From: Candidatus Borreliella tachyglossi
Lineage (GTDB): Bacteria > Spirochaetota > Spirochaetia > Borreliales > Borreliaceae
DNA length: 64,000 bases
Reading direction: 5' to 3'
NCBI RefSeq assembly: GCF_003076595.1
Contig: NZ_CP025785.1
Location: forward strand, 526,398-590,397
This document shows positions 1-64,000 of the stretch, piece after piece; position 1 is the first letter of the stretch; each line of letters starts with the position of its first letter. The translations under genes and the position numbers were made by a program. The notes beneath the pieces were generated by a model. That model saw nothing but the letters and a program-made list of their open reading frames with translations. It was not told the origin of the DNA and made no database searches.

Positions 1-1
1 G

Positions 2-1279
2 CTATTACAAAGGGAAGAAACTTTAGATAAGAGAATGTCGGCTCTTGATAAGCAACAAAATAGAATTGATTTTAAGCTTAAGGAATTTGAACAAAAAGAA
101 AAAACAATAAGAGATAAGGAAATATCTCTTATTAAGAAGTTGGAAAGTATTTCTGGTCTTACAAAAGAAGAAGCAAAAAAAATTGTAATTGAGAAGATTG
201 AAAATGAAGCTAAAAGAGATGCACAAGTAATTATTAATAAAAGCGAGCAAGAAGCTCAGCTTTTAGCAGATAAGGTGTCAAAGGATATATTGGTTTCTAC
301 TATGCAACGCATAGTAACAGAGGTTAGTTCTGAGTTTACTATTGCTTCTGTTGAACTGCCTAATGATGAGATGAAGGGTAGAATAATCGGTAAAGAAGGG
401 CGTAACATTAGGGTTCTTGAAACATTAATAGGTGCAGATATTATTATTGACGATACTCCTGAAGCTGTTGTTATATCTTGTTTTGATCCAGTGAGAAAGG
501 AGATAGCTAAGAGAACTCTTGAGAGACTTATTACAGATGGAAGAATCCATCCCGCAAGAATTGAGGAAGTTGTATACAGCGTTACTAATGAGATTAATAA
601 TATTATTCTTGAGGAAGGCGAGAAGGTAGTATTTGATTTAAATATTCATGGCCTTGACAAGAGGCTTATTAGAGGTCTTGGAAGACTATACTTTAGGAGT
701 AGTTATGGTCAGAATGTTTTAAGCCATTCAAAGGAGACGGCAATAATAGGAGAAATTTTAGCTAAGGAGATGAAGCTGGATCCTGTTGTCGTAAAGCGTG
801 CGTGCCTTTTGCACGATATTGGTAAGGGGATGGAAAGTATTTCCGAAAATAGCGAAGGACATGCTATTACGGGTGCTGAACTTGCTCAGAGTTGTGGCGA
901 GAGCGATATTGTTGTTAATGCCATTGCTGCCCATCATAATGAAATAAAACCCGAAAGCATTGAGGCTATTGTTGTTCAGATAGCTGATGCTATTTCCGCA
1001 TCTCGTCCTGGCGCGAGACGTGAGAGTCTTAATAACTATATAAATAGACTTAAGAGACTGGAAGAGATTGCTTATAGCTTTGAGGGTGTTCAGAAATGTT
1101 ATGCAATTCAGGCAGGCCGTGAAGTTAGGATTATTGTTGACAATTTATTAGTTAATGACGAGAAAGCTACTATGCTTGCAAGAGACATTGCAAAGAAAAT
1201 AGAAGCTGAAATGAGATATCCAGGTAAAATAAAAGTTACTATTATTCGTGAGACTAGAGTTATTGAATATGCACGATAG
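2..1279 (+). CDS. rny: Ribonuclease Y (5' end outside window)
   Basis: Membrane-tethered endoribonuclease that starts mRNA decay. The frame is open to the left edge, so the N-terminal transmembrane segment and part of the coiled coil are cut off. What remains is a charged coiled coil (LLQREETLDKRM), then a KH RNA-binding domain with MKGRIIGKEGRNIRV, then an HD phosphohydrolase domain with LLHDIGKG and a downstream AAHHNE. The C-terminus (RETRVIEYAR) is typical of the family. The stop overlaps the start of the YmdB-like gene, so the two are probably co-translated. The same neighbour pair occurs in many bacteria. Identification is secure; only the N-terminus is missing. Confidence 0.96.
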   Translation, partial: LLQREETLDKRMSALDKQQNRIDFKLKEFEQKEKTIRDKEISLIKKLESISGLTKEEAKKIVIEKIENEAKRDAQVIINKSEQEAQLLADKVSKDILVSTMQRIVTEVSSEFTIASVELPNDEMKGRIIGKEGRNIRVLETLIGADIIIDDTPEAVVISCFDPVRKEIAKRTLERLITDGRIHPARIEEVVYSVTNEINNIILEEGEKVVFDLNIHGLDKRLIRGLGRLYFRSSYGQNVLSHSKETAIIGEILAKEMKLDPVVVKRACLLHDIGKGMESISENSEGHAITGAELAQSCGESDIVVNAIAAHHNEIKPESIEAIVVQIADAISASRPGARRESLNNYINRLKRLEEIAYSFEGVQKCYAIQAGREVRIIVDNLLVNDEKATMLARDIAKKIEAEMRYPGKIKVTIIRETRVIEYAR

Positions 1280-2060
1280 TGGCGTTATCAAGACTTTGAT
1301 GATTGGAGATATAATAGGTGATGCGGGACTTAAAAAGGTTTTTTTTAATCTTAAGAGCCTTAAGAATAAATATAATATAGATCTTACAATTGTTAATGGA
1401 GAAAATTCATCGGGGGGATTTGGAATTACTCCAGAGATAGCAGACAATCTTTTTAGAGCTGGCGTGAATGTTATTACTACAGGTAATCATGTTTATGCTA
1501 ATAATAGTATAAAAGAATATTTAAACAAGCAGGAGTATATTTTAAGACCAAATAATTTTTCAGATTTGCTTGAGGGTCATGGGTATTGTGTTTTAAATGT
1601 TAGAAATGAAAAAGTGGCTGTTATTAATATTCAAGGATTTTTAGGGATGACTTTTATTGTTAAGAATCCTTTTGAGAATGTAAAAAAATTTGTGAATATG
1701 ATTGGCATTAAGGTTAAAACCATTTTCGTTGATTTTCATGCTGAGAGTAATTATGAGAAAGAAAGTTTTGGATATTTTTTGGATGGATTTGTAACAGGGG
1801 TTGTTGGTACTCATACGCATATAATGACTCAGGATGAAAGGATTTTAGAGAAGGGTACTGCTTATATTAGCGATCTTGGCATGACTGGTAGTCTGAATTC
1901 TGTTATAGGATTTAGTCCTGAAATTTCTCTTAAAGGGTTGCTTGAATATACATCTTTGCGAACAGAAGTTGTTGAAGAGAATGTTGTTGTACAAGGAGTA
2001 GTTATTACTTCTCATTTAAAGACGGGGCGTGCTTTGAAAATTGAAAGAATACAAAAATAG
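1269..2060 (+). CDS. YmdB-family metallophosphoesterase
   Basis: Calcineurin-like phosphoesterase of the YmdB family (TIGR00282), known elsewhere as a 2',3'-cyclic nucleotide phosphodiesterase acting with RNase Y. Motifs are MIGDIIGDAGLKK, NGENSSGGFGIT, ITTGNHVYAN, VDFHAE and GTHTHIMTQDE, which supply the Asp, Glu, Asn and His metal ligands. Length is about 263 residues, the family norm. I chose the ATG at 1269, which overlaps the end of rny by 11 bases. An ATG at 1299 would start directly at the first beta-strand and an earlier in-frame start lies at 1248. Its frame runs into tlyA. Specific substrate here is inferred. Confidence 0.9.
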   Translation: MHDSGVIKTLMIGDIIGDAGLKKVFFNLKSLKNKYNIDLTIVNGENSSGGFGITPEIADNLFRAGVNVITTGNHVYANNSIKEYLNKQEYILRPNNFSDLLEGHGYCVLNVRNEKVAVINIQGFLGMTFIVKNPFENVKKFVNMIGIKVKTIFVDFHAESNYEKESFGYFLDGFVTGVVGTHTHIMTQDERILEKGTAYISDLGMTGSLNSVIGFSPEISLKGLLEYTSLRTEVVEENVVVQGVVITSHLKTGRALKIERIQK

Positions 2061-2832
2061 TTTGCTAAATTTACTTTGCAAACGTTATCCTAGTTTAACA
2101 AGAGAAGAGTTGACAGTTTTAATTTTGACCGGCAAGGCGTATGTTAATTCTCACAAGGAAAGAAATCCTAAAGTTTTATTATTAAAGACTAGCAAGATCA
2201 ATTTAGTAATCAGTGAATCTAGACGATTTGTTTCAAGAGGAGGTAATAAGCTTTTTGAAGCTTTGGAAACATTTAAAATTACAGTTAGAGATAAAATTTG
2301 TGTTGATGTTGGAGCTTCAACGGGGGGTTTTACGGATTGTCTTTTACAGGAAGGTGCAAAGTTGGTTTACTCAATTGATGTTGGATTTAATCAGATTTCT
2401 TATAGGCTAAGGATTGACTCTAGGGTGAGAGTTTTTGAAAAGACTAATATTTTTGATATTAAACAATTTGATATACCTCCTAATTTGGCTGTTATTGATG
2501 TTTCTTTTAGATCTGCAGTTAGCATATGTGCAAATTTAATTGATAAGCTTGTCGATAAGTTTATCATTGTTCTTATTAAGCCTCAATTTGAACTTAAAGG
2601 ATTGGATCTAAATATAAAAGGTTTCAGTGGCGTGGTTGAGAATAAATATTTAAGTCAAATATTAGATAAGGTAATTAGGAAATTTTATGATAGCAACCTA
2701 CAGGTTAAGAATATATTAAAGCTTAAAACCAAAGGCCGGAAGGGGAATCAGGAACTTATGTTTTGGGTTGTTAAGGATAGTTTAGTAAATCTTGAACAAT
2801 CCCTTGCACTGCTTAGAGACATTAATTTTTAG
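2041..2832 (+). CDS. tlyA: TlyA-family rRNA 2'-O-methyltransferase
   Basis: Predicted S-adenosylmethionine-dependent ribose methyltransferase of the TlyA/hemolysin A family, which in other bacteria modifies 16S and 23S rRNA. An N-terminal S4-like RNA-binding region (residues 1-60, containing ISESRRFVSRGGNKL) is followed by a Rossmann methyltransferase domain with DVGASTGGFTDCLLQEGA, IDVG and IKPQFE. The start is TTG at 2041, inside the end of the preceding gene (20-base overlap), which suggests translational coupling. The stop lies 3 bases from the convergent GerMN gene. The old haemolysin label reflects the family name; rRNA methylation is the better-supported role. Confidence 0.9.
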   Translation: MKEYKNSLLNLLCKRYPSLTREELTVLILTGKAYVNSHKERNPKVLLLKTSKINLVISESRRFVSRGGNKLFEALETFKITVRDKICVDVGASTGGFTDCLLQEGAKLVYSIDVGFNQISYRLRIDSRVRVFEKTNIFDIKQFDIPPNLAVIDVSFRSAVSICANLIDKLVDKFIIVLIKPQFELKGLDLNIKGFSGVVENKYLSQILDKVIRKFYDSNLQVKNILKLKTKGRKGNQELMFWVVKDSLVNLEQSLALLRDINF

Positions 2833-2834
2833 TA

Positions 2835-3587
2835 CTATTCAAGATTGTCCTTGTCTAGGATACCTGAAAAGTCTAGATTTAAGTCTTCAAGTATTATGGG
2901 ATTATTTTCAATTTTTAAAGTTATTCTGTTAATGCCTTGAATTTCAAGACATGTTAAGATGATCTGATTTATCTGATTGATGGTTCCTTCTACACCGAAG
3001 CTATTTTCATAAAACTCCTTAGATAGGTTTATGTGTGCAGTTCCATCATTTGTACTTAAAGTTAGTATTTTGGTATTAATCGGAATTAGGCTTAGGAAGT
3101 TATTTTTAAGTTCATATTCGTTTGGCCCATTAATTAGTGCCTTTAGAGTTTCTTCAAGGATATTTTTGTCATAGTGAATAGTTCTTTTAACGTCTTGCTT
3201 TAGAAAATGACCTTCAGCGGTCACTTTGATAAAGTATAGTTTGACTTCTTTTTTATTTTTAGAATGTTTTTGTTGCTGATATTTAAATTCTTCTTCAATT
3301 TTTTGTATTTCAGGTGGTTTGATTAAAAATTTCTCATTACTAAGTATTTCAATAGTATCGCTTTTTGTATTATCTAGTTCTGCTTCTATTGCTCTGTTGG
3401 ATTTGGATGGATTAAGTTCAAAATCTTCATGATTGCTAATTTGTTCATTAAATATATTCTTAATTAGTGAATTTTTGATTATCAGTAGTAAACATAATCC
3501 TGTTAGGAAAATTGCAAATAATACTAAGAATATATCTATCTTATTAAATTTACTTTTTTTGCGCCTATTCCTTTTTTTTCTTATCAA
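2835..3587 (-). CDS. Membrane-anchored GerMN-domain protein
   Basis: A 250-residue protein with a strongly basic N-terminus, one transmembrane segment (about residues 19-38, rich in F, L, I) and a periplasmic GerMN domain (about residues 115-240). Domain signatures are EETLKALINGP, IPINTKILTL and the DGTAHINLSKEF strand. GerMN domains occur in sporulation and germination proteins and in envelope lipoproteins of non-sporulating bacteria, so a role in the cell envelope is likely but unknown in detail. The start appears to be TTG at 3587. The gene is convergent with tlyA and divergent from der. Confidence 0.75.
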   Translation of the reverse strand: MIRKKRNRRKKSKFNKIDIFLVLFAIFLTGLCLLLIIKNSLIKNIFNEQISNHEDFELNPSKSNRAIEAELDNTKSDTIEILSNEKFLIKPPEIQKIEEEFKYQQQKHSKNKKEVKLYFIKVTAEGHFLKQDVKRTIHYDKNILEETLKALINGPNEYELKNNFLSLIPINTKILTLSTNDGTAHINLSKEFYENSFGVEGTINQINQIILTCLEIQGINRITLKIENNPIILEDLNLDFSGILDKDNLE

Positions 3588-3667
3588 TTGAATATCCGTT
3601 TATAATTGGCATAAACATATAATATTTGATATTATAATAAAAATAGCTACATAAAGGAAGATACAAA

Positions 3668-4993
3668 TTGGCTTTGATTGATTCTAAAATTCAAGATTAT
3701 AAAAGTGTTCTCATTGTTGGCAGACCAAATGTTGGAAAATCTACTTTATTTAATAAAGTTTTAAGCTCACAAAGAAGCATTACTGATAAAACTTACGGAG
3801 TTACGAGAGATTTAGTTAAAGAGATTTGTACTGTAGATTCTTCTAAGTTCTATTTGATTGATACCGGTGGATTTACACTGTTAAAGGATGAACTTAGTCA
3901 GCTTGTAGTTGGAAAGGTTCTAAGCTTGCTTGATAGTATTTCTTTAATTCTGCTTGTTTTGGATGTAAATGAAATGTTATCAGAGGATTATGAGCTTATT
4001 GAAAGGCTAAGAAAATATAGTGGTAAGATAGTTTTGATATTAAATAAAATAGATAGCTATCATAAGGAGTCTTTGGCATGTGAGTTTCAGAAATTAGGTT
4101 TTAAAAAGAGCTTTTTAGTTAGTGCAATTCATGGAAAAGGAGTTAATGCTTTAAGGGTTTTTTTGAAAAACTCAGTTGGTAAATTTGCGAATGATGATGA
4201 AAATATTGACGTTAAAATTGGTATTATAGGAAAACCAAATTCAGGCAAGTCTACTCTTATTAATTTTTTAGCAGGACATGAGGTTTCAATTGTGTCTCAT
4301 ATGGCTGGCACTACAAGAGATTTTATTAAAACAAAGTTTCAAAGAAATAATAAGACATTCGAACTCATTGATACAGCTGGAATAAGACGAAGATCGAGAG
4401 TAAGTGAACTTATTGAACATTATTCTGTAAGCAGGGCCTTAAGAGCAATTGATATGGTGGATATTGTCTTTTTATTAATTGATACTAATGAAGACTTGAC
4501 AGCTCAAGATAAGAAAATTGCTCATTATGCAGCTAAGAAGGGTAAGGGCATTATTATTGTGTTTACCAAATGGGATTTTGTGGAGTCAAAGAGAGCATAT
4601 TTTGAGGCCTTAAAGAAGCGTGTTAAGTTTTTTTTTCCTATTTTAAATTTTGCTCCTATCTTGAAAATATCCGTGCATAAAAAAGTGGGTTTAGATAGTC
4701 TTTTTAGTGAAGCTCTTAAATTAAAGAGGCAACTTGAACTTAAGATAAATACTGCTGATTTGAATAAAATGTTAAGTTTATGGATTAAGGATTATCATTT
4801 GAATGCTTCACATAAAGTGAGGTATATAACTCAGATTAGTGTTAATCCCGTTAAATTTATTTTATTTGCGAATAAAATAAATAATTTCCCAAATTCTTAC
4901 TATAATTATTTAGTAAATAATATTCGTAAAATTGGGTATCAAAATATTCCAATTTTAATAGAGCTCAGAGAGAAGGTAAGAGATTTAAAGTGA
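3668..4993 (+). CDS. der: GTPase Der (EngA), 50S ribosome assembly
   Basis: Double-domain GTPase needed for late assembly of the large ribosomal subunit. First G domain: GRPNVGKSTLFN, YGVTRD, DTGG, NKID. Second G domain: GKPNSGKSTLINF, AGTTRDF, DTAG, TKWD. A KH-like domain fills the C-terminal 110 residues. Length (441) is standard. The start is TTG at 3668, seven bases after a good ribosome-binding site (AAGGAAG, 3654-3660). Its TGA stop overlaps the GTG start of the next gene (GTGA), so they form one unit. Confidence 0.96.
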   Translation: MALIDSKIQDYKSVLIVGRPNVGKSTLFNKVLSSQRSITDKTYGVTRDLVKEICTVDSSKFYLIDTGGFTLLKDELSQLVVGKVLSLLDSISLILLVLDVNEMLSEDYELIERLRKYSGKIVLILNKIDSYHKESLACEFQKLGFKKSFLVSAIHGKGVNALRVFLKNSVGKFANDDENIDVKIGIIGKPNSGKSTLINFLAGHEVSIVSHMAGTTRDFIKTKFQRNNKTFELIDTAGIRRRSRVSELIEHYSVSRALRAIDMVDIVFLLIDTNEDLTAQDKKIAHYAAKKGKGIIIVFTKWDFVESKRAYFEALKKRVKFFFPILNFAPILKISVHKKVGLDSLFSEALKLKRQLELKINTADLNKMLSLWIKDYHLNASHKVRYITQISVNPVKFILFANKINNFPNSYYNYLVNNIRKIGYQNIPILIELREKVRDLK

Positions 4994-6243
4994 GATATGT
5001 ATTTTTATTTTTAATAGTTAGCAATCTAAATCTCTTCGCGTTTGAGAATTTTTTTTATGATTTTACTGTTAGGTCAACTTATTCACAATATTTCGATTCA
5101 AGCAATACTGTTGAGAGAGTAAAACCTCAAAAATATTATATTTCAGATGATTATTATGTTGAAGTGTCAAGTTTAATAGCAAGAGATTATGTTTACTATT
5201 CTTTTTTCAATCGAAAGGATGATATATCTTACATTTTTCCAGGTTCTTATGTGATTAAGGTTGGGAAGAATGGCATTGAACAGATAAAAATATTCTTTAT
5301 AAATAGAGCAGATACTTTTATTAGGATAAAACCAGGCGATATGCATTCTAGTGCTGATTTTTATTTAATAAATACTTTAGTTCATAAAGATGTTAAGTTG
5401 CCTTTTAAAATTCGTGATATTGCTACTGGGTCTTTTCTAGATATTGCTAAATGTGTTGGCAATTTCATTGATTTGAAGTTTTTTATTCCTAAATATTTTG
5501 AGGTTTATGATAATGTTGCAAGTATTGTTGATGAGTTTAGGGCATTTTTTAAGTCTTCATATTCTATCCCTGAGGTTTATGATGGTGCTATGAATGAGGT
5601 GGGTGAGATGGTGTATATTGAAACGGGTATGCCTCAAAGAAAGCCTGAGGGATTTAATTGTTCTGGATTTGGTAAGTGGGTAGCTGATTCAATTTATCAG
5701 ACAATTACTGGAAGACTTTTAAAAATAGAAGACCTTAAAATTAAGCATATTGGAATTAGGGGGAATAGTTTTACTAAGCATTATGAATTTAGTAAAGATC
5801 CATTTTTTGGACTTGATTGGACTCGCAATATTGCATACAAGCTTAAAAATATTAATACTAAGTTAGATTTGTCTAGAGTTAGGGAGACAGATGTTAATAG
5901 TGTTAGGTTCCTTGAATATGTTGACAATCGTGGATATGAGATTGATAATTTAGAATTTGTTTTGTATTACTTGGCATTAAATGAGCCTGGCTATATGTAT
6001 TTTGCCTCTATTAATACAACTATGAATGGATTTCCTGGGAAGGTGTTTCATAGCCATGTTGTTGTATTATTTCCATTTATTGATAGGGAAGCGATTTTTA
6101 GAATATCTGTGATGGAAGTTAACAATGAAACTTCCATTAAATCACTTAAAGATAGGTACCCAAATGCATACGTTCATTTAGTTAGAGTAAAAGTTCCAAA
6201 GAGTATATCTATAGTTCCAATACCTAAGGAAATGAATAATTAG
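4990..6243 (+). CDS. Secreted NlpC/P60-like cysteine protein, function unknown
   Basis: A 417-residue protein with a probable signal peptide (RYVFLFLIVSNLNLFAF) starting at GTG 4990. The middle contains EGFNCSGFGKWVADSIY, with Cys at residue 224. This closely resembles the catalytic Cys motif of NlpC/P60 peptidoglycan endopeptidases (DCSGF plus helix). A later KVFHSHVVVLFPF strand offers His at residues 354 and 356, matching the expected order of Cys then His. The first 200 residues are not recognised. A periplasmic peptidoglycan or amide hydrolase is my inference; the Cys-to-His spacing is longer than in most P60 domains. Confidence 0.6.
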   Translation: MRYVFLFLIVSNLNLFAFENFFYDFTVRSTYSQYFDSSNTVERVKPQKYYISDDYYVEVSSLIARDYVYYSFFNRKDDISYIFPGSYVIKVGKNGIEQIKIFFINRADTFIRIKPGDMHSSADFYLINTLVHKDVKLPFKIRDIATGSFLDIAKCVGNFIDLKFFIPKYFEVYDNVASIVDEFRAFFKSSYSIPEVYDGAMNEVGEMVYIETGMPQRKPEGFNCSGFGKWVADSIYQTITGRLLKIEDLKIKHIGIRGNSFTKHYEFSKDPFFGLDWTRNIAYKLKNINTKLDLSRVRETDVNSVRFLEYVDNRGYEIDNLEFVLYYLALNEPGYMYFASINTTMNGFPGKVFHSHVVVLFPFIDREAIFRISVMEVNNETSIKSLKDRYPNAYVHLVRVKVPKSISIVPIPKEMNN

Positions 6244-6248
6244 CTATT

Positions 6249-6935
6249 ATGATAAAGGCTGTAGTATTTGATCTTGATGGGACTCTTTATCCTGAGATTG
6301 GGATGAATTTATTGATGTTACCTGAATTTTTAAGAAATATTAGGTTTTTCTTGGCTTTTAAAAGGGTGAGAAAGGAAATAAGGGTTTTTCAAAGTGGAAG
6401 GAGTGTTCCTTCTAATAGAGATGAGTTAATGTCTACGCAAGTTGAAATGCTTGCTAATTATTTAGGGTTTAATAAGGATAGATGTGAATTTTTATTAAAT
6501 AAAATATATTATGGGGAGACTTTTGGAAATAAATTTAGAAGTCTAAAACCGTATTCTGGCGTTCATAATTTGATTTATTCTCTTAAATCTAGGGGAGTAA
6601 AATTGGGCGTGATGTCAGATTTTCCGATTGCAACTCGTTTAAGCAATTTGTTGGGTATTAAGGATAGTTTTTGGGATATTCTTTATTCCTCAGAAGATAC
6701 CGGTTACTTAAAGCCAAATAAGATGGCCTTTTTAAGAATTACAGATGAGTTGGGTATCAATCATCAGCATGTTTTGTATGTTGGGAATTCTTATGAATAT
6801 GATATTTTAGGTGCTAACAATGTTTTGATGAGAACAGCTTATTTTTGTAAGAAAAGATTGTTTGGTGATGTGAAGTGTGATTTTATTTTTAGTAATTATA
6901 AAGACTTGCAAGAATATATACTTTTGAATATATAG
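6249..6935 (+). CDS. HAD-superfamily hydrolase
   Basis: Probable soluble phosphatase. HAD motif I is VVFDLDGTLYPE at the N-terminus with the nucleophile Asp, motif II is GVMSDFP, motif III is the Lys of GYLKPNKMAF, and motif IV is YVGNSYEYDILGA. A helical cap lies between motifs I and II (residues 20-105), as in the beta-phosphoglucomutase/phosphoglycolate phosphatase group. Length is 228. It starts 5 bases after the previous stop and belongs to the same run of plus-strand genes. Substrate cannot be told from the sequence. Confidence 0.85.
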   Translation: MIKAVVFDLDGTLYPEIGMNLLMLPEFLRNIRFFLAFKRVRKEIRVFQSGRSVPSNRDELMSTQVEMLANYLGFNKDRCEFLLNKIYYGETFGNKFRSLKPYSGVHNLIYSLKSRGVKLGVMSDFPIATRLSNLLGIKDSFWDILYSSEDTGYLKPNKMAFLRITDELGINHQHVLYVGNSYEYDILGANNVLMRTAYFCKKRLFGDVKCDFIFSNYKDLQEYILLNI

Positions 6936-6954
6936 AGTATGGGTAAAATATTTT

Positions 6955-9900
6955 ATGATAGATTTTGTAACCATTTTGGTTAATCTTTTATTAGTTTTTA
7001 TAGTTTTATTGGTCTATCGACAGTATGATAGACGTTCAAGGGCTTTAGATAAGATTAAAAAATTTATTGATATTGCTAAGGACAACCTTGAAGATTTTAT
7101 TGATGAGAAAACAAAAGAAATCAATAATCTTGCTGTTGACATGGAAGCGTATCAACGCTCTAGTATAGAGATTATAAAAAAAATAGATGAAGTCCAGCAG
7201 AAGATTAAAAATAAAAGTAATGATTTTGCAGAAGTCGAGAAGAAAATTTCCTATCACGATTCTATGCTTAAGGAGCTGGATGACATGGCTCTTAAAGTTC
7301 AAGATAATATACAAAGACTTCAAGTTGATGGAAAAATCGTAGATAAGCTTTCAAAAACTTTGAGGGGATTTAATACTCAGATTGATTCTATTGATTCTAG
7401 GTTGAATTCCGTTTTTGAAAAATTTGATAAGACAAATAAGGATAATCTTGAGGCAATTAAGGTTGAGAGCTGGGATAAATTCGATAGTACCATTAAAGAC
7501 CTTAATTTGAGAATGAGTAGTCTAGATAAGGAACTTATGTCTTATCAGGAGTCTGTGGTAAACCTTGAAGAAAGAAAGATGGAAATTTTAGATAAGGGCA
7601 ATGATAAGCTTGAGGGAGAATTTAATAAGTTTCTGTCTAAGGTTGAATCTAGTATTAACAATTACAATAAATCAATAGAAGATTCTTTTGTTATTTACGA
7701 AGATAAATATAAATCAATAGAAAATTCTATTGAGCTTATCGTTGAGAGAGTTAAAACTCAGATTAATGATAAGAAAGATTTTATTTTAACTAGACTGAAT
7801 GAAGAGCTACAGGTAAAATTTGACGAAGTCTTTATGTATGTTGATGAGCGCTCTATTCAAATGAGAGATAAACTCGAAGATAAATTGATATTGATAGACA
7901 ATGAAATCTCTTCTGTAAGTTCTGTTTTTAAGGATAATGCGTATTCTAGGCTTAATTCTATCGAGGAGACTATAAAGCAAGAAATAAGACAGTATGAAGA
8001 ACAAGTTGCAGACATTTTTGATCAATTTAGATTGCAAATTGAATCTAATGTTGGGGATGTTTACAAAGAATATGATAATAAGATAAATCAGTTTAATAAG
8101 GATATAAGAGAGAGAATAGATCTTAGTTTGGAAGATGCTAATTCTAGGATGGAGAGTGTACAAAGTGATGTTAAGACATTGCTTGGCGATCTTGAAAAGG
8201 ATTCTAATAAGATATATGTTGAATTTAAGGAGAAAGTTAAAGATGATATTAACCAGTTTAGCGAGAGTGTGTATTCAAAAATGAATGATATTGGAGGTAA
8301 ACTGGAATCGAGACTTTCAGGTATTAGTGCAGATATTCATGACAAGATTTCCAAGTTAGATAGTGGCTTATATTCAGATCTTAAAGAAATTAATGAGAGG
8401 CTTGTTAATAATTATTCATATTTAGATGGTAGCATTAATTCAAAATATGAAGTTCTTTTAGAATCTTTAAATTTGAAAAGTAGTGAGCTTGAGATTCAAA
8501 TGGATAGCAAGTATAAAAATATTGCAGATAAACTTGAGAGTGATATTGATGATTTTAATATTAAATATAGTGAAAAGTTTAATATCGTCTCTGAGAAGTC
8601 AAATTCGGACTATCAAAAATTTGAAGTTACTAGTCAAAAATTAGAAGAAGAAATAAGGTCTTTAAATGATTTATTGACTCAAGATTTTGAGATTTTAAGG
8701 AGAGATTTTGAATCCAATTTTATACGAATAAGTGATGATGTTAGCAATGAGGTGTCTAATTTAAAGAGTACTTACAGTGGGGATATAGGTGAATTTGTTA
8801 GTCAGATGGAATCTATTAAATTGCAGTACGAACATTGGCAGCAGGAGGCTAAATCTAATTTAGAGAATATTGAATCTCATTTGAATAAAACCAATGAAGA
8901 ATTTTTAATTTTGATTGAGGTTCAAAGGGCAAAAGGAAAAGAGCTTAGTGAAAATATTTTCAAGGAACTCTCAGAGCATATTCAAAAGAAGGCAATGGAT
9001 ATGCACGGTGATTGGAAAGATGAGCTTATTGCTTTAAATAAATCTTTACTTGATATTAAAATTTCAAGTGAAGAATTCCTTTTATCAGCTTCTTCAAAAG
9101 TAGAGTCTTTAGAAAAAGATGTTAGCGAGAGACTTGAATATGTTTCATCAAAAACGGAGGATTTTGAAAATTCAGTATTAGAAAAGTATAAAGAGCTAAG
9201 GGATATCTCGTATACGAAGAGTGATGAGACTTTATCAGGAGTTAAGGAATTTATTGATAATCAAGCAGAGATAATCCATGATAAGGTTATTATGATGCTT
9301 AATGGGCTTAATGAGGGATTTTCTGATAAAGAGGAGTTAATTAAAAATAAAATAGAGGAGTTTGATTATAAGCTTAAGGACTTCAAACTTGAGTGTGAAG
9401 ATGTTTTAAATAATTTTAGGTCAGACCTTGATGGATTTATTGCAACTAGGTTGCAAAAAGTGTCTGAAATTAAGATAGATAATCAGAAGCAGATAGACAA
9501 TTTTCTAAATAAAATATCTGAAGACATTTTAAATAGAAAAGATATTCTGAATAGTGAGGTAGATAATAAACTTAATGATTGGCAAGGAAAATTAAGTGAG
9601 ATAGCAGTTAATGTTGAGAATGTATTATCGTCAGGGAAAGTTGATATGAACTCAATAAATTCTGAAATAGCTTTAAAGGTTAAGGATCTGAAAACTACTG
9701 TTGAGGGACTTGAGAGTTATTATCTTGAGAAAATAGATGAGTTTAGAAATCAAGGGAACATATATTCGGATGAACTTCTGAAAAATATTATGAATCATTT
9801 TGATGCGGATACTAAAGAGCTTGAGGAAAGCTTATCTAAGAAATTTGCTACAGTTTTAGAAAAATCGGAAGAGTTTGTTAAGGAAGTTGATAGCTTGTTG

Positions 9901-12900
9901 CAGGATAAAAGGACAGATATTACTTCATTTCAGGCAAATATTGATGTTACTCTTGATTCTCTTAATGTAAGATTTAATGATGTAAATAAGGAAATTAATG
10001 ATAAATATAATGAGGTAATATCTAATGCTAGAGGATATTCAGAAGCTCTTTCAAATAAATTAGAGAATGAAATAGTATATGAGATTGAAAATATAACTAG
10101 GAGATTGACAGACAAACTAGATATTCTTAGCAAGAATATGGATGAAAATTTAGCTAATTTTAAAGTATCTTTTGATGTATCCAAGTATCAAGTTGAAAAT
10201 TTTGAAATTAAGATTAAAGATCTAGTAGACAAAGAAGAGTTAAGAATTAGTAGATTTTTGGAAGAAATTGAACAGCAGTATAAATTGAGACGAGAAGAGG
10301 CAGTTGATTACAAAAGGATCATAGATAATGATGTTGCTCAACTTAGGGAACGGTTTTTAGAGATAATTAATGAACTTAAGAATAACATTGAAGATAAATC
10401 TGAGTTTTTAAATGATCTTTATAAAGAGAGATTTAAAATTATTGAGAATAATCTTGAGGGAAGATATTCAACATTTTTAATGGAGAGCGAAGATGTTGTT
10501 TCAAAGATTAGAGATGAAATAGATAAGATGGCAACAGATAATGATGAAAATTTGAGGCTAAAAAAGTATGAGATGGATCGTAGTTTTGAGACAATAGAAA
10601 AAAGATCGAAAGAAATTCTAGAATTTGAAGAGGGTTTAAGGGCAAGGATACAAGAGAATAACGATAAAATAAATTATCAATTAGGTATAATTAAATCTGA
10701 TATTGAAAAGGAAATGAAATCTCAATTTGATTCGTATATAATGAAGGCGCATGTTTCAATTGACGAAGAGATTGCAAAATATGAGCATGAAGTTAAGGAA
10801 AAAATATCTTCTCTTATGTTAGTCGAGAAAACTTTTACGGATATAGAAAAGGATTTAAAAGATAAAATTGGCAAATATCATCATGAACTAAACAAAACTC
10901 TTGATTTTCAATATACTGAACTTGAGAGTAAATATAATGAGAAGCAGTTATTAATAGAGAGTAAAATTGATGAGAATGCTAGTTATATTGATGGCGTGAT
11001 TTCAAGCAAATATACTGAACTTGAGAGTAAGTACACCAAAATGCATCTTGATATGGCGAATAGATTAAATTCATGCATTTCTGACTTAAGGGAAGAACTT
11101 ACTAGTTCAAATGAAAGTATGACCAGAACTATTAAGGGGCAATTTGAAAATCTTGGTGAACTTAAATTAAGTTTAAATGGTATTGAAAAAGACGTAATAA
11201 GACTTAAAGAAGATTCTTATCAAAGTGTGTCATCACATCTAAAACTTCTTGAAGAGGATTTTTTTAAAGATTTAAAAAACAGGGATGAGTATTTAAAAAC
11301 TTCTTTGGAAAATTTTATGACCGCAGCAGATCAGAGAATCGATAGTGTAGAAAGGGATATAATTAAGGGCTTGGAAGATAAAGCAACCTTGATGAATAAT
11401 TTTAAGGTTGAAATTGAGCAGGAACTCATACTTAATAAAAAAAATTTTTACTCAGAATTTAGTAAGGAATGTGATATTAGGAAAAGAGACGCAGAGAATA
11501 AGATATCCTCAATAGAGATTAGTGTTGCTAAGCGCATAGACGAATTTATTGAATTTATAGATGATCGTCAAAGTAATGTTGACTTTTGGTTTTTAAAAGT
11601 TAAGGATGACATGAAGGATTGGCAAGAGAGCGCTTATAAAGCATTTGAAGAGAGAGCAAGCATTGCCGAGAGAAGCGTAAAGACAATTGAAAGTGATGTT
11701 TCTGATATTGAGAATAGATTGGAAGTGATTAAAGACAGTGTTGAGCAGAGGACAAAAGAAATTTTTGGTAATTTGTATAATGACATTAGGGAGTTTGAAA
11801 ATAGCTCTTGCCTTAACTTGAAGAGTATCTCAGATGAATTTGAGGGTAGAGCTTTAAAGATTGAGAATTACATGGTTTCTAAGATTGAATCTCTAGATGA
11901 TAAGATGAATTCGCATATTGAAGAGATTGCAACACAGGTGGAGATTAGGTTTTTAAGTCAGCAAAAAGATATTGAAGATAAAATAGTTGAAGCTAATCAG
12001 AAATTAGAAGATGAATTTAGTCTAATAGTTTCTAGACTTGAGACAGAAAAGCAAGAGCTTGTGAGTAGGTTTTTAGATGATAAAGATAGTGTTAAGTCTA
12101 GGGTTGAAGTGATGCAAGATGATGTTTTAAAGATTGCTGATAGAGTTAATGAGTATAGAGTTGATATTGAGAGAACAATTAGGGAAAATTATGAATCTTT
12201 TGCAAGTTCTATGAAGCATACATATGTTTTATTTGAAAATGAGCTTAAGAATAGTTTGGGTTATTCAGAAGAAAAGATCAAGACCATAAAAGATAGTTTT
12301 AAGGTTCAATTGGATAGTATAGAAGCTGAGCTTAAAGGCACATATAAGGCAATGCTTCAAGGTGTTGATGATAATATATCACAGTTTAAGTTGAAGGTAG
12401 CGGATTATGATAGTGAGCTTAATCATTTTGTTGATGAGATTAGGAATAGTTTAATTGTCTACAAAGCTGATTTGAGAGAAGAACTTGAGAGTCGTTATGC
12501 TACCATAAGTGCTCAGATTGAAAATTTTAAGAAGTTTGAGGATGAAATTGTGAGAAATAATGAGCTTCTTAGCGAAGCTTATGCTTTCAAGGATAAATTA
12601 GAAGAGTTATGGCAAACTTTAACGAAGGAAATAAATCTTGTTCAAGGGTATAAAAATGACTTTGAAAATATTAATAGAGAAATTAAATCCATTAAAGATC
12701 AATCATCAGATATTGTTGAGGTATTTAATGATTTAAAAGTGCACCAGACAGATATTAAAGGTGTTAAGGAAGATTTTGAGCAATTCCTTGAATTTTACGG
12801 TTCCTTTAAAGACCGATATAAGAAATTTATAGAATCTTATGATGAGATGCAGATTTACAAAACTAAACTTAAGGAAATAAGGAAAGATCAAAATAATATT

Positions 12901-13446
12901 CTTGATAATTACGATAGGATTAGCAACAAAGAGAGCATATTAAAATCTACAATAGAGTCTGTTGATAAAAATTTTGATTTAATAAGTGAAATAGAGAATA
13001 GAATGCAATTTTTATCTAAAGAGAGCTCTGAATTTCATCAGAGTCTTGGTGAACTGAGAATCATAATAGCAGAGCTATTAGTAAATAAGAATTTATCACA
13101 AGAAGTGCTAAGTAATGCTCAATCCCTTAAAGAAATGCTAGCTGATATTGAGAGTAAGTTAGAACATACTAGAAGTATAAGAGAAAGAGTTGCCAAATCT
13201 GAGACAAGATTAGAAAACTTAAATGTTGCTGCGGAAGAGAGAATAAAAACTCTTGGAATTCTTGTAAAAACAGATTCTAAGTATAAGGATAATGTCGGCC
13301 TTAATAATGAGATAGTTAGAGATTCTGTTCTTAAGCTTATGAGACAGGGTTGGAGTGCTTCAGAGATTTCACGGGCTACTAAATTATCTGTTGGAGAAGT
13401 TGAGCTTATCTTGGAACTTGGAATTAGCAGTAAAAGCGATGATTAA
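6955..13446 (+). CDS. Giant membrane-anchored coiled-coil protein with C-terminal HTH
   Basis: A 2163-residue protein. The first 21 residues form a hydrophobic membrane segment (FVTILVNLLLVFIVLLVY) followed by a basic stop-transfer (RQYDRRSR). Almost everything after that is continuous charged coiled coil (E, K, D, S, I, L rich; no Cys clusters, few Pro). The last 45 residues break the pattern and look like a helix-turn-helix: LMRQGWSASEISRATKLSVG followed by EVELILELG. Similar short HTH tails occur at the end of some membrane-anchored coiled-coil proteins in other bacteria. A 21-base sequence is repeated exactly at 10911 and 11010, showing local coil duplication. The likely role is structural or in cell organisation; no enzyme domain was seen. 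Confidence 0.8.
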   Translation: MIDFVTILVNLLLVFIVLLVYRQYDRRSRALDKIKKFIDIAKDNLEDFIDEKTKEINNLAVDMEAYQRSSIEIIKKIDEVQQKIKNKSNDFAEVEKKISYHDSMLKELDDMALKVQDNIQRLQVDGKIVDKLSKTLRGFNTQIDSIDSRLNSVFEKFDKTNKDNLEAIKVESWDKFDSTIKDLNLRMSSLDKELMSYQESVVNLEERKMEILDKGNDKLEGEFNKFLSKVESSINNYNKSIEDSFVIYEDKYKSIENSIELIVERVKTQINDKKDFILTRLNEELQVKFDEVFMYVDERSIQMRDKLEDKLILIDNEISSVSSVFKDNAYSRLNSIEETIKQEIRQYEEQVADIFDQFRLQIESNVGDVYKEYDNKINQFNKDIRERIDLSLEDANSRMESVQSDVKTLLGDLEKDSNKIYVEFKEKVKDDINQFSESVYSKMNDIGGKLESRLSGISADIHDKISKLDSGLYSDLKEINERLVNNYSYLDGSINSKYEVLLESLNLKSSELEIQMDSKYKNIADKLESDIDDFNIKYSEKFNIVSEKSNSDYQKFEVTSQKLEEEIRSLNDLLTQDFEILRRDFESNFIRISDDVSNEVSNLKSTYSGDIGEFVSQMESIKLQYEHWQQEAKSNLENIESHLNKTNEEFLILIEVQRAKGKELSENIFKELSEHIQKKAMDMHGDWKDELIALNKSLLDIKISSEEFLLSASSKVESLEKDVSERLEYVSSKTEDFENSVLEKYKELRDISYTKSDETLSGVKEFIDNQAEIIHDKVIMMLNGLNEGFSDKEELIKNKIEEFDYKLKDFKLECEDVLNNFRSDLDGFIATRLQKVSEIKIDNQKQIDNFLNKISEDILNRKDILNSEVDNKLNDWQGKLSEIAVNVENVLSSGKVDMNSINSEIALKVKDLKTTVEGLESYYLEKIDEFRNQGNIYSDELLKNIMNHFDADTKELEESLSKKFATVLEKSEEFVKEVDSLLQDKRTDITSFQANIDVTLDSLNVRFNDVNKEINDKYNEVISNARGYSEALSNKLENEIVYEIENITRRLTDKLDILSKNMDENLANFKVSFDVSKYQVENFEIKIKDLVDKEELRISRFLEEIEQQYKLRREEAVDYKRIIDNDVAQLRERFLEIINELKNNIEDKSEFLNDLYKERFKIIENNLEGRYSTFLMESEDVVSKIRDEIDKMATDNDENLRLKKYEMDRSFETIEKRSKEILEFEEGLRARIQENNDKINYQLGIIKSDIEKEMKSQFDSYIMKAHVSIDEEIAKYEHEVKEKISSLMLVEKTFTDIEKDLKDKIGKYHHELNKTLDFQYTELESKYNEKQLLIESKIDENASYIDGVISSKYTELESKYTKMHLDMANRLNSCISDLREELTSSNESMTRTIKGQFENLGELKLSLNGIEKDVIRLKEDSYQSVSSHLKLLEEDFFKDLKNRDEYLKTSLENFMTAADQRIDSVERDIIKGLEDKATLMNNFKVEIEQELILNKKNFYSEFSKECDIRKRDAENKISSIEISVAKRIDEFIEFIDDRQSNVDFWFLKVKDDMKDWQESAYKAFEERASIAERSVKTIESDVSDIENRLEVIKDSVEQRTKEIFGNLYNDIREFENSSCLNLKSISDEFEGRALKIENYMVSKIESLDDKMNSHIEEIATQVEIRFLSQQKDIEDKIVEANQKLEDEFSLIVSRLETEKQELVSRFLDDKDSVKSRVEVMQDDVLKIADRVNEYRVDIERTIRENYESFASSMKHTYVLFENELKNSLGYSEEKIKTIKDSFKVQLDSIEAELKGTYKAMLQGVDDNISQFKLKVADYDSELNHFVDEIRNSLIVYKADLREELESRYATISAQIENFKKFEDEIVRNNELLSEAYAFKDKLEELWQTLTKEINLVQGYKNDFENINREIKSIKDQSSDIVEVFNDLKVHQTDIKGVKEDFEQFLEFYGSFKDRYKKFIESYDEMQIYKTKLKEIRKDQNNILDNYDRISNKESILKSTIESVDKNFDLISEIENRMQFLSKESSEFHQSLGELRIIIAELLVNKNLSQEVLSNAQSLKEMLADIESKLEHTRSIRERVAKSETRLENLNVAAEERIKTLGILVKTDSKYKDNVGLNNEIVRDSVLKLMRQGWSASEISRATKLSVGEVELILELGISSKSDD

Positions 13447-13458
13447 AGGAATGATTTA

Positions 13459-15003
13459 ATGAAGAGTGGGCTTGAGATAGTAAAGACATTGCATCCTCTT
13501 GAGATAAAAGTGATTTTAAATTATAAAAAGGATGATGAAATTTTCTCCTTAAGACTTATTGAAGACTTATTGTACAATGAGGGACAATCGAATAAAACAA
13601 TTGAATGGCTTTCCTCTAAAAGTATTATTAGTGAAGTTTTTAGAAAGGTTAATGTTTTTTATCGTCTAACTACAAAAGGTCTTGATGCTTTGGAGAATGG
13701 TTTGATTGAAGAGAAGATAATCGATCTTATATCTAGGAAAACAGTTTTGGTTGCCAATTTATCATCAGAATTAGGGATTGATGTTGTAGATGTTGGTAAG
13801 GCATTTGGCAGTTTATCTAGAGAGGGAGTTCTCTCTTTGGGGTATGGTAAGGAAATTGTTGCTAAAGATTTAGAAAAGTATGCTAGTTACAAAATAGTTA
13901 AAAAATTGCTTGAAAGAGCTAGGGACGGAGATCTTTTAGAAGATAATTTAGTGAAAGAGGAACTGTCTGTTATTGCTAGTGTTTCTAAGAAAAAAGGCGC
14001 TAGTGATGTGTTATTTAAGAAAATAGACAGACTGGATTTAAAATTTGAATTATCTGAGTTTGGATTAGAAGTAAAATCTGAACTTATAAGGCATAATCTA
14101 ACAGGCGATGAGATTGTAAAGTTGACTCCTGAGATGTTGAAAAACAAGTCTTATGAGAGTAGGAGTTTTAGAGCTTATAATGTTCATATTCCACCAAATA
14201 AAACCTTTATTGGTCGTGGGAACCCGTATTCGGATTATATTGCTAAGGTTAAGGATAAACTTGTAAGTCTCGGGTTTGAAGAGTTTGATGGTCCTTTGGT
14301 AGAAACAGAATTTTTTAATAATGATGCTCTTTTTATGCCTCAATTTCATCCTGCACGTGATGTAAGGGATGTTTATTATATTGAGGAACCAAATACACTA
14401 CAATCTTTACCGGAGCCTTATTTCTCTAATGTTAAGTCCGCTCATGAGAATGGTTACACTACAGGTTCGAGAGGTTGGAGATATAATTTTAGTGATAGTA
14501 TTGCAAAAAGATTGGTTTTAAGAACTCAAGGTACAGTTCTTTCAGTAAAGCAATTAATTGATGCAAAAAATCCTGGTAAATATTTTGGAATTGCTAGATG
14601 TTTTAGGTATGATCAAGTTGATGCTACTCATGGAGCTGATTTTTATCAAACAGAAGGAATCGTTATTGGTGAGGATATTAATATTAAAACTTTACTTGGT
14701 CTTCTTGAAATTTTTGCTAAGGAATTAGCTGGTGCTACTGAGATTAAGTATGTTCCTGCATATTTTCCATTTACAGAACCTTCAATTGAAGTACATGTAA
14801 AACATCCTGTGCTTGGTTGGTTTGAGTTAGGTGGGAGCGGTATTTTTAGACCAGAGGTTACAAAGCCTTTTGGAATTGATGTGCCAGTTATTGCTTGGGG
14901 TATTGGTATTGACAGAATGGCTTTAATGCATTTAGGTTTAAGTGATTTACGGGAGCTCTTTACTCATGATATTGGGAATGTTGTATTAAGGCGGGGAAAG
15001 TAA
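13459..15003 (+). CDS. pheS: Phenylalanyl-tRNA synthetase alpha subunit (archaeal type)
   Basis: Charges tRNA-Phe as an alpha2-beta2 enzyme with PheT. At 514 residues it is far longer than the ~330-residue bacterial alpha subunit. It has an N-terminal winged-helix region (residues 1-180), then the class II catalytic core with motif 2 (FRYDQVDATHGADFYQTEG) and motif 3 (GWGIGIDRMAL, read as AWGIGIDRMALMHLG). This is the archaeal/eukaryotic layout already known for spirochaetes. The ATG at 13459 follows an AAAGGA site at 13446-13451. pheT begins at the base after the stop. Confidence 0.95.
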   Translation: MKSGLEIVKTLHPLEIKVILNYKKDDEIFSLRLIEDLLYNEGQSNKTIEWLSSKSIISEVFRKVNVFYRLTTKGLDALENGLIEEKIIDLISRKTVLVANLSSELGIDVVDVGKAFGSLSREGVLSLGYGKEIVAKDLEKYASYKIVKKLLERARDGDLLEDNLVKEELSVIASVSKKKGASDVLFKKIDRLDLKFELSEFGLEVKSELIRHNLTGDEIVKLTPEMLKNKSYESRSFRAYNVHIPPNKTFIGRGNPYSDYIAKVKDKLVSLGFEEFDGPLVETEFFNNDALFMPQFHPARDVRDVYYIEEPNTLQSLPEPYFSNVKSAHENGYTTGSRGWRYNFSDSIAKRLVLRTQGTVLSVKQLIDAKNPGKYFGIARCFRYDQVDATHGADFYQTEGIVIGEDINIKTLLGLLEIFAKELAGATEIKYVPAYFPFTEPSIEVHVKHPVLGWFELGGSGIFRPEVTKPFGIDVPVIAWGIGIDRMALMHLGLSDLRELFTHDIGNVVLRRGK

Positions 15004-16719
15004 ATGCCAAAGGTTGAAGTTTATAGAAGTGTTCTATTAGAAAAAATAGGAAAGAACTTGACTGATGCTGAGCTTGAGTCTATTCTTGAGGTAACTAAAG
15101 CTGAAATTGATGAATTTGATAAGCTTGATGATAAAATAAAAATTGAATTTAATGATACAAATAGGCCGGATTTATGGTCTTGTGCAGGACTTGTGCGTCA
15201 AATTAAGGCATATCTTTTTGGTAGGTTACCTTCGTTTGGATTTTTTTCAAGTGAGGGTAATTTTCAGGAATCCTATGGTGAAATTTTGGTTAGTCCTGAG
15301 GTGTTTAGTATTAGGCCTTTTGTTTTTGGATTTTTGGCGAAAGGGATGGTTAAAGATGATAGAATGCTTGAAACGTTAATTCAGTTGCAGGAAAAGCTAT
15401 GCCATAATTATGGACAAAAGCGCAAAAGAGTTGCAATGGGAATATATTCATCAGCTTCTATTGAGTTTCCAGTAAATTATATTGTTTGCAACTCTGACTA
15501 TAAATTTATTCCTTTAGGCATGGATACTGAAATGTCTATTTTAGAGATCAATGAGAGGCACCCTAAGGGAATAGAATATTCATCAATTCTTAAAGATTTT
15601 AATAGGTATCCTTTATTATTGGACAATAAGGATAAGGTTCTCTCTTTCCCTCCAATAATTAATTCTCATGATATTGGGGCTTTAAAGGTAGGTGATACTG
15701 ATTTGTTTATTGAAGTTACAGGTATTAATATTGAGGCTACTCTATTGTCTTTATCGGTTGTTGCTTGCGATTTGTATGATATGGGTTTTGAAATTTTACC
15801 AGTAAAGACCGTTTTTCCTAAAGAGACTTTATTTGGGAAGGAAATAATTTGTCCTTATTATTTTCAAGATATTCTAAAGGTCAGTGTTGATAGCGTTAAT
15901 AGAATGCTTGGTAGCAAATTAACAGCAAATGATATGTGTCTTGATTTGAAAAAATTAGGGGTGTCTGCTTATTCTAAGGAAGTAGATAAAATTTGTGTTA
16001 TTCCTCCTGTTTACAGGAATGACTTTCTTCATGAAGTAGATGTTATTGAAGAAATAATGATAGGAGAAGGTCTGGGTAGTTTTAAGGCAGAGCTTCCCAA
16101 AAATTTTACTCTAGGCAAACTTAGTAGGGTAGAGGAATTTTCAAGAAAGATTAGAAATTTAATGATTGGAATGGGATTTCAGGAGATGATTTATAATTAT
16201 CTAGGTTCTGGGAAAGATTTTATTGAAAAGATGAATATTAAAGGTAATGAACTTTTAAGTGTGTCTAATCCAATGACAGAAAATTATGAGTATATTAGAG
16301 GCTCAATAGTTCCTGATTTGCTTAAATCTGAGAGTATTAGTTCTAATTTTCCTTATCCACATAAAATTTTTGAGATTGGTAAAGTAGCTTTAAAGGACTC
16401 AGGGAGTATTGATGGCACTGTTACTTATGATAATTTGGCATTTATGATGGCTGATAAAGAATTTTCATTTAATGAAATTAGTTCCTTAGTTTCATCTCTT
16501 TTTTATTATTTAAACATTGAATTTAAACTAAAAGAGGCGTATGCAACACTTTATATAGTTGGAAGAGGAGCGGATATTATAATAAATGGCTTCAGTGTAG
16601 GTAGCTTTGGTGAGGTGTCTCCTTATATACTAAGCAATTTTGGAATCACTGTTCCATGCTCTGTTCTAGAGATTAATCTTGATAAGATTTTAAATGAGTC
16701 TGAGTATTTTTTGCATTAA
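15004..16719 (+). CDS. pheT: Phenylalanyl-tRNA synthetase beta subunit (archaeal type)
   Basis: Partner of PheS. At 571 residues it is much shorter than the ~800-residue bacterial beta chain and lacks the EMAP/tRNA-binding and C-terminal anticodon-like domains. Visible are the DTNRPDLWSCAGLVRQI segment (read here as NDTNRPDLWS), the B3/4 editing region with HPKGIEYSSIL, the B5 domain and a pseudo-catalytic class II fold with VSNPMTENYEYIR. Start is directly adjacent to the pheS stop (TAAATG), so the two are translated together. Confidence 0.95.
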   Translation: MPKVEVYRSVLLEKIGKNLTDAELESILEVTKAEIDEFDKLDDKIKIEFNDTNRPDLWSCAGLVRQIKAYLFGRLPSFGFFSSEGNFQESYGEILVSPEVFSIRPFVFGFLAKGMVKDDRMLETLIQLQEKLCHNYGQKRKRVAMGIYSSASIEFPVNYIVCNSDYKFIPLGMDTEMSILEINERHPKGIEYSSILKDFNRYPLLLDNKDKVLSFPPIINSHDIGALKVGDTDLFIEVTGINIEATLLSLSVVACDLYDMGFEILPVKTVFPKETLFGKEIICPYYFQDILKVSVDSVNRMLGSKLTANDMCLDLKKLGVSAYSKEVDKICVIPPVYRNDFLHEVDVIEEIMIGEGLGSFKAELPKNFTLGKLSRVEEFSRKIRNLMIGMGFQEMIYNYLGSGKDFIEKMNIKGNELLSVSNPMTENYEYIRGSIVPDLLKSESISSNFPYPHKIFEIGKVALKDSGSIDGTVTYDNLAFMMADKEFSFNEISSLVSSLFYYLNIEFKLKEAYATLYIVGRGADIIINGFSVGSFGEVSPYILSNFGITVPCSVLEINLDKILNESEYFLH

Positions 16720-16799
16720 TATGCTGTTAGAATAAGCTTGTATGTTAACAATTTATTTAGTAGTGTATTTTAAATTTAAAGAGAGGTTTATAGATATTT

Positions 16800-17780
16800 A
16801 TGTTAAAATTTGAAACACTTGATCTAAGAAATCGGAATGATAAGAAGGTGTTAAGAACAAAAATAGATTCTATTGAGGACGTAATAATTGTTGGCTCAGG
16901 ACCTGCTGGACTTACAGCTGGAATATACACTGTTATGAGCGGGTATAAAACAGTTGTTTTAGAGGGGCCGGAGCCTGGTGGGCAGCTTACAACAACTACA
17001 GAAGTTTATAATTATCCAGGATTTAAAGATGGTGTGGATGGGAGAAAATTGATGTTAAATATGAGAGAGCAGGTGATTAATCTTGGAGCTACTACTTATC
17101 TTGAGACTGTAAGATTTATAGAGAGAAGAGATGGTGTTTTTTATCTATCTACTGATAATTATATTTATAAGAGCAGGGCTGTTATTATTGCAGTAGGATC
17201 GTCTCCTAGGAAGCTAGATACGCTTAAGAATTTAGGTTTATTTTGGAATAAGGGTATTTCTGTTTGTGCAATTTGCGATGGGCATCTTTTTAAAGGAAAA
17301 ACTGTGGCAGTAATTGGTGGAGGTAATACAGCAATTACAGAAGCTCTTTATTTAAGTAAATTATCAAAAAAGGTATACGTTATTGTGAGGAAAGAGTATT
17401 TACGAGCTATTGTTACGCTAAGGGAAAATGTTAAAAAGTTGTCAAATGTTGAGATTTTGTATAATTGTGAAGTTATAGAAGTTAGTGGAAATAATGTAGT
17501 GTCTAGAGTTCAGGTTATCAATAATAAAGATAATTCTACTTTTGAATTAAGTGTAGATGGAATATTTATGGCTATTGGATATAAACCAAATACAGAATTT
17601 TTAAAGGGATTTTTAGAATTGGACGAGGGTGGCTATATTATGACTCAAGACTTTGTTAAGACAAGTGTTGAGGGAGTATTCTCTTGTGGAGATGTTAGTA
17701 ATAAACTTTATGCTCAGGCTATTACGGCTGCTGCTGAAGGGTTTATAGCCTCTGTTGAACTTAGGAATTTTTTAGGCTAA
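16800..17780 (+). CDS. trxB: Thioredoxin reductase
   Basis: FAD/NADPH enzyme that reduces thioredoxin. The N-terminal FAD site is IIVGSGPAGLTAGIY, followed by GGQLTTTTEVYNYPG. The redox-active CAICDG lies in the NADPH domain near residue 158. The second nucleotide fold is AVIGGGNTAITEALYLSK and the C-terminal FAD contact is SCGDVSN with YAQAITAAAEG. Length of 326 is normal. The ATG at 16800 has only a distant GAGAGG upstream. It could supply electrons, through thioredoxin, to the two-cysteine peroxidase at 23265, which is inference. Confidence 0.95.
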   Translation: MLKFETLDLRNRNDKKVLRTKIDSIEDVIIVGSGPAGLTAGIYTVMSGYKTVVLEGPEPGGQLTTTTEVYNYPGFKDGVDGRKLMLNMREQVINLGATTYLETVRFIERRDGVFYLSTDNYIYKSRAVIIAVGSSPRKLDTLKNLGLFWNKGISVCAICDGHLFKGKTVAVIGGGNTAITEALYLSKLSKKVYVIVRKEYLRAIVTLRENVKKLSNVEILYNCEVIEVSGNNVVSRVQVINNKDNSTFELSVDGIFMAIGYKPNTEFLKGFLELDEGGYIMTQDFVKTSVEGVFSCGDVSNKLYAQAITAAAEGFIASVELRNFLG

Positions 17781-17835
17781 TTGGTATATTTCCATTAATT
17801 ATTTTTAAATAAAACTATTCCTTAGGAGTACTAGT

Positions 17836-18711
17836 ATGTTGATGGGAAAGAGAATAACTAGTATGCTTTATATGCTTTTGTATGCGATTTTTTATTCTTT
17901 GCTTGTTGTGTTCGTTAAGTACGTTCCACAATATTCTTTGTTTTCTAAATTATTTTTTAGATATTTATTTCCTTGTGTGATTTTTGTGCTTGCTTTTAGT
18001 AAAAATAAAAAGCTTTTTTGTGGTAAATGTGAAGATAGAAAATTTTTGATAATGAGATCTATTATTTGCAATGTAGCAATATTTTTAATCTTTTATGCTA
18101 TGTCTTTGCTTGCACCTGCAGATTCTACAGCTCTTTATTTAACATTTCCTATTTTTGCCTCTATTTTAGGTGTAATATGGCTTAAGGAAAAACTTAGTTT
18201 TTATAAGTCAATTTCTTATTTATTTTCTTTTCTTGGTGTTCTTTTTATCTTTAGACCTAATATTGAAATTGATCATTATCCTTTTTTAGTAGGCCTTTCA
18301 TCTGCGTTTTTGTTTGCGTTGTCTTACGTTTTGATTGGGTATTCAAATAAAGGAAGAGACATAGATTCTTTTACATTTTTGTTTTATCTATCCTTTGTTG
18401 GACTGTTTATGCTACTTCCTTGGTTTTTTGTTTGGACTATTAATGCTACAAGCATAAAGGATATTTTATGGCTGGTATTAATTGGTGCTTTAGCTACTGG
18501 TGCTCAGCTTTTTTCTACAATGGCTTATAAGATTGGTGATTCTTCCCAAGTGTCTGTTTTTAGTTATTTTGGCTTGATATTTTCCATGATATTCTCAATT
18601 CCTATATTGGGAATCTATCCTGATATTTATTCGTATTTAGGTGCAATGTTTGTGTTATTAGGCGGTATTGTTATTTACCTTGAGGGTAGGAGACATTCTA
18701 AAGTAGGTTAA
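17836..18711 (+). CDS. EamA/DMT-family permease
   Basis: An integral membrane protein of 291 residues with about ten hydrophobic segments in two EamA-type halves. Typical signatures are LYAIFYSLLVVFVKYVP at the start, a first half ending PADSTALYLTFPIFASILG-like (read as LLAPADSTALYLTFPIF) with WLKEKLSFYKS, and a second half ending IPILGIYPDIYSYLGAMFVL. The family moves amino acids, nucleosides or other metabolites, often outwards; the substrate cannot be predicted. A GGAG site precedes ATG 17836. The last 14 bases overlap the convergent rlmB gene tail to tail. It interrupts the trxB-rlmB neighbourhood and may be lineage specific. Confidence 0.85.
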   Translation: MLMGKRITSMLYMLLYAIFYSLLVVFVKYVPQYSLFSKLFFRYLFPCVIFVLAFSKNKKLFCGKCEDRKFLIMRSIICNVAIFLIFYAMSLLAPADSTALYLTFPIFASILGVIWLKEKLSFYKSISYLFSFLGVLFIFRPNIEIDHYPFLVGLSSAFLFALSYVLIGYSNKGRDIDSFTFLFYLSFVGLFMLLPWFFVWTINATSIKDILWLVLIGALATGAQLFSTMAYKIGDSSQVSVFSYFGLIFSMIFSIPILGIYPDIYSYLGAMFVLLGGIVIYLEGRRHSKVG

Positions 18712-19426
18712 GTTGTCTTTTTATTTCAAATATTAAAATTCCTGTTGAAACTGAGACATTTAACGAGTCTATTTTGCCACTAGTTGGAATTCTTACCAGA
18801 AAATCTGAATTTTCTTTACTTAGTTTGTGTATTCCTTTGCCTTCATTACCCATAATAAGGGCAACTTTGGTATCATTTATTTTAATGTTATTTATTTCCT
18901 CTCCTTTGATATCGCTAGCATATATCCAGAATCCATTTTCTTTTAAAAGTTTTATTGCAGTATTTATGTTTGGGACTATTACTTTATTGACATATTGACT
19001 TGCACCAGAGCTAGTACGCAAGACAGTTGAGTTATCTTTGGCACTTCGTCTCTGACTAATAATTACGAGATCAATACTAAATTGCTCTGATGTCCTAAGG
19101 ATTGCACCAAGGTTTTGTGGGTCTTCTATCCCATCAAGTATTAAGATAAATATATTATTCTTGTGTTGAAGTTCTTCTAAAGATTCTTCTAAATTTTTAT
19201 TTCGTTCTTTTGTATTGTTAAATCCCGAAACTTTTAATGTAAAACCCCTGTGATTGTTGTTTCCAATTATTTTAGAAATATCATTAACTTTTATTATTTT
19301 TATGTTGTATTTCTTAGCTAATTCTTCAATATCTCTGCTCTTTGGACTTGTCTTTGAAATATATAATTCAAAGCCTTTATTGTTTTTTATGCTTTCAATT
19401 ATTGAATTAGCGTGTGTAATATACAT
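18698..19426 (-). CDS. rlmB: 23S rRNA 2'-O-methyltransferase, RlmB/TrmH family
   Basis: SPOUT methyltransferase, 242 residues. A small N-terminal substrate-binding domain (residues 1-80) is followed by the trefoil-knot domain with motif 1 LDGIEDPQNLGAILRT, motif 2 ALIMGNEGKGI and motif 3 IPTSGKIDSLNVSVSTGIL. Motif 3 includes the Asn-Val-Ser that contacts S-adenosylmethionine. RlmB (Gm2251 in E. coli) is the best fit; TrmH-like tRNA activity cannot be excluded. It starts one base after the dnaJ stop (TAATATG) with no ribosome site of its own, so it depends on coupling within the heat-shock operon. Confidence 0.88.
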   Translation of the reverse strand: MYITHANSIIESIKNNKGFELYISKTSPKSRDIEELAKKYNIKIIKVNDISKIIGNNNHRGFTLKVSGFNNTKERNKNLEESLEELQHKNNIFILILDGIEDPQNLGAILRTSEQFSIDLVIISQRRSAKDNSTVLRTSSGASQYVNKVIVPNINTAIKLLKENGFWIYASDIKGEEINNIKINDTKVALIMGNEGKGIHKLSKENSDFLVRIPTSGKIDSLNVSVSTGILIFEIKRQLNLL

Positions 19427-19427
19427 A

Positions 19428-20528
19428 TTAAATTTTATTTAAATTTACTTCATCGATATCTTTGATTTCCTTGCTTAAAGCTTCCAGTAAGTTTATGGCA
19501 TTGTAACTTAGATTTTTAGGGGTTTTGATTTTGATAGTCAAGATGAGATTCCCGAATTTTTCTGTCTGGAGTATTGGCATGCCTGCATTTTTAATGATAA
19601 TTTGTTCATTATTTTCTGTTCCTTTTGGAATTTTTATTGCAACTTTTTTTTCTGCTATCGTTTTAATATTTATTTCTTTCCCAAGTGCTGCTTGAGTAAA
19701 GCTTATTGGAAGAGTTGCGTAAAGGTCTTTTCCATTTCTTTTGAAAATTCTGTGAGGTTTTATTGATACTCTTATGTACAGATCTCCGTATTGTTGATTA
19801 TCAGGGTTAATACTACCTTTCCCTCTCATTTTTATTTGCTGAGAATCATCAATTCCTGCTGGTATATTGAGTTCAATTGCCTCTTGATTTTTAAAGCTCC
19901 CTTGTCCTTTGCATGATTTGCATGGATTTGAAATTATTTTCCCATCTCCATGGCATTTTGGACATGTAGTTGTGACCCTGAAAAACCCTCCGCCTTGCAT
20001 TACACGGCCACTACCATTGCACATATTACATATTGAAGGGCTTGTTCCTTTTTCAGATTTTTTACCAAAGCAAGACTGACATAGTTTTTCTTTGGTGATA
20101 TTAATAACATTTTTATAGCCAAAATATGCATCTTCAAGTGATATCTCTATCTGGTATGTTATATCCTTACCCTTTGTATTTTGCCTACCTCTCTCTTGAT
20201 CGCGTCCTCCAGTAAAGAATGAATCAAAGATATCTCCAAAATCTTCAAAAATGTCTGAGAATCCACTGAATCCGCTGGAAAATCCCCCAAATCCTGAGCC
20301 ACCGCCTTCAAAAGCAGTGTGTCCAAACCTATCGTATTGAGCACGCCTATTGTCATCTCCTAAGACCTCATAAGCTTCTGTCGCTTCTTTAAAAAGAGCT
20401 TCAGACTCTTTATTCCCCTGATTTTTGTCAGGATGATATTTAATTGCTATTTTTCTATATGCTTTCTTTATTTCATCTTTTGAGGCTCCTTTTGAGAGCC
20501 CCAAAATTTCATAATAATCTCTTTTCAC
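19428..20528 (-). CDS. dnaJ: Chaperone DnaJ (Hsp40)
   Basis: DnaK co-chaperone, 366 residues. J domain with YHPDKN, Gly/Phe-rich linker (GGGSGFGGFSSGFSGF), then the zinc-finger domain with four Cys pairs: CQSCFGKK, CNMCNGSG, CPKCHGDG and CKSCKGQG. The first pair keeps both Cys but its GxG tail is altered. The C-terminal peptide-binding domains are complete. The start is GTG, sharing one base with the dnaK stop (TAGTG), so translation is coupled. All parts needed for function are present. Confidence 0.96.
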   Translation of the reverse strand: MKRDYYEILGLSKGASKDEIKKAYRKIAIKYHPDKNQGNKESEALFKEATEAYEVLGDDNRRAQYDRFGHTAFEGGGSGFGGFSSGFSGFSDIFEDFGDIFDSFFTGGRDQERGRQNTKGKDITYQIEISLEDAYFGYKNVINITKEKLCQSCFGKKSEKGTSPSICNMCNGSGRVMQGGGFFRVTTTCPKCHGDGKIISNPCKSCKGQGSFKNQEAIELNIPAGIDDSQQIKMRGKGSINPDNQQYGDLYIRVSIKPHRIFKRNGKDLYATLPISFTQAALGKEINIKTIAEKKVAIKIPKGTENNEQIIIKNAGMPILQTEKFGNLILTIKIKTPKNLSYNAINLLEALSKEIKDIDEVNLNKI

Positions 20529-22426
20529 TACCCCTTATCCTCGTCAACAACTTCGTAATCAGCTTCTTTGCTTTCACTGCCTGCATTGTTTTGAGCATTG
20601 CCTTGACTTGCTCCATTAGCTTGAGCATCTTTGTACATCATTTCAGCTATTTTATAAGAAGCTTGTTGAAGTGCTTCTGTTTTTGATTTAATCAAAGATA
20701 CATCTGATTTTTCTAGTGAATCTTTAAGTTCTTTGATTTTATTTTCAATAGATTCCTTGTCTTCACTGGTTATCTTGTCGCCATGTTCTTTGAGAGATTT
20801 CTCTGTTTGATAAATTAAGGAGTTAGCCGTGTTTTTTGCCTCTATGCTTTCTTTTAGCTTTTTATCCTCCTCAGCATGGGCTTCAGCATCTCTAACCATT
20901 CTCTCGATTTCATTTTCAGATAGGCCTGATGATGACTCAATTCGAATCTTTTGTTCCTTTCCAGTTCCCATATCTTTAGCAGACACATGCACTATTCCAT
21001 TTGCATCAATGTCAAAGCTAACCTCGATTTGTGGAACGCCTCTTGGTGCTGATGGTATTCCGTCAAGAATAAAATTACCAAGCACTCTGTTTTGTGATGC
21101 CATTTCACGTTCACCTTGCAACACCTTAATATCTACAGAAGTTTGGTTATCTGCCGCCGTTGAGAATATTTGACTCTTTTTGGTAGGAATTGTAGTATTC
21201 CTTTCAATTAGTTTAGTCATAACACCCCCAAGGGTTTCAATTCCTAGTGAAAGCGGTGTAACATCAAGGAGTACCATATCTTTAGTTTCACCTGTCAAAA
21301 TACCACCTTGAATTGCAGCTCCTATTGCAACAGCTTCATCAGGGTTTACACCTTTATTTGGCTCTTGACCAAATATTTCTTTTACGATTTTCTGAATAGC
21401 TGGGATTCTTGTAGAACCTCCAACAAGTATTACTTCATTTATGTCAGAAGCTTTAAGGCCAGCGTCTTTAATAGCCTTAAGACATGGATCTTTTGTTTTT
21501 TGTACTAAATGATCTACCATCTGTTCAAATTTTGCTCTTGTTAGCGTGTATTGTAGGTGTTTGGGACCATTTGCATCTGCTGTAATGAATGGAAGATTTA
21601 TTGACGCTTCTTGAGCTCCCGATAGTTCTATTTTTGCCTTCTCAGCTGCTTCTTTGAGTCTTTGAAGAGCCATTTTATCGTTTGAGAGGTCAATAGCGCT
21701 ATCTCTTTTAAATTCAGCAATTAAGTGTTTAATGATTTCATCATCAAAGTTATCCCCACCAAGATGGGTGTCGCCATTGGTTGATTTGACTTCGAAAACA
21801 CCATCACCAAGTTCAAGTATTGAGATATCGAATGTCCCCCCACCAAGGTCATAAACAGCGACTATTTCTTCATGTTTTTTCTCGATTCCATAAGCAAGAG
21901 CTGCAGCTGTAGGTTCGTTAACAATTCTTTTAACATCAAGTCCTGCAATCTTTCCAGCATCTTTTGTTGCTTGTCTTTGTGCATCGTTAAAGTAAGCTGG
22001 AACAGTAATGACAGCCTCAGTAACTGTTTCGCCCAAATAGGCTTCAGCCGTTTCTTTCATTTTTGTAAGGGTTGCAGCTGATATTTCTGGGGGTGACATT
22101 TGTTTTTTGATGTTAGAAATGTTTACGCGCGCATCTCCATTTTGACCCTTTTCTACATGGTAAGGAACCATTTTAATTTCACTTGCAACCTCTTCAAACC
22201 TTCTTCCCATAAATCTTTTTATTGAATATATGGTATTTTCAGGATTTGTAACCATTTGGTTCTTTGCAACCTGACCCACAAGTCTCTCACCCTTGATTGT
22301 ATAAGCTACAATTGATGGTGTAGTTCTTCCACCTTCTGAGTTTTGTATTACAACAGGTTTTCCATGCTCCATTATTGCTACACATGAATTTGTTGTTCCA
22401 AGGTCAATTCCTATTATTTTTCCCAT
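20528..22426 (-). CDS. dnaK: Chaperone DnaK (Hsp70)
   Basis: ATP-dependent chaperone, 632 residues. Nucleotide-binding domain with [30 protein letters not shown] and [13 protein letters not shown]; linker [11 protein letters not shown]; substrate-binding and lid domains; C-terminus [12 protein letters not shown] matches the usual EVDED end. The reading frame extends 16 codons further upstream, but the true start is the ATG at 22426: it begins [10 protein letters not shown] and has AAAGGAGG a few bases before it. It lies 28 bases after grpE. Confidence 0.98.
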
Positions 22427-22454
22427 ATAAAGCCTCCTTTTGTTATTTCTAATA

Positions 22455-23003
22455 TTAGTTTTTGCTTTGTGCAACTTTAACTTTTGCAGTTCTTAAGACC
22501 CGATTGTTATAGCAGTATCCTTTTTGGTATACTTCTAATATTTCAGGTGTACTAAGACCTTCTTTTCCTTCGATGCTTATTGCTTCATGTTGACTTGGAT
22601 CGAAATCCTCACCAGGCTTGCCAAACTTTTTTAAGTTATGTTTTTTGTCAAAGCTTGAGAGTATTTCGCTTTCAATCATACTAATTCCTGATAATAGAGT
22701 CTCAAAATCCTTAGATTGTTTTGATGAATCTATTGCCCTTTCTAAGTTATCAAGAAAGTTAATTATGTCTTTCATTATGTTTTCATTTGCAAATTTGACA
22801 AAATTATCTTTATCTTTTTCAAGTCTTTTTCTGAAATTTTCAAATTCTGCCTGTTTCCTTAGATATAAATCTTTGATATTGGAAATTTCATGCTCTAATT
22901 CAGTAATTTTTTTCTCCATACTTGAACTGTCTTTATTTTGGAGCTTGTCATTTTCTAGTTCTTTGATCTTTGCAGATTCTTCGGATTTTTCATTCTTTTC
23001 CAC
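22455..23003 (-). CDS. grpE: Nucleotide exchange factor GrpE
   Basis: Releases ADP from DnaK. The 182-residue protein has an acidic coiled-coil N-terminus (residues 1-60), [20 protein letters not shown], the LDNLERAI core and the C-terminal beta domain with [10 protein letters not shown] and [11 protein letters not shown]. The start is GTG at 23003 with AGGAGG seven bases before it; the nearest ATG is out of frame. First gene of grpE-dnaK-dnaJ-rlmB. No hrcA gene is adjacent and no CIRCE-type repeat was found upstream. Confidence 0.95.
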
Positions 23004-23024
23004 TTTAGCCTCCTTTCATAAAGC

Positions 23025-23053
23025 ATTTTATCTTTAAAAAAAATATTTTACAA
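23025..23053 (-). promoter_or_regulatory. Predicted sigma-70 promoter of the grpE operon
   Basis: On the minus strand, TTGTAA (23048-23053), a 17-base spacer, and TAAAAT (23025-23030). The -10 ends about 20 bases before the grpE start. Just upstream, at 23059-23070, is the perfect 12-base palindrome TTCTTTAAAGAA inside a longer imperfect dyad (23051-23074), a possible operator. No heat-shock sigma consensus was seen. Confidence 0.6.
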
Positions 23054-23117
23054 ATTTTTTCTTTAAAGAATTTGTGAAGAATTTGATTCATTTTGATTGG
23101 GTTTAAAAGAATTAATA

Positions 23118-23146
23118 TTGATTGCTCAATAAATGTAGTATACTAT
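23118..23146 (+). promoter_or_regulatory. Predicted promoter of the peroxidase gene
   Basis: TTGATT (23118-23123), a 17-base spacer and TACTAT (23141-23146) point toward the peroxidase gene. It is back to back with the grpE promoter, leaving a leader of about 110 bases before the ATG at 23265. Confidence 0.5.
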
Positions 23147-23264
23147 TTACACATATTTTGATTTTGTATACTTATGATGTGTATTTTTTTGTCAAAATAA
23201 AAAATATTATTTATTTCTTTAAAATTGTGTTTAGAAGTTTATTTGAATGTATTGGGGTGTTTTT

Positions 23265-23747
23265 ATGAGTATTTATGATTTTAGGGTAAGGCTTGCATCA
23301 GGTCCTGAGATTTCTATTTCAGATTACATGCGCAAGGTATTATTGATTGTTAATGTGGCAAGCAACTGTAGCTATACAAATCAATATCAGGATCTGGAGA
23401 TGCTTTACAGGATGTATAAGCGGAGAGGCCTTTTTATATTAGGATTTCCTTGTAATCAGTTTGGTTTGCAGGAGCCGGGATCGAATCATGAAATTTTAAG
23501 ATTTTGTCAGACAATTTATAATGTATCCTTTCCTATTTTTTCTAAAATTGATGTTAATGGCGAGAATGCACACCCTCTATACAGATATTTGACAGAAAAT
23601 TCTCCTGAAGAGTTTAAGGGAGATATTCAGTGGAATTTTACTAAGTTTTTAATAAACAGACAAGGTGGAGTAGTCGGAAGATATGATTCTAAAATTCTCC
23701 CAATGAATATTAAGGGTAGAGTTGAAAGATTACTTAATGTGATTTAA
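23265..23747 (+). CDS. Glutathione-peroxidase-family, 2-Cys thiol peroxidase
   Basis: A 160-residue peroxidase. Peroxidatic Cys35 is in VNVASNCSYTNQY, Gln65 in FPCNQFGLQEPGS, and Trp123-Asn124 in WNFTKFL, completing the family tetrad with Cys in place of selenocysteine. Cys81 in ILRFCQTIYNVSFPIF sits where the resolving Cys of yeast and plant thioredoxin-dependent enzymes lies. So the likely reductant is thioredoxin, not glutathione. I chose ATG 23265 (GGGGTG five bases before it) over an in-frame ATG at 23247. No signal peptide, so cytosolic. Borrelia is known to lack glutathione synthesis, so the family name is misleading here. Confidence 0.9.
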   Translation: MSIYDFRVRLASGPEISISDYMRKVLLIVNVASNCSYTNQYQDLEMLYRMYKRRGLFILGFPCNQFGLQEPGSNHEILRFCQTIYNVSFPIFSKIDVNGENAHPLYRYLTENSPEEFKGDIQWNFTKFLINRQGGVVGRYDSKILPMNIKGRVERLLNVI

Positions 23748-23789
23748 GTTTTATTGTAATTTCTCCCATTATTGCGTATTATTTAATTT

Positions 23790-25340
23790 GTGAAAATATG
23801 TATAGCACAGACAAGGTACAGAAGTTTAAGACTTGAGCAAACTCTGGATGAATTTAAAAAAAATTATGATTATGCTCTGAGGAATAACGTTGATATCTTA
23901 ATTTTTCCTTTTATATTTGTTGCTGGTATTGAATATAGAAATTTGTTTAATAGGCCAGAATATTTACAGAGCACTCTTGAAGGACTTAATTTTATAAGAA
24001 ATCAAGTTGATGATAGACTTTGTGTTGTATTTGGACATTATGATTTTAGTGAGGGAAGGTTATTAGACTGTGTGTCGGTAGTGAGGAATCATGAATTTGT
24101 CTTGACAACCAAAAAAATAGATGTTCCAGTATTATTTAATTATAAGGGTCAAAGTGTTGCAGTTTTGAATTTGAGAGATGAGCTTTTGTTTAGAGGACTT
24201 GGATCTGGATTTAATAAGGATTTAAAGAGGACTGATTATCTTTTAATCCCGTCAAAGTCTTATTTTGCTTCTGGGAAGAATAACTTAAGGCTTGAATTTT
24301 TTAGAGAAATAGCTATTCAGAATAAGTTAGAAATTGCTTATGCCAATTTATATGGAGTTCATGATTCTGTTGTATTTGATGGACTGAGTTTTTTTATGGA
24401 CAAGTACGGAAAAATAAGCCAAGCTAAGGAATTTAAAGAAGATATTTTATTGAATGAAGGATTGCATGATTTAGAGCTTGACTCTGATTATAAAATTTTT
24501 GATCAGATTATTTCAGCTATAGTAAACGCCTTGAGGGAATATGTTTATCTTTCTGGATTTGACAAAGTTCATTTGGGCATTTCTGGAGGTATTGATTCTG
24601 CTCTTGTTGCTTATCTTGCATGTACTGCTTTGGGTACACATAAAGTTGTGGGTATTTCTATGCCTAGTAGATATTCATCACAAGGGTCTGTCTCTGATGC
24701 AAAAGAACTTGCTGAAAAATTGGGATTTAAGTTAATTGATATACCTATTGAGGGAGTTTTTAAAGTTACTTTAGAATTTTTTAATGGGTATTTTAATACT
24801 AAGGGTATTACTGAGGAAAATTTACAAGCAAGACTTAGAGGCCTTTTTTTAATGACTTATAGTAATGCAAATAATTCTTTGCTTCTAAATACTGGAAATA
24901 AGAGTGAAATTGCTGTTGGCTATTCCACTCTTTATGGTGACTCTTGTGGAGGGATTGCTTTAATTGGCGATTTATTTAAAAGGGATGTTTATAAGCTTGC
25001 GGAATATATTAATTTGAAAGAAGGAAAACCCATTATACCTATTAATATCCTCTTAAAAGAACCTTCTGCTGAGCTGAGATCGGGTCAAAAAGATAGTGAT
25101 TTTCTTCCTGAATATGAAGTCCTTGATGAGATATTGAGTAGGTATTTACTTGAATGTGAGCCCTTAGAATTGCTTTGCAAATCCTTTGGAAAAGAAGTGG
25201 TCAAAAGGGTATTAGATCTTTATTCTGGTAGTGAGTATAAAAGAAGACAAAGCCCGATGATAGTTAGAGTTTCTAGAAAAGCTTTTGGTAATGATATTTT
25301 ACTACCTATTACAAAGGCTGCGTTGATTTTGGATGAATAA
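23790..25340 (+). CDS. nadE: NAD+ synthetase with degenerate glutaminase domain
   Basis: Makes NAD from deamido-NAD. At 516 residues it has the two-domain layout of glutamine-dependent enzymes: a nitrilase-like N-terminal half (1-225) and an NAD synthase half (about 230-516). The synthase half is well kept: LGISGGIDSALVAYL (P-loop, SGGIDS at 265-270), LNTGNKSE, GDSCGGIALIGDLFKRDVY and EPSAELR. The nitrilase half has lost its catalytic Glu (FPE has become FPF at residues 39-41) and the ICED Cys segment (now AVLNLRDE near 124-131). It probably uses ammonia. GTG start at 23790, no clear ribosome site. Overlaps the next gene by 8 bases. Confidence 0.88.
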   Translation: MKICIAQTRYRSLRLEQTLDEFKKNYDYALRNNVDILIFPFIFVAGIEYRNLFNRPEYLQSTLEGLNFIRNQVDDRLCVVFGHYDFSEGRLLDCVSVVRNHEFVLTTKKIDVPVLFNYKGQSVAVLNLRDELLFRGLGSGFNKDLKRTDYLLIPSKSYFASGKNNLRLEFFREIAIQNKLEIAYANLYGVHDSVVFDGLSFFMDKYGKISQAKEFKEDILLNEGLHDLELDSDYKIFDQIISAIVNALREYVYLSGFDKVHLGISGGIDSALVAYLACTALGTHKVVGISMPSRYSSQGSVSDAKELAEKLGFKLIDIPIEGVFKVTLEFFNGYFNTKGITEENLQARLRGLFLMTYSNANNSLLLNTGNKSEIAVGYSTLYGDSCGGIALIGDLFKRDVYKLAEYINLKEGKPIIPINILLKEPSAELRSGQKDSDFLPEYEVLDEILSRYLLECEPLELLCKSFGKEVVKRVLDLYSGSEYKRRQSPMIVRVSRKAFGNDILLPITKAALILDE

Positions 25341-26913
25341 TAATGCTGTTAGTATATTAAATGAGTTTAATTTAAAATTGGAAAAGATTTTTTTACTTAT
25401 TAGTACTTATTCATATGAGCTCTATAAAGAAACTCCTAGATATTTTTATGATGATATTACAAATTATCTTGAATTAACTTTAGAGATTTCTAATAAATTT
25501 AAGAGTGAACTTGAGGGTTCTGAAGAGTTAAGAATGGGCAAATTTCTTATTAGAAGCATGAAATGTGATTTGATTTCTTATCTATATTTATCTTTAGAAT
25601 TAATAGACCACTCTATGCATTACAGTGAAATTAAAGATGCTGGTATTGCTTTTTTCAAGGCTATTTCTTTTAAAATTTCATCAATAATATCTTTTACGGA
25701 GATTGAGCTTGAAAATTTGGTTATATCTCCTAATCTTACAAGTAAACAGGTTTCACATAAAGATGGGTATAGGATATTAATTTTCTCTGCTGATAAGATC
25801 TATCGTAAAAGACTTACAAAATATTTGATTTTAAAAGGATATAGTGTTATATATACAGATACTTTTGATTCTTTTACTAAGTCGCTCCGTGATGATTTTT
25901 ATAATTTAGTTATTCTTGATTTTGTTTCAGACAAAGATATAGGATTAATTTTAGACTTGCTTAGAGGTATTAAAAAAAATAGTCTTTATAAGAAAGTTCC
26001 TGTTATTGTTATTTCTGAGATAAATAGATCAGATATTATTAAGACTTTTATTGAAGAGGAAGCTGATGATTATTTTTTAAGAAGTTTAGATTTCTTAGTG
26101 TTAAGTATTAGGATAAGTAATTTTATTGAAAAGAATAAGGTTATAGAGCAGGGGCAAAAATATTTAGACCTTATGCTTAAGGGTAGAGAATATCTTGAGA
26201 GTGAATTGATTGCGGCTGGGAATTATGTTAAAAGCTTATTGCCTGAGAAGATGCAAAACGGATTCTTTAGTGCCAATTGGATTTTTGTTCCCTCAGAAAA
26301 AATTGGAGGCGATTTCTTTAATTATTATTTTTTGGGTGATGATGAACTGGCAATATATTTAATAGATATTTCAGGTCATGGGATAGGTTCAGCACTGCTG
26401 TCTCTTAGTGTTGCAAGTGTTATTAACTCTTATGTTATGAATAATAGTAATATTAGTCCTTCAGCAGTCTTAAGATATGTTAATAATTATTTTGTTAAAT
26501 TTAGAAGTGATATGTTTATTGCATTGTGGTATGGCGTACTAAATGTAAAAACAAGACAGCTTAGGTTCGCATCAGCGGGGGCACCGCCTGTTATTGTTTT
26601 AAGTTCGAGAGATAATATTTGCCTAGAGTCAAGGGGAATGATTCTGGGAATTGAAGAGGTGTATTCTTATAAGGAGAGTGAGGTTTTATTAAGCAAGTCT
26701 TCACACATCTTGCTCTTTAGTGATGGTGTTTATGAGATTGAAAATAAGGAAAATTTAATAATGTCTATTGATGATTTTTATGAGATAATTAAAAAGAATT
26801 CATATAACTTAGATGATTTTATTTTAATGCGCCTTTATGAGAATATGTTGAATTTATCAAAATATAATACATTTAGAGATGATTTCTCTATTCTAGAGTT
26901 TATTATTAATTAG
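25333..26913 (+). CDS. Receiver-like / PP2C (SpoIIE-type) phosphatase protein
   Basis: A 526-residue cytosolic signalling protein. Residues 1-140 are helical and unrecognised. Residues about 143-260 fold like a response-regulator receiver (YRILIFSADKIYRKRL, LVILDFVSDKDIG, VPVIVISE), but the acidic pair is missing and the switch Lys is Arg (DDYFLRSL). Residues about 290-526 are an RsbU/SpoIIE-type Ser/Thr phosphatase domain with GGDFFNYYF, DISGHGIGSALLSL, SAGAPP, FSDGVYE and FRDDFSIL, so metal-binding Asp residues are kept. An anti-anti-sigma-like target is the usual partner in other bacteria; none is visible here. The start overlaps nadE. Confidence 0.82.
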   Translation: MNNNAVSILNEFNLKLEKIFLLISTYSYELYKETPRYFYDDITNYLELTLEISNKFKSELEGSEELRMGKFLIRSMKCDLISYLYLSLELIDHSMHYSEIKDAGIAFFKAISFKISSIISFTEIELENLVISPNLTSKQVSHKDGYRILIFSADKIYRKRLTKYLILKGYSVIYTDTFDSFTKSLRDDFYNLVILDFVSDKDIGLILDLLRGIKKNSLYKKVPVIVISEINRSDIIKTFIEEEADDYFLRSLDFLVLSIRISNFIEKNKVIEQGQKYLDLMLKGREYLESELIAAGNYVKSLLPEKMQNGFFSANWIFVPSEKIGGDFFNYYFLGDDELAIYLIDISGHGIGSALLSLSVASVINSYVMNNSNISPSAVLRYVNNYFVKFRSDMFIALWYGVLNVKTRQLRFASAGAPPVIVLSSRDNICLESRGMILGIEEVYSYKESEVLLSKSSHILLFSDGVYEIENKENLIMSIDDFYEIIKKNSYNLDDFILMRLYENMLNLSKYNTFRDDFSILEFIIN

Positions 26914-26939
26914 TAGGTATGTCAGAAGACAGTATAAGC

Positions 26940-27386
26940 TTACTTCTTTTTAGTTTCTCCTTTTTTAATGTTTTTTAGATGTTTGTTTTGTGTGTTTGCG
27001 TGATCAAGAGATTTGAATAACTTGGTAAGTGTCCAGGTTGAAAACCTTATATAAAGTTTTTTAAAGGGATTTTTTGTATTCTTAAGTAGTACTTTAAGAG
27101 ATTCTAAGTTCATTATAGTGATTATCTCTCTTAAAGTTCTTGGCAAGCTATTGAAAATCTTAGAACCAACTTTGTGTTCTTCCAAGATGAAATTTTGAAG
27201 CATTATTTGATCTTTTTTTTGCAATCTTCTCATGTATAACTTAAGTATTCTTTCTTGAGATCTCATTATTTCTGAATTTATTTGTTCTTGTTTTTTTGAT
27301 ATTTTCTTGTTTGATTCAATAATAGGTTTCTTAGGAAGAGATTTGTATGGATTTGTTCCTGGGATATGATTTTTTGGAATCTTCAT
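26940..27386 (-). CDS. Small basic protein, function unknown
   Basis: A 148-residue Lys/Arg-rich protein with no signal peptide and no recognised domain. Residues 25-65 are predicted helical (KKQEQINSEIMRSQERILKL), residues 75-100 contain LPRTLREIITIMNLESLKVL, and the tail is strongly basic (KNIKKGETKKK). An AGGAGC site precedes the ATG, supporting a real gene. It lies alone on the minus strand, convergent with the phosphatase gene and divergent from the next gene. RNA or DNA contact would fit the charge, but this is speculation. Confidence 0.6.
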   Translation of the reverse strand: MKIPKNHIPGTNPYKSLPKKPIIESNKKISKKQEQINSEIMRSQERILKLYMRRLQKKDQIMLQNFILEEHKVGSKIFNSLPRTLREIITIMNLESLKVLLKNTKNPFKKLYIRFSTWTLTKLFKSLDHANTQNKHLKNIKKGETKKK

Positions 27387-27500
27387 TTATTTTTGCTCCT
27401 ATTAAATTACTTATACATACCTCAATTAATTTTATTAAGTTTTTTGCTTTTATACAACCAATATTGCTATTTTGATTTTTTATTATTAGTATTTATTCAT

Positions 27501-29312
27501 ATGAAGAAATATTTGGTTTTAAGTTTTTTCAATTTATTAATTGGTGTAATATTATACGTTTGTATTATGTTTCTTCAGTTCAGAAACTTAAGCTTAAATA
27601 TGCTTTTGTTAAAGGATTTAAAAATATTGGTTCATAATAAGATTGAGGATAATAGTTATGTGCTAGATAATATTACACTTAGTGTAAGGGGGATTAAAAT
27701 AAGTTTATCTAAGGATAGTCCGCTTATTATTCCTGAAGGGGAGATTTATCTTTATCCCGTGTCTTATAAAGTTCAGGATAATGAACTTTATGTTTATTTC
27801 GAAAATAATATCTTTTTGCTATTTTTGTTTGATTCTCAGAATAATCTTAATATTAGTTCAAATCTTTCTAAAAAGTTGACAATCAATTATGGAATTGAGC
27901 GTGATTGTAAAATTTTATTTGATGAAAATGTTATGATTAAAGGCGAAGATTATTATTTCGAAGTTTTTTTGGGAAAAAACTCCCAGATTAATGATAGAGA
28001 GATTTCAATCAGTCCTCAAGAAGTTTTTCAGATTGGTAATTTGGTTAAGGGAATTGAGAAGCCAAAGGAATCTGTCTTTAAAGATCCTAAGCAAGCAATT
28101 TCTTTAGGTATAAATTCTCCTGTTGTATTCTCATCAATTAAAGAGATAGATAGAAAGGCCTTTGATTCAGCGATAGCTGAATTTAGGTATAAGGCCTATG
28201 ATGCATGGAGTGGTAGGGCAAGTTTTAGTATCCAAAAGGGAGGGTGGCTTAAAGGTAATGTATATTCTTTTGATGAGGATATATTTGTTTATCTCTTAGC
28301 TGAGTCTTTAAGGAGACCTGGGTATGAAGAGATATTTTTGCAACTTGAATCTTTAATGAATCTTAATGAACATAAGTTAACATATTTAAGTTCAAGTTAC
28401 TATGTTGATGCAGAAAAGCTTGATAAATTTTTTACCTATTTATCTGTCAATAAAACTTTTATCAATTCCCTTGAGCCGGATAAGCTTTTAGGGTATTTAA
28501 AAGAAGATTCTTCTCTCTTGGAGAAGATTTTTTTATCTGAGAATATTTCTATTTTTAATGAGGCATTGAAAATTTTAAGAGATCCAAGAGTAATATTGCG
28601 TTCAGGATTTAATGTAATGCAAGCTTATAATGTGATATCTAATTATATTATATTTTTAAAAATCAATGATGATAAGTTTGCTATCAAGGAGTTGAAAGAA
28701 GAGTTAATCAATTTTATATCTAGTTTATTTTTTGTGACTAGTAATGGAAAAGCCTATATTCCTAGCGATAAGAATAACTCATTTTGGGATTTTGAATATA
28801 CATTAAAGATTGCTGGGTTGCTTAAAAGAGTGGCTTATGAGTTAAATGATGATTTAATATTGAAACTTTCTATTAGTGCTATTTACCATTCTTTAATGGA
28901 CTCGGGGGTTGATCAGGTTTCTTATGAAAGTTATTATGCTGACATTGTTGATAATGATTATGTCCCAAAGTTCACTTTAATTCCAAGTCTTGGGATTGGA
29001 AGTTGGATATATGGTGCGTCAAAAATTGTAAATTATAATGTTTCTGACATTAGTTATTCTCTTGAATTTAATCGTAGTTTAAATTCTCCTGGTTATTTCT
29101 TTTTTAAAGGTATTAAAAATCCCACTTTGGTTAGATTTAGAAATATTAACTGGTTTACGGATCCTCAGTTTTATATATATTCTGATGGATGGAAGTATTA
29201 TTCTGAGGACAAAATGTTAATTTTAAAAATAACGCCTAAGAAGGCTGAGGATACAAATATTCTTGTAAGATTTGATGATATTGAAATAATTAGGAATATT
29301 ATGAATGAATAG
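27501..29312 (+). CDS. Single-pass membrane protein, function unknown
   Basis: A 603-residue protein with one N-terminal membrane segment (YLVLSFFNLLIGVILYVCIMF) and a large presumably periplasmic part. The frame is open 45 codons further upstream, but that stretch is low-complexity Leu/Phe/Tyr; MKKYLVLSFF at ATG 27501 looks like the genuine start although no strong ribosome site is seen. The segment SVFKDPKQAISLGIN and the aromatic C-terminal half (FRNINWFTDPQFYIYSDGW) match no family I recognise. It overlaps coaX by 8 bases (ATG inside the last codons). Confidence 0.65.
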   Translation: MKKYLVLSFFNLLIGVILYVCIMFLQFRNLSLNMLLLKDLKILVHNKIEDNSYVLDNITLSVRGIKISLSKDSPLIIPEGEIYLYPVSYKVQDNELYVYFENNIFLLFLFDSQNNLNISSNLSKKLTINYGIERDCKILFDENVMIKGEDYYFEVFLGKNSQINDREISISPQEVFQIGNLVKGIEKPKESVFKDPKQAISLGINSPVVFSSIKEIDRKAFDSAIAEFRYKAYDAWSGRASFSIQKGGWLKGNVYSFDEDIFVYLLAESLRRPGYEEIFLQLESLMNLNEHKLTYLSSSYYVDAEKLDKFFTYLSVNKTFINSLEPDKLLGYLKEDSSLLEKIFLSENISIFNEALKILRDPRVILRSGFNVMQAYNVISNYIIFLKINDDKFAIKELKEELINFISSLFFVTSNGKAYIPSDKNNSFWDFEYTLKIAGLLKRVAYELNDDLILKLSISAIYHSLMDSGVDQVSYESYYADIVDNDYVPKFTLIPSLGIGSWIYGASKIVNYNVSDISYSLEFNRSLNSPGYFFFKGIKNPTLVRFRNINWFTDPQFYIYSDGWKYYSEDKMLILKITPKKAEDTNILVRFDDIEIIRNIMNE

Positions 29313-30090
29313 CGTTGATAAGTTTCAGTTAATAATCGATGTTGGAAACACAAGTATATCTTTTGCATCATATAGACTTGATCAAATCCAGATATTTTGT
29401 AAGCTTGAGACCAGACATGATTTGAATTTTAAGGAGATTTATGAGTTTCTTAAATTGAAATTTGACTTGCGTGTTGATAAAGTATTTATAAGTAGTGTTG
29501 TACCAGTGATTGATAAAGTGCTGACTAATGTCATTGTTTTCCTTTATGAGGTGGATCCTTTATTTATTAGATTTGATTTGGATTATAGTTTAAGCTTTAA
29601 TCCTTATAAGAATAGTCGATTTTTATTGGGCTCAGATGTTTTTGCTAATCTTATTGGAGCCATTGAGATTTATAATCTTGAGAATGCTTTAGTAGCAGAT
29701 CTTGGAACAGCTTGTACGGTTTTTGCTATTAGTAGGAGCGAAGGCATATTTGGAGGTCTTATTAATAGTGGCCCTTTAACAAATTTTAATGCATTAATTG
29801 CGAGTGCATATCTTTTAAAGGATTTTAATCTTGCAGTGCCAAAAGAGTTACTAGGAGTCTCAACTATCTCTAGCGTAAATAGTGGTGTAATATACCAGTA
29901 TAAGTATTTAATAGAAGGCGTTTATTATGAACTGACGAGGAATTATAATAAAAAATTTAATTTGATAATTACAGGTGGAAATTCTTATTTGGTTTTACCT
30001 TTAATAAGTGTAGATTTTATTTTTAATATGTATTTAACCATTGAAGGAATTAAGATTTTAGGGAATTCTTTTAAAAGAGATAATTTTTGA
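29305..30090 (+). CDS. coaX: Type III pantothenate kinase
   Basis: First step of CoA synthesis. 261 residues of the ASKHA fold: N-terminal LIIDVGNTSISFASYRL (phosphate loop), LGSDVFANLIGA, catalytic region NALVADLGTACTVFAI, GGLINSGPLTNF and IITGGNSYL. CoaX enzymes need a monovalent cation and are not inhibited by CoA. The start lies within the end of the preceding gene (ATGAATGAATAG), so the two are co-translated. coaE lies 22 kb further on. CoA is reported to be the main low-molecular-weight thiol in Borrelia, which gives this pathway added weight. Confidence 0.93.
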   Translation: MNSVDKFQLIIDVGNTSISFASYRLDQIQIFCKLETRHDLNFKEIYEFLKLKFDLRVDKVFISSVVPVIDKVLTNVIVFLYEVDPLFIRFDLDYSLSFNPYKNSRFLLGSDVFANLIGAIEIYNLENALVADLGTACTVFAISRSEGIFGGLINSGPLTNFNALIASAYLLKDFNLAVPKELLGVSTISSVNSGVIYQYKYLIEGVYYELTRNYNKKFNLIITGGNSYLVLPLISVDFIFNMYLTIEGIKILGNSFKRDNF

Positions 30091-30198
30091 TTGCCTTGGT
30101 AGTTTTGTATCTACCTTGATATCAGTATGTATTGATGCTAGTACTATATAATACTGAATTTTGTCATTCAATATTAAGTTATCTATGAGAGGTACTTG

Positions 30199-30450
30199 AT
30201 GAAGTTATCATTTATGTTTGTATCTATACTAATTCTTACTTATTTTAGTGTTTGTCCTGCCTGTATTTTGGGACTTATGCTTGCATTTTTGATAGTATGA
30301 ACTGTTCTTTGGGTAATTTTGTCTCCGAGTCTGGATATAACATTAGTCAAAGAATAGTTCTGATAATTTTAATAAGTCTATTTGAGATTTTAGATATAGC
30401 TTTAATAGTTAGAGATAATCTTAAATTTTTTTGTCAAATAGGTTCGGAAA
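30199..30450 (+). pseudogene. Remnant of a small lipoprotein-like gene
   Basis: GAGAGG (30187-30192) precedes ATG 30199, which opens a 33-codon frame ending at 30300. It begins with a lipoprotein-like signal (MKLSFMFVSILILTYFSVC). The neighbouring frame then stays open from about 30252 to past 30450 with NFVSESGYNISQRIVLIILI. A single frameshift would join them. This could be a decayed membrane or lipoprotein gene or a true 33-residue peptide; I favour decay. The 30091-30198 stretch before it holds no other feature I can support. Confidence 0.35.
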
Positions 30451-31368
30451 TTGGATTGTGTATCGTTTGAAATCATCTAAAATTTTGGTCATTTTATGAT
30501 ATGCTTTATCGCTTATACTTTGTTTGAATGCATTGTGATTTGATTCTATGTGATGTTCTTTACTAAATCCTACAATGAATCCATCTAAGTTAATTCTTTT
30601 AAGCCATGCATATGTTAACTTTAAAGTTGATATATTATTTTGGGTTGCTATTTCTTTAATATTTTGAAGAGTTTTAAGAGTATGTGGCCAAATTTCTTTT
30701 CTAAAGAGTATTAATTTTTCTACTCTAATAGCATCAAACTCGGTTTTATTCTTTATATTTTCTCGAGCTAAAAGGCCTTGAGCAAGTGTTGAATAGGATA
30801 TAATGGCAATATTATTTTTTTTACAGTAAGGTATTATTGTGTCTTCTTTATTTCTAAATAAGGGATTATATCCTATTTGGTTTATATCAATTTTGCAGAC
30901 ATCGCTTATACTTTCTATGTGTTGTATTTCAAAGTTACTTACTCCTAGATACTTTATTTTTCCCCTATGACGCATTTCTTCAAGAAATTCTGCTATTGGT
31001 TTTAAATTAGAAGCATTTTCCTCTGGCCAATGTATATAGTAAATATCTATGTAATCTGTTCTGAGATTCTGGAGGCTTTCTTGGAAGTTCTTTTTATATT
31101 CTTCTATTTTCATTGGATAGCATTTGCTTGCAAGTAAAATATTTTCTCTTATTGAATCTTTTGATATAAATTCTCCAATTAATTTTTCTGAAATTCCATG
31201 ACCATAAACTTTTGCAGTATCAATATTCTTAATACCAAAATCATAAGCTTTTCTTAGTATTTTTTGTACTTCCCTTTCTTCAACTTTCTTGAAATATCCG
31301 CCACCAAATTGCCAAGCTCCTAAAATCAGTTGGCTGTGTTTCTTTAGATCTTCTTTAAGATTATTCAT
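30421..31368 (-). CDS. Aldo/keto reductase
   Basis: NAD(P)H-dependent oxidoreductase with a TIM-barrel fold, 315 residues. Catalytic tetrad residues are visible: Asp and Tyr in KNIDTAKVYGHGISEKLIGE, Lys in ILLASKCYP and His in DIYYIHWPE. The cofactor region includes GKIKYLGVSNF and IISYSTLAQGLL. The relation is to the general AKR group (voltage-channel beta-like and YajO-type) rather than a specific sugar reductase. An AAGGAG site precedes the ATG. It heads no obvious operon; the next minus gene starts 90 bases downstream of nothing shared. Substrate unknown. Confidence 0.9.
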   Translation of the reverse strand: MNNLKEDLKKHSQLILGAWQFGGGYFKKVEEREVQKILRKAYDFGIKNIDTAKVYGHGISEKLIGEFISKDSIRENILLASKCYPMKIEEYKKNFQESLQNLRTDYIDIYYIHWPEENASNLKPIAEFLEEMRHRGKIKYLGVSNFEIQHIESISDVCKIDINQIGYNPLFRNKEDTIIPYCKKNNIAIISYSTLAQGLLARENIKNKTEFDAIRVEKLILFRKEIWPHTLKTLQNIKEIATQNNISTLKLTYAWLKRINLDGFIVGFSKEHHIESNHNAFKQSISDKAYHKMTKILDDFKRYTIQFPNLFDKKI

Positions 31369-31454
31369 AAAATACTCCTTTTATTTTACAATGAACTTGT
31401 TTTTTTGCCTATGACATCAGTATTGGATATTTTATAACTTTTGTAAATAAATAT

Positions 31455-32270
31455 TTAAAGTTTTAAAATATTTGTAAATAGTTCTTCCTTATTAAAATCT
31501 CTATTTATTCCAAACCGAGTTAATGAAAAATCATATTTTACAGGATCATCTTTATTGTTCTTTGAAAAATGTTTTGTAACTTCTATCGCTCTTTTCAGGC
31601 TTACACTTTTGTTATTTTTAAGATTAAATAGCTTTGATGAAATATCTCTCATATGAGTATCCATTGGAACTAGTAAATTTGATGGACTAAATTTATCCCA
31701 AATCCCTAAGTCAACTTCATCTTTTCTTATCATCCATCTTAAGAATAAAAATAGTCTTTTGCATGCACTACCCTTTGAAGGTTTTGGAAGCATTATGCCA
31801 AAGGCTTCTCCATTGATGCTTTCCATATGAGTTATTAGTTCGTCTAGGCTTGATATAAAATTTTTATTTCTTTTGTAAATATTATAAAAAAGATTTTCAA
31901 TTGTTAGATATTTGTCTTTTATGGCTCTAAGGGATGTAAATAACCTTACCAGATCATCTGTTTTAAAAAATCTATAAGTAAAATCTTCATAGATTATTTC
32001 CAAATCTTTTTTTGTAAAACTTTTAAGCTCTGATGAAGGCTTTCTTCCAAGTGGCTTTAAAACGGTTTCAATTATTGTTAATATTTGCTCGACTCTCCCA
32101 AGTGCTAATGAGGAACTAACAAAACCCACAAATTCGATATCTTCTTTTTCTGTATATTTGTATAAAAATTCTAGAGGGTCAGGATGCACAAAATCTCTTT
32201 TATTATACTTACTGTATATAGATTCTAAGCGGTCGAATATGGTGGTATCCTTAGCTTTTTGCGTTATCAA
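31455..32270 (-). CDS. TIGR02757/DUF2400 family protein
   Basis: A 271-residue conserved protein whose function is not established. Family signatures are FVGFVSSSLALGRVEQIL, KGSACKRLFLFLRWMIRKD, DLGIWDKFSPSNLLVPMDTH and DDPVKYDFSLTRFGI. These recall helix-hairpin-helix DNA glycosylase-like folds, but activity has not been shown to my knowledge. The start is TTG at 32270, inside the end of the upstream glucosaminidase gene by 20 bases. No ATG lies nearby, so coupling to the upstream gene is likely. Confidence 0.82.
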   Translation of the reverse strand: MITQKAKDTTIFDRLESIYSKYNKRDFVHPDPLEFLYKYTEKEDIEFVGFVSSSLALGRVEQILTIIETVLKPLGRKPSSELKSFTKKDLEIIYEDFTYRFFKTDDLVRLFTSLRAIKDKYLTIENLFYNIYKRNKNFISSLDELITHMESINGEAFGIMLPKPSKGSACKRLFLFLRWMIRKDEVDLGIWDKFSPSNLLVPMDTHMRDISSKLFNLKNNKSVSLKRAIEVTKHFSKNNKDDPVKYDFSLTRFGINRDFNKEELFTNILKL

Positions 32271-32862
32271 ATTCTAATAACCCAAGCAATATTTTTTTTA
32301 ACTTTTTATCATAAAGTTTATCTTGTGCCCATTTCCCAGTAAGATCATATATCGTTGGGGCAGAGCCTCTTTTTACAAGGAAAAATCTAGGATCAACCAT
32401 ACTAGATTTTATATCTTCTCTTGAAGCATAAGCTTTTAAGTGTTGAATGTGTGCTCTTATTCCTTCTTTAATGTTAGTAAAGGAGTTTCCCTTTGTAAAG
32501 TTGTCAGTAGCACCAATTCCTGAAAAATTATGCTGATCTTTAGAGACAATGCCATTGAATTTTAAAATTCCTGTTTCAAGTAACATTTGAGCGTAGGCGA
32601 TATCGTAATTTATTCCTTCAATTAAAGCCTCATCGATATAAGCTTGTGCAATTGTTTGAACATATTCTGATTCAAGATATGGATTCATTTCTAGCGTATA
32701 TTTCACAAGATTTGCTACTTGACTCCTTCCTCTGCTTAGTAAGAAAGGAATGTACTTTTCAGTGCTTATTTCAGTGTTTATTTCAATTATTTCCTCAGAA
32801 CAAAAACCTGTTACTATTAGTAACAGGTTTGATATTAAGAAAAACGTAGACCTCCTTATCAT
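32251..32862 (-). CDS. Exported glucosaminidase-domain protein
   Basis: Predicted peptidoglycan hydrolase, 203 residues, with a signal peptide (STFFLISNLLLIVTGFCS). The glucosaminidase domain (GH73, FlgJ/LytD-like) spans about residues 70-190: DIAYAQMLLETGILKFNG with the catalytic Glu, QHNFSGIGATDN, and GIRAHIQHLKAYAS. Acts in the periplasm on the glycan strands. Its start overlaps the stop of the next upstream gene as ATGA, so the PAF-AH-like gene, this gene and the TIGR02757 gene form one minus-strand unit. Confidence 0.87.
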   Translation of the reverse strand: MIRRSTFFLISNLLLIVTGFCSEEIIEINTEISTEKYIPFLLSRGRSQVANLVKYTLEMNPYLESEYVQTIAQAYIDEALIEGINYDIAYAQMLLETGILKFNGIVSKDQHNFSGIGATDNFTKGNSFTNIKEGIRAHIQHLKAYASREDIKSSMVDPRFFLVKRGSAPTIYDLTGKWAQDKLYDKKLKKILLGLLEFDNAKS

Positions 32863-34151
32863 TCTAAAAGTCCTCTTGTTTCAATAAACTTATTGATTTC
32901 TTTAATTACAAAATCGAATCTTGGTAACATTAATTTTTTGTCTTTAAAGAAATTAAAACTTCTTAAATATCTTCTACTGAAAATGAAATCAGAAATTTCA
33001 CCAACATTGTTCATGTTTATTATTTTTATGGAAGACGGATCTACTTCATGCTTCTGTAATTCATTCTCATCCTGTTTTATTAGTAGTTGCAAGTTTGTTA
33101 TTTTTTTTAAGTTTTGAGGTTTTCCGCCAATGTTTATATATTTTATTATTTGTTTATTTTGACTTAGAATTGGATTCGCAATATTTGCTTGATTCCCAAT
33201 GGTAATGAGGGTTAATTTATTCAAATTCGTTCTTAGATCTAGAAAATCTAATTTTTGAGTTGATTTAATAAGTTCAAGAATATTTTGAATATCGGTGACT
33301 TCAGATGCTTGATCTTGTCTATCATTTAGCATTTTTATAGGTTCTATTAAATATTGAATGACTTTATTTGAAACAGAGGTTAAGAAGCTTTGGCTGTCAT
33401 TTTTAATGAAATTATAGGCATGGTTAGATTGATATTTTGGTGAATATAAATAGACGATGTTACCTTTTGTAACCAGCCTATTTACTAGTGATTTAAACAT
33501 TGAATCATGAGAATAAAGAGGAAGAATAATTAAAATACTATCGTATAGTTTTTGATTATTGCTAATTGGAGCATTTTTATATACATTTGCATATTTTGGT
33601 AGGTAATTCATTTCATTTATAAAAAATGGACTAAAATCGTAGAAAAGAAAAGGATTTTGGCTGTTAAGTCCCAAAGTTAGACTGATTGGGTACCAAATTG
33701 ATAGGTCTAAATTATTTGTATAATCTTTGATTCTGGTAAAACCTACTTTGTAGGTGGAATTTTCATCTTGTGGGTAATCTGCAAAAAGACCAAAGTATGA
33801 AAATGTAGTTGTAATTAGTACCACAATTATTGATGGTATTACGATAATCGCCTTTAAGAGGAGAGAATAAATTATTCTTTTAAATTTATTCTCTGGATTA
33901 TTTGTTCTTCTAAGGAAAATTGTTTTTATATTCTTGATGGTAGCTACTATTAAAAAGAATAAAAATATGAAGCCTACATATAGCATTAATGGCTTGATTT
34001 CTATTAGATATAGAGTGAGTATAAAAAAGATCCCTGGAAAAAGTATGAAATAATCTTCATAAGAAAATTCTCTTTTAAAATTGAATAAGTTTATTACTAA
34101 AAATATACTAAAACTTAGTAGAAATATGATTTCATAAAATTGCCCATTCAT
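32859..34151 (-). CDS. Membrane protein with PAF-acetylhydrolase-like domain, active site lost
   Basis: A 430-residue protein. Four membrane segments lie at about residues 6-22, 34-51, 53-72 and 98-117. The C-terminal 300 residues resemble an alpha/beta-hydrolase of the platelet-activating-factor acetylhydrolase group: KVGFTRIKDYTNNLDLSIWY, SILIILPLYSHDSMFKSLVN and KGNIVYLYSP follow the family order. The nucleophile elbow (GxSxG) should fall at LTLITIGNQANIA (residues 313-325), where Gly-Asn-Gln replaces it. So the domain is probably not an esterase. First gene of its minus-strand unit; the call rests on fold-level resemblance. Confidence 0.6.
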   Translation of the reverse strand: MNGQFYEIIFLLSFSIFLVINLFNFKREFSYEDYFILFPGIFFILTLYLIEIKPLMLYVGFIFLFFLIVATIKNIKTIFLRRTNNPENKFKRIIYSLLLKAIIVIPSIIVVLITTTFSYFGLFADYPQDENSTYKVGFTRIKDYTNNLDLSIWYPISLTLGLNSQNPFLFYDFSPFFINEMNYLPKYANVYKNAPISNNQKLYDSILIILPLYSHDSMFKSLVNRLVTKGNIVYLYSPKYQSNHAYNFIKNDSQSFLTSVSNKVIQYLIEPIKMLNDRQDQASEVTDIQNILELIKSTQKLDFLDLRTNLNKLTLITIGNQANIANPILSQNKQIIKYINIGGKPQNLKKITNLQLLIKQDENELQKHEVDPSSIKIINMNNVGEISDFIFSRRYLRSFNFFKDKKLMLPRFDFVIKEINKFIETRGLLE

Positions 34152-34587
34152 AAAAAGTTAGTTTTTCCTTAAGTAATTATAAGCATAAAAATGTTATTTA
34201 CAAAGTAATTTACACAAATGATAGTGATTTATGAACAAATAATAGTGATATAATTTAACCATTATTGTTTATTTCGTAATTCAATATTGAAGGAGTATAT
34301 ATTTTTAGGATTGCACTGAGGTACCTCTTGGAATTTTATTTGAAAATACCAAAATAGTGCTACATTTGCTAATCATTGTTTAATTTATAATTTCTTTTTC
34401 TGGATAGTTGATTTTTATGTAACTACTATTTTTAGTTTTATATGAAAATATTTTAAGTTGATGCCTATTTTGAGTTCAAAGTTTTATTAGTTCTTTGTTA
34501 TGTATGTTAAATGAGTTTTGCTCATAGATTATTAATTATGATATAAATCATATTGGTGTGATGTTTTCAGAGGTAATGATACGGGTC
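34152..34587. other. Intergenic region, divergent, with repeats and promoter signals
   Basis: No credible gene. Two 15-base direct repeats (34216-34230 and 34237-34251, 13 of 15 bases equal) are spaced 21 bases apart. The second overlaps an extended -10 (TGATATAAT, 34246-34254). A GAAGGAG ribosome-site-like sequence follows at 34289-34295, but where a start codon should lie there is ATA and the frame closes within a few codons, so a lost short gene or a small RNA is possible. A second promoter near 34518 serves the next gene. Confidence 0.45.
34518..34547 (+). promoter_or_regulatory. Predicted promoter of the metallo-beta-lactamase gene
   Basis: TTGCTC (34518-34523), an 18-base spacer and TATAAA (34542-34547) with a TG one base before the -10. 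Transcription would start near 34554, giving a very short leader. Confidence 0.45.
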
Positions 34588-35346
34588 ATGTTGGGAATTT
34601 TTTTAGGAACCGGTGCATCAAGTGGTGTTCCTATGTTAAATTGCAATTGTAGAGTATGCAGTTCAATCTCGGACAAAAATAAAAGACTTAGAAGTTCGTT
34701 TCTTCTAAATGCATTAGGCATGAATGTATTAATTGATACGGGTCCTGATATTCGAACTCAGCTTTTAAGAGAAAACATTTCAAAGCTTGACTTAGTACTC
34801 TATACCCATGAGCATTATGATCATGTTATGGGTATAGATGATATTAAATTTTATACAAGAACTTCTCCACTAAACATTTATGCACGGGAGAGCACTATGC
34901 AACACATTAGGAATGCTTTTCCGCATAATTTTTCATCAAGGGAATCTATAAGTGGCAAAGCCAATGTTATTCCTAATTTAGCAATAGACTTAAAACCAAT
35001 TGTTTTTAAAGGTTTAGAAATAATGCCAATTCCTTTACTTCATGGAGATATAATTAGCTTAGGGTATAGGATAAATAATTTGGCGTATTTAACTGATGTT
35101 AAGTCTATTCCTGATATTTCATATGAATACTTAAAGGGATTGGATGTGATGATAATAGATGCTTTAAGGATTAAGCCTCATCTTGGACACCTGAATTTCG
35201 AGGATGCTGCCCGTGAGGTCATGAAGATAAAGCCTAAGATTGCTTATTTTACTCATATTGCACATGATATAATGCATGAAGAATTCGATTATTTGGCGAA
35301 AGATAATATCTATTTGGCTTATGATGGTCTGAGGATTCATATTTAA
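34588..35346 (+). CDS. PhnP-like metallo-beta-lactamase phosphodiesterase
   Basis: A 252-residue MBL-fold hydrolase. It opens with GIFLGTGASSGVPMLNCNC followed by CRVC, the Cys-rich start seen in PhnP. Metal motif is THEHYDHVMGIDD, with LLHGD, LTDVKSIPD and YFTHIAHD supplying further ligands. PhnP cleaves cyclic ribose phosphates, but no other phosphonate genes are present, so a general cyclic phosphodiesterase or nuclease role is more likely. Start choice is uncertain: ATG 34588 fits the family best; in-frame starts exist at 34558, 34561 and 34576. Confidence 0.85.
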   Translation: MLGIFLGTGASSGVPMLNCNCRVCSSISDKNKRLRSSFLLNALGMNVLIDTGPDIRTQLLRENISKLDLVLYTHEHYDHVMGIDDIKFYTRTSPLNIYARESTMQHIRNAFPHNFSSRESISGKANVIPNLAIDLKPIVFKGLEIMPIPLLHGDIISLGYRINNLAYLTDVKSIPDISYEYLKGLDVMIIDALRIKPHLGHLNFEDAAREVMKIKPKIAYFTHIAHDIMHEEFDYLAKDNIYLAYDGLRIHI

Positions 35347-35365
35347 ATTGAATTGGTGGATATTT

Positions 35366-36124
35366 GTGAATTTAATTTCATGGAATGTAAATGGAATAAG
35401 AGCTGTACTTGGTAAGGGTTTTCTGGAATTTATTGAAAAATATAGTCCGGATATTTTGTGCCTTCAAGAAACTAAGGCTTGTAGAGAACAGTTACCAAAA
35501 GAGCTTATTAACATCGAAGGATATTATACTCACTTTTCAAGATCCATAATCAAGGGTTATAGTGGGGTTGGTATTTATTCAAAGGTTGAACCTATTAAAT
35601 TAGAGAGCATGAACATAGAGGTATTTGATAGAGAAGGTAGATGTCTTATTGCTCATTATCGTGATTTTGTACTCATTAATGCATATTTTCCTAATTCTCA
35701 AGCTTTAAGAAAAAGACTTCCCTATAAGCTTGATTTTTTAATGAGTCTTAAATCTCTTGCAAATTCATTTATAGGTTCTGGAGCAAACCTTATCATTTGT
35801 GGTGATTTTAATATTGCTCATACAGAGATTGATTTATCTAATCCTAGAGGAAGCAGGGAATCTGCTGGTTATTACATTGAAGAAACTACTTGGATGGATA
35901 ACTTTTTAAATGAAGGTTATGTGGATACATTTAGAATGTTTAATAAGAGTCCAGATAACTATACTTGGTGGGATTATAGAACAAAGGCAAGGGAGCGTAA
36001 TATAGGCTGGAGGATTGATTATTTTATTGTAAATGAAGTTTTTAAGTTTAGAATAAAAGATGCTCTAATTTTAAATGAAGTAATGGGCAGTGATCATTGT
36101 CCTGTTGTTTTACAGCTACACTAG
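35366..36124 (+). CDS. xthA: Exodeoxyribonuclease III (AP endonuclease)
   Basis: Base-excision repair enzyme, 252 residues. Motifs of the ExoIII/APE1 family: LISWNVNGIRAVLGKGF, DILCLQETKA with the metal Glu, GYSGVGIYSK, ICGDFNIAH with Asp and Asn, TWWDYRTKARERNIGWRIDY and the final SDHCPV with Asp-His. The start is GTG at 35366 with GGTGGA five bases before it, so MNLISWNVNG is the true N-terminus. Lies 19 bases after the previous stop and may share its promoter. Confidence 0.95.
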   Translation: MNLISWNVNGIRAVLGKGFLEFIEKYSPDILCLQETKACREQLPKELINIEGYYTHFSRSIIKGYSGVGIYSKVEPIKLESMNIEVFDREGRCLIAHYRDFVLINAYFPNSQALRKRLPYKLDFLMSLKSLANSFIGSGANLIICGDFNIAHTEIDLSNPRGSRESAGYYIEETTWMDNFLNEGYVDTFRMFNKSPDNYTWWDYRTKARERNIGWRIDYFIVNEVFKFRIKDALILNEVMGSDHCPVVLQLH

Positions 36125-36143
36125 TGAGTAATAGAGGATGTAC

Positions 36144-36875
36144 ATGAACAGATATTTTTTTATTATTCTTATTTTTTTTATACATGGATTTATTTTTGGC
36201 ATCGATTTGGAGAGTATTGATTTTTATCGTAGTCTTGAGAAGAAAGAGTTAATATTTGTAATCCATTTATTAGAGCGAGAAAAATATTTTAGTTCGAATA
36301 GTAAACTTTTGACATACATTGGTTTGGCTAAGGAAGCTTTAGCTGAGCGGAATATTCGAGTGCTGGAGGGTGATAATAAATTAGGTGATATGCCTAAACA
36401 ACTGAAGAATTATAAGGACTCAAAACTTGTTTTGAGTGCATCACGAGCTTTAAATATGTTGGTTTATTGTGATGTTAGTGATGGGTTTTTAAAAACTTTA
36501 GATGGGCGAAATGTAGGTATCCAAGATGGTAATTTTGTGATTCTAGGATCTGAGCCCATTAATAGATATTATGATGTATCAAATGAATATACTACTGTTG
36601 AGATTTATAAGACAAGCATTTTAAATCCTGATTTTAGTAAGTTTATTTTAGATAAATCTGGATCTTTTGTTTATATTGGTGAGTTTAATAAGAAAGTTTA
36701 TCTTGATGATGTTTCAAATTTGTCTAGAGAAGAACTTTTATTCTTATTTTATGAACTATTTCCTATTTCAAAATTAAAAGGTGTAAAGGATTGGTATGAT
36801 TTTGGATTTTTATCTATTCTTAAAGAAGTTAAAAAAACTTATAATATAGCAATAAATTCAAGGAGAATTAAATGA
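36144..36875 (+). CDS. Secreted protein of unknown function
   Basis: A 243-residue protein with a signal peptide (RYFFIILIFFIHGFIFG). I place the start at ATG 36144, six bases after GAGG, not at the ATG 36138 that abuts it. No known domain is recognised. The mature part is acidic and aromatic, with SASRALNMLVYCDVSDGFL and GEFNKKVYLDDVSNLSREEL. Its stop overlaps the start of the M16 protease gene as ATGA, suggesting the two act in the same periplasmic process. Confidence 0.7.
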   Translation: MNRYFFIILIFFIHGFIFGIDLESIDFYRSLEKKELIFVIHLLEREKYFSSNSKLLTYIGLAKEALAERNIRVLEGDNKLGDMPKQLKNYKDSKLVLSASRALNMLVYCDVSDGFLKTLDGRNVGIQDGNFVILGSEPINRYYDVSNEYTTVEIYKTSILNPDFSKFILDKSGSFVYIGEFNKKVYLDDVSNLSREELLFLFYELFPISKLKGVKDWYDFGFLSILKEVKKTYNIAINSRRIK

Positions 36876-39688
36876 AGTATCGGGATATTAATAATATATT
36901 TAAATATATTGTTTTAATTTTAGCATTTTTTCTTGTATCTTGTGAATCTTCTAAATTAAAGACAGATAAGAATTTACTAAGTGGTCAACTTGAAAATGGA
37001 CTTAAGTATTATATTTATGGAAATAAAACTCCGGAAAAGGCTGTTCATATGGGGATTTTGTTTCATGTTGGATCTTTGCATGAAGAGGAAAATGAGAGAG
37101 GATTAGCTCATTATCTTGAGCACATGGCTTTTAAGGGAACAAAAGACTATCCGGGTGGTGATGGTATTTTTGAAGTTCTTAAAAAATTTGGGATGGCATT
37201 TGGAGCTGATATTAATGCGCATACTGGGTTTGACCAAACTTATTATCATCTTGATTTGCCAGATGGTAATAATGAAACAGAGATTAATGAGGCTTTAAAT
37301 GTTTTAAAGAACTGGGCTTCACAAATTGAATTTAATGAAGTTGAAATAGATAAAGAGCGAAATGTTATTATTGAAGAGAAAAAGCGTGTAGAGAGCTATC
37401 CTAGTAGGCTGACTGAAAAAGTATTTCCATTTATTCTTGGTAATAGCAGATATACAGTCAGATTACCTATTGGGCTTGAAGAACGAATTTTATCTTTTAA
37501 ATCAGAAGACTTTAAGAAATTTTATAAGAAATGGTATAGACCAGATCTTACTAGTGTAATTATTGTAGGAGACATTGAGCCTAGTGAAATTGAAAAGAAA
37601 GTCAAAGAACAGTTTTCATCTTTAGAAAAACCAGGTAGTGAAATTGAAAAGATTAAAATGAATTTAGACACAGTGATGAGTGAAAAATTTTTAAGTGTAG
37701 AAGATATTGAGATGCCGTTTCCTAATATAACTTTTGTTAAAAAGGATATTCACAATATTGTAAGTACCTCTGGTGAGATTAAAAGAGATATTGAGAAAAC
37801 TTTGCTAGATGGTCTTTTTGAAAATAGATTCGCTGAATTAAAGACTTCTGGATTAAATTATTTGATGTCTTTTGATAGCAGTGATATCTCATTCAAATCA
37901 GATGATAATTATATTTTAATTAATCAAATTGCTGTTAATTTCAATCCAGACCATTTAAAAGAAGGCATTGAAGGATTTTTCTATGAAATGGAGAGAATAA
38001 AGAAATTCGGGTTTACTCAAGGAGAAGTTGACAAGATCAAGTCTCAACTTATAAGTTCTTATAAGATAAGCAAGGATAACATTGGTAAGAGGAATTCATC
38101 TATGATTGCTAACCTTTTGTTAGAAATTGCTTTAGAGGGATCGAAAATGCTTGATATGAATGAATATTATGATATAGCTATTGAGCATCTGAATAAACTT
38201 AGTCTAAAGTCAATATCAGATTTTGCTAAGAGTCAAGCATCCATAAATGATCGTGCTATTATGTATGCTTATTCTAATGATAAATATCATCCTAGTTTGA
38301 CTCTTGAAGAAATTCAAGAATTGCGTGAGATTGCGTTAAAAAGAGATACAAAACCTTATGATGATGTATCAATTCAAGGAGAGTTCTTTAAGAAATCTTT
38401 GGAAAACAAAGATATTATTAATGAGAAGGAATTATCTGATGGAGTTTCATACTTTACTCTTGAGAATGGGGTTGAAGTTTACTTTAAGCATAATGAGCAT
38501 AAGAAAAATATGGTTACTCTTAGTGCAAGTTCTTGGGGAGGTGTGTTAAGCGAGAATGCTGATCTTATTCCTGCTTTATCTTTGGCACCAAGTGTTGTTT
38601 CTAGATCGGGGTATGGAGATTATTCTTCGCTTCAAGTTGAAAAATATTTGTCAGACAAGGTTGTAAGCTTAAGTCCAAGGATTGGTGATCAAACATCAAG
38701 TATTAATGGTAGTGCTGATGTGAAAGACCTTGAGACTCTTTTTCAGCTTATATACTTTACGTTTAATGAGCCAAAGATAGATGATATCGTTTTACAAAAT
38801 AATATTGATAATATAAAGGCAGAAATCAAAAGTAATGAGAATAATTCTAAATATCTTTTTGGTAATGCTGTTGGAAAGTTTCGTACCAATGATGATTATC
38901 GTTTTAGAGATATTCAGGAAACTGATTTGAAAAATGTATCTAAGGATATTCTTTTAGATTTCTATAAAAAGAAATTTACTTATGCAAATAACTTCAAATT
39001 TGTATTTGTGGGAGATGTAGATTTAGAGACAATAAAAACCTTTTCAAGAAAATATTTAGGTAATTTAAGTTCTAAGAAATTGGATGGGTTTAAAGATTTA
39101 GATTACTCTTATAAGAGAGATGTGGAGCGAATAGTTGTAAGGAAAGGTGAGGATGCAAGTAGTATTGTACGTATTTTCTATCCTTTTGAGTTCAAATATA
39201 CACCCGAGAGTGCTTTAAATTATGAGGGTTTAGTACTACTCTTAACCGAGAGCCTTATTAAATCTATTAGAAGGGAAATGTCTAGTGTTTATTCAATCAA
39301 TGCATACTTTGATTGTGATATTAGAAAATATGGTAATTCAGATGGTTTTATAATTGTAGCTTTTACAGTTGAGCCTAAAGCTCTTGATAATGTTTTGAGA
39401 TCTGTTAGTGATCATTTGTTAGAAAGACAGAAAAAAGAGTTTGGAGACGATGATTTTAATTACGTTAAGAAAAACCTTATTAAAAATCAGGATAATAACT
39501 CTGAATCTGATTGGTATTGGACTTCAAAAATATTGCATTCAGTTCTTTGGTATGATACTTTTATAGATACTTTCAGTATTAAATTTATTGAAAAAAATTT
39601 AAACAAAGATGTTATAAATTCATTAATTAAGAAACTTAATTTTAATCAGAGAACAGAGATTGTGTTAATTCCGGAAAAAAGTAATTAG
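36872..39688 (+). CDS. M16-family zinc protease, lipoprotein
   Basis: A 938-residue insulinase/pitrilysin-type protease with a lipoprotein signal (ILAFFLVSC, Cys24). The inverted zinc motif HYLEH is at residues 80-84, followed by the third ligand region RNVIIEEKKRVESYPSR. Two M16 halves are present: the active N-terminal half and an inactive C-terminal half (starting near residue 530, with YFTLENGVEVYFKHNEH). It is anchored in the envelope, probably facing the periplasm, and would cut peptides or unfolded proteins. Co-translated with the preceding secreted protein gene. Confidence 0.92.
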   Translation: MKYRDINNIFKYIVLILAFFLVSCESSKLKTDKNLLSGQLENGLKYYIYGNKTPEKAVHMGILFHVGSLHEEENERGLAHYLEHMAFKGTKDYPGGDGIFEVLKKFGMAFGADINAHTGFDQTYYHLDLPDGNNETEINEALNVLKNWASQIEFNEVEIDKERNVIIEEKKRVESYPSRLTEKVFPFILGNSRYTVRLPIGLEERILSFKSEDFKKFYKKWYRPDLTSVIIVGDIEPSEIEKKVKEQFSSLEKPGSEIEKIKMNLDTVMSEKFLSVEDIEMPFPNITFVKKDIHNIVSTSGEIKRDIEKTLLDGLFENRFAELKTSGLNYLMSFDSSDISFKSDDNYILINQIAVNFNPDHLKEGIEGFFYEMERIKKFGFTQGEVDKIKSQLISSYKISKDNIGKRNSSMIANLLLEIALEGSKMLDMNEYYDIAIEHLNKLSLKSISDFAKSQASINDRAIMYAYSNDKYHPSLTLEEIQELREIALKRDTKPYDDVSIQGEFFKKSLENKDIINEKELSDGVSYFTLENGVEVYFKHNEHKKNMVTLSASSWGGVLSENADLIPALSLAPSVVSRSGYGDYSSLQVEKYLSDKVVSLSPRIGDQTSSINGSADVKDLETLFQLIYFTFNEPKIDDIVLQNNIDNIKAEIKSNENNSKYLFGNAVGKFRTNDDYRFRDIQETDLKNVSKDILLDFYKKKFTYANNFKFVFVGDVDLETIKTFSRKYLGNLSSKKLDGFKDLDYSYKRDVERIVVRKGEDASSIVRIFYPFEFKYTPESALNYEGLVLLLTESLIKSIRREMSSVYSINAYFDCDIRKYGNSDGFIIVAFTVEPKALDNVLRSVSDHLLERQKKEFGDDDFNYVKKNLIKNQDNNSESDWYWTSKILHSVLWYDTFIDTFSIKFIEKNLNKDVINSLIKKLNFNQRTEIVLIPEKSN

Positions 39689-41087
39689 TTTGAATTTTGA
39701 ATAACAGGTGTACTGTTATTTTTTGTTATTTCGTCTTTAAAAAGGACTAGTAGCTCTCCAGCTATTAGTCCTTTTTCTTTCCATAATAGTTTTTCTAAAT
39801 TTATAGTCCATTCTTCATATCTCTTTATTCCAAGTTTGGAGAAATATTTTGTATTAATTAGGGATTCTGCAAGATCTTCTTTTGGAATTTAGGTGGTGTA
39901 AGCATAAAATTCATTTATTACTAAGTATTGAGACTTAATATCATAGGCTTTATTATCTAAAAATTTAATCCAAGCTCGTTTATCTTTTGGTAAAACATGT
40001 TGATTCCAGAAATTAGAGATTGCCTTACTAAAATTATTGTCTATAAAGAAATACATGTGTAAAATTTCATGTATGAATATTATCATCTGAGCTACTCTTG
40101 ACATAGAGTCGTCTTCTGAATAAGTTGCAAACGCAATATTCCTTGATTTGTATTTGATTTTCATTATATTATTTTCAGTATATGCTAATTCATTCGTTAT
40201 AATTATGTTTCTTAATATTATTTCTTCTTTATTTAATTTGGTGTTTAGTTTTTGCGCCGTGTTGAAGAATGTAATTATGTCCTCAAGTTTATAGTTGTGC
40301 CCTTTTCATCCTATTTCACTTTCTAATGCATCACTTGATAAAAGAATTCCTCGGAATTCTTTTATCTCAATAAAAAATGCCATCCTTTTTAGCATCAGAG
40401 ACTGATCTTTTAGGGTCTTGAATTTTAATATATATACCCTAGGCGCTGCTATTAAACGAAAATTCAAATGAGTCTCTTCTATAATTTTCTTTTTTATAGT
40501 TGAAAATGAATTTTAAATCAGCATGTATTGCTTGGTTTATATCATAATAAGCATTCATATTAATATATCCGATTTCGCTTATTTGAATCATATTGTTATT
40601 TTTAGTGGATTTTATTTCGTCGTGTTCATTTTCTAGTGATGTATACTTTATGAAATATTGTTTGGAATTCTTTTTTTGAGCATAGGTCTGAGATTATGGG
40701 ATTTAGTATTTTTTCTTGAGCCTTAAATCCGATAGTTTGAGTTTACTCAAACTTGGTTGTTCTGTTTCTGTATTAAGTCTATTACTTTCAATATTATTGA
40801 AAGTAATAGACTTAATATTATTCATTTTAATTTCTAATGTTAATTCTTGATATTGGTTAATTATTTTTGGAATGTGATATGAGTGGCTTTCATCTTTAGT
40901 GATGATTTCTATATCGCCATTTTCATTGCTTAGGAGGTTCAGTACAATATGATGTACTTCATCTTTCGCATCAAAGTATAGTGTTGTTTGATTGTCGCTT
41001 TTTATTGATTTTTCTTGTTGGTGTTGATTTATATATATCATAGAAGCTTGTTAATGAAACTAATATTGCTAAAAATTTTTTCATCAT
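39685..41087 (-). pseudogene. Shattered gene for a secreted HEXXH metalloprotease-like protein
   Basis: Reading the minus strand from ATG 41087, a signal peptide (MKKFLAILVSLTSF) is followed by one frameshift into a 110-residue open piece (40703-41041), a second and third shift, then KYTSLENEHDEIKSTKNN through FEFSFNSS ending at TAG, a continued GIYIKIQDPKRSVSDAKKDG, another shift, an in-frame TGA after SDALESEIG, a 90-residue piece (39889-40164) with FIHEILHMYFF and VINEFYAY, an in-frame TAA, and a last stretch ending at 39685. The HEILH plus downstream NEFYAY suggests a gluzincin-type zinc site. At least four frameshifts and three stops make it non-functional. Confidence 0.8.
39739..39776. 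terminator. Strong hairpin between the M16 gene and the pseudogene tail
   Basis: A 17-base-pair stem (39739-39755 with 39760-39776, one G-T pair) and a four-base loop, with A-run and T-run flanks, so it could end transcription in both directions. It lies 50 bases after the M16 stop. The same bases also read as the end of the decayed protease gene, so the hairpin may be overlapping coding sequence. Confidence 0.65.
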
Positions 41088-41093
41088 TATATC

Positions 41094-41117
41094 TAAAAAA
41101 AAGAACCCAACGGTTCT
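41094..41117 (-). terminator. Rho-independent terminator after the tRNA-Lys/tRNA-Glu unit
   Basis: On the minus strand, AGAACC, a four-base loop and GGTTCT (41102-41117) followed by a run of T (41094-41101). It lies just past the 3' end of tRNA-Glu. Confidence 0.85.
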
Positions 41118-41126
41118 CTCTTTAAA

Positions 41127-41198
41127 CATCCTCTAGGGGAGTCGAACCCCTCTTGCCAGGATGAAAACCTGGAGTCCTAACCGATAGACGAAGAGGAC
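41127..41198 (-). tRNA. trnE: tRNA-Glu (anticodon TTC)
   Basis: Minus strand, 72 bases without encoded CCA. The acceptor pairs GTCCTCT with AGAGGAT, discriminator G. The anticodon arm is CCAGG, loop TTTTCAT, CCTGG, giving TTC. The T arm is AGGGG-TTCGACT-CCCCT. Second gene of a two-tRNA unit behind tRNA-Lys(TTT). Confidence 0.95.
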
Positions 41199-41202
41199 AA
41201 AT

Positions 41203-41275
41203 TGAGCTCAGTAGGACTCGAACCTACGACAAACGCCTTAAAAGGGCGTCGCTCTACCACCTGAGCTATGAGCCC
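41203..41275 (-). tRNA. trnK: tRNA-Lys (anticodon TTT)
   Basis: Minus strand, 73 bases. The acceptor pairs GGGCTCA with TGAGCTC, discriminator A. The D arm is AGCTCAGGTGGTAGAGC. The anticodon arm is ACGCC-CTTTTAA-GGCGT, giving TTT. The T arm contains GTAGGTTCGAGTCCTAC. It is four bases from tRNA-Glu and shares its promoter. Confidence 0.95.
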
Positions 41276-41302
41276 ATGTAAATATTAAAACCACCAAAGC
41301 TA

Positions 41303-41331
41303 ATGGTACAATTTATTTAAAAGTATGTCAA
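41303..41331 (-). promoter_or_regulatory. Promoter of the tRNA-Lys(TTT)/tRNA-Glu unit
   Basis: Minus strand: consensus TTGACA (41326-41331), a 17-base spacer and TACCAT (41303-41308). The -35 and part of the spacer lie inside a perfect 14-base inverted repeat (41313-41326 and 41335-41348). Confidence 0.7.
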
Positions 41332-41348
41332 TATATACTTTTAAATAA
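41313..41348. repeat. Perfect 14-base inverted repeat over the tRNA promoter
   Basis: TTATTTAAAAGTAT (41313-41326), an eight-base loop, and its exact complement (41335-41348). It could fold as a terminator of the upstream tRNA-Lys(CTT) transcript, and it also embeds the -35 region of the next tRNA promoter. Confidence 0.8.
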
Positions 41349-41369
41349 GAAATTAAATCATCAGTTCTT

Positions 41370-41442
41370 TGAGCTGCACAGGACTCGAACCTGTAACCGG
41401 CGGATTAAGAGTCCGACGCTCTACCACTTGAGCTAGCAGCCC
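41370..41442 (-). tRNA. trnK: tRNA-Lys (anticodon CTT)
   Basis: Minus strand, 73 bases. The acceptor pairs GGGCTGC with GCAGCTC, discriminator A. The anticodon loop CTCTTAA gives CTT. The T arm contains ACAGGTTCGAGTCCTGT. The outermost anticodon-stem pair (T-C) is a mismatch. With the TTT isoacceptor next to it, both lysine codons are covered. Confidence 0.92.
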
Positions 41443-41443
41443 T

Positions 41444-41469
41444 CTAGTTATTAGCAAACTAATAACTAG
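41444..41469. repeat. Perfect 11-base hairpin abutting the tRNA-Lys(CTT) 5' end
   Basis: CTAGTTATTAG (41444-41454), loop CAAA, and exact complement (41459-41469). It begins two bases from the mature 5' end of tRNA-Lys(CTT) and lies between that gene and its -10, so it would form the 5' leader of the precursor tRNA. No T-run follows it. Confidence 0.75.
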
Positions 41470-41496
41470 AATAAATTGTTATAAACATAATGTCAA
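41468..41496 (-). promoter_or_regulatory. Promoter of tRNA-Lys(CTT)
   Basis: Minus strand: consensus TTGACA (41491-41496), a 17-base spacer, and TATTCT (41468-41473). It lies directly after the end of the TPR gene. Confidence 0.7.
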
Positions 41497-41502
41497 GGAT
41501 TA

Positions 41503-42129
41503 TTATGGTTTTTTCTCTATCTGTTCTAGCAATTTTTTTGCTTCCGAGTGATTGGGATCTAAGATTAGGAATCTTGTTAAAGATTCTTTTGCTAAGACTT
41601 TATTTTTTGCATTAATTCTTGCTTTTGCAAGTTTTAATAATAAATTTTGATTATTGGGTAAAAATCTTAAAGCATTTTCATATGCAAAATCAGCTTCATT
41701 ATATCTTTCAAGTCTATAAAATGAGTCTGCGATTAAATTATATACCTTTGCTATTCGTGCTCCATTTGAGTCAAGACCAATATATTCTTGAAAATATTTG
41801 AGTGCATTTTTATATTGTCCTTGGAAAAAATAGGCTTCTCCCAGTGCTTGAACTATTCTGATATCGTATTTTTTTATTTCAAGCCCCTTTATGGCTTCTA
41901 TTTCAGCTCTTTTATAGTCTCCAATTGCGATTAGACTCCATACAAATATTGTTCTTGCATCTAAATTATTAGGATTTTGTTTTATCTCATCTTGGGTGTT
42001 ATTAATAGCTTCTTGGAATCTGCCTTCTCTGTATAAGAGGAGTGAATCTTCTTTTTCTTGTGCCTCTAGGAGAATTGAGTATAAAGGTAATATTAGAAGT
42101 ATTTTTGATAAAAAACCTTTATTCAGCAT
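41503..42129 (-). CDS. Secreted TPR protein
   Basis: A 208-residue protein with a signal peptide (ILLILPLYSILLEAQ) and about four tetratricopeptide repeats from residue 25 to the end, for example YREGRFQEAINNTQDEIKQN, LGEAYFFQGQYKNALKYFQE, ADSFYRLERYNEADFAYENA and LTRFLILDPNHSEAKKLLEQ. A periplasmic protein-protein adaptor is likely. The start overlaps the stop of the bactofilin gene (ATGA), and the pairing may link it to the bactofilin scaffold, which is inference. Confidence 0.82.
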   Translation of the reverse strand: MLNKGFLSKILLILPLYSILLEAQEKEDSLLLYREGRFQEAINNTQDEIKQNPNNLDARTIFVWSLIAIGDYKRAEIEAIKGLEIKKYDIRIVQALGEAYFFQGQYKNALKYFQEYIGLDSNGARIAKVYNLIADSFYRLERYNEADFAYENALRFLPNNQNLLLKLAKARINAKNKVLAKESLTRFLILDPNHSEAKKLLEQIEKKP

Positions 42130-42476
42130 TTTTCCTCCATTTCACAATTTCCTTTAAAGATCGCTCCTGAATCTATGAAGAGTTCTTTTGTTTGAATATT
42201 ACCAATTAATGTTCCAGTCTTGTAAATTTTTATTGTTGCTAAGGCCTTTATATTGCCTTTCATTATACCATGATTGAGAAAATGATTGCACTTAATTTCT
42301 GCATCTACATTGGCTTTTTCTCTTAAGTATATTGAGCTTGTAGAGTTTATGATTCCTTTAAGTACCCCTTCAATGATTATTGGTTTACTACTTTCTAGAT
42401 ACCCTTCGAATTCAAAATTATCCTTTATAACATTTTTAGTGTTGCTTTCTTCAAATTCTAGGCTGTCTATGCTCAT
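42123..42476 (-). CDS. Bactofilin (polymer-forming cytoskeletal protein)
   Basis: A 117-residue protein with a bactofilin beta-helix core: FEFEGYLESSKPIIIEGVLK, INSTSSIYLREKANVDAEIK, NHGIMKGNIKALATIKIYK and GTLIGNIQTKELFIDSGAIF are successive coils. Bactofilins polymerise at the membrane and organise peptidoglycan synthesis and cell shape. The start is ATG 42476 with AGGAGC four bases before it; the frame is open for 12 more codons upstream but those overlap a terminator. Co-translated with the TPR gene. Confidence 0.88.
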   Translation of the reverse strand: MSIDSLEFEESNTKNVIKDNFEFEGYLESSKPIIIEGVLKGIINSTSSIYLREKANVDAEIKCNHFLNHGIMKGNIKALATIKIYKTGTLIGNIQTKELFIDSGAIFKGNCEMEEKC

Positions 42477-42486
42477 TATAGCTCCT

Positions 42487-42519
42487 AAAAATGAATGCTT
42501 GGCATCAAGCATTCATTTT
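42487..42519 (-). terminator. Terminator after the BI-1 gene
   Basis: Perfect 14-base stem (42488-42501 with 42506-42519), loop GCAT, followed on the minus strand by T residues. It separates the EF-G/BI-1 genes from the bactofilin gene, whose ribosome site (42481-42486) lies just beyond. Confidence 0.8.
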
Positions 42520-42554
42520 GCTTTAGTATTAATTTTAAGTTTGCATTTGTGCTC

Positions 42555-43250
42555 TCAATCTCTTCTTTGACCTAAAAACCTTAGTAGGTATAAGAATAAA
42601 TTTATGAAATCCAAGTAAAGCTTTAAAGAGGCTACAACGGCCATTCTGTTTTTAACCTCGGTTCCATCTTCTAGCATTCTATTCATCTTAGAGATATTTT
42701 GAACATCATAGGCTGTTAAACCCGTAAATATTATGACTCCTAGTATTGAGATTAAAAAATTGAGCCCTGAACTTCTAAAGAATATATTAACAATAGATGC
42801 AATAATAATGCCCCATAAGCCCATAATGAGATAGCTTCCCATTTTCGTAAGGTCTGTACTTGTTGTATATCCATAAAAGGACATTGCAAGGAAAGTTAGA
42901 GCAGTAATTCCGAATGTGTAGAATATTGAACCTTGTGTGTATATCATAAATACAGAAGACAGTGTTACTCCTGTTAATGCTGAGTATCCTAAAAAAAGTG
43001 CTGTTGCTGTGCTACTTGATATTTTCTCAATTGCGCCACTTATTGCGTAAACGAGTCCAAATTGTACAAGTATTATTGCCATAAATGAAATTGGATTTGA
43101 GAAGACTACCGCTCTCATTATCGCATTTTCAGATGTTGTATATGCAAATACTGCAGATATTAAAAGACCAATTGCCATTAGTCCAAAAACTTGAGCCAAA
43201 AATTTATTTTTTATTCTTATCTCTTGTTTATCTTGAGTTAACTCAAACAT
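42555..43250 (-). CDS. Bax inhibitor-1 (YccA/YbhL) family membrane protein
   Basis: A 231-residue integral membrane protein with seven hydrophobic segments. Family motifs are FLAQVFGLMAIGLLISA, YSALTGVTLSSVF, MSFYGYTTSTDLTKMGSYLIM-like (SFYGYTTSTDLTKMGS) and FTGLTAYDVQNISKM with the conserved Asp of the pH-gated leak channels. Likely inner-membrane ion (calcium or proton) leak or protease regulator. A GGGAGG ribosome site precedes the ATG. It lies 15 bases after the EF-G stop and is read with it. Confidence 0.9.
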   Translation of the reverse strand: MFELTQDKQEIRIKNKFLAQVFGLMAIGLLISAVFAYTTSENAIMRAVVFSNPISFMAIILVQFGLVYAISGAIEKISSSTATALFLGYSALTGVTLSSVFMIYTQGSIFYTFGITALTFLAMSFYGYTTSTDLTKMGSYLIMGLWGIIIASIVNIFFRSSGLNFLISILGVIIFTGLTAYDVQNISKMNRMLEDGTEVKNRMAVVASLKLYLDFINLFLYLLRFLGQRRD

Positions 43251-43265
43251 AATAATGCCTCCCTT

Positions 43266-45350
43266 TTATTTAGCTTTGTTTTGTTCATTAAATTTTTTAC
43301 ATAGGTCATCAAATATAGAACTTGGAACTTTACCGTATCTTAAAAATTCCATTGAAAATTCAGCTTTTCCTTGTGTCGAGGATCTTAAAACAGTTGAGAA
43401 TCCAAACATTTCACTTAAAGGCACTTCAGCTTCAACCTTGGAGAAACTTCCTTCCTCAAGAGAGCCTAGAATTATTCCTCTTCTTTGATTGAGAAGACCA
43501 AACATATTTCCTTGAAATTCCGTTGGACCTTCAAGACTTACTTTCATTATTGGCTCAAGTATTGTAGGTTTTGCCTTATTATAAGCTTCTCTAAAGGCTC
43601 CAAGTGCGGCAAGTTGGAATGCAATGTCAGACGAGTCAACAATGTGATATTGACCATCGTTAATTGTAACTTTAATCCCGACAATTGGGAATCCAATTAG
43701 GGTCCCCTTCTCCATAGCTTTTTGGAATCCCTTGTCACATGATGGAATGTATTCCGTTGGAATTACTCCACCCTTGATGAGATTTACAAATTCATAAACT
43801 TGTCCCTCTGTGTCAAGTGGTTCCATAAATCCAGCGACTCTGCCAAACTGACCAGCACCGCCTGACTGCTTTTTGTGGGTATAGTTAAATTCTGATTTCC
43901 CTGTAATGGTTTCCCTGTATGCTACTTGAGGCATTCCTGTGTCAACTTCTGCTTTAAATTCTCTTTTCATTCTTTCAATGTAAACTTCTAAGTGTAATTC
44001 TCCCATACCCTGTATTATTGTTTCGTTTGATTCGGAGTCTACATAAGTTTTAAATGTAGGATCTTCTTTTGTAAATCTTCCAAGAGCCTTAGCCATATTA
44101 TCAGCTGATTTTTTGTCTTTAGGTTTTACCGATAAAGATATTACTGGGTCTGGAATATACATTGATGTCATTGAATAAGTAATAGATGGATCGCAGAATG
44201 TATCGCCTGATGCACATTCTATTCCAAATAATGCAACAATATCACCACTGCTTCCAGATTCAATGTCCTCAGTATTATTGGCATGCATTCTAATAAGCCT
44301 TCCAACTTTGAACTTTCTAGAAGTCCTGGAATTTATGAGTTCTTGTCCTTTCTTTAAAATACCCTGATATATTCTAACATAAGTCAATTGACCGTATTGT
44401 CCATCTTCCAATTTAAATGCAAGTGCCACAGTAGGCAAATTTTCATCAGTCTTAAGGTCAACTTCTTTTTCATTTGCGTTTAGGTCAAGTGCTACATTTT
44501 TAATATCGTGAGGAGAAGGTAAAAATCTAGTTACAGCGTCAAGTAAAAGCTGAACGCCTTTATTTTTGTAAGCAGAACCCATAAAGACAGGACAAAGTTT
44601 TAAACTTAAAGTACCCGTTCTAATAGCGTTATATATTGCTTCCACAGGGACATTGCTTCCTTCCATATGAAGTTCCATAAGTTCATCATTAAAGTCAGCT
44701 AAAGCATCAAGCATTATTTCTCGCTTTTCTTTTGCCTCATCGAGTAGTTCAGCAGGAATTTCCTTTTCTATAATTTCCGTTCCATCTTTGCCCTCAAAAT
44801 AATAGGCTTTCATTAAGATAAGATCTATAACCCCGAGATGTTTATCTTCAAGTCCAATTGGAATTTGCATTAGAACTGAGTTTAAATCAAGCTTGTCTTT
44901 GAGTTGATCTTTTACATTATTAGGGTTTGCCCCAGTTTTGTCACATTTATTTACGAATGCAAGGCGTGGAACATTGTATCTCTTTAGCTGTCTGTCAACT
45001 GTAATTGATTGAGATTGAACTCCTGCAACAGAGTCAAGAACAAGTATTGCGCCGTCTAGAACTCTAAGTGAGCGCTCAACTTCAATAGTAAAGTCAACGT
45101 GACCTGGAGTGTCAATGATATTGATTGGATGGTCTTTCCATTCAACATGAGTTGCAGCTGATGCTATTGTAATCCCTCTTTCTCTTTCAAGTTCCATTGA
45201 ATCCATTGTTGCCCCAACTCCATCTTTTCCTTTTACTTCATGAATAGCGTGGATTTTATTGCAGTAGAAAAGGATACGTTCTGTGAGTGTGGTTTTTCCT
45301 GAGTCAATGTGGGCACTGATACCTATATTTCGCAATTTTTTATAGTCCAT
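43266..45350 (-). CDS. fusA: Translation elongation factor G
   Basis: Ribosomal translocase, 694 residues. GTPase motifs are [36 protein letters not shown] and [10 protein letters not shown]; domains II-V follow with [20 protein letters not shown] and GSLEEG. Spirochaetes are known to have two EF-G proteins, one for translocation and one for ribosome recycling. The full, canonical motifs here fit the translocating form, but the sequence alone does not prove it. AGGAGG lies 11 bases before the ATG. Followed by the BI-1 gene. Confidence 0.95.
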
Positions 45351-45990
45351 GGGACACTTTTCCTCCTAAGTTTATATAAATAGAACGCTAATTACCTTAG
45401 TTATTTTACATGATTTTTTGAAAAAAATCTATTTTAAGTGTTTGAGGTCAATTTTGACTTGAGAAAATCCCATTGCCTTCAAGGTGGATTAACACATTCC
45501 TAATTACTTTTGGAGATTTACACATGATAGATTAATAGAAGAAGCACCTTGATCCTATAAGTAATTATAAAGAAGTTATTACTTTGCTTATCAATTTTAA
45601 TTTTTGTCTCTTGTAATAATTTGAGGTAAAAAAGTAATGAGAAGATTAAAAAATTTAACAAAGTTTAAGATAGTCTTTCATTCTTAAATAAAGATACAAA
45701 TTAATTTATGAGTTTATTTTCAAGATAAGGGCTCTGGTTAAACTGTTTGAGCAAATATTAATCCAAGACATTAATGATTAGTAATAAGTACATAATTAAA
45801 TTAATTTTCAACTTAATCTTGCAGGAATTGTGCTTGACTAAATTTTATTAAGTATATACAATTTTTTACAAGGAATATATCATTTAGTAAATTTTGAATT
45901 TATTGATTAAAAATTCTTATATTTAATGAATTTACTCTTTCTTTACTTTATATTTTATACTCCTAAGAATAACCATTTGGAGGGTATAAG
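45351..45990. other. 640-base intergenic region between EF-G and KTSC genes
   Basis: AT-rich, with many stops in all frames. It holds the presumed upstream control region of fusA (minus strand, no promoter I would defend), and a lipoprotein gene remnant at 45567-45716. The part from 45720 to 45960 shows nothing I can name. The ribosome site of the KTSC gene (GGAGGG, 45979-45984) closes the region. Confidence 0.5.
45567..45716 (+). pseudogene. Remnant of a lipoprotein gene
   Basis: From 45567 the frame reads IKKLLLCLLSILIFVSCNN, a classic lipoprotein signal with lipobox FVSC, but the start codon is ATA instead of ATG and a TAA follows two codons after CNN. In the same frame KSNEKIKKFNKV, stop, DSLSFLNKDTN, stop continue. 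This is the pattern of a decayed small lipoprotein gene. Length of the original gene cannot be judged. Confidence 0.55.
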
Positions 45991-46218
45991 TTGAATACTT
46001 TAACAATATCTCATGAATTGAGCAAAATATATCAGGTTGATTACGATTCTAATTTGTCTGAGCTTTCTGTATTTTTTAAAGATGGAAGGGCTTATAAATA
46101 TTTCAAGATTGAACCAAGACATTTTAGTGTAATATCTAAGCTTGTTCAAGAGAGAAAATCAGTTGGTAAATACTTAACAGAGCATATATTTAATAAGTAC
46201 GATCAAGAAAAGCTTTAA
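45991..46218 (+). CDS. KTSC-domain protein
   Basis: A 75-residue protein made almost entirely of a KTSC domain: VDYDSNLSELSVFFKDGRAY then KYFKIEPRHFSVI and SVGKYLTEHIFNKY. The domain is also found fused to some lysyl-tRNA synthetases and stands alone in many bacteria; its function is not settled. The start is TTG at 45991, six bases after a strong GGAGGG site. A clear terminator follows at 46234, so it is a one-gene transcript. Confidence 0.85.
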   Translation: MNTLTISHELSKIYQVDYDSNLSELSVFFKDGRAYKYFKIEPRHFSVISKLVQERKSVGKYLTEHIFNKYDQEKL

Positions 46219-46233
46219 TTTTAGTTAGTCAAG

Positions 46234-46264
46234 AAGGGCTCCTAGTTTAAGTAGGAGCCTTTTC
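46234..46264 (+). terminator. Rho-independent terminator after the KTSC gene
   Basis: Stem GGCTCCTA (46237-46244) with TAGGAGCC (46252-46259), extended by A-T pairs, loop GTTTAAG, followed by TTTTCTTT. Confidence 0.88.
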
Positions 46265-46284
46265 TTTGGGCTTTAGTATGGAGC

Positions 46285-46319
46285 ATCCAATATAATTAAA
46301 AAGAAAAATTATATTGGAT
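46285..46319. repeat. 13-base inverted repeat upstream of the first barrel gene
   Basis: ATCCAATATAATT (46285-46297), nine-base loop, and its complement (46307-46319), followed by T residues. It may act as a second terminator, and its right arm overlaps the -35 of the promoter at 46314. Confidence 0.7.
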
Positions 46320-46342
46320 TTTATTGTTATAAGATATATATT
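46314..46342 (+). promoter_or_regulatory. Predicted promoter of the first barrel-protein gene
   Basis: TTGGAT (46314-46319), a 17-base spacer and TATATT (46337-46342), 45 bases before the ATG at 46388. Confidence 0.55.
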
Positions 46343-46387
46343 ATTAATAGTTAAATATTTATAAATTTATTTGGTAAGGTGTAAGAT

Positions 46388-47473
46388 ATGAAAAAAGGTT
46401 TAATTATTATAAGTTTGTTTCTGTGCGTTAATTCATCTTTTGCTAAGGTTTTCTACTTTTCGGTAGGCTTTAGTGCTCAAGCTAGTCTTGAATCATTTTT
46501 ATTATTTAATAGAGGCACTGGGACGGTTGTGGATAAGTGGTTAAGTTTAGGCTTGTTTTCTACTTTGAGTAATTTTAAAAATCAAGTTATTCCCCGCTTT
46601 AATGCACTTGCTAATAGCACAGTGAATGTTTATGGTTCTTATCAGGAAAATTTTAATGCTATTAATGATTTACAGAATAAATTAAGAAGTAATGCACAAA
46701 TAAATGATGTTTTGGCAATAGATTTATCTTCTTTAAAGGATGTTAGTTCGATTCTGGGAAATATTGATGCACTTAGGGGATTTTTTCTTGATTTAAGTAA
46801 TTTAAGTCCGGAGGCTTTAGTTCAAAAGTTAGATGGAGCTGGATTTGGTGTTCAAAATTTTTTGTCTCATTTAGGCGAAACAACAGAGCATGCTGTTGAG
46901 CTTAAGGAGATTATATTTAAGCAGTTGGATGAATTTGGAATTGGTAGTTCAGATGATTTTTTACAGCTATTAGATGAAATTTCTCAGCCAGGCAGTGTGT
47001 TAAATGATGCTTTTAGAAATAAGTTGTCACCTTTGTTTAGTGTTGGTTTTCAGGGTTATTTTCAGGTTGGACTTCCTATTGTGAGCAGTGATTTTTATTA
47101 TGGATTTGAGCTTGGATTTGGTATGAATCTTGGTAGAACAATTATGCCTAATCTTGAATTTTTAAGAGATTCTTCTTCTGTTTCTTTGGGCTTGGGAGTA
47201 ATGCCAAGGCTTTTCATTAAATATGATATTTATTATATAGCTGCTACTTTGTTTACAGGTTTTGGCGACAAGTCTTTAGTGGTAGATCCTATTTATGTGG
47301 GAAATTTAATTGGTAAGGGTAGGGTAATCAATCCTTTTCATGTTATTGAGACAGGGGCTAGATTAAGATTAGCTTTCCTTAATTTGGAATCATCAGTGCT
47401 TTTTTCTGTTAGTGATTTTCAATATAGAGACTTACGATTTGGACTTGGTTTTGAGATCCCAATAATTATTTAG
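46388..47473 (+). CDS. Putative outer-membrane barrel-like protein (paralogue of 48173)
   Basis: A 361-residue exported protein with signal peptide (GLIIISLFLCVNSSFAK). Residues 60-220 are helical and Ser/Leu-rich; the C-terminal 140 residues alternate hydrophobic and polar residues as in beta-strands: YYGFELGFGMNLGR, VSLGLGVMPRLFIKYDIYYI, LRLAFLNLESSVLF and LRFGLGFEIPIII ending in a hydrophobic strand. It clearly resembles the protein at 48173 in the order of these strands, with an extra internal helical block. Outer-membrane location is inferred, not proven. Confidence 0.7.
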   Translation: MKKGLIIISLFLCVNSSFAKVFYFSVGFSAQASLESFLLFNRGTGTVVDKWLSLGLFSTLSNFKNQVIPRFNALANSTVNVYGSYQENFNAINDLQNKLRSNAQINDVLAIDLSSLKDVSSILGNIDALRGFFLDLSNLSPEALVQKLDGAGFGVQNFLSHLGETTEHAVELKEIIFKQLDEFGIGSSDDFLQLLDEISQPGSVLNDAFRNKLSPLFSVGFQGYFQVGLPIVSSDFYYGFELGFGMNLGRTIMPNLEFLRDSSSVSLGLGVMPRLFIKYDIYYIAATLFTGFGDKSLVVDPIYVGNLIGKGRVINPFHVIETGARLRLAFLNLESSVLFSVSDFQYRDLRFGLGFEIPIII

Positions 47474-47483
47474 GTGCTTATGT

Positions 47484-47512
47484 TTGTTTAATATTTTATT
47501 TTAATTTATAAT
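47484..47512 (+). promoter_or_regulatory. Predicted promoter of the TPR lipoprotein gene
   Basis: TTGTTT (47484-47489), a 17-base spacer and a consensus TATAAT (47507-47512), about 40 bases before the ATG at 47554. Confidence 0.6.
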
Positions 47513-47553
47513 GTTTATCCTATTATTGGATAGTACGGTCAGAGTTTTATTTT

Positions 47554-48087
47554 ATGTATAAGGTGCCATTTTTTTTATCTTTTTGTTTTGTATTATCTTG
47601 TAATACTCTTTCTAGAGAATATCAAGCTATCTCAGATGAGTATTATAAGCTTGGTAAATTAAATGAGGATCTTGGGAATAATCAGGCTTCTGTATCACTA
47701 TATGAAAAATCTATTCAGTTTAATTCTGATTTAAATGGTGCATCTAGTTATAATTTTGTTTTGGCTTACGTAAATTTAAAGAAGTACTCTGAGGCTGAGA
47801 TAAGACTTACTTCTTTGTTGGAAAGTGATCCTAGTAATATTTTGTTGATTAATTTAAAAGCTTATTTGTTTTTTAAACAGGATAATCTAGAAGAGGCTTT
47901 AAAGTTTTATTTGCATACTTTAGAAATAGCTCCTGCTAATAAGGAAGCATTGTTTAATATTTTCTACATTTATCATTCTTTAAATGATAAAGAGAATGCA
48001 AAGAAATATATCTTAAAATATAAGGAATTGAATTATTCAGTGCCATCTAATGCAAGCGAGATAGTATCTTCCATATTAGAGGATTGA
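47554..48087 (+). CDS. TPR lipoprotein
   Basis: A 177-residue lipoprotein (signal FFLSFCFVLSC, Cys16) with about three tetratricopeptide repeats: KLGKLNEDLGNNQASVSLYE, ALAYVNLKKYSEAEIRL-like (read as LAYVNLKKYSEAEIRLTSLL) and FFKQDNLEEALKFYLHTLEI. Probably attached to the inner or outer membrane on the periplasmic side, serving as an adaptor. It lies between two paralogous barrel-like protein genes, which suggests a shared envelope complex; that link is inference. Confidence 0.82.
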   Translation: MYKVPFFLSFCFVLSCNTLSREYQAISDEYYKLGKLNEDLGNNQASVSLYEKSIQFNSDLNGASSYNFVLAYVNLKKYSEAEIRLTSLLESDPSNILLINLKAYLFFKQDNLEEALKFYLHTLEIAPANKEALFNIFYIYHSLNDKENAKKYILKYKELNYSVPSNASEIVSSILED

Positions 48088-48105
48088 GTCTAAAGATAAT
48101 TTTTG

Positions 48106-48114
48106 TGGTATAAT
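48106..48114 (+). promoter_or_regulatory. Extended -10 promoter of the second barrel gene
   Basis: TGGTATAAT is a perfect extended -10 (TGnTATAAT), with a weak TTGAGT about 19 bases upstream at the end of the TPR gene. The gene start is about 60 bases downstream. Confidence 0.5.
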
Positions 48115-48172
48115 GACTTTATAGCTGGTATATCATGAGATTGATGTGCATATTTTAGGAGGGTTAGGCTTT

Positions 48173-48790
48173 ATGAGAACAAAAATTTTGATAGTAAGCT
48201 TGCTTGCTATTGCAAGCAATGTTTTTTCAGGAACTACTTTTGAATTTAATCTTGGATTTGGAATAGGCTTGCCAGTTAGTACTATTTCAAACTTTTATAA
48301 TACAGCTTTAGATATAGGTGAAAAACTAAATAGTGTGGATAGAGACAAGGTAGTTCAGGACTTTGCCGATATGGTTAATATTGCTAAAGCTGGGTTTGGT
48401 TATGGAGGTCATGCTCAAATGGGAGCAAGATTTGATCATCTTTTGTCACTTGGGTTTGAACTTGGATTTGATTTTAATTTATTTAAAGCAATCAATCGTA
48501 CTGGAAAATTAAATGATAGCTTTTCATTTATTGCGGCTATTGAGCCTAGATTTTATACAAGGTTAGATTTTTTTATTGGAGCTATTGCATTCTTTACCGG
48601 ACCTAGAGTTAATATAGCTACTGCTAGGGAAAAATCTATCTTAAATGACCTTGGTATATTTGCTTGGGATTTGGGGACAAGACTTACATTTTCTTTCTTG
48701 ATGCTTGAGGCATATTACAGTTGGAATATTAAGAAGGAAGAATTTTCTGACTTTAAGGTTGGTTTAGGTGTTGAGTTTGGAATTTTATAA
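48173..48790 (+). CDS. Putative outer-membrane barrel-like protein (paralogue of 46388)
   Basis: A 205-residue exported protein with signal peptide (RTKILIVSLLAIASNVFSG). The mature part has strand-like segments FEFNLGFGIGLPVS, LSLGFELGFDFNLF, IEPRFYTRLDFFIGAIAFF, DLGTRLTFSFLMLEAYYSW and DFKVGLGVEFGIL. Each has a counterpart in the same order in the protein at 46388. The true start is ATG 48173, nine bases after GGAGGG, rather than an in-frame GTG at 48146. Small outer-membrane barrel is the likely class; function unknown. Confidence 0.72.
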   Translation: MRTKILIVSLLAIASNVFSGTTFEFNLGFGIGLPVSTISNFYNTALDIGEKLNSVDRDKVVQDFADMVNIAKAGFGYGGHAQMGARFDHLLSLGFELGFDFNLFKAINRTGKLNDSFSFIAAIEPRFYTRLDFFIGAIAFFTGPRVNIATAREKSILNDLGIFAWDLGTRLTFSFLMLEAYYSWNIKKEEFSDFKVGLGVEFGIL

Positions 48791-48860
48791 TAGACAGCAA
48801 ACAAATTCTTATATTAATTTTAGCATATGTGTTATTAACTAATTTTTTAAAATTTACTAG

Positions 48861-48905
48861 TAAAGAAGGTTTTTATTGTATTAACTTTAAGAACCTTCTT
48901 TTAAT
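48861..48905 (+). terminator. Terminator after the second barrel gene
   Basis: AAAGAAGGTT (48862-48871) pairs with AACCTTCTTT (48892-48901), with a long AT-rich loop and T residues after it. Confidence 0.65.
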
Positions 48906-48976
48906 TTATGTAAATTTTATTTGTATTAATGTAGAATGAAGTAAAGATTTTTTATTTAAAGTAGGGAGTTTTAAAA

Positions 48977-50197
48977 TTGAGTTTACTTATTAAAAAATCA
49001 ATAGGGATTATTGCCTGCCCTGGTGGAAGAGTATTTGCGGATAAAATAATGGAAGAGTTTAAAAAAATATTTTTAGGTACCGAGAATCAAGTTATTAATA
49101 AAATTTCGCAAACTTCTAATTGTTTAAAAGAAGATATTTTAAAACTTGAGGGAATTTTACCTCCTTTTTTGGAAGGACTTGAATTCTCTAATTTAAGGGA
49201 TAATGAGGATATGGAAATTCCTGTCAAGTTTATTAAATTTGCTAATGGTGAATTTAAGGCTGAGATTTTAAAAACTATAAGAAATAAAGATATTTTTATT
49301 GTTCAGGATGTTTCTAACACTTTTCCAGTTGATGTAAATAGTAATGACAAAATGATAATGACTATCAACGATCATATAATGACTTTGATGACTACAATAG
49401 ATGCATGCATGCAAGCTAAGGCTAATTCTGTGAGTGTTATTATTCCTTCGTATCCTTATTCAAGACAGGATAAAAAACATTCAAGAGAAGGGTTAACAGC
49501 AAGTCTTTTCGGGAGATTTTTAGAGGAATTGGGAGTTAAACATATTTTGACATTAGATATTCATTCAAAAGCTATTGAGAATGTTTTTAGGAAGACATAT
49601 TTTGAAAATTTAAATGTATCTTATGAAATTTTTGAGGCTTTGGCTGAGCTAATAGATATTGGGGATTCAAATTTAGTCGTTGTTTCGCCTGATACAGGAG
49701 CTGTTAATAGAAATAAGTTTTTTGCATCTAATCTTAAGAGACCCTTAGCTTTACTTTATAAAGAAAGAGATTATTCAAAGGTAACACATAGTGTTAGCGA
49801 TTCTAATATTTCTGTTACTAAGCTTTTAGGAGATGTTGAGGGTAAGAATGTATTTATGAGTGATGATATTTTAGCTACTGGAGGAACTTTTATTAAGGCT
49901 ATGAAGCTACTTAAAAATATGGGAGCTAAAAAGATTATATGTGCAATAAGTTTACCGTTTTTTAATGGGGATGCAATCAGATATTTTGATAAAGCTTATG
50001 AGGAAGGGTATTTTTATAAGATAATCGGAACAAATGCTGTTTATCATGATTATGAAGTTATAAATAAACCTTGGTATTATGAGGCTAATGTTTCACATCT
50101 TTTTGCGGGTGCAATTTTTGCAATACATAATAGAATTAGTTTGCAAAAAATTCTTGATAGAAGTCATGATATTCAGAATTTAATTTCTAAGCGTTAG
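48977..50197 (+). CDS. prs: Ribose-phosphate pyrophosphokinase (long spirochaetal form)
   Basis: Makes PRPP for nucleotide and NAD synthesis. At 406 residues it is about 90 longer than usual; extra sequence lies in residues 25-85 and near the C-terminus. Core motifs are kept: SYPYSRQDKKHSREGLTASLF, LTLDIHSK, VVSPDTGAVNR and the PRPP loop VFMSDDILATGGTFIKA. The start is TTG at 48977 after GGGAG. With nadE in the same window it supplies PRPP for NAD salvage. xylB follows after four bases. Confidence 0.88.
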   Translation: MSLLIKKSIGIIACPGGRVFADKIMEEFKKIFLGTENQVINKISQTSNCLKEDILKLEGILPPFLEGLEFSNLRDNEDMEIPVKFIKFANGEFKAEILKTIRNKDIFIVQDVSNTFPVDVNSNDKMIMTINDHIMTLMTTIDACMQAKANSVSVIIPSYPYSRQDKKHSREGLTASLFGRFLEELGVKHILTLDIHSKAIENVFRKTYFENLNVSYEIFEALAELIDIGDSNLVVVSPDTGAVNRNKFFASNLKRPLALLYKERDYSKVTHSVSDSNISVTKLLGDVEGKNVFMSDDILATGGTFIKAMKLLKNMGAKKIICAISLPFFNGDAIRYFDKAYEEGYFYKIIGTNAVYHDYEVINKPWYYEANVSHLFAGAIFAIHNRISLQKILDRSHDIQNLISKR

Positions 50198-50201
50198 TTT
50201 T

Positions 50202-51566
50202 ATGAATGTGCTAAGTATTGATATTGGTACTAGTACTTTGAAATCTGCTTTAATTAATTCTCATTATGGGGTTTTGAAGAGTTGTGATATAAGTTATTTT
50301 GATTATTTTAATGTTGATTTTGAAAACTTTGATTATAAGATATGGATCTTTGCTTTAAAGAGGGCAATTTCTAGTTTTAGAGATAAAAAAATAGATTGTA
50401 TTTCTATTAGCGGTATTTCTCCATGTCTAATAGCTCTTGATTCAGATTTAATTCCATTAGAAGTGTTGCACTGGAACTCTTCTAAGGTGGTTGGTAAGTT
50501 TAGGGGCAAATCAGCCTTTTTGCCTTTTGTACTTAGCACACTTGAGAGGGGAATTTATGATAAGGTGAGATATTTTGTATCTTGCTTTGAATATTTTATT
50601 TATTTGCTTACAGATAATCTCATTACAAGCTATCCAAGTCCAGCTTATATCCCTTTTATTTGGAATGACATTGAAATAAGAGAGTATAATCTTGATAAAA
50701 ATAAGTTTCCTCCTTTCCTAAGGATGGGTGAAAGTGCTGGCAGGGTTACTGATACTGCTAGTATTGAATTTGGTATTAAGAGTGGCATAGAAGTAATTAA
50801 TGCAGGCATGGATTACTTAAGTGTTCTTATTGGGAGTGGAGCATTATTTTCTGGAATTTTATCAAATAGGACAGGTACAAGTGAAGGTTTTAATTTTGTT
50901 TCAGATACATATTTATTGGGATTTGCTTTAGAATATCCTTACTTTTTAGATGGCTTGTTCATTATTGGAAGAATAGTTCCTTCTGGATATTTAATGCAAT
51001 TGCTTAAGGATAGATTTTTTAAACGAGACAGGTCTTTTAAAAAATTTTTTGAAGCAATTTCTAAAGTAAATGATTTGGATGATATTTATTTTTATCCAAA
51101 CAAGAGAGAGCTTTTCTCTGACCATATTTTAGTAGATGCAACAGTAAGAGAGAATTTAAGTAAAGGTATTTTTGGGAAATTAGATAATCCGCTACATATG
51201 GGAATTGCAATCTTGGAGTCTTCTTATTTTTCCTTTTATAATAGAATATTACAGCTTAGATCTTTTAAGAAAGAAGTCTTAGATATTGTTGTGAGTGGTT
51301 CCAATTCAGATAATTTGTTTTTAAATGAGCTAAAAGCTAATATTATTGGTAGAGATTTAACGATTTTTGAATTTAAACATTCAGAGATTATCGGAAATGC
51401 GATTTTGGCTTTCTGTGCCTTAAGAGAGTTTGAGAGCTTGGAGACGGCATTTAAAAAAATTGCTAAACTTAACCAGGTAATACCCTTTAGCACTAGTGCT
51501 CATGAACGTTATTTAGAGAAATATCAAAAGTATGTTTCTAATTTTGATTTATTTATTAATAGTTAA
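50202..51566 (+). CDS. xylB: FGGY-family carbohydrate kinase (xylulokinase-like)
   Basis: A 454-residue sugar kinase. N-terminal phosphate loop is VLSIDIGTSTLKSAL; GISGISPCLIALDSDLIPL-like (read as SISGISPCLIALDSDL), NAGMDYLSVLIGSGA with the catalytic Asp, LSNRTGTSEG, and the C-terminal adenosine motif DIVVSGSNSDN follow. The usual sugar-contact WxDxR is altered to LHWNSSK, so the substrate may not be xylulose. It follows prs by four bases, suggesting a link to pentose phosphate supply. Its end overlaps the convergent SPOR gene by 18 bases. Confidence 0.82.
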   Translation: MNVLSIDIGTSTLKSALINSHYGVLKSCDISYFDYFNVDFENFDYKIWIFALKRAISSFRDKKIDCISISGISPCLIALDSDLIPLEVLHWNSSKVVGKFRGKSAFLPFVLSTLERGIYDKVRYFVSCFEYFIYLLTDNLITSYPSPAYIPFIWNDIEIREYNLDKNKFPPFLRMGESAGRVTDTASIEFGIKSGIEVINAGMDYLSVLIGSGALFSGILSNRTGTSEGFNFVSDTYLLGFALEYPYFLDGLFIIGRIVPSGYLMQLLKDRFFKRDRSFKKFFEAISKVNDLDDIYFYPNKRELFSDHILVDATVRENLSKGIFGKLDNPLHMGIAILESSYFSFYNRILQLRSFKKEVLDIVVSGSNSDNLFLNELKANIIGRDLTIFEFKHSEIIGNAILAFCALREFESLETAFKKIAKLNQVIPFSTSAHERYLEKYQKYVSNFDLFINS

Positions 51567-52229
51567 TATATAGGCTTCTTTAAACGAGCTTAACCTTGAT
51601 ATTTTTTTAAGATCTAATTTTGCTTCTGAGATGGTTTTGTAAGGACCAGATCTGACTCTGTAGAGGTCTTTATCATTTACTGTGGCTGAATAGATTTTTG
51701 CATTTATTTTGTATTTCATTAGTTCCTGAATATTATTATCAGCAGAAATTGGGTCTGATAGTGATGCATATTGTATATAGTATTCTTTGCTAGGGTCATA
51801 TTTATTCTCAAGGCTATTTTTATTTTGAGCTTTTGTTGTTTTTTTAGTCTTTGCAATTGTTTTTGGTTTCTGAAGCGTTACTATATTTGTGCTGGATTGT
51901 TTGATGGCTTGTGATTCTTGTTTCCTAATAGGGGTTTTATTATTTAAATCACTGCTCAAGCTTTTATCTTTATTGATTTCTTTTGTAAGGTCAATTATAA
52001 TTTCATTTGAATTGTCAGTTATGTTTAAGGTGTCTTCGTCATTTTTCTTATCTAAAACTTTTTCATCTTTTATTTCTTGTAAAATAATATTTTTACTCGC
52101 AATGTCAGATGCTAGATTTTTATTTGGAAAGAAAATAATTATTCCAAGGAATATAATTGTACAAACGGCTATAATTGAAGTTAATGCTACTAAGAATCCC
52201 TTGTTGTTATTTTCATCCGAATCTTTCAT
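51549..52229 (-). CDS. SPOR-domain membrane protein
   Basis: A 226-residue protein with a short cytosolic N-terminus, one transmembrane segment (residues 12-34, ALTSIIAVCTIIFLGIIIFF), a Lys/Asn/Thr-rich linker, and a C-terminal SPOR domain (about 145-226): KEYYIQYASLSDPISADNNI, MKYKINAKIYSATVNDKDLY and RVRSGPYKTISEAKLDLKKI. SPOR domains bind denuded glycan at division sites, so a cell-division or peptidoglycan role is likely. Its start shares a base with the coaE stop (TAATG). Confidence 0.87.
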   Translation of the reverse strand: MKDSDENNNKGFLVALTSIIAVCTIIFLGIIIFFPNKNLASDIASKNIILQEIKDEKVLDKKNDEDTLNITDNSNEIIIDLTKEINKDKSLSSDLNNKTPIRKQESQAIKQSSTNIVTLQKPKTIAKTKKTTKAQNKNSLENKYDPSKEYYIQYASLSDPISADNNIQELMKYKINAKIYSATVNDKDLYRVRSGPYKTISEAKLDLKKISRLSSFKEAYILTINK

Positions 52230-52828
52230 TATATTACCTCTTTCATTTTTATGGCAATCTCTTTTTTTAGATGCTCATAGCTACCATTATTAATTATATT
52301 TGTTATTTTGGAATTTAGAGTATTTTTTTTAAAAAAAATACCTTCTTGACATTTAAGAATATTTATAATTAAATTTTCATCAAAGTTGCGATGTGCCTTT
52401 AATCTTTTCTTTATTACGGCATCGCTTCCTTTTATTATAAATATATACCTACAGAATTTTGCAAGATTTAATTTAAAAAGTAACGCAGCATTTATTATAA
52501 TTTTATTAAATGTACCTTGCGATATTTCTCTTTCTACTTTTGTGTATATAAAGGGATGTGTTATTGCTTCTAATTTTGCTAGATTTGGTTTCAAGTTAAA
52601 TACGATATTTCTAAGTCTCGCTCTTTCTATTTCATTTTTATTGTTTAATATGGTTTTACCAAATACCTTGATTATTTCATCTTGTTTTACGCGTAGTGCT
52701 GTGTGTCCAATTTTATCTACATTTATTTCATGAAATCCATATTCACTACTAATTATTTTTGAAACCGTATCTTTACCAGTGGCTATTCTGCCAGTGATGC
52801 CAATAATTATATATGCATCTCTCCCCAT
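52229..52828 (-). CDS. coaE: Dephospho-CoA kinase
   Basis: Last step of CoA synthesis, 199 residues. P-loop GITGRIATGKDTVSKI, then DKIGHTAL, LRNIVFNLKPNLAKLEAITHPF (lid region) and FIIKGSDAVIKKRLKAHRN. It starts inside the end of polA (22-base overlap), so it depends on upstream translation. Together with coaX at 29305 it shows that CoA production is supported from this window. The sequence is somewhat diverged but all key motifs are present. Confidence 0.92.
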   Translation of the reverse strand: MGRDAYIIIGITGRIATGKDTVSKIISSEYGFHEINVDKIGHTALRVKQDEIIKVFGKTILNNKNEIERARLRNIVFNLKPNLAKLEAITHPFIYTKVEREISQGTFNKIIINAALLFKLNLAKFCRYIFIIKGSDAVIKKRLKAHRNFDENLIINILKCQEGIFFKKNTLNSKITNIINNGSYEHLKKEIAIKMKEVI

Positions 52829-55578
52829 GATTTTCCAGTCTCAATATTTGCTCTTAAAGGAAGTTTTAAAGGATAAGCATTTTCCATCATTTCTTTTATT
52901 ATTTTCTTTGCCTCATCACATTCTTGCTCAGGCGATTCGATAAGCATCTCATCATGAACTTGTAATAGTATTTTTGACTTAAGATTTTTACTTTTAAATT
53001 CATTAAAAACTTTAATCATCGCAATTTTCATTATATCAGCCGCGCTTCCTTGAATTGTACTGTTTATTGCTATTCGCTCAGCTCCTGATCTTTCTGAGTA
53101 ATTTTTACTATTGATCTCTTTTATGTATCGCCTTCTCTTTAGTAGAGTTTCGCTATAACCATTTTTTCTTACAAAATTTATTTGATTTGTCATAAAAGGT
53201 TCTATTTTAGAATAAAGCTTAAAGTATGAATCAATGAACTTTTTGGCTTCTTCTCTTTTGATTGACAATTCTTTTGCAAGTCTGAAATCTGACATTTTGT
53301 AAATTATTCCAAAATTAATTGATTTTGCTACTCTTCTTAAATAAGGTGTTACTTGATCCTTATCTATTTTAAAAAGTTGTGATGCTGTTTCTGCATGAAT
53401 GTCTTTTTGAGTTTGGAATGCTTTGATTAGTTCTTCATCTTCTGAAAGATGAGCTAGTATGACAAGCTCAATTTGTGAGTAGTCAGATGAAATGAAAATA
53501 TTTCCCTGCTCTGGTCTGAAGGCTTCCCTTATTTTACGCCCCCTTTCATCTTTGATTGGGATATTTTGTAAGTTAGGTGTAGTGCTCGAGATTCTTCCAG
53601 TTGCGGTTCTTGTTTGTAAGAAGTTTGTATGTATTTTATTTGTTTTTTTATTGATAAGATCTATTAAATTGTCTGTGTATGTATTTTTTAGCTTTGAAAG
53701 ATGTCTGTACTGTATGAGCTTTTCTATAGCTTCATGTTGGTCTTTTATTGTCTCTAGCACCGTGATATCTGTTGAGTCTTTCTTGGCGTCTTGTGGTATT
53801 TCTAGGTTTAGGTTTTCAAATAAGATTTCATAAAGCTGTTTTGTTGAATTTAGATTAAATTCAATACCTATACTTTTAATTATTTGCTCTTCAATTAAAT
53901 TTAATTCTTTGTCAAGTTCGCAGCCATATTCCCTTAGGTATTCTCTGTCAAGGTAAATGCCAGTTTCTTCCATCTCCGTAAGTACATCATTAAATGGCAT
54001 TTCTATGTCTGTCATTAAGCTTTCAAGGTTGTCTTTTTTAAGCTTCTTTGTAAATATTTTAAATAGCCTTAAAGTAATATCGGCATCCTCAACAGCGTAA
54101 TTAGATACTATCTCAAGTGGTACGTTTCTTAAACTACGATTTTGTCCCACTATTTCATCGTACTTGATATTTTGATGCTTTAAATACTTTTCTGCTAGAA
54201 AATCAAGAGACACTTTTGTGTTTGAGTCAATAATGTATGCTGCTATCATTGTGTCAAAGTAGGGAGGAATCACAGTAAATCCATTATTTTTCAAAATTTT
54301 GTAATCGAATTTGTAATTTTGACCAATTAATTTAGGGACTACTTTAAAAAATTCATTAAATTTTTGTATTATGTATTTTTTTTCAATAAAATTTTTTTCT
54401 TTATTATCTATTGGGATATAATAACCTTCAAATTCTTTAAACGAAACGGCAATTCCAATTATTTTTGCTTTATAAACATCAAGAGAAGTTGTTTCTGTAT
54501 CTATTGCTACATATTTTTCTGCTTTTAATGTTTCTATTAGCGAGTCAAGTCGTTCTTTGGTTACTATTGTTTCATATTTAATATTTTCTTCTTGTATTGT
54601 TTTTAAAGTGTTTGATTTTAATGGATCTATTGTTTTTAAAATCTCCAGGTCTGACTTATTTATATTTGGAATATTATCTTGAAAGAGCGATATTTGCGCT
54701 GGATTTATAGGTGATTTTTTTAATATATCCTTTTTATAGGAATGGATTAATGTTGTGGCAGAGTGTTCTTCAAATAATGGAATAATATCTTCTTTCAAAT
54801 TTTCCAGCTTAAATTCTTCAAGGTCTGGCAATTCTAGATCTTCTACGAGACTGACGAGTTCATAGCTTAAGAAGGCATTTTCTTTCTCCCTTATTAAAAT
54901 TTCTTTGTATGTCTGCTGGATAGAATCTAGGTTTTCGTATATTCCATTTAATGTCTTAAATTCACTTAAGAGCTTTACAGCTCCTTTTTCACCAATTCCT
55001 TTGACACCTGGTATGTTATCTGACCTGTCGCCAACAATGGATAAATAATCTTTGATTTGAGATTTATTTACGCCAAATTTTTTGATTACATAATCATTAT
55101 CCATTTCAATAAAGTTACCATTTTCGAGTTTAAGTATTTTAGTTTGATCTGACATCATTTGTAATAAGTCTTTGTCTGGAGAGATGATGTAACTTAAATA
55201 ATTATTTGCCTCTGCTTTTTTTGAAAAGCTGGCTATAAGATCATCAGCTTCATACCCTTGTATCTCAAACATTGGAATATTTGCTTTCATTAAACCTTCT
55301 TTTATCCAATAGATTTGAGGAATTAGATCATCAGGAGGAGCGTCTCTTGTTGCTTTGTAGCTTGGGTGTTTTTGTTTCCTGAAGGTTTGAGTCTCTGAAT
55401 CAAAGTTTACAATTAAGCTTTCAGGTTTTTTATCTTTTATGATAAAAAAAAGAGTTTTGAAAAATCCAATGAATGCATTAGTATTTTCACCGTTTCTATT
55501 TATTAAAGGATTATTCTTCATTACATGGTAACTTCTAAATATTATGTTTAGTGCATCGATGAGATAAATTGTTTTCAT
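52807..55578 (-). CDS. polA: DNA polymerase I
   Basis: 923 residues. 5'-3' nuclease domain (1-290) with LIDALNIIFRSYH, YKATRDAPP, GYEADDLIAS and GDRSDNIPGVKGIGEKGA. 3'-5' proofreading domain (about 330-520) keeps AIDTETTSLD, NYKFDYKIL and YAVEDADITLRL, so it is probably active. Polymerase domain has SSDYSQIELVILAHLS, the motif B line RRVAKSINFGIIYKMSDF and LQVHDEMLIES. In motif B the usual YGMS reads YKMS, a small oddity. Overlaps neighbours at both ends in the cheY-fliS operon. Confidence 0.96.
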   Translation of the reverse strand: MKTIYLIDALNIIFRSYHVMKNNPLINRNGENTNAFIGFFKTLFFIIKDKKPESLIVNFDSETQTFRKQKHPSYKATRDAPPDDLIPQIYWIKEGLMKANIPMFEIQGYEADDLIASFSKKAEANNYLSYIISPDKDLLQMMSDQTKILKLENGNFIEMDNDYVIKKFGVNKSQIKDYLSIVGDRSDNIPGVKGIGEKGAVKLLSEFKTLNGIYENLDSIQQTYKEILIREKENAFLSYELVSLVEDLELPDLEEFKLENLKEDIIPLFEEHSATTLIHSYKKDILKKSPINPAQISLFQDNIPNINKSDLEILKTIDPLKSNTLKTIQEENIKYETIVTKERLDSLIETLKAEKYVAIDTETTSLDVYKAKIIGIAVSFKEFEGYYIPIDNKEKNFIEKKYIIQKFNEFFKVVPKLIGQNYKFDYKILKNNGFTVIPPYFDTMIAAYIIDSNTKVSLDFLAEKYLKHQNIKYDEIVGQNRSLRNVPLEIVSNYAVEDADITLRLFKIFTKKLKKDNLESLMTDIEMPFNDVLTEMEETGIYLDREYLREYGCELDKELNLIEEQIIKSIGIEFNLNSTKQLYEILFENLNLEIPQDAKKDSTDITVLETIKDQHEAIEKLIQYRHLSKLKNTYTDNLIDLINKKTNKIHTNFLQTRTATGRISSTTPNLQNIPIKDERGRKIREAFRPEQGNIFISSDYSQIELVILAHLSEDEELIKAFQTQKDIHAETASQLFKIDKDQVTPYLRRVAKSINFGIIYKMSDFRLAKELSIKREEAKKFIDSYFKLYSKIEPFMTNQINFVRKNGYSETLLKRRRYIKEINSKNYSERSGAERIAINSTIQGSAADIMKIAMIKVFNEFKSKNLKSKILLQVHDEMLIESPEQECDEAKKIIKEMMENAYPLKLPLRANIETGKSWGEMHI

Positions 55579-55973
55579 ATTTTAACGTCTACTAGGGTTG
55601 GATTATTGTATTTAAAAAGACTTTTAGAGAATTTTATCTTTGGTCTTCTTGACTTCTGTTCAAAGAGTGCTATCAAGTTTGTGTATTCATTTTGATATAT
55701 GTTGCATATTTCTCCCCTTAAGTAGGTAGCATCTTCTATTAATTTTTCAGACTCTTCTTGGATCTGTCCTTGTATCTTTAACCATGAGTTTATGGTTAGA
55801 TAATAATTTTTTATTGAATTTAAGATTAACTCCTTTTGTGGATTTGTAAGGTTTAGTATATCTATTAATCCTTGATTGATTTTTTCATTTTCAAATTCTA
55901 GGATGGTTTTTAATTTTTCAAGTTCAAGTATTAAATCGCTTAAATATTTATTTAGTATTTGACTAGCTGACAA
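55575..55973 (-). CDS. Possible FlgN/FliT-type flagellar export chaperone
   Basis: A 132-residue, mostly helical protein with no signal peptide. The pattern LILELEKLKTILEFENEKIN, a short gap, then NPQKELILNSIKNYYLTINS resembles FlgN-type chaperones: two long helices with a small turn and a QKE-like contact. Its position directly after fliS (11-base overlap) and before polA (ATGA overlap) supports a flagellar role. The sequence match is weak, so this is inference; it could be another small coiled-coil protein. Confidence 0.5.
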   Translation of the reverse strand: MSASQILNKYLSDLILELEKLKTILEFENEKINQGLIDILNLTNPQKELILNSIKNYYLTINSWLKIQGQIQEESEKLIEDATYLRGEICNIYQNEYTNLIALFEQKSRRPKIKFSKSLFKYNNPTLVDVKI

Positions 55974-56382
55974 TATTAATTCCTAATTTCTTGTTATTGA
56001 TGTTATTATCCTTTTTAAGCAGCTTTTTCCAGGTTGTGTGCAAATTTTTAAGATGCTTTAGTACATCTTGAATGATATCTCTGTTTTTTTCTAATGTAAC
56101 CTTTTCTAATTCTTTATTTAGAAAGGAATATATTGAGAATAAATTGTTAGAAATGTCACCACCATCTTCAAAATTTAGTGTAGACATCAATTCAATAAGT
56201 ATGTCTTGTGCATGGTAAACTTTTTCATCAGCTTGTACTATGCTTTTTGAATCTTCTTTTTGGTAAAATTCTTTAGCAATTTCTAGATCTTGTATTGCTT
56301 TCTCATAAAGCATTACCAGTATTGAAAGGGGGCTTGATGTGTTGATCTGTGTTTTTTTGTATATGTCTTCTTTTACTATCAA
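55963..56382 (-). CDS. fliS: Flagellin export chaperone FliS
   Basis: Binds flagellin in the cytosol and prevents early polymerisation. 139 residues, all helical, with YKKTQINTSSPLSILVMLYE (family YxxTxIxTASPxxLxxMLY), EKVYHAQDILIELMSTLNFE, GGDISNNLFSIYSFLNKEL and the final HLKNLHTTWKKLL. Length is typical. Between cheY and a FlgN-like gene in a short minus-strand motility unit. Confidence 0.9.
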   Translation of the reverse strand: MIVKEDIYKKTQINTSSPLSILVMLYEKAIQDLEIAKEFYQKEDSKSIVQADEKVYHAQDILIELMSTLNFEDGGDISNNLFSIYSFLNKELEKVTLEKNRDIIQDVLKHLKNLHTTWKKLLKKDNNINNKKLGINIVS

Positions 56383-56392
56383 GAATTTTCTC

Positions 56393-56773
56393 CTAGTTTA
56401 ATGTTTTTATTTGATCTACTATTTGATCTTCTCTGAAAGGTTTTATAATATATCCCTTAGCACCAAGTTCCAAAGCTCTTGTCATTAGTTCTTGCTTTCC
56501 AACTGCTGTAACCATTAAGATATTAACTTTTCTTGAAAGCTTATTGTTAACTTCCTTTATTTTCTCAAGAGCTGTCATACCATCCATTCCCATCATTGTA
56601 ATATCAAGAGTTATTAGGTCAAATTCGTCTTGCTTTTCAAATTCTTGAATAGCCTGAGTTCCGTCTTCTGCTTCAAAAAATTCTTTAAAGCCTAATTTCT
56701 TTAGTATTTTGATTAATTTTTTTCGCATAAAAATAGAATCATCAACTATTAAGGCTTTCCTATTTTCTTTCAA
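56393..56773 (-). CDS. cheY: CheY-type chemotaxis response regulator
   Basis: A 126-residue single receiver domain. Phosphorylation site residues are all present: acidic pair in LIVDDSIFMRKK, phospho-acceptor Asp in DLITLDITMMGMDG, Thr in LMVTAVGK and switch Lys in YIIKPFRE. The start is probably the TTG at 56773, six bases after AAGGAG; a TTG two codons earlier would abut the ribosome site. Borrelia species carry several CheY proteins; which one is the motor-active form cannot be told here. First gene of the unit reading into fliS. Confidence 0.92.
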   Translation of the reverse strand: MKENRKALIVDDSIFMRKKLIKILKKLGFKEFFEAEDGTQAIQEFEKQDEFDLITLDITMMGMDGMTALEKIKEVNNKLSRKVNILMVTAVGKQELMTRALELGAKGYIIKPFREDQIVDQIKTLN

Positions 56774-56779
56774 TCCCAA

Positions 56780-57146
56780 CTCCTTATTTGATTTTGATGT
56801 AATTCATAGTTATCTATTTTGTTCTTTTTCTTTAGATTTTAAGATGAATTCGTTTATTACTCAAGTCTTTTGCTTTAAAAAATGTATTTTCGTTATTGAA
56901 TTATAAACTTTATTTTGAGTTATTTAATTTTTAACTTTCTAAAAGGTTGAATTCAATTTTTAAAGGTGTATTTTTCTTAAGTCTTAAAGAAGATCTACTT
57001 TTTTCGAACAAATTTGTTATTAAGTGGCTTTTATTTTACTAGGATTTGTCTTTTATTCTTGTCTTTTAAAGGATGATATTTTTTACTATTTGCAATATTT
57101 TGTTAAAATATATTGTGCATTTTTTAGTAAGTTTGATACCAAATTT
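56780..57146. other. Divergent intergenic region between cheY and ligA
   Basis: 367 bases, AT-rich. It contains the cheY ribosome site and promoter (56836-56864). The frame of ligA is open back to 57024, but that stretch is hydrophobic low-complexity sequence and is not likely part of LigA. No ribosome site lies directly before the ligA ATG. Confidence 0.5.
56836..56864 (-). promoter_or_regulatory. Predicted promoter of the cheY-fliS-polA unit
   Basis: Minus strand: TTGAGT (56859-56864), a 17-base spacer, and TAAAAT (56836-56841), leaving a leader of about 55 bases. A sigma-70-like site fits the known use of the housekeeping factor for Borrelia motility genes. Confidence 0.6.
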
Positions 57147-59159
57147 ATGAGCAGAAATATAGAAGACGAAATTTTATCTTTGAAAAGATTAATCAGAAAA
57201 TGGAATAAAGAATATTATGTTGATTCTTCACCGAGTGTAGGTGATTTGACTTATGATAAAGCTCTTTTGCGACTTCAAGAGTTGGAAAACAAATACCCTG
57301 AATACAAAACTCCAGATTCCCCTACTCTTAGATTTGGGAGCGATCTTTTAAATAGCTTTAAAGAAGTTGAACATGCTTTTCCTATATTGAGTTTAGATAA
57401 GGCTTATGATACTAAGGGATTATTGTCGTGGATTCAAAGAGTGGGATTAGAGGGCTCTAGCTTAGAACTTTCTAATGGTATCTCGGTTGAGCCAAAAATT
57501 GATGGGTGTTCGATTGTTCTTTACTATAAAGATGGAATACTTGATAAAGCTTTGACTAGAGGGGATGGAAAGGTTGGCAATGATGTTACTGAAAATATTA
57601 GAACAATTAAAAATATTCCTTTATTTATTGATAAAGGGGTTGAGTTAGTGTTACGGGGTGAGATTTATATCTCGAAGGAAAATTTTTTAAAAATAAATAA
57701 AACGTTTGGAAAACCTTATATTAATGCTAGAAATTTAGCCTCAGGTATACTTAGAAGAGTGAATAGTCGGGAGGTTTCTAATTTCCCTTTAGATATTTTT
57801 GTTTATGATGTTTTATATTCGAGTTTAGAATTGAATACAAATCATGATGCTTTTGATGAACTTAAAAAATTGGGATTTAAAGTAAATCCTTTGTTTAAAT
57901 TTTTTGTTGGCACAAGCTTAGAAGAAGATGTTATTAGTTATGTGAAAGAAATAATGGATAAAAGAGAATTTTTCGAATATGAAATTGATGGTGTCGTACT
58001 TAAAGTTGATAATTTTATTTTAAGGGAGACGTTAGGGTATACTTCTCATCATCCGAAGTGGTCGATAGCCTATAAGTTTGAGTCTCTTGCAAGTATTAGC
58101 AGGGTGATTGATATTTTCGTTCAAGTTGGACGAAGTGGTAAGATCACGCCTGTTGCATACGTCGAGAGGGTCCTTGTTGCTGGAGCCTTTATCACTAATG
58201 CAACTCTGCACAATCAAGATTATATAGATTCTATTGGTTTAAATGTTGGAGATGTTGTTTCAATTTCAAGGCGTGGCGATGTAATTCCTGCCGTTGAATC
58301 AGTTGTAGAAAAACTTTCAGTTGGTAGTTTTAAAATTCCACATACTTGTCCTTCATGCGGTATGTCTTTAATCAGAGAGGGTGCTCACCTTTTTTGTATG
58401 AATAGAGACTGTAATTCCCGAATCATTGAGCAAATAAAGTATTTTTGCAGTAAGAAATGCATGGATATTACAGGATTTTCAGAGAAAACAATTGAGTTCC
58501 TTTTTAAAATGAATTTTATATATTCAGAGATGGATCTTTATACTTTTGATTTTGATAAGCTTGCTAATATGAAGGGCTTTAAGCTTAAGAGAATAGATAG
58601 TTTCAAAAGCTCAATTGAAAATAGTAAAAAAAAACCATTTAGAAAGCTGCTTCTTGGTATGGGAATTAAGGAACTTGGGGAGAACACAGTAGCATTATTA
58701 ATTGCTAACAATTTAAACTCATTTGATGCAATTAGTATTCTTTGCAAAGATAAAGAGGGAGCTCTTGCAGAGCTTTTAAAGATCAAGGGAATAGGGGAGA
58801 GGATAGCTTTAAATATTATTGAATCATTTAACGATGATGCTATTCTTAATAAATTCAACTTTTTTAAAGAGATAGGATTTAAGATGGAAGAAGGTAATGC
58901 TACTGATTATTCTTTAAACATCGCCTTTTTATTTGGTAAGAAATTTTGTATTACAGGGTCTTTCCAAGAGTATTCTAGGCATACCCTTATTGAGAAGTTT
59001 ACTAAAGAAGGTGCCATTTTTAACAGCTCAGTTACGAGAAGTTTAGATTTTTTACTTGTTGGGGACAAGTCTGGATCGAAAGTTAAGAGAGCTAAAGAGT
59101 TAGGCATTAAAATTGTCAGCCTTGATGATATTAAAGCATCCTTAAATTTAGATGATTAG
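57147..59159 (+). CDS. ligA: NAD-dependent DNA ligase LigA
   Basis: Seals nicks using NAD. 670 residues from ATG 57147 (MSRNIEDEIL): Ia domain with SVGDLTYDKALLRLQELE; adenylation domain with the active-site Lys in VEPKIDGCSIVLYY and RGDGKVGNDVT; OB fold; C4 zinc finger CPSCGMSL and CMNRDC; helix-hairpin-helix repeats with LLKIKGIGERIALNIIES; and C-terminal BRCT domain with FCITGSFQEYSRHTLIEKF. All parts are complete. The stop is two bases from the convergent coiled-coil gene. Confidence 0.95.
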   Translation: MSRNIEDEILSLKRLIRKWNKEYYVDSSPSVGDLTYDKALLRLQELENKYPEYKTPDSPTLRFGSDLLNSFKEVEHAFPILSLDKAYDTKGLLSWIQRVGLEGSSLELSNGISVEPKIDGCSIVLYYKDGILDKALTRGDGKVGNDVTENIRTIKNIPLFIDKGVELVLRGEIYISKENFLKINKTFGKPYINARNLASGILRRVNSREVSNFPLDIFVYDVLYSSLELNTNHDAFDELKKLGFKVNPLFKFFVGTSLEEDVISYVKEIMDKREFFEYEIDGVVLKVDNFILRETLGYTSHHPKWSIAYKFESLASISRVIDIFVQVGRSGKITPVAYVERVLVAGAFITNATLHNQDYIDSIGLNVGDVVSISRRGDVIPAVESVVEKLSVGSFKIPHTCPSCGMSLIREGAHLFCMNRDCNSRIIEQIKYFCSKKCMDITGFSEKTIEFLFKMNFIYSEMDLYTFDFDKLANMKGFKLKRIDSFKSSIENSKKKPFRKLLLGMGIKELGENTVALLIANNLNSFDAISILCKDKEGALAELLKIKGIGERIALNIIESFNDDAILNKFNFFKEIGFKMEEGNATDYSLNIAFLFGKKFCITGSFQEYSRHTLIEKFTKEGAIFNSSVTRSLDFLLVGDKSGSKVKRAKELGIKIVSLDDIKASLNLDD

Positions 59160-59161
59160 AT

Positions 59162-60916
59162 TTATTTTATTACTTTTATGCCTTTAAATTCGGATTCTAG
59201 ATTTTTATATAGACTGCCCATTTTATTGATATTGTCTACTTCTATTAAGTTTCTAAAAAAAGCTTCTTTGTGTTTAAGTGATGGACTAATGAAATGGGTT
59301 TTGATGTGATGTTTTGAGATTAGTTTGTAAATTTCTTTTGCTCTATGTAAATTTTTTGTTGGTTCTATTTCAATATAATATCTATTAGATTGTTTGAATG
59401 CAAACTCGTTACTTTTTTCTTTAAAGTTATAATTGTTTGAATATACATCAGGATACACTCTAAAGTCGGCAGTTTTTATTCCGGTTATTTTTTTGGTACT
59501 TTTATGAGTTGTTGTATCTTCTTTGGGAAGGGATTTCATAGTTGCTATTTTATTTTGTTTTAAGGGATTTTTATCAAGGTTTCCTTTTGGATCTTTATTT
59601 ACTTTCTTGTCTTTTGATTCCAAGCTCTCTTTTATCACGAGGTCTCTATTTTGGGAGGCTACTAGTTCCTGTTGAAGTTTTCGTATGGTATTTTCATTCT
59701 CTGTAAGTCTTCTCTCTAGTGTGCTTACTTTCTCTTTCTTTCTATTAATTTCGTCTTCATTTTGGGAGGCTACTAGTTCTTGTTGAAGTTTTCGTATGAT
59801 ATTTTCATTCTCTGTAAGTCTTCTCTCTAGTGTGCTTATTTTTTCTTTTTTTCTATTAATTTCATCTTCATTTTCTTTGTACGATTCTTCATTTTTTGCA
59901 ATTCTTCCTTTTAATTCATTTATTATTCTCTCTATTGAAGCTAAATTGGTACCAATATTTTCTAAATTATTATGTGCATTGTTGTTCTTTTGTAAATCTC
60001 TTAATTCTTTTTGAAGTGCGAGTAGAGCATCTTCATTGCTCATGATTCTGTTGTCTAGCTCATTTAATATATAAGCATTATTGTTGATAGCACCTTCATT
60101 ATTAATGATTCTGTTGTCGAGCTCATTTATTACTTGCGCTTCTGAATGCAAATACTTTTGTTCCCTATTGTATGTGTTCTCTTCAGCTGGATAACGATAC
60201 ACTCGACTAGGTAGTATATGTTCGTTTTGATTGTAACCATATTCTTGCTCGTTTTGATAAGTATAGTCTTTTGGTTGTAATTTATGATCTAATAGGTCTT
60301 CTTTTTTGTTGATTAGATTTTTTATCTCTTCAATTTCTTCTTTTAAGATTTTTGTTATAGCTTCATATTCCTCAGTCTTTTTTTTAATTGATTCTATGTT
60401 TTGGGTGCTTAAAAGACTTTCTATGCTTTCAATTTTGTTCTCGTAACTTTCAATTTTGCGCTTTAAATCATCTATGTTTGATTTTTCCGAATGTAATTTT
60501 TTCGGTCTTAAACTTTGTGGATATTGTAATTCTTTGTTTTGAAAGTTATTGTTTGCCCCTCTTTTTTTATCTAGTCTTTGAAGCTGTTCCAGATCTTTAA
60601 ATTCAAGTTTATTTGATTCCTCACTTGATGTATTTGCTGTGTTGAGATTAAGTTTGTTTGAGGAGCTGTCTTCTGAGGTGCTATTTTTGTTATGGTTGGA
60701 TACTTTTGTATCCTTTTTAGGGTTTGTCTTTTCAATGTTAGTTTCTTCTTTTCCACTTTGAAAATCTTTGCTTAAATCTTCTTTGGGAATGTGGATCGCT
60801 GAGTAGCTTATTATATTCTCAGCTGTATTAATTTTAGTCTCTCCAAAGAGTAATGTACATGGGAATAGTACAAAAATTTTAAAGAGCATTGGAATTATCT
60901 TTTTACCTTTCTCCAT
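59162..60916 (-). CDS. Exported coiled-coil protein with tandem repeats and SPOR-like tail
   Basis: A 584-residue protein with a signal peptide (MLFKIFVLFPCTLLFGE). Residues 30-150 are low-complexity Ser/Asn/Lys; 150-440 is coiled coil. Two near-identical 37-residue units starting NEDEINRKKEK and ending QQELVASQ sit side by side, and NELDNRI appears twice further upstream. The last 80 residues, from YYIEIEPTKNLHRAKEIYKL to LESEFKGIKVIK, show the beta-alpha-beta repeat of SPOR-like domains, suggesting peptidoglycan contact. The family is not otherwise recognised. Confidence 0.65.
   Translation of the reverse strand: MEKGKKIIPMLFKIFVLFPCTLLFGETKINTAENIISYSAIHIPKEDLSKDFQSGKEETNIEKTNPKKDTKVSNHNKNSTSEDSSSNKLNLNTANTSSEESNKLEFKDLEQLQRLDKKRGANNNFQNKELQYPQSLRPKKLHSEKSNIDDLKRKIESYENKIESIESLLSTQNIESIKKKTEEYEAITKILKEEIEEIKNLINKKEDLLDHKLQPKDYTYQNEQEYGYNQNEHILPSRVYRYPAEENTYNREQKYLHSEAQVINELDNRIINNEGAINNNAYILNELDNRIMSNEDALLALQKELRDLQKNNNAHNNLENIGTNLASIERIINELKGRIAKNEESYKENEDEINRKKEKISTLERRLTENENIIRKLQQELVASQNEDEINRKKEKVSTLERRLTENENTIRKLQQELVASQNRDLVIKESLESKDKKVNKDPKGNLDKNPLKQNKIATMKSLPKEDTTTHKSTKKITGIKTADFRVYPDVYSNNYNFKEKSNEFAFKQSNRYYIEIEPTKNLHRAKEIYKLISKHHIKTHFISPSLKHKEAFFRNLIEVDNINKMGSLYKNLESEFKGIKVIK
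59651..59872. repeat. Two-copy 111-base tandem repeat
   Basis: Copies at 59651-59761 and 59762-59872, differing at about seven positions, encode the 37-residue coiled-coil unit of the surrounding gene. The period is a multiple of three, so copy-number change would keep the frame. Confidence 0.9.
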
Positions 60917-61136
60917 AAAATACCTTATCTATTTTTATAATTTGATATTACCATAGTTTGCTAAATTTATCAAAAGCAGTATTTATAATTAATGTAACAC
61001 TGCTTCTGGTCTGTGATGCTCTATGTTTTTACTTTTTGATGTGATTATTTTAGTAAAATTAAGTTTTAGTATGCTTGTATTTACAATAGTAATTTTGCTA
61101 GTATTGTGCCATAATGATACAAATAAAAGGTAAATT

Positions 61137-61175
61137 ATGAACTTTTTACGTCTCAAGCTCGTTTATTGTTTATGA
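61137..61175 (+). CDS. 12-codon upstream leader ORF
   Basis: AAAGG (61126-61130) lies six bases before ATG 61137, which opens a 12-codon frame reading MNFLRLKLVYCL. Its TGA (61173-61175) overlaps the ATG (61172) of the large xdh-like gene, which has no ribosome site of its own. This is the geometry of translational coupling by a leader peptide. It may instead be the leftover N-terminus after a frameshift. An extended -10-like sequence (TGCCATAAT, 61107-61115) lies just upstream. Confidence 0.4.
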   Translation: MNFLRLKLVYCL

Positions 61176-63025
61176 ATTTAGAAAATATGGATGAAATTTG
61201 GGCCTTACCAGTTTGTTGCAACATTAAGAATTCTATAATTGAGGATTTTAGGCTTTCAGATAAGTATAAAGAACAGATTTTTAGTATTAGTTATAAGGAC
61301 AATATCGTCTTAAAGTTTAGTGATGTTGTTGATTCTAGTGAGTTTAATTTGAGACTTTTTGATAATAAAATAGATTTTGAAGGGCAAATTCCCCTTGTGT
61401 TGTATGCTGAGAATTTAGAGTCTTTACTGGAGGCAGAAGAAAGCATTGTTTTTGAGTTTAAGACTATTGATCGGAATGATAATTATTCTGATTTAGGATT
61501 AAAGGGAGTAGATAAGTTTAAGTTATATAATTCTTATTATGAGTTTTCAGACTATGTGAATTATTATAAAGATGCTTTTCTGGTTAGAGTTTGCTTTAAA
61601 GATGATAGTTTGATTATTGATGCAGACCTTGATAATATTTCACTTTTAAATCAGATTATTAGTGATAATTTTTGTATTAGTAGGGATAAAATAATTGTCA
61701 ATCCTTGGGGTAGTGGTTGTATTAATGCTCTATTTCCGATTGTCTTTAATGCTGTTTTACAGGGTATAATAATTGCTAATAAACTCAAACGAAGGGTTAA
61801 TATCGTTTATTATAAAAGGCATTTTTTAATGTCGAAAGCTCTGAGCTTGAAGTTTTCAGCTGTTAATTGTTTGTCGACAGAAAATAGGCTCTCAAAAATT
61901 ATGCTAGATCTTGAAATTAACAGACCATTGAATTTTTTATATAAATTTTATTTGGACTATCTCAAGCAGATTTTTGATAATTTATTTTTCGATTTGTATG
62001 TACATATTAATTTTGTAGAAACTAGGAGTGATGCTGTGTTTTTTTATAACAATCATTTGTTATTTGAAACATCTATTTATAATTTTATTTATTCAAACTT
62101 TTATAATATTGCCGTAAGTTTGTCAGTTGAACCTCTTAGTTATTTATTAAATCATATTAAAAATGAGTATAATATTTTTTTGAAGATTTTTGAGAGGATT
62201 AATTTAAAAAATTCTATAATGAGAAAGTCATCTTCTATAAGTTTAAATAATAAATATAGTATTTTTGATGCGAGAAGAAAAGGTGTAGGATTTGCCTTTT
62301 TAAATCTAGACTCTACCTTTTTAGGAAGCAAGCAAACTGTTTTTATGAGTTTGCATAAGGATAAATTGGATATATTTATTCCTTATAGTATGATAGATGC
62401 TAATTTAATGAATTATTTAAGGAATACTTTAGCTAGGACTTTTAGGATATCTTATAATAGTGTAAATTTTATTGTTAGCGATGTCTTCAGAGATAATATT
62501 GGGATTTATGATATATTGATCAAAGAATCCTATTTCATTGAAAGAGAAGTTTTGGCTTTAAAAGATAATCTTTTTTCGATAATTGGTGAAGATTTTAAAG
62601 GAGAATATCCTGTTGTAGTTAACCAAGGCTTTATTTCGAATATGGATAATAGATTTAGTCTTGCATGTTCTCTTGAGATTGATGTAGAAATACATTCTTT
62701 TAATGTTACATTTAGCAATGTAAGTTTTTTTGTTGAGCAGGGTAAACTTGTTAAGCTTAGATTAAATAATAAACGAGCATGTTCAGTTTTTAGCTTGGCA
62801 GTTGACTATGTTTTTGGAAATATTAATTATGATATTGCTGATTCCTTAGGGCTTGATTTTATTGAAGATGGTGAGTTTGTGTTCTCTTTTAGGGGCTTAT
62901 TTATTGCATCCGTTTCTGCAATTAGAACAGCTTTAATCCAAGTTTTTGACTTTAATTTAGGTAGTACTCCTATTGATCGTGAAGATACTTTAAATAGTTG
63001 GAGTGTACGAATTGATACTAATTAA
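61172..63025 (+). CDS. Degenerate xanthine-dehydrogenase-like molybdopterin subunit
   Basis: A 617-residue cytosolic protein. Several segments line up in order with molybdo-hydroxylase large subunits: PLVLYAENLESLLEAEESI (cf. substrate-entry domain), CISRDKIIVNPWGSGCINAL (cf. LPExKVRVxxPxxGGGFGxK), KLKRRVNIVYYKRHFLM (cf. GRPVKLVxxRxE), KGVGFAFLNLD, DIFIPYSMIDANLMNYLRNT (cf. DxGQGxxTxxxQ) and FRGLFIASVSAIRTALIQVF (cf. GVGExxxxxxxxAxxNAI). The Gly-rich molybdopterin loops and the catalytic Glu are gone. So the fold may survive without the cofactor. It overlaps the next gene. The call rests on motif order only; I am fairly but not fully sure. Confidence 0.55.
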   Translation: MNLENMDEIWALPVCCNIKNSIIEDFRLSDKYKEQIFSISYKDNIVLKFSDVVDSSEFNLRLFDNKIDFEGQIPLVLYAENLESLLEAEESIVFEFKTIDRNDNYSDLGLKGVDKFKLYNSYYEFSDYVNYYKDAFLVRVCFKDDSLIIDADLDNISLLNQIISDNFCISRDKIIVNPWGSGCINALFPIVFNAVLQGIIIANKLKRRVNIVYYKRHFLMSKALSLKFSAVNCLSTENRLSKIMLDLEINRPLNFLYKFYLDYLKQIFDNLFFDLYVHINFVETRSDAVFFYNNHLLFETSIYNFIYSNFYNIAVSLSVEPLSYLLNHIKNEYNIFLKIFERINLKNSIMRKSSSISLNNKYSIFDARRKGVGFAFLNLDSTFLGSKQTVFMSLHKDKLDIFIPYSMIDANLMNYLRNTLARTFRISYNSVNFIVSDVFRDNIGIYDILIKESYFIEREVLALKDNLFSIIGEDFKGEYPVVVNQGFISNMDNRFSLACSLEIDVEIHSFNVTFSNVSFFVEQGKLVKLRLNNKRACSVFSLAVDYVFGNINYDIADSLGLDFIEDGEFVFSFRGLFIASVSAIRTALIQVFDFNLGSTPIDREDTLNSWSVRIDTN

Positions 63026-63473
63026 CTTTAATTTAAATGGAGAAACTCTTTCAAAAAGCATAGGGCTTTCTTTAAGCACTAGAGAGCTTTTAATAAGTAT
63101 TTTTTATTCAAGAGAGAGAGGTTTCATTGAAAATATTAATAATAACTTTTCTTTGGTACTTTTAGATTGGAAACCTGTATATGCATCTTTAGTCCCAGCT
63201 TTTATGTTAAATGGTCGTAACATAGTGACTATTGATGGGTTAGAGAATACAGTCTTTTATGAGAATTTGCTTAAAGTTTTATTAAAGAATGATTTCGGGT
63301 TTTGTACAAATTGTTTCGCATCTAATGCATTATTATTTTACTATTTTTTAAAAAATAAGGTAATAATTAGAATGGATATTTTAGGATATTACAATACATT
63401 GAAGTGTCATTGTATTGATGTTAATACTTTTTTAGATCTTTATTTGCAATTAGAAGAGTTAGAGAGAAAATGA
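63012..63473 (+). CDS. Degenerate xanthine-dehydrogenase-like iron-sulfur subunit
   Basis: 153 residues from TTG 63012, eight bases after GGAG (63000-63003); a GTG at 63003 is the alternative. INFNLNGETLSKSI matches the ISFxLNGxxV start of the family, and FSLVLLDWKPVYASLVPAF then GRNIVTIDGLE match CTVLLDGKxVxSCLxPA and GxxVTTIEGL. The four Cys of the plant-type cluster are all absent (GFIENINNNF replaces the Cys-rich loop). The second cluster site survives in altered form: Cys98 and Cys101 in FGFCTNCFAS and Cys132 and Cys134 in LKCHC. One cluster could still bind. Overlaps both neighbours. Confidence 0.65.
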   Translation: MILINFNLNGETLSKSIGLSLSTRELLISIFYSRERGFIENINNNFSLVLLDWKPVYASLVPAFMLNGRNIVTIDGLENTVFYENLLKVLLKNDFGFCTNCFASNALLFYYFLKNKVIIRMDILGYYNTLKCHCIDVNTFLDLYLQLEELERK

Positions 63474-64000
63474 GTGGCACGAAAGTGTATTACCCAGAAA
63501 GCTTTAATGCACTTATTAGTTTGTTTAGGAAAGAGGCAAGCAATTATATCATTTATAATGAACTTGATTTTCATAAAAATTTTGAGATTTTTAAGGAGAG
63601 GGAAGTTTCTAGTAACTTTTTTCTAATTAATAATTTTGAAAGATTGAGAAAAGTTTTCCTTAAGAGTAATTTTTTAGAAATGGGGCCATGTGTTACTTAT
63701 GATGAAATATTGCAATTTGGAGAGAGAAACATTCCAAGGTTATTTTATGAATTTATTTCAAAATTGAATGATAAAATATATTTAAATAGTATTAATATTG
63801 CTAATGGTTTCTATTACAAGAATACTGTTTTTGATCTTTATCCCTTATTGTTAAGTCTTGATGCTCAGCTTGAATTTAAAAATATTTTAACTAAAAAAAC
63901 TTACACCTTGAACGCTTATAGTATTAATAGGGATGATTATATACAGAACCGCAATACTTTATTTTTGACCAAATTGAAATTTCCAATTACGAATTTGTGG
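63470..64000 (+). CDS. Degenerate xanthine-dehydrogenase-like FAD subunit (3' end outside window)
   Basis: The first 177 codons of a gene that runs off the window. ATG 63470 overlaps the previous stop (ATGA). VYYPESFNALISLFRKEA matches the YxRPxSLxEALxLLA start of CoxM/XdhB FAD subunits; FFLINNFERLRKV matches LIDIxxIxEL; LEMGPCVTYDEIL matches LxIGAxVTxSxI; FDLYPLLLSLDAQLEF matches PLLALDAxVxL. The flavin loops (AGGTDL and TIGGNI) are replaced by YNELDF and INIANGFYYKN. FAD binding is therefore doubtful. Its order after the other two supports the trio assignment. Confidence 0.6.
   Translation, partial: MSGTKVYYPESFNALISLFRKEASNYIIYNELDFHKNFEIFKEREVSSNFFLINNFERLRKVFLKSNFLEMGPCVTYDEILQFGERNIPRLFYEFISKLNDKIYLNSINIANGFYYKNTVFDLYPLLLSLDAQLEFKNILTKKTYTLNAYSINRDDYIQNRNTLFLTKLKFPITNLW

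Follow-up and report, generated by a model that had tools for sequence, protein, structure and literature searches.

What a protein does that carries a membrane helix at one end, a helix-turn-helix (HTH) fold at the other and a very long helical rod between them is the question raised by one gene of Candidatus Borreliella tachyglossi. The gene lies within the window analysed here, a stretch of 64,000 nucleotides from the main contig (C1, 937 kb) of a 1.10-Mb genome, and occupies C1:533–540 kb. Its open reading frame lies exactly at 6955–13446 on the forward strand, as the first-pass annotation had it, and encodes 2163 amino acids from an ATG start.

A giant SpiroCoCo protein and its rod

By its sequence the product is a member of the SpiroCoCo family, since both of its end domains (NCBIfam NF047514/NF047515) score far above cut-off. 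SpiroCoCo_N covers residues 8–230 (6976–7644, forward strand) with 221.9 bits against a cut-off of 75, and SpiroCoCo_C covers residues 1843–2153 with 275.5 bits against 125. The domain order and architecture are those of the family, without any difference, and the protein is a full member. The family has already received its name, without a function assigned in the sources consulted; a literature search for SpiroCoCo, for its Lyme counterpart BB0512 and for LA_3659 returned nothing relevant, and found no experiment on the 2163-residue protein. A HAD-type hydrolase gene (6249–6935, forward strand) lies immediately upstream, and this pair is kept in most of the class members examined. The local gene order is rny-like, TIGR00282 phosphoesterase, der-like, HAD hydrolase, SpiroCoCo, pheS-/pheT-like and trxB-like genes, followed by dnaJ and dnaK.

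The architecture can be observed directly: an N-terminal membrane helix is followed by a proline-free helical rod of about 2,070 residues, then by a linker and lastly by an HTH fold of three helices. The single membrane helix is formed by hydrophobic residues 4–21 (6964–7017, forward strand) and precedes the positively charged stretch RQYDRRSR, a conserved juxtamembrane motif in which R22 and D25 are invariant in an alignment of 19 N-termini. By the positive-inside rule, the rest of the protein is therefore probably cytosolic, in agreement with the membrane anchor and the cellular location proposed earlier.

The rod had been described as a coiled coil. It is helical throughout, and the entire protein contains no proline; the heptad expected of a classical coiled coil is nevertheless confined to the C-terminal 250 or so helical residues, where the hydrophobic period is 3.46. 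Over residues 31–1920 the period is 3.64–3.68, and the heptad value of 3.5 is not found along the rod. The length-variable part of the rod (approximately residues 361–1800; 8035–12354, forward strand) carries one hydrophobic stripe of period 3.64 whose phase drifts slowly, and the peak at this period reaches 83–85 times the variance, against a maximum of 8.7 in 100 shuffles. Decoy coiled coils, mainly receptor-like proteins, mostly peak at 3.49–3.52, while most of 21 relatives taken across the phylum also peak at 3.63–3.65. The central rod is accordingly not a classical heptad coil, nor an intermediate-filament-like rod. Because 3.64 is close to the period of an undistorted alpha-helix, a nearly straight bundle is suggested in place of a left-handed coil. 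At full extension, with 0.15 nm per residue, the variable rod would by arithmetic measure about 216 nm and the whole helical part about 310 nm.

Two kinds of database match to this protein were set aside. Those to SMC, Rad50 and ZorA are far below cut-off and reflect a coil composition common to these proteins. The SpiroCoCo protein itself is rich in E, K, L, S, I and D, with D plus E amounting to 21.5% of residues. A Pfam apolipoprotein match (2e-35) is read as the product of a near-11/3 amphipathic period and not of homology; a lipid-coating helix is disfavoured for the rod because its composition is strongly acidic (−6.9 charges per 100 residues).

The C-terminal tail and its flagellar relatives

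Downstream of the variable rod, the conserved heptad-like helix (residues 1843–2102; 12481–13260, forward strand) lies within SpiroCoCo_C and carries the motif SETRLE. AlphaFold2 applied to the last 330 residues with 66 sequences predicts one continuous helix of 268 residues, a disordered linker and three short helices. The flexible linker spans residues 2103–2118 (13261–13308, forward strand), with pLDDT below 50 for most of them, and the three-helix tail of DUF6115/DUF2802 type spans residues 2119–2157 (13309–13425, forward strand). Modelled alone with 74 sequences, the tail yields the same three helices at pLDDT 88–95, and the C-terminal HTH of the first-pass annotation is borne out as a trihelical fold.

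A PDB search with the tail returned generic HTH domains, mostly DNA-binding ones, with a best E of 0.13 and no confident match, and generic HTH families of Pfam match only weakly. Helix 3, which would be the one to read DNA, is acidic, with a net charge of −3 here and a mean of −1.8 in 74 relatives, of which only 8% have a positive one; the tail has neither the basic recognition helix of a DNA-binding HTH regulator nor a confident match to a regulator family. The best sequence matches are instead DUF6115 and DUF2802, modules that occur in small membrane proteins encoded at flagellar loci. The gathering cut-off of DUF6115 (PF19610), 27 bits, is exceeded by the tail alone (29.5 bits) and in the genome search (33.0), although the family is not listed in a scan of the whole protein; DUF2802 stays below its gathering score of 33.5 with both the whole protein (20.8 bits) and the tail alone (23.1). 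Among 74 SpiroCoCo tails, DUF6115 is matched at E ≤ 0.1 by 60 and DUF2802 by 38.

DUF2802 defines FipA, a membrane protein of 163 residues whose gene lies downstream of flhA-flhF-flhG in polar flagellates and which binds the flagellum-placing GTPase FlhF through this domain (PMC11620751). FipA proteins share G110, E126 and L129 without exception; the G110A and L129A substitutions abolish the interaction with FlhF, and E126, invariant as it is, is dispensable for it (PMC11620751). These positions are conserved in the SpiroCoCo tail. Gly2132 (13348–13350), Glu2148 (13396–13398) and Leu2151 (13405–13407), all on the forward strand, reproduce the spacing of G110, E126 and L129 (0/+16/+19), and in the Pfam alignment both sets of residues fall on DUF2802 positions 43, 59 and 62. 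Gly2132 is a glycine in 63 of 74 aligned tails, with the neighbouring tryptophan kept in 70 and the isoleucine at +6 in 73. Glu2148 (50/74) and Leu2151 (49/74) are less constant, each being kept in about two thirds of the tails and replaced by other residues in distant members. By way of this homology, which passes through weak DUF2802 scores, the tail would be a docking module, most likely for FlhF. FlhF matches occur in all flagellated genomes tested, many of them below the strict cut-off. SpiroCoCo resembles the FipA of Vibrio, Pseudomonas and Shewanella in having an N-terminal membrane helix, a coil and an HTH-like C-terminal module, and in occurring together with FlhF. It differs in length (2163 against 163 residues) and in gene position, for fipA adjoins flhF/flhG whereas the SpiroCoCo gene lies outside the flagellar operon, flhA and flhF being at C1:291–294 kb.

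A further relative of the tail is found in the flagellar operon of the same genome. A 164-residue protein, encoded from C1:286425 onward on the minus strand, combines a membrane helix, a coil and a SpiroCoCo-type tail; its gene follows fapA and an intervening gene of 103 codons, with flhA and flhF about 5 kb upstream. The protein matches DUF6115 above cut-off (28.7 bits) and carries G137, E153 and L156. When ten such small membrane-plus-HTH proteins were aligned, all matched DUF6115, and G137, I143 and E153 were invariant. The gene is found 5–7 kb downstream of flhA in seven of the ten genomes. An eighth has it about 5 kb downstream of flhF, and the two Brachyspira do not have it near flhF. 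Two further candidates (in genomes G212 and G004) were dropped, since their sequences resemble those of a LuxR-type regulator and of a sigma factor. The homology of the tails is seen directly in a profile comparison with hhalign, where the SpiroCoCo tail and the small DUF6115 family align over 45 columns with a probability of 98.4% and E 7.9e-15. With the same layout and a homologous tail, and differing from the small protein in that the latter is short and encoded near flhA, SpiroCoCo has the appearance of a flagellar protein's giant paralogue.

Occurrence with flagella and the competing explanations

SpiroCoCo is present at E ≤ 2e-17 in 225 of 247 Spirochaetota genomes, 163 of them above the strict cut-off, and FlhA in 236. 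Eleven further genomes with weak matches were not counted, since control genomes that do not hold the family also match weakly at E ≤ 0.001, probably through their coils, and this threshold would overstate SpiroCoCo. The two proteins are absent together from one family of the same class (f11), where FlhA is found in none of 61 genomes, SpiroCoCo scores above cut-off in none, and no weak match reaches the tail. The position of this family and its lack of flagella suggest that it is presumably Sphaerochaetaceae, the round spirochetes; it may keep an FlhF-like GTPase (genome G224, 128 bits, below cut-off). Two flagellated draft genomes (G158 and G092) yielded no convincing SpiroCoCo copy. The joint absence is directly observed and supporting, yet not decisive, because it probably represents one loss event and because cell shape may be lost with flagella.

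Taken with the tail homology, these observations give about an even chance to the explanation that SpiroCoCo is a giant, rod-extended FipA-like membrane protein which organises the placement or assembly of flagella. The N-terminal helix would anchor it in the inner membrane, and the rod, probably oligomeric and bundled nearly straight, would extend from there, either within the cytosol or following the membrane. The HTH-fold tail would dock a protein partner, most likely the SRP-type GTPase FlhF, and would not read DNA. In this way SpiroCoCo may help to set the position or the number of the periplasmic flagellar motors in their rows, or to license these rows, presumably near the cell ends. New here are the relation of the tail to flagellar proteins that recruit FlhF, the small paralogue in the flagellar operon, the absence of SpiroCoCo together with flagella and the 3.64 period of the rod. 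A flagellar role would account for the terminal HTH without invoking DNA and, if true, would assign a function to a conserved spirochete protein that ranks among the largest uncharacterised ones. SpiroCoCo also becomes a concrete, testable candidate for what decides where, and how many, periplasmic flagella spirochetes insert. The polar landmarks HubP and TipN, which determine where flagella are placed and are likewise large, cytosolic and anchored in the membrane, are similar to SpiroCoCo in architecture and proposed role; no sequence relation to them is claimed.

Alternatively, SpiroCoCo could be a cytoskeletal rod for cell shape, whose oligomers line the inner membrane and make the cell stiffer or curved while the tail docks another membrane or cytoskeletal partner; its loss would then track the loss of helical shape and not of flagella. 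The great length of the rod and its 3.64 stripe, which is unusually coherent and persists throughout the phylum, are in keeping with this, as is the formation of filaments by other long bacterial coiled-coil proteins, Scc and crescentin (as cited in PMC2680258). The loss in the family that lacks FlhA does not tell an effect of shape from one of flagella. The tail is, however, specifically related to proteins of flagellar loci, and a role in shape is considered unlikely.

A more doubtful alternative keeps the flagellar connection and moves the point of action: as an activator resembling SwrB of Bacillus subtilis, SpiroCoCo would license the flagellar export apparatus or the maturation of the basal body, and would not set position through FlhF. 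SwrB is likewise a single-pass membrane protein needed for flagellar assembly, which activates flagellar export through FliP (PMC4526659), and it possibly belongs to the same DUF6115 family; this family, the best match of the tail, also has matches in B. subtilis and Thermotoga maritima. SwrB differs from SpiroCoCo in being short and in acting on flagellar export, and the retention of the FlhF-binding positions of FipA argues against a mechanism that bypasses FlhF.

Least probable, and very much so, is the membrane–nucleoid tether of the first-pass annotation, with the HTH bound to DNA and the rod bridging the gap to the membrane. The fold, its nearest solved structures and the DNA binding reported for Scc of Leptospira, another spirochetal coiled-coil protein (PMC2680258), speak for it. 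With flagellar DUFs as the closest sequence families, FipA positions kept, PDB matches no better than E 0.13 and helix 3 acidic, DNA reading was rejected as the leading explanation of the tail.

Rod length and flagellar number

The proposal that the protein serves as a length ruler survives in a different form, since the two ends are conserved and the rod between them is variable. Open frames range from about 490 to 9,127 residues, with many at 713–1,100, those of Borrelia at about 2,170–2,520 and those of Brachyspira at 7,000–9,127. SpiroCoCo may be a physical ruler for the flagellar row, whose rod length sets the distance of the motors from the pole or the length of the line; this is put forward tentatively and is itself improbable. 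With its conserved ends attached to the membrane and to the FlhF machinery, the rod, whose length can evolve, would measure out where the motors are placed.

In genomes of the size of Treponema pallidum and T. denticola, SpiroCoCo has some 1.0–1.1 thousand residues, and these species have few flagella. Within Brachyspira, it has 7,877 residues in B. intermedia, 7,844 in B. hyodysenteriae, 7,872 in B. suanatina, 7,673 in B. murdochii and 7,139 in B. hampsonii (species assigned via PMC8116685), and 7,770 in B. innocens. In B. pilosicoli it spans about 5,580 residues, as a frame of 4,791 residues and a first part of 809 split from it by a frameshift. B. pilosicoli has 4–6 flagella per end as compared with 7–14 in B. 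hyodysenteriae (PMC2897892), and B. murdochii has 11–13 per end (PMC3035287). Per cell, B. intermedia has 24–28 and B. suanatina 14–16, with their insertions 'on a line' beneath the tip (PMC4603578). Most of the other Brachyspira, with proteins of 7.1–7.9 thousand residues, are thus reported with more flagella than B. pilosicoli. The direction of the relation between rod length and flagellar number fits a ruler or scaffold loosely, in a small sample of related species. It is weakened because the span in B. pilosicoli is about 5,580 and not 4,791 residues, and because B. suanatina, with 14–16 flagella per cell and 7,872 residues, does not fit well. The family also suggests that a flagellar protein of 160 residues can have its layout lengthened by a factor of more than fifty. 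At the lower end of the range, the shortest frame (492 residues, in family f8) is complete with membrane helix and tail.

Genes upstream of SpiroCoCo

A HAD-type hydrolase gene (6249-6935) lies immediately upstream of the gene for the coiled-coil protein SpiroCoCo (6955-13446), and the two form a conserved pair. In most class members examined the hydrolase is located directly 5′ of SpiroCoCo (loci L034, L035, L036 and L038-L041), while in L037 it is found two genes away. Between der and the hydrolase, the window encodes a 417-residue protein (4990-6243) with a likely signal peptide, for which no family was matched in NCBIfam. A homologue of this protein occupies the same position in a related genus (L041).

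Copy number, length and splitting of SpiroCoCo

Tandem SpiroCoCo gene pairs with very unequal rod lengths occur at L052 (genome G015; 3,005 and 1,371 residues) and L058/L059 (G001), as well as in G027. Minimal forms are carried by small genomes of one Spirochaetota family, f8, in which the flagellar marker FlhA is retained (L093 in G149, an open frame of 492 residues, and L094 in G237). In Brachyspira pilosicoli P43/6/78 (G136:C1, L143/L144), the gene is interrupted by a frameshift, which leaves one frame of 809 residues and another of 4,791. The SpiroCoCo start likewise lies apart from the long frame, close to a poly-A run, in B. intermedia (L042).

FlhF-like and rod-like frames in other genomes

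FlhF-like matches, scoring 128 bits and thus below the cut-off, were identified at G224:C34:22558-23355, in a 397-residue frame retained by a flagella-less genome without FlhA. The coiled-coil frame L096 (G029) differs from the other decoys in its hydrophobic period, which peaks at 3.637, close to that of SpiroCoCo, and is possibly a second SpiroCoCo-like rod.
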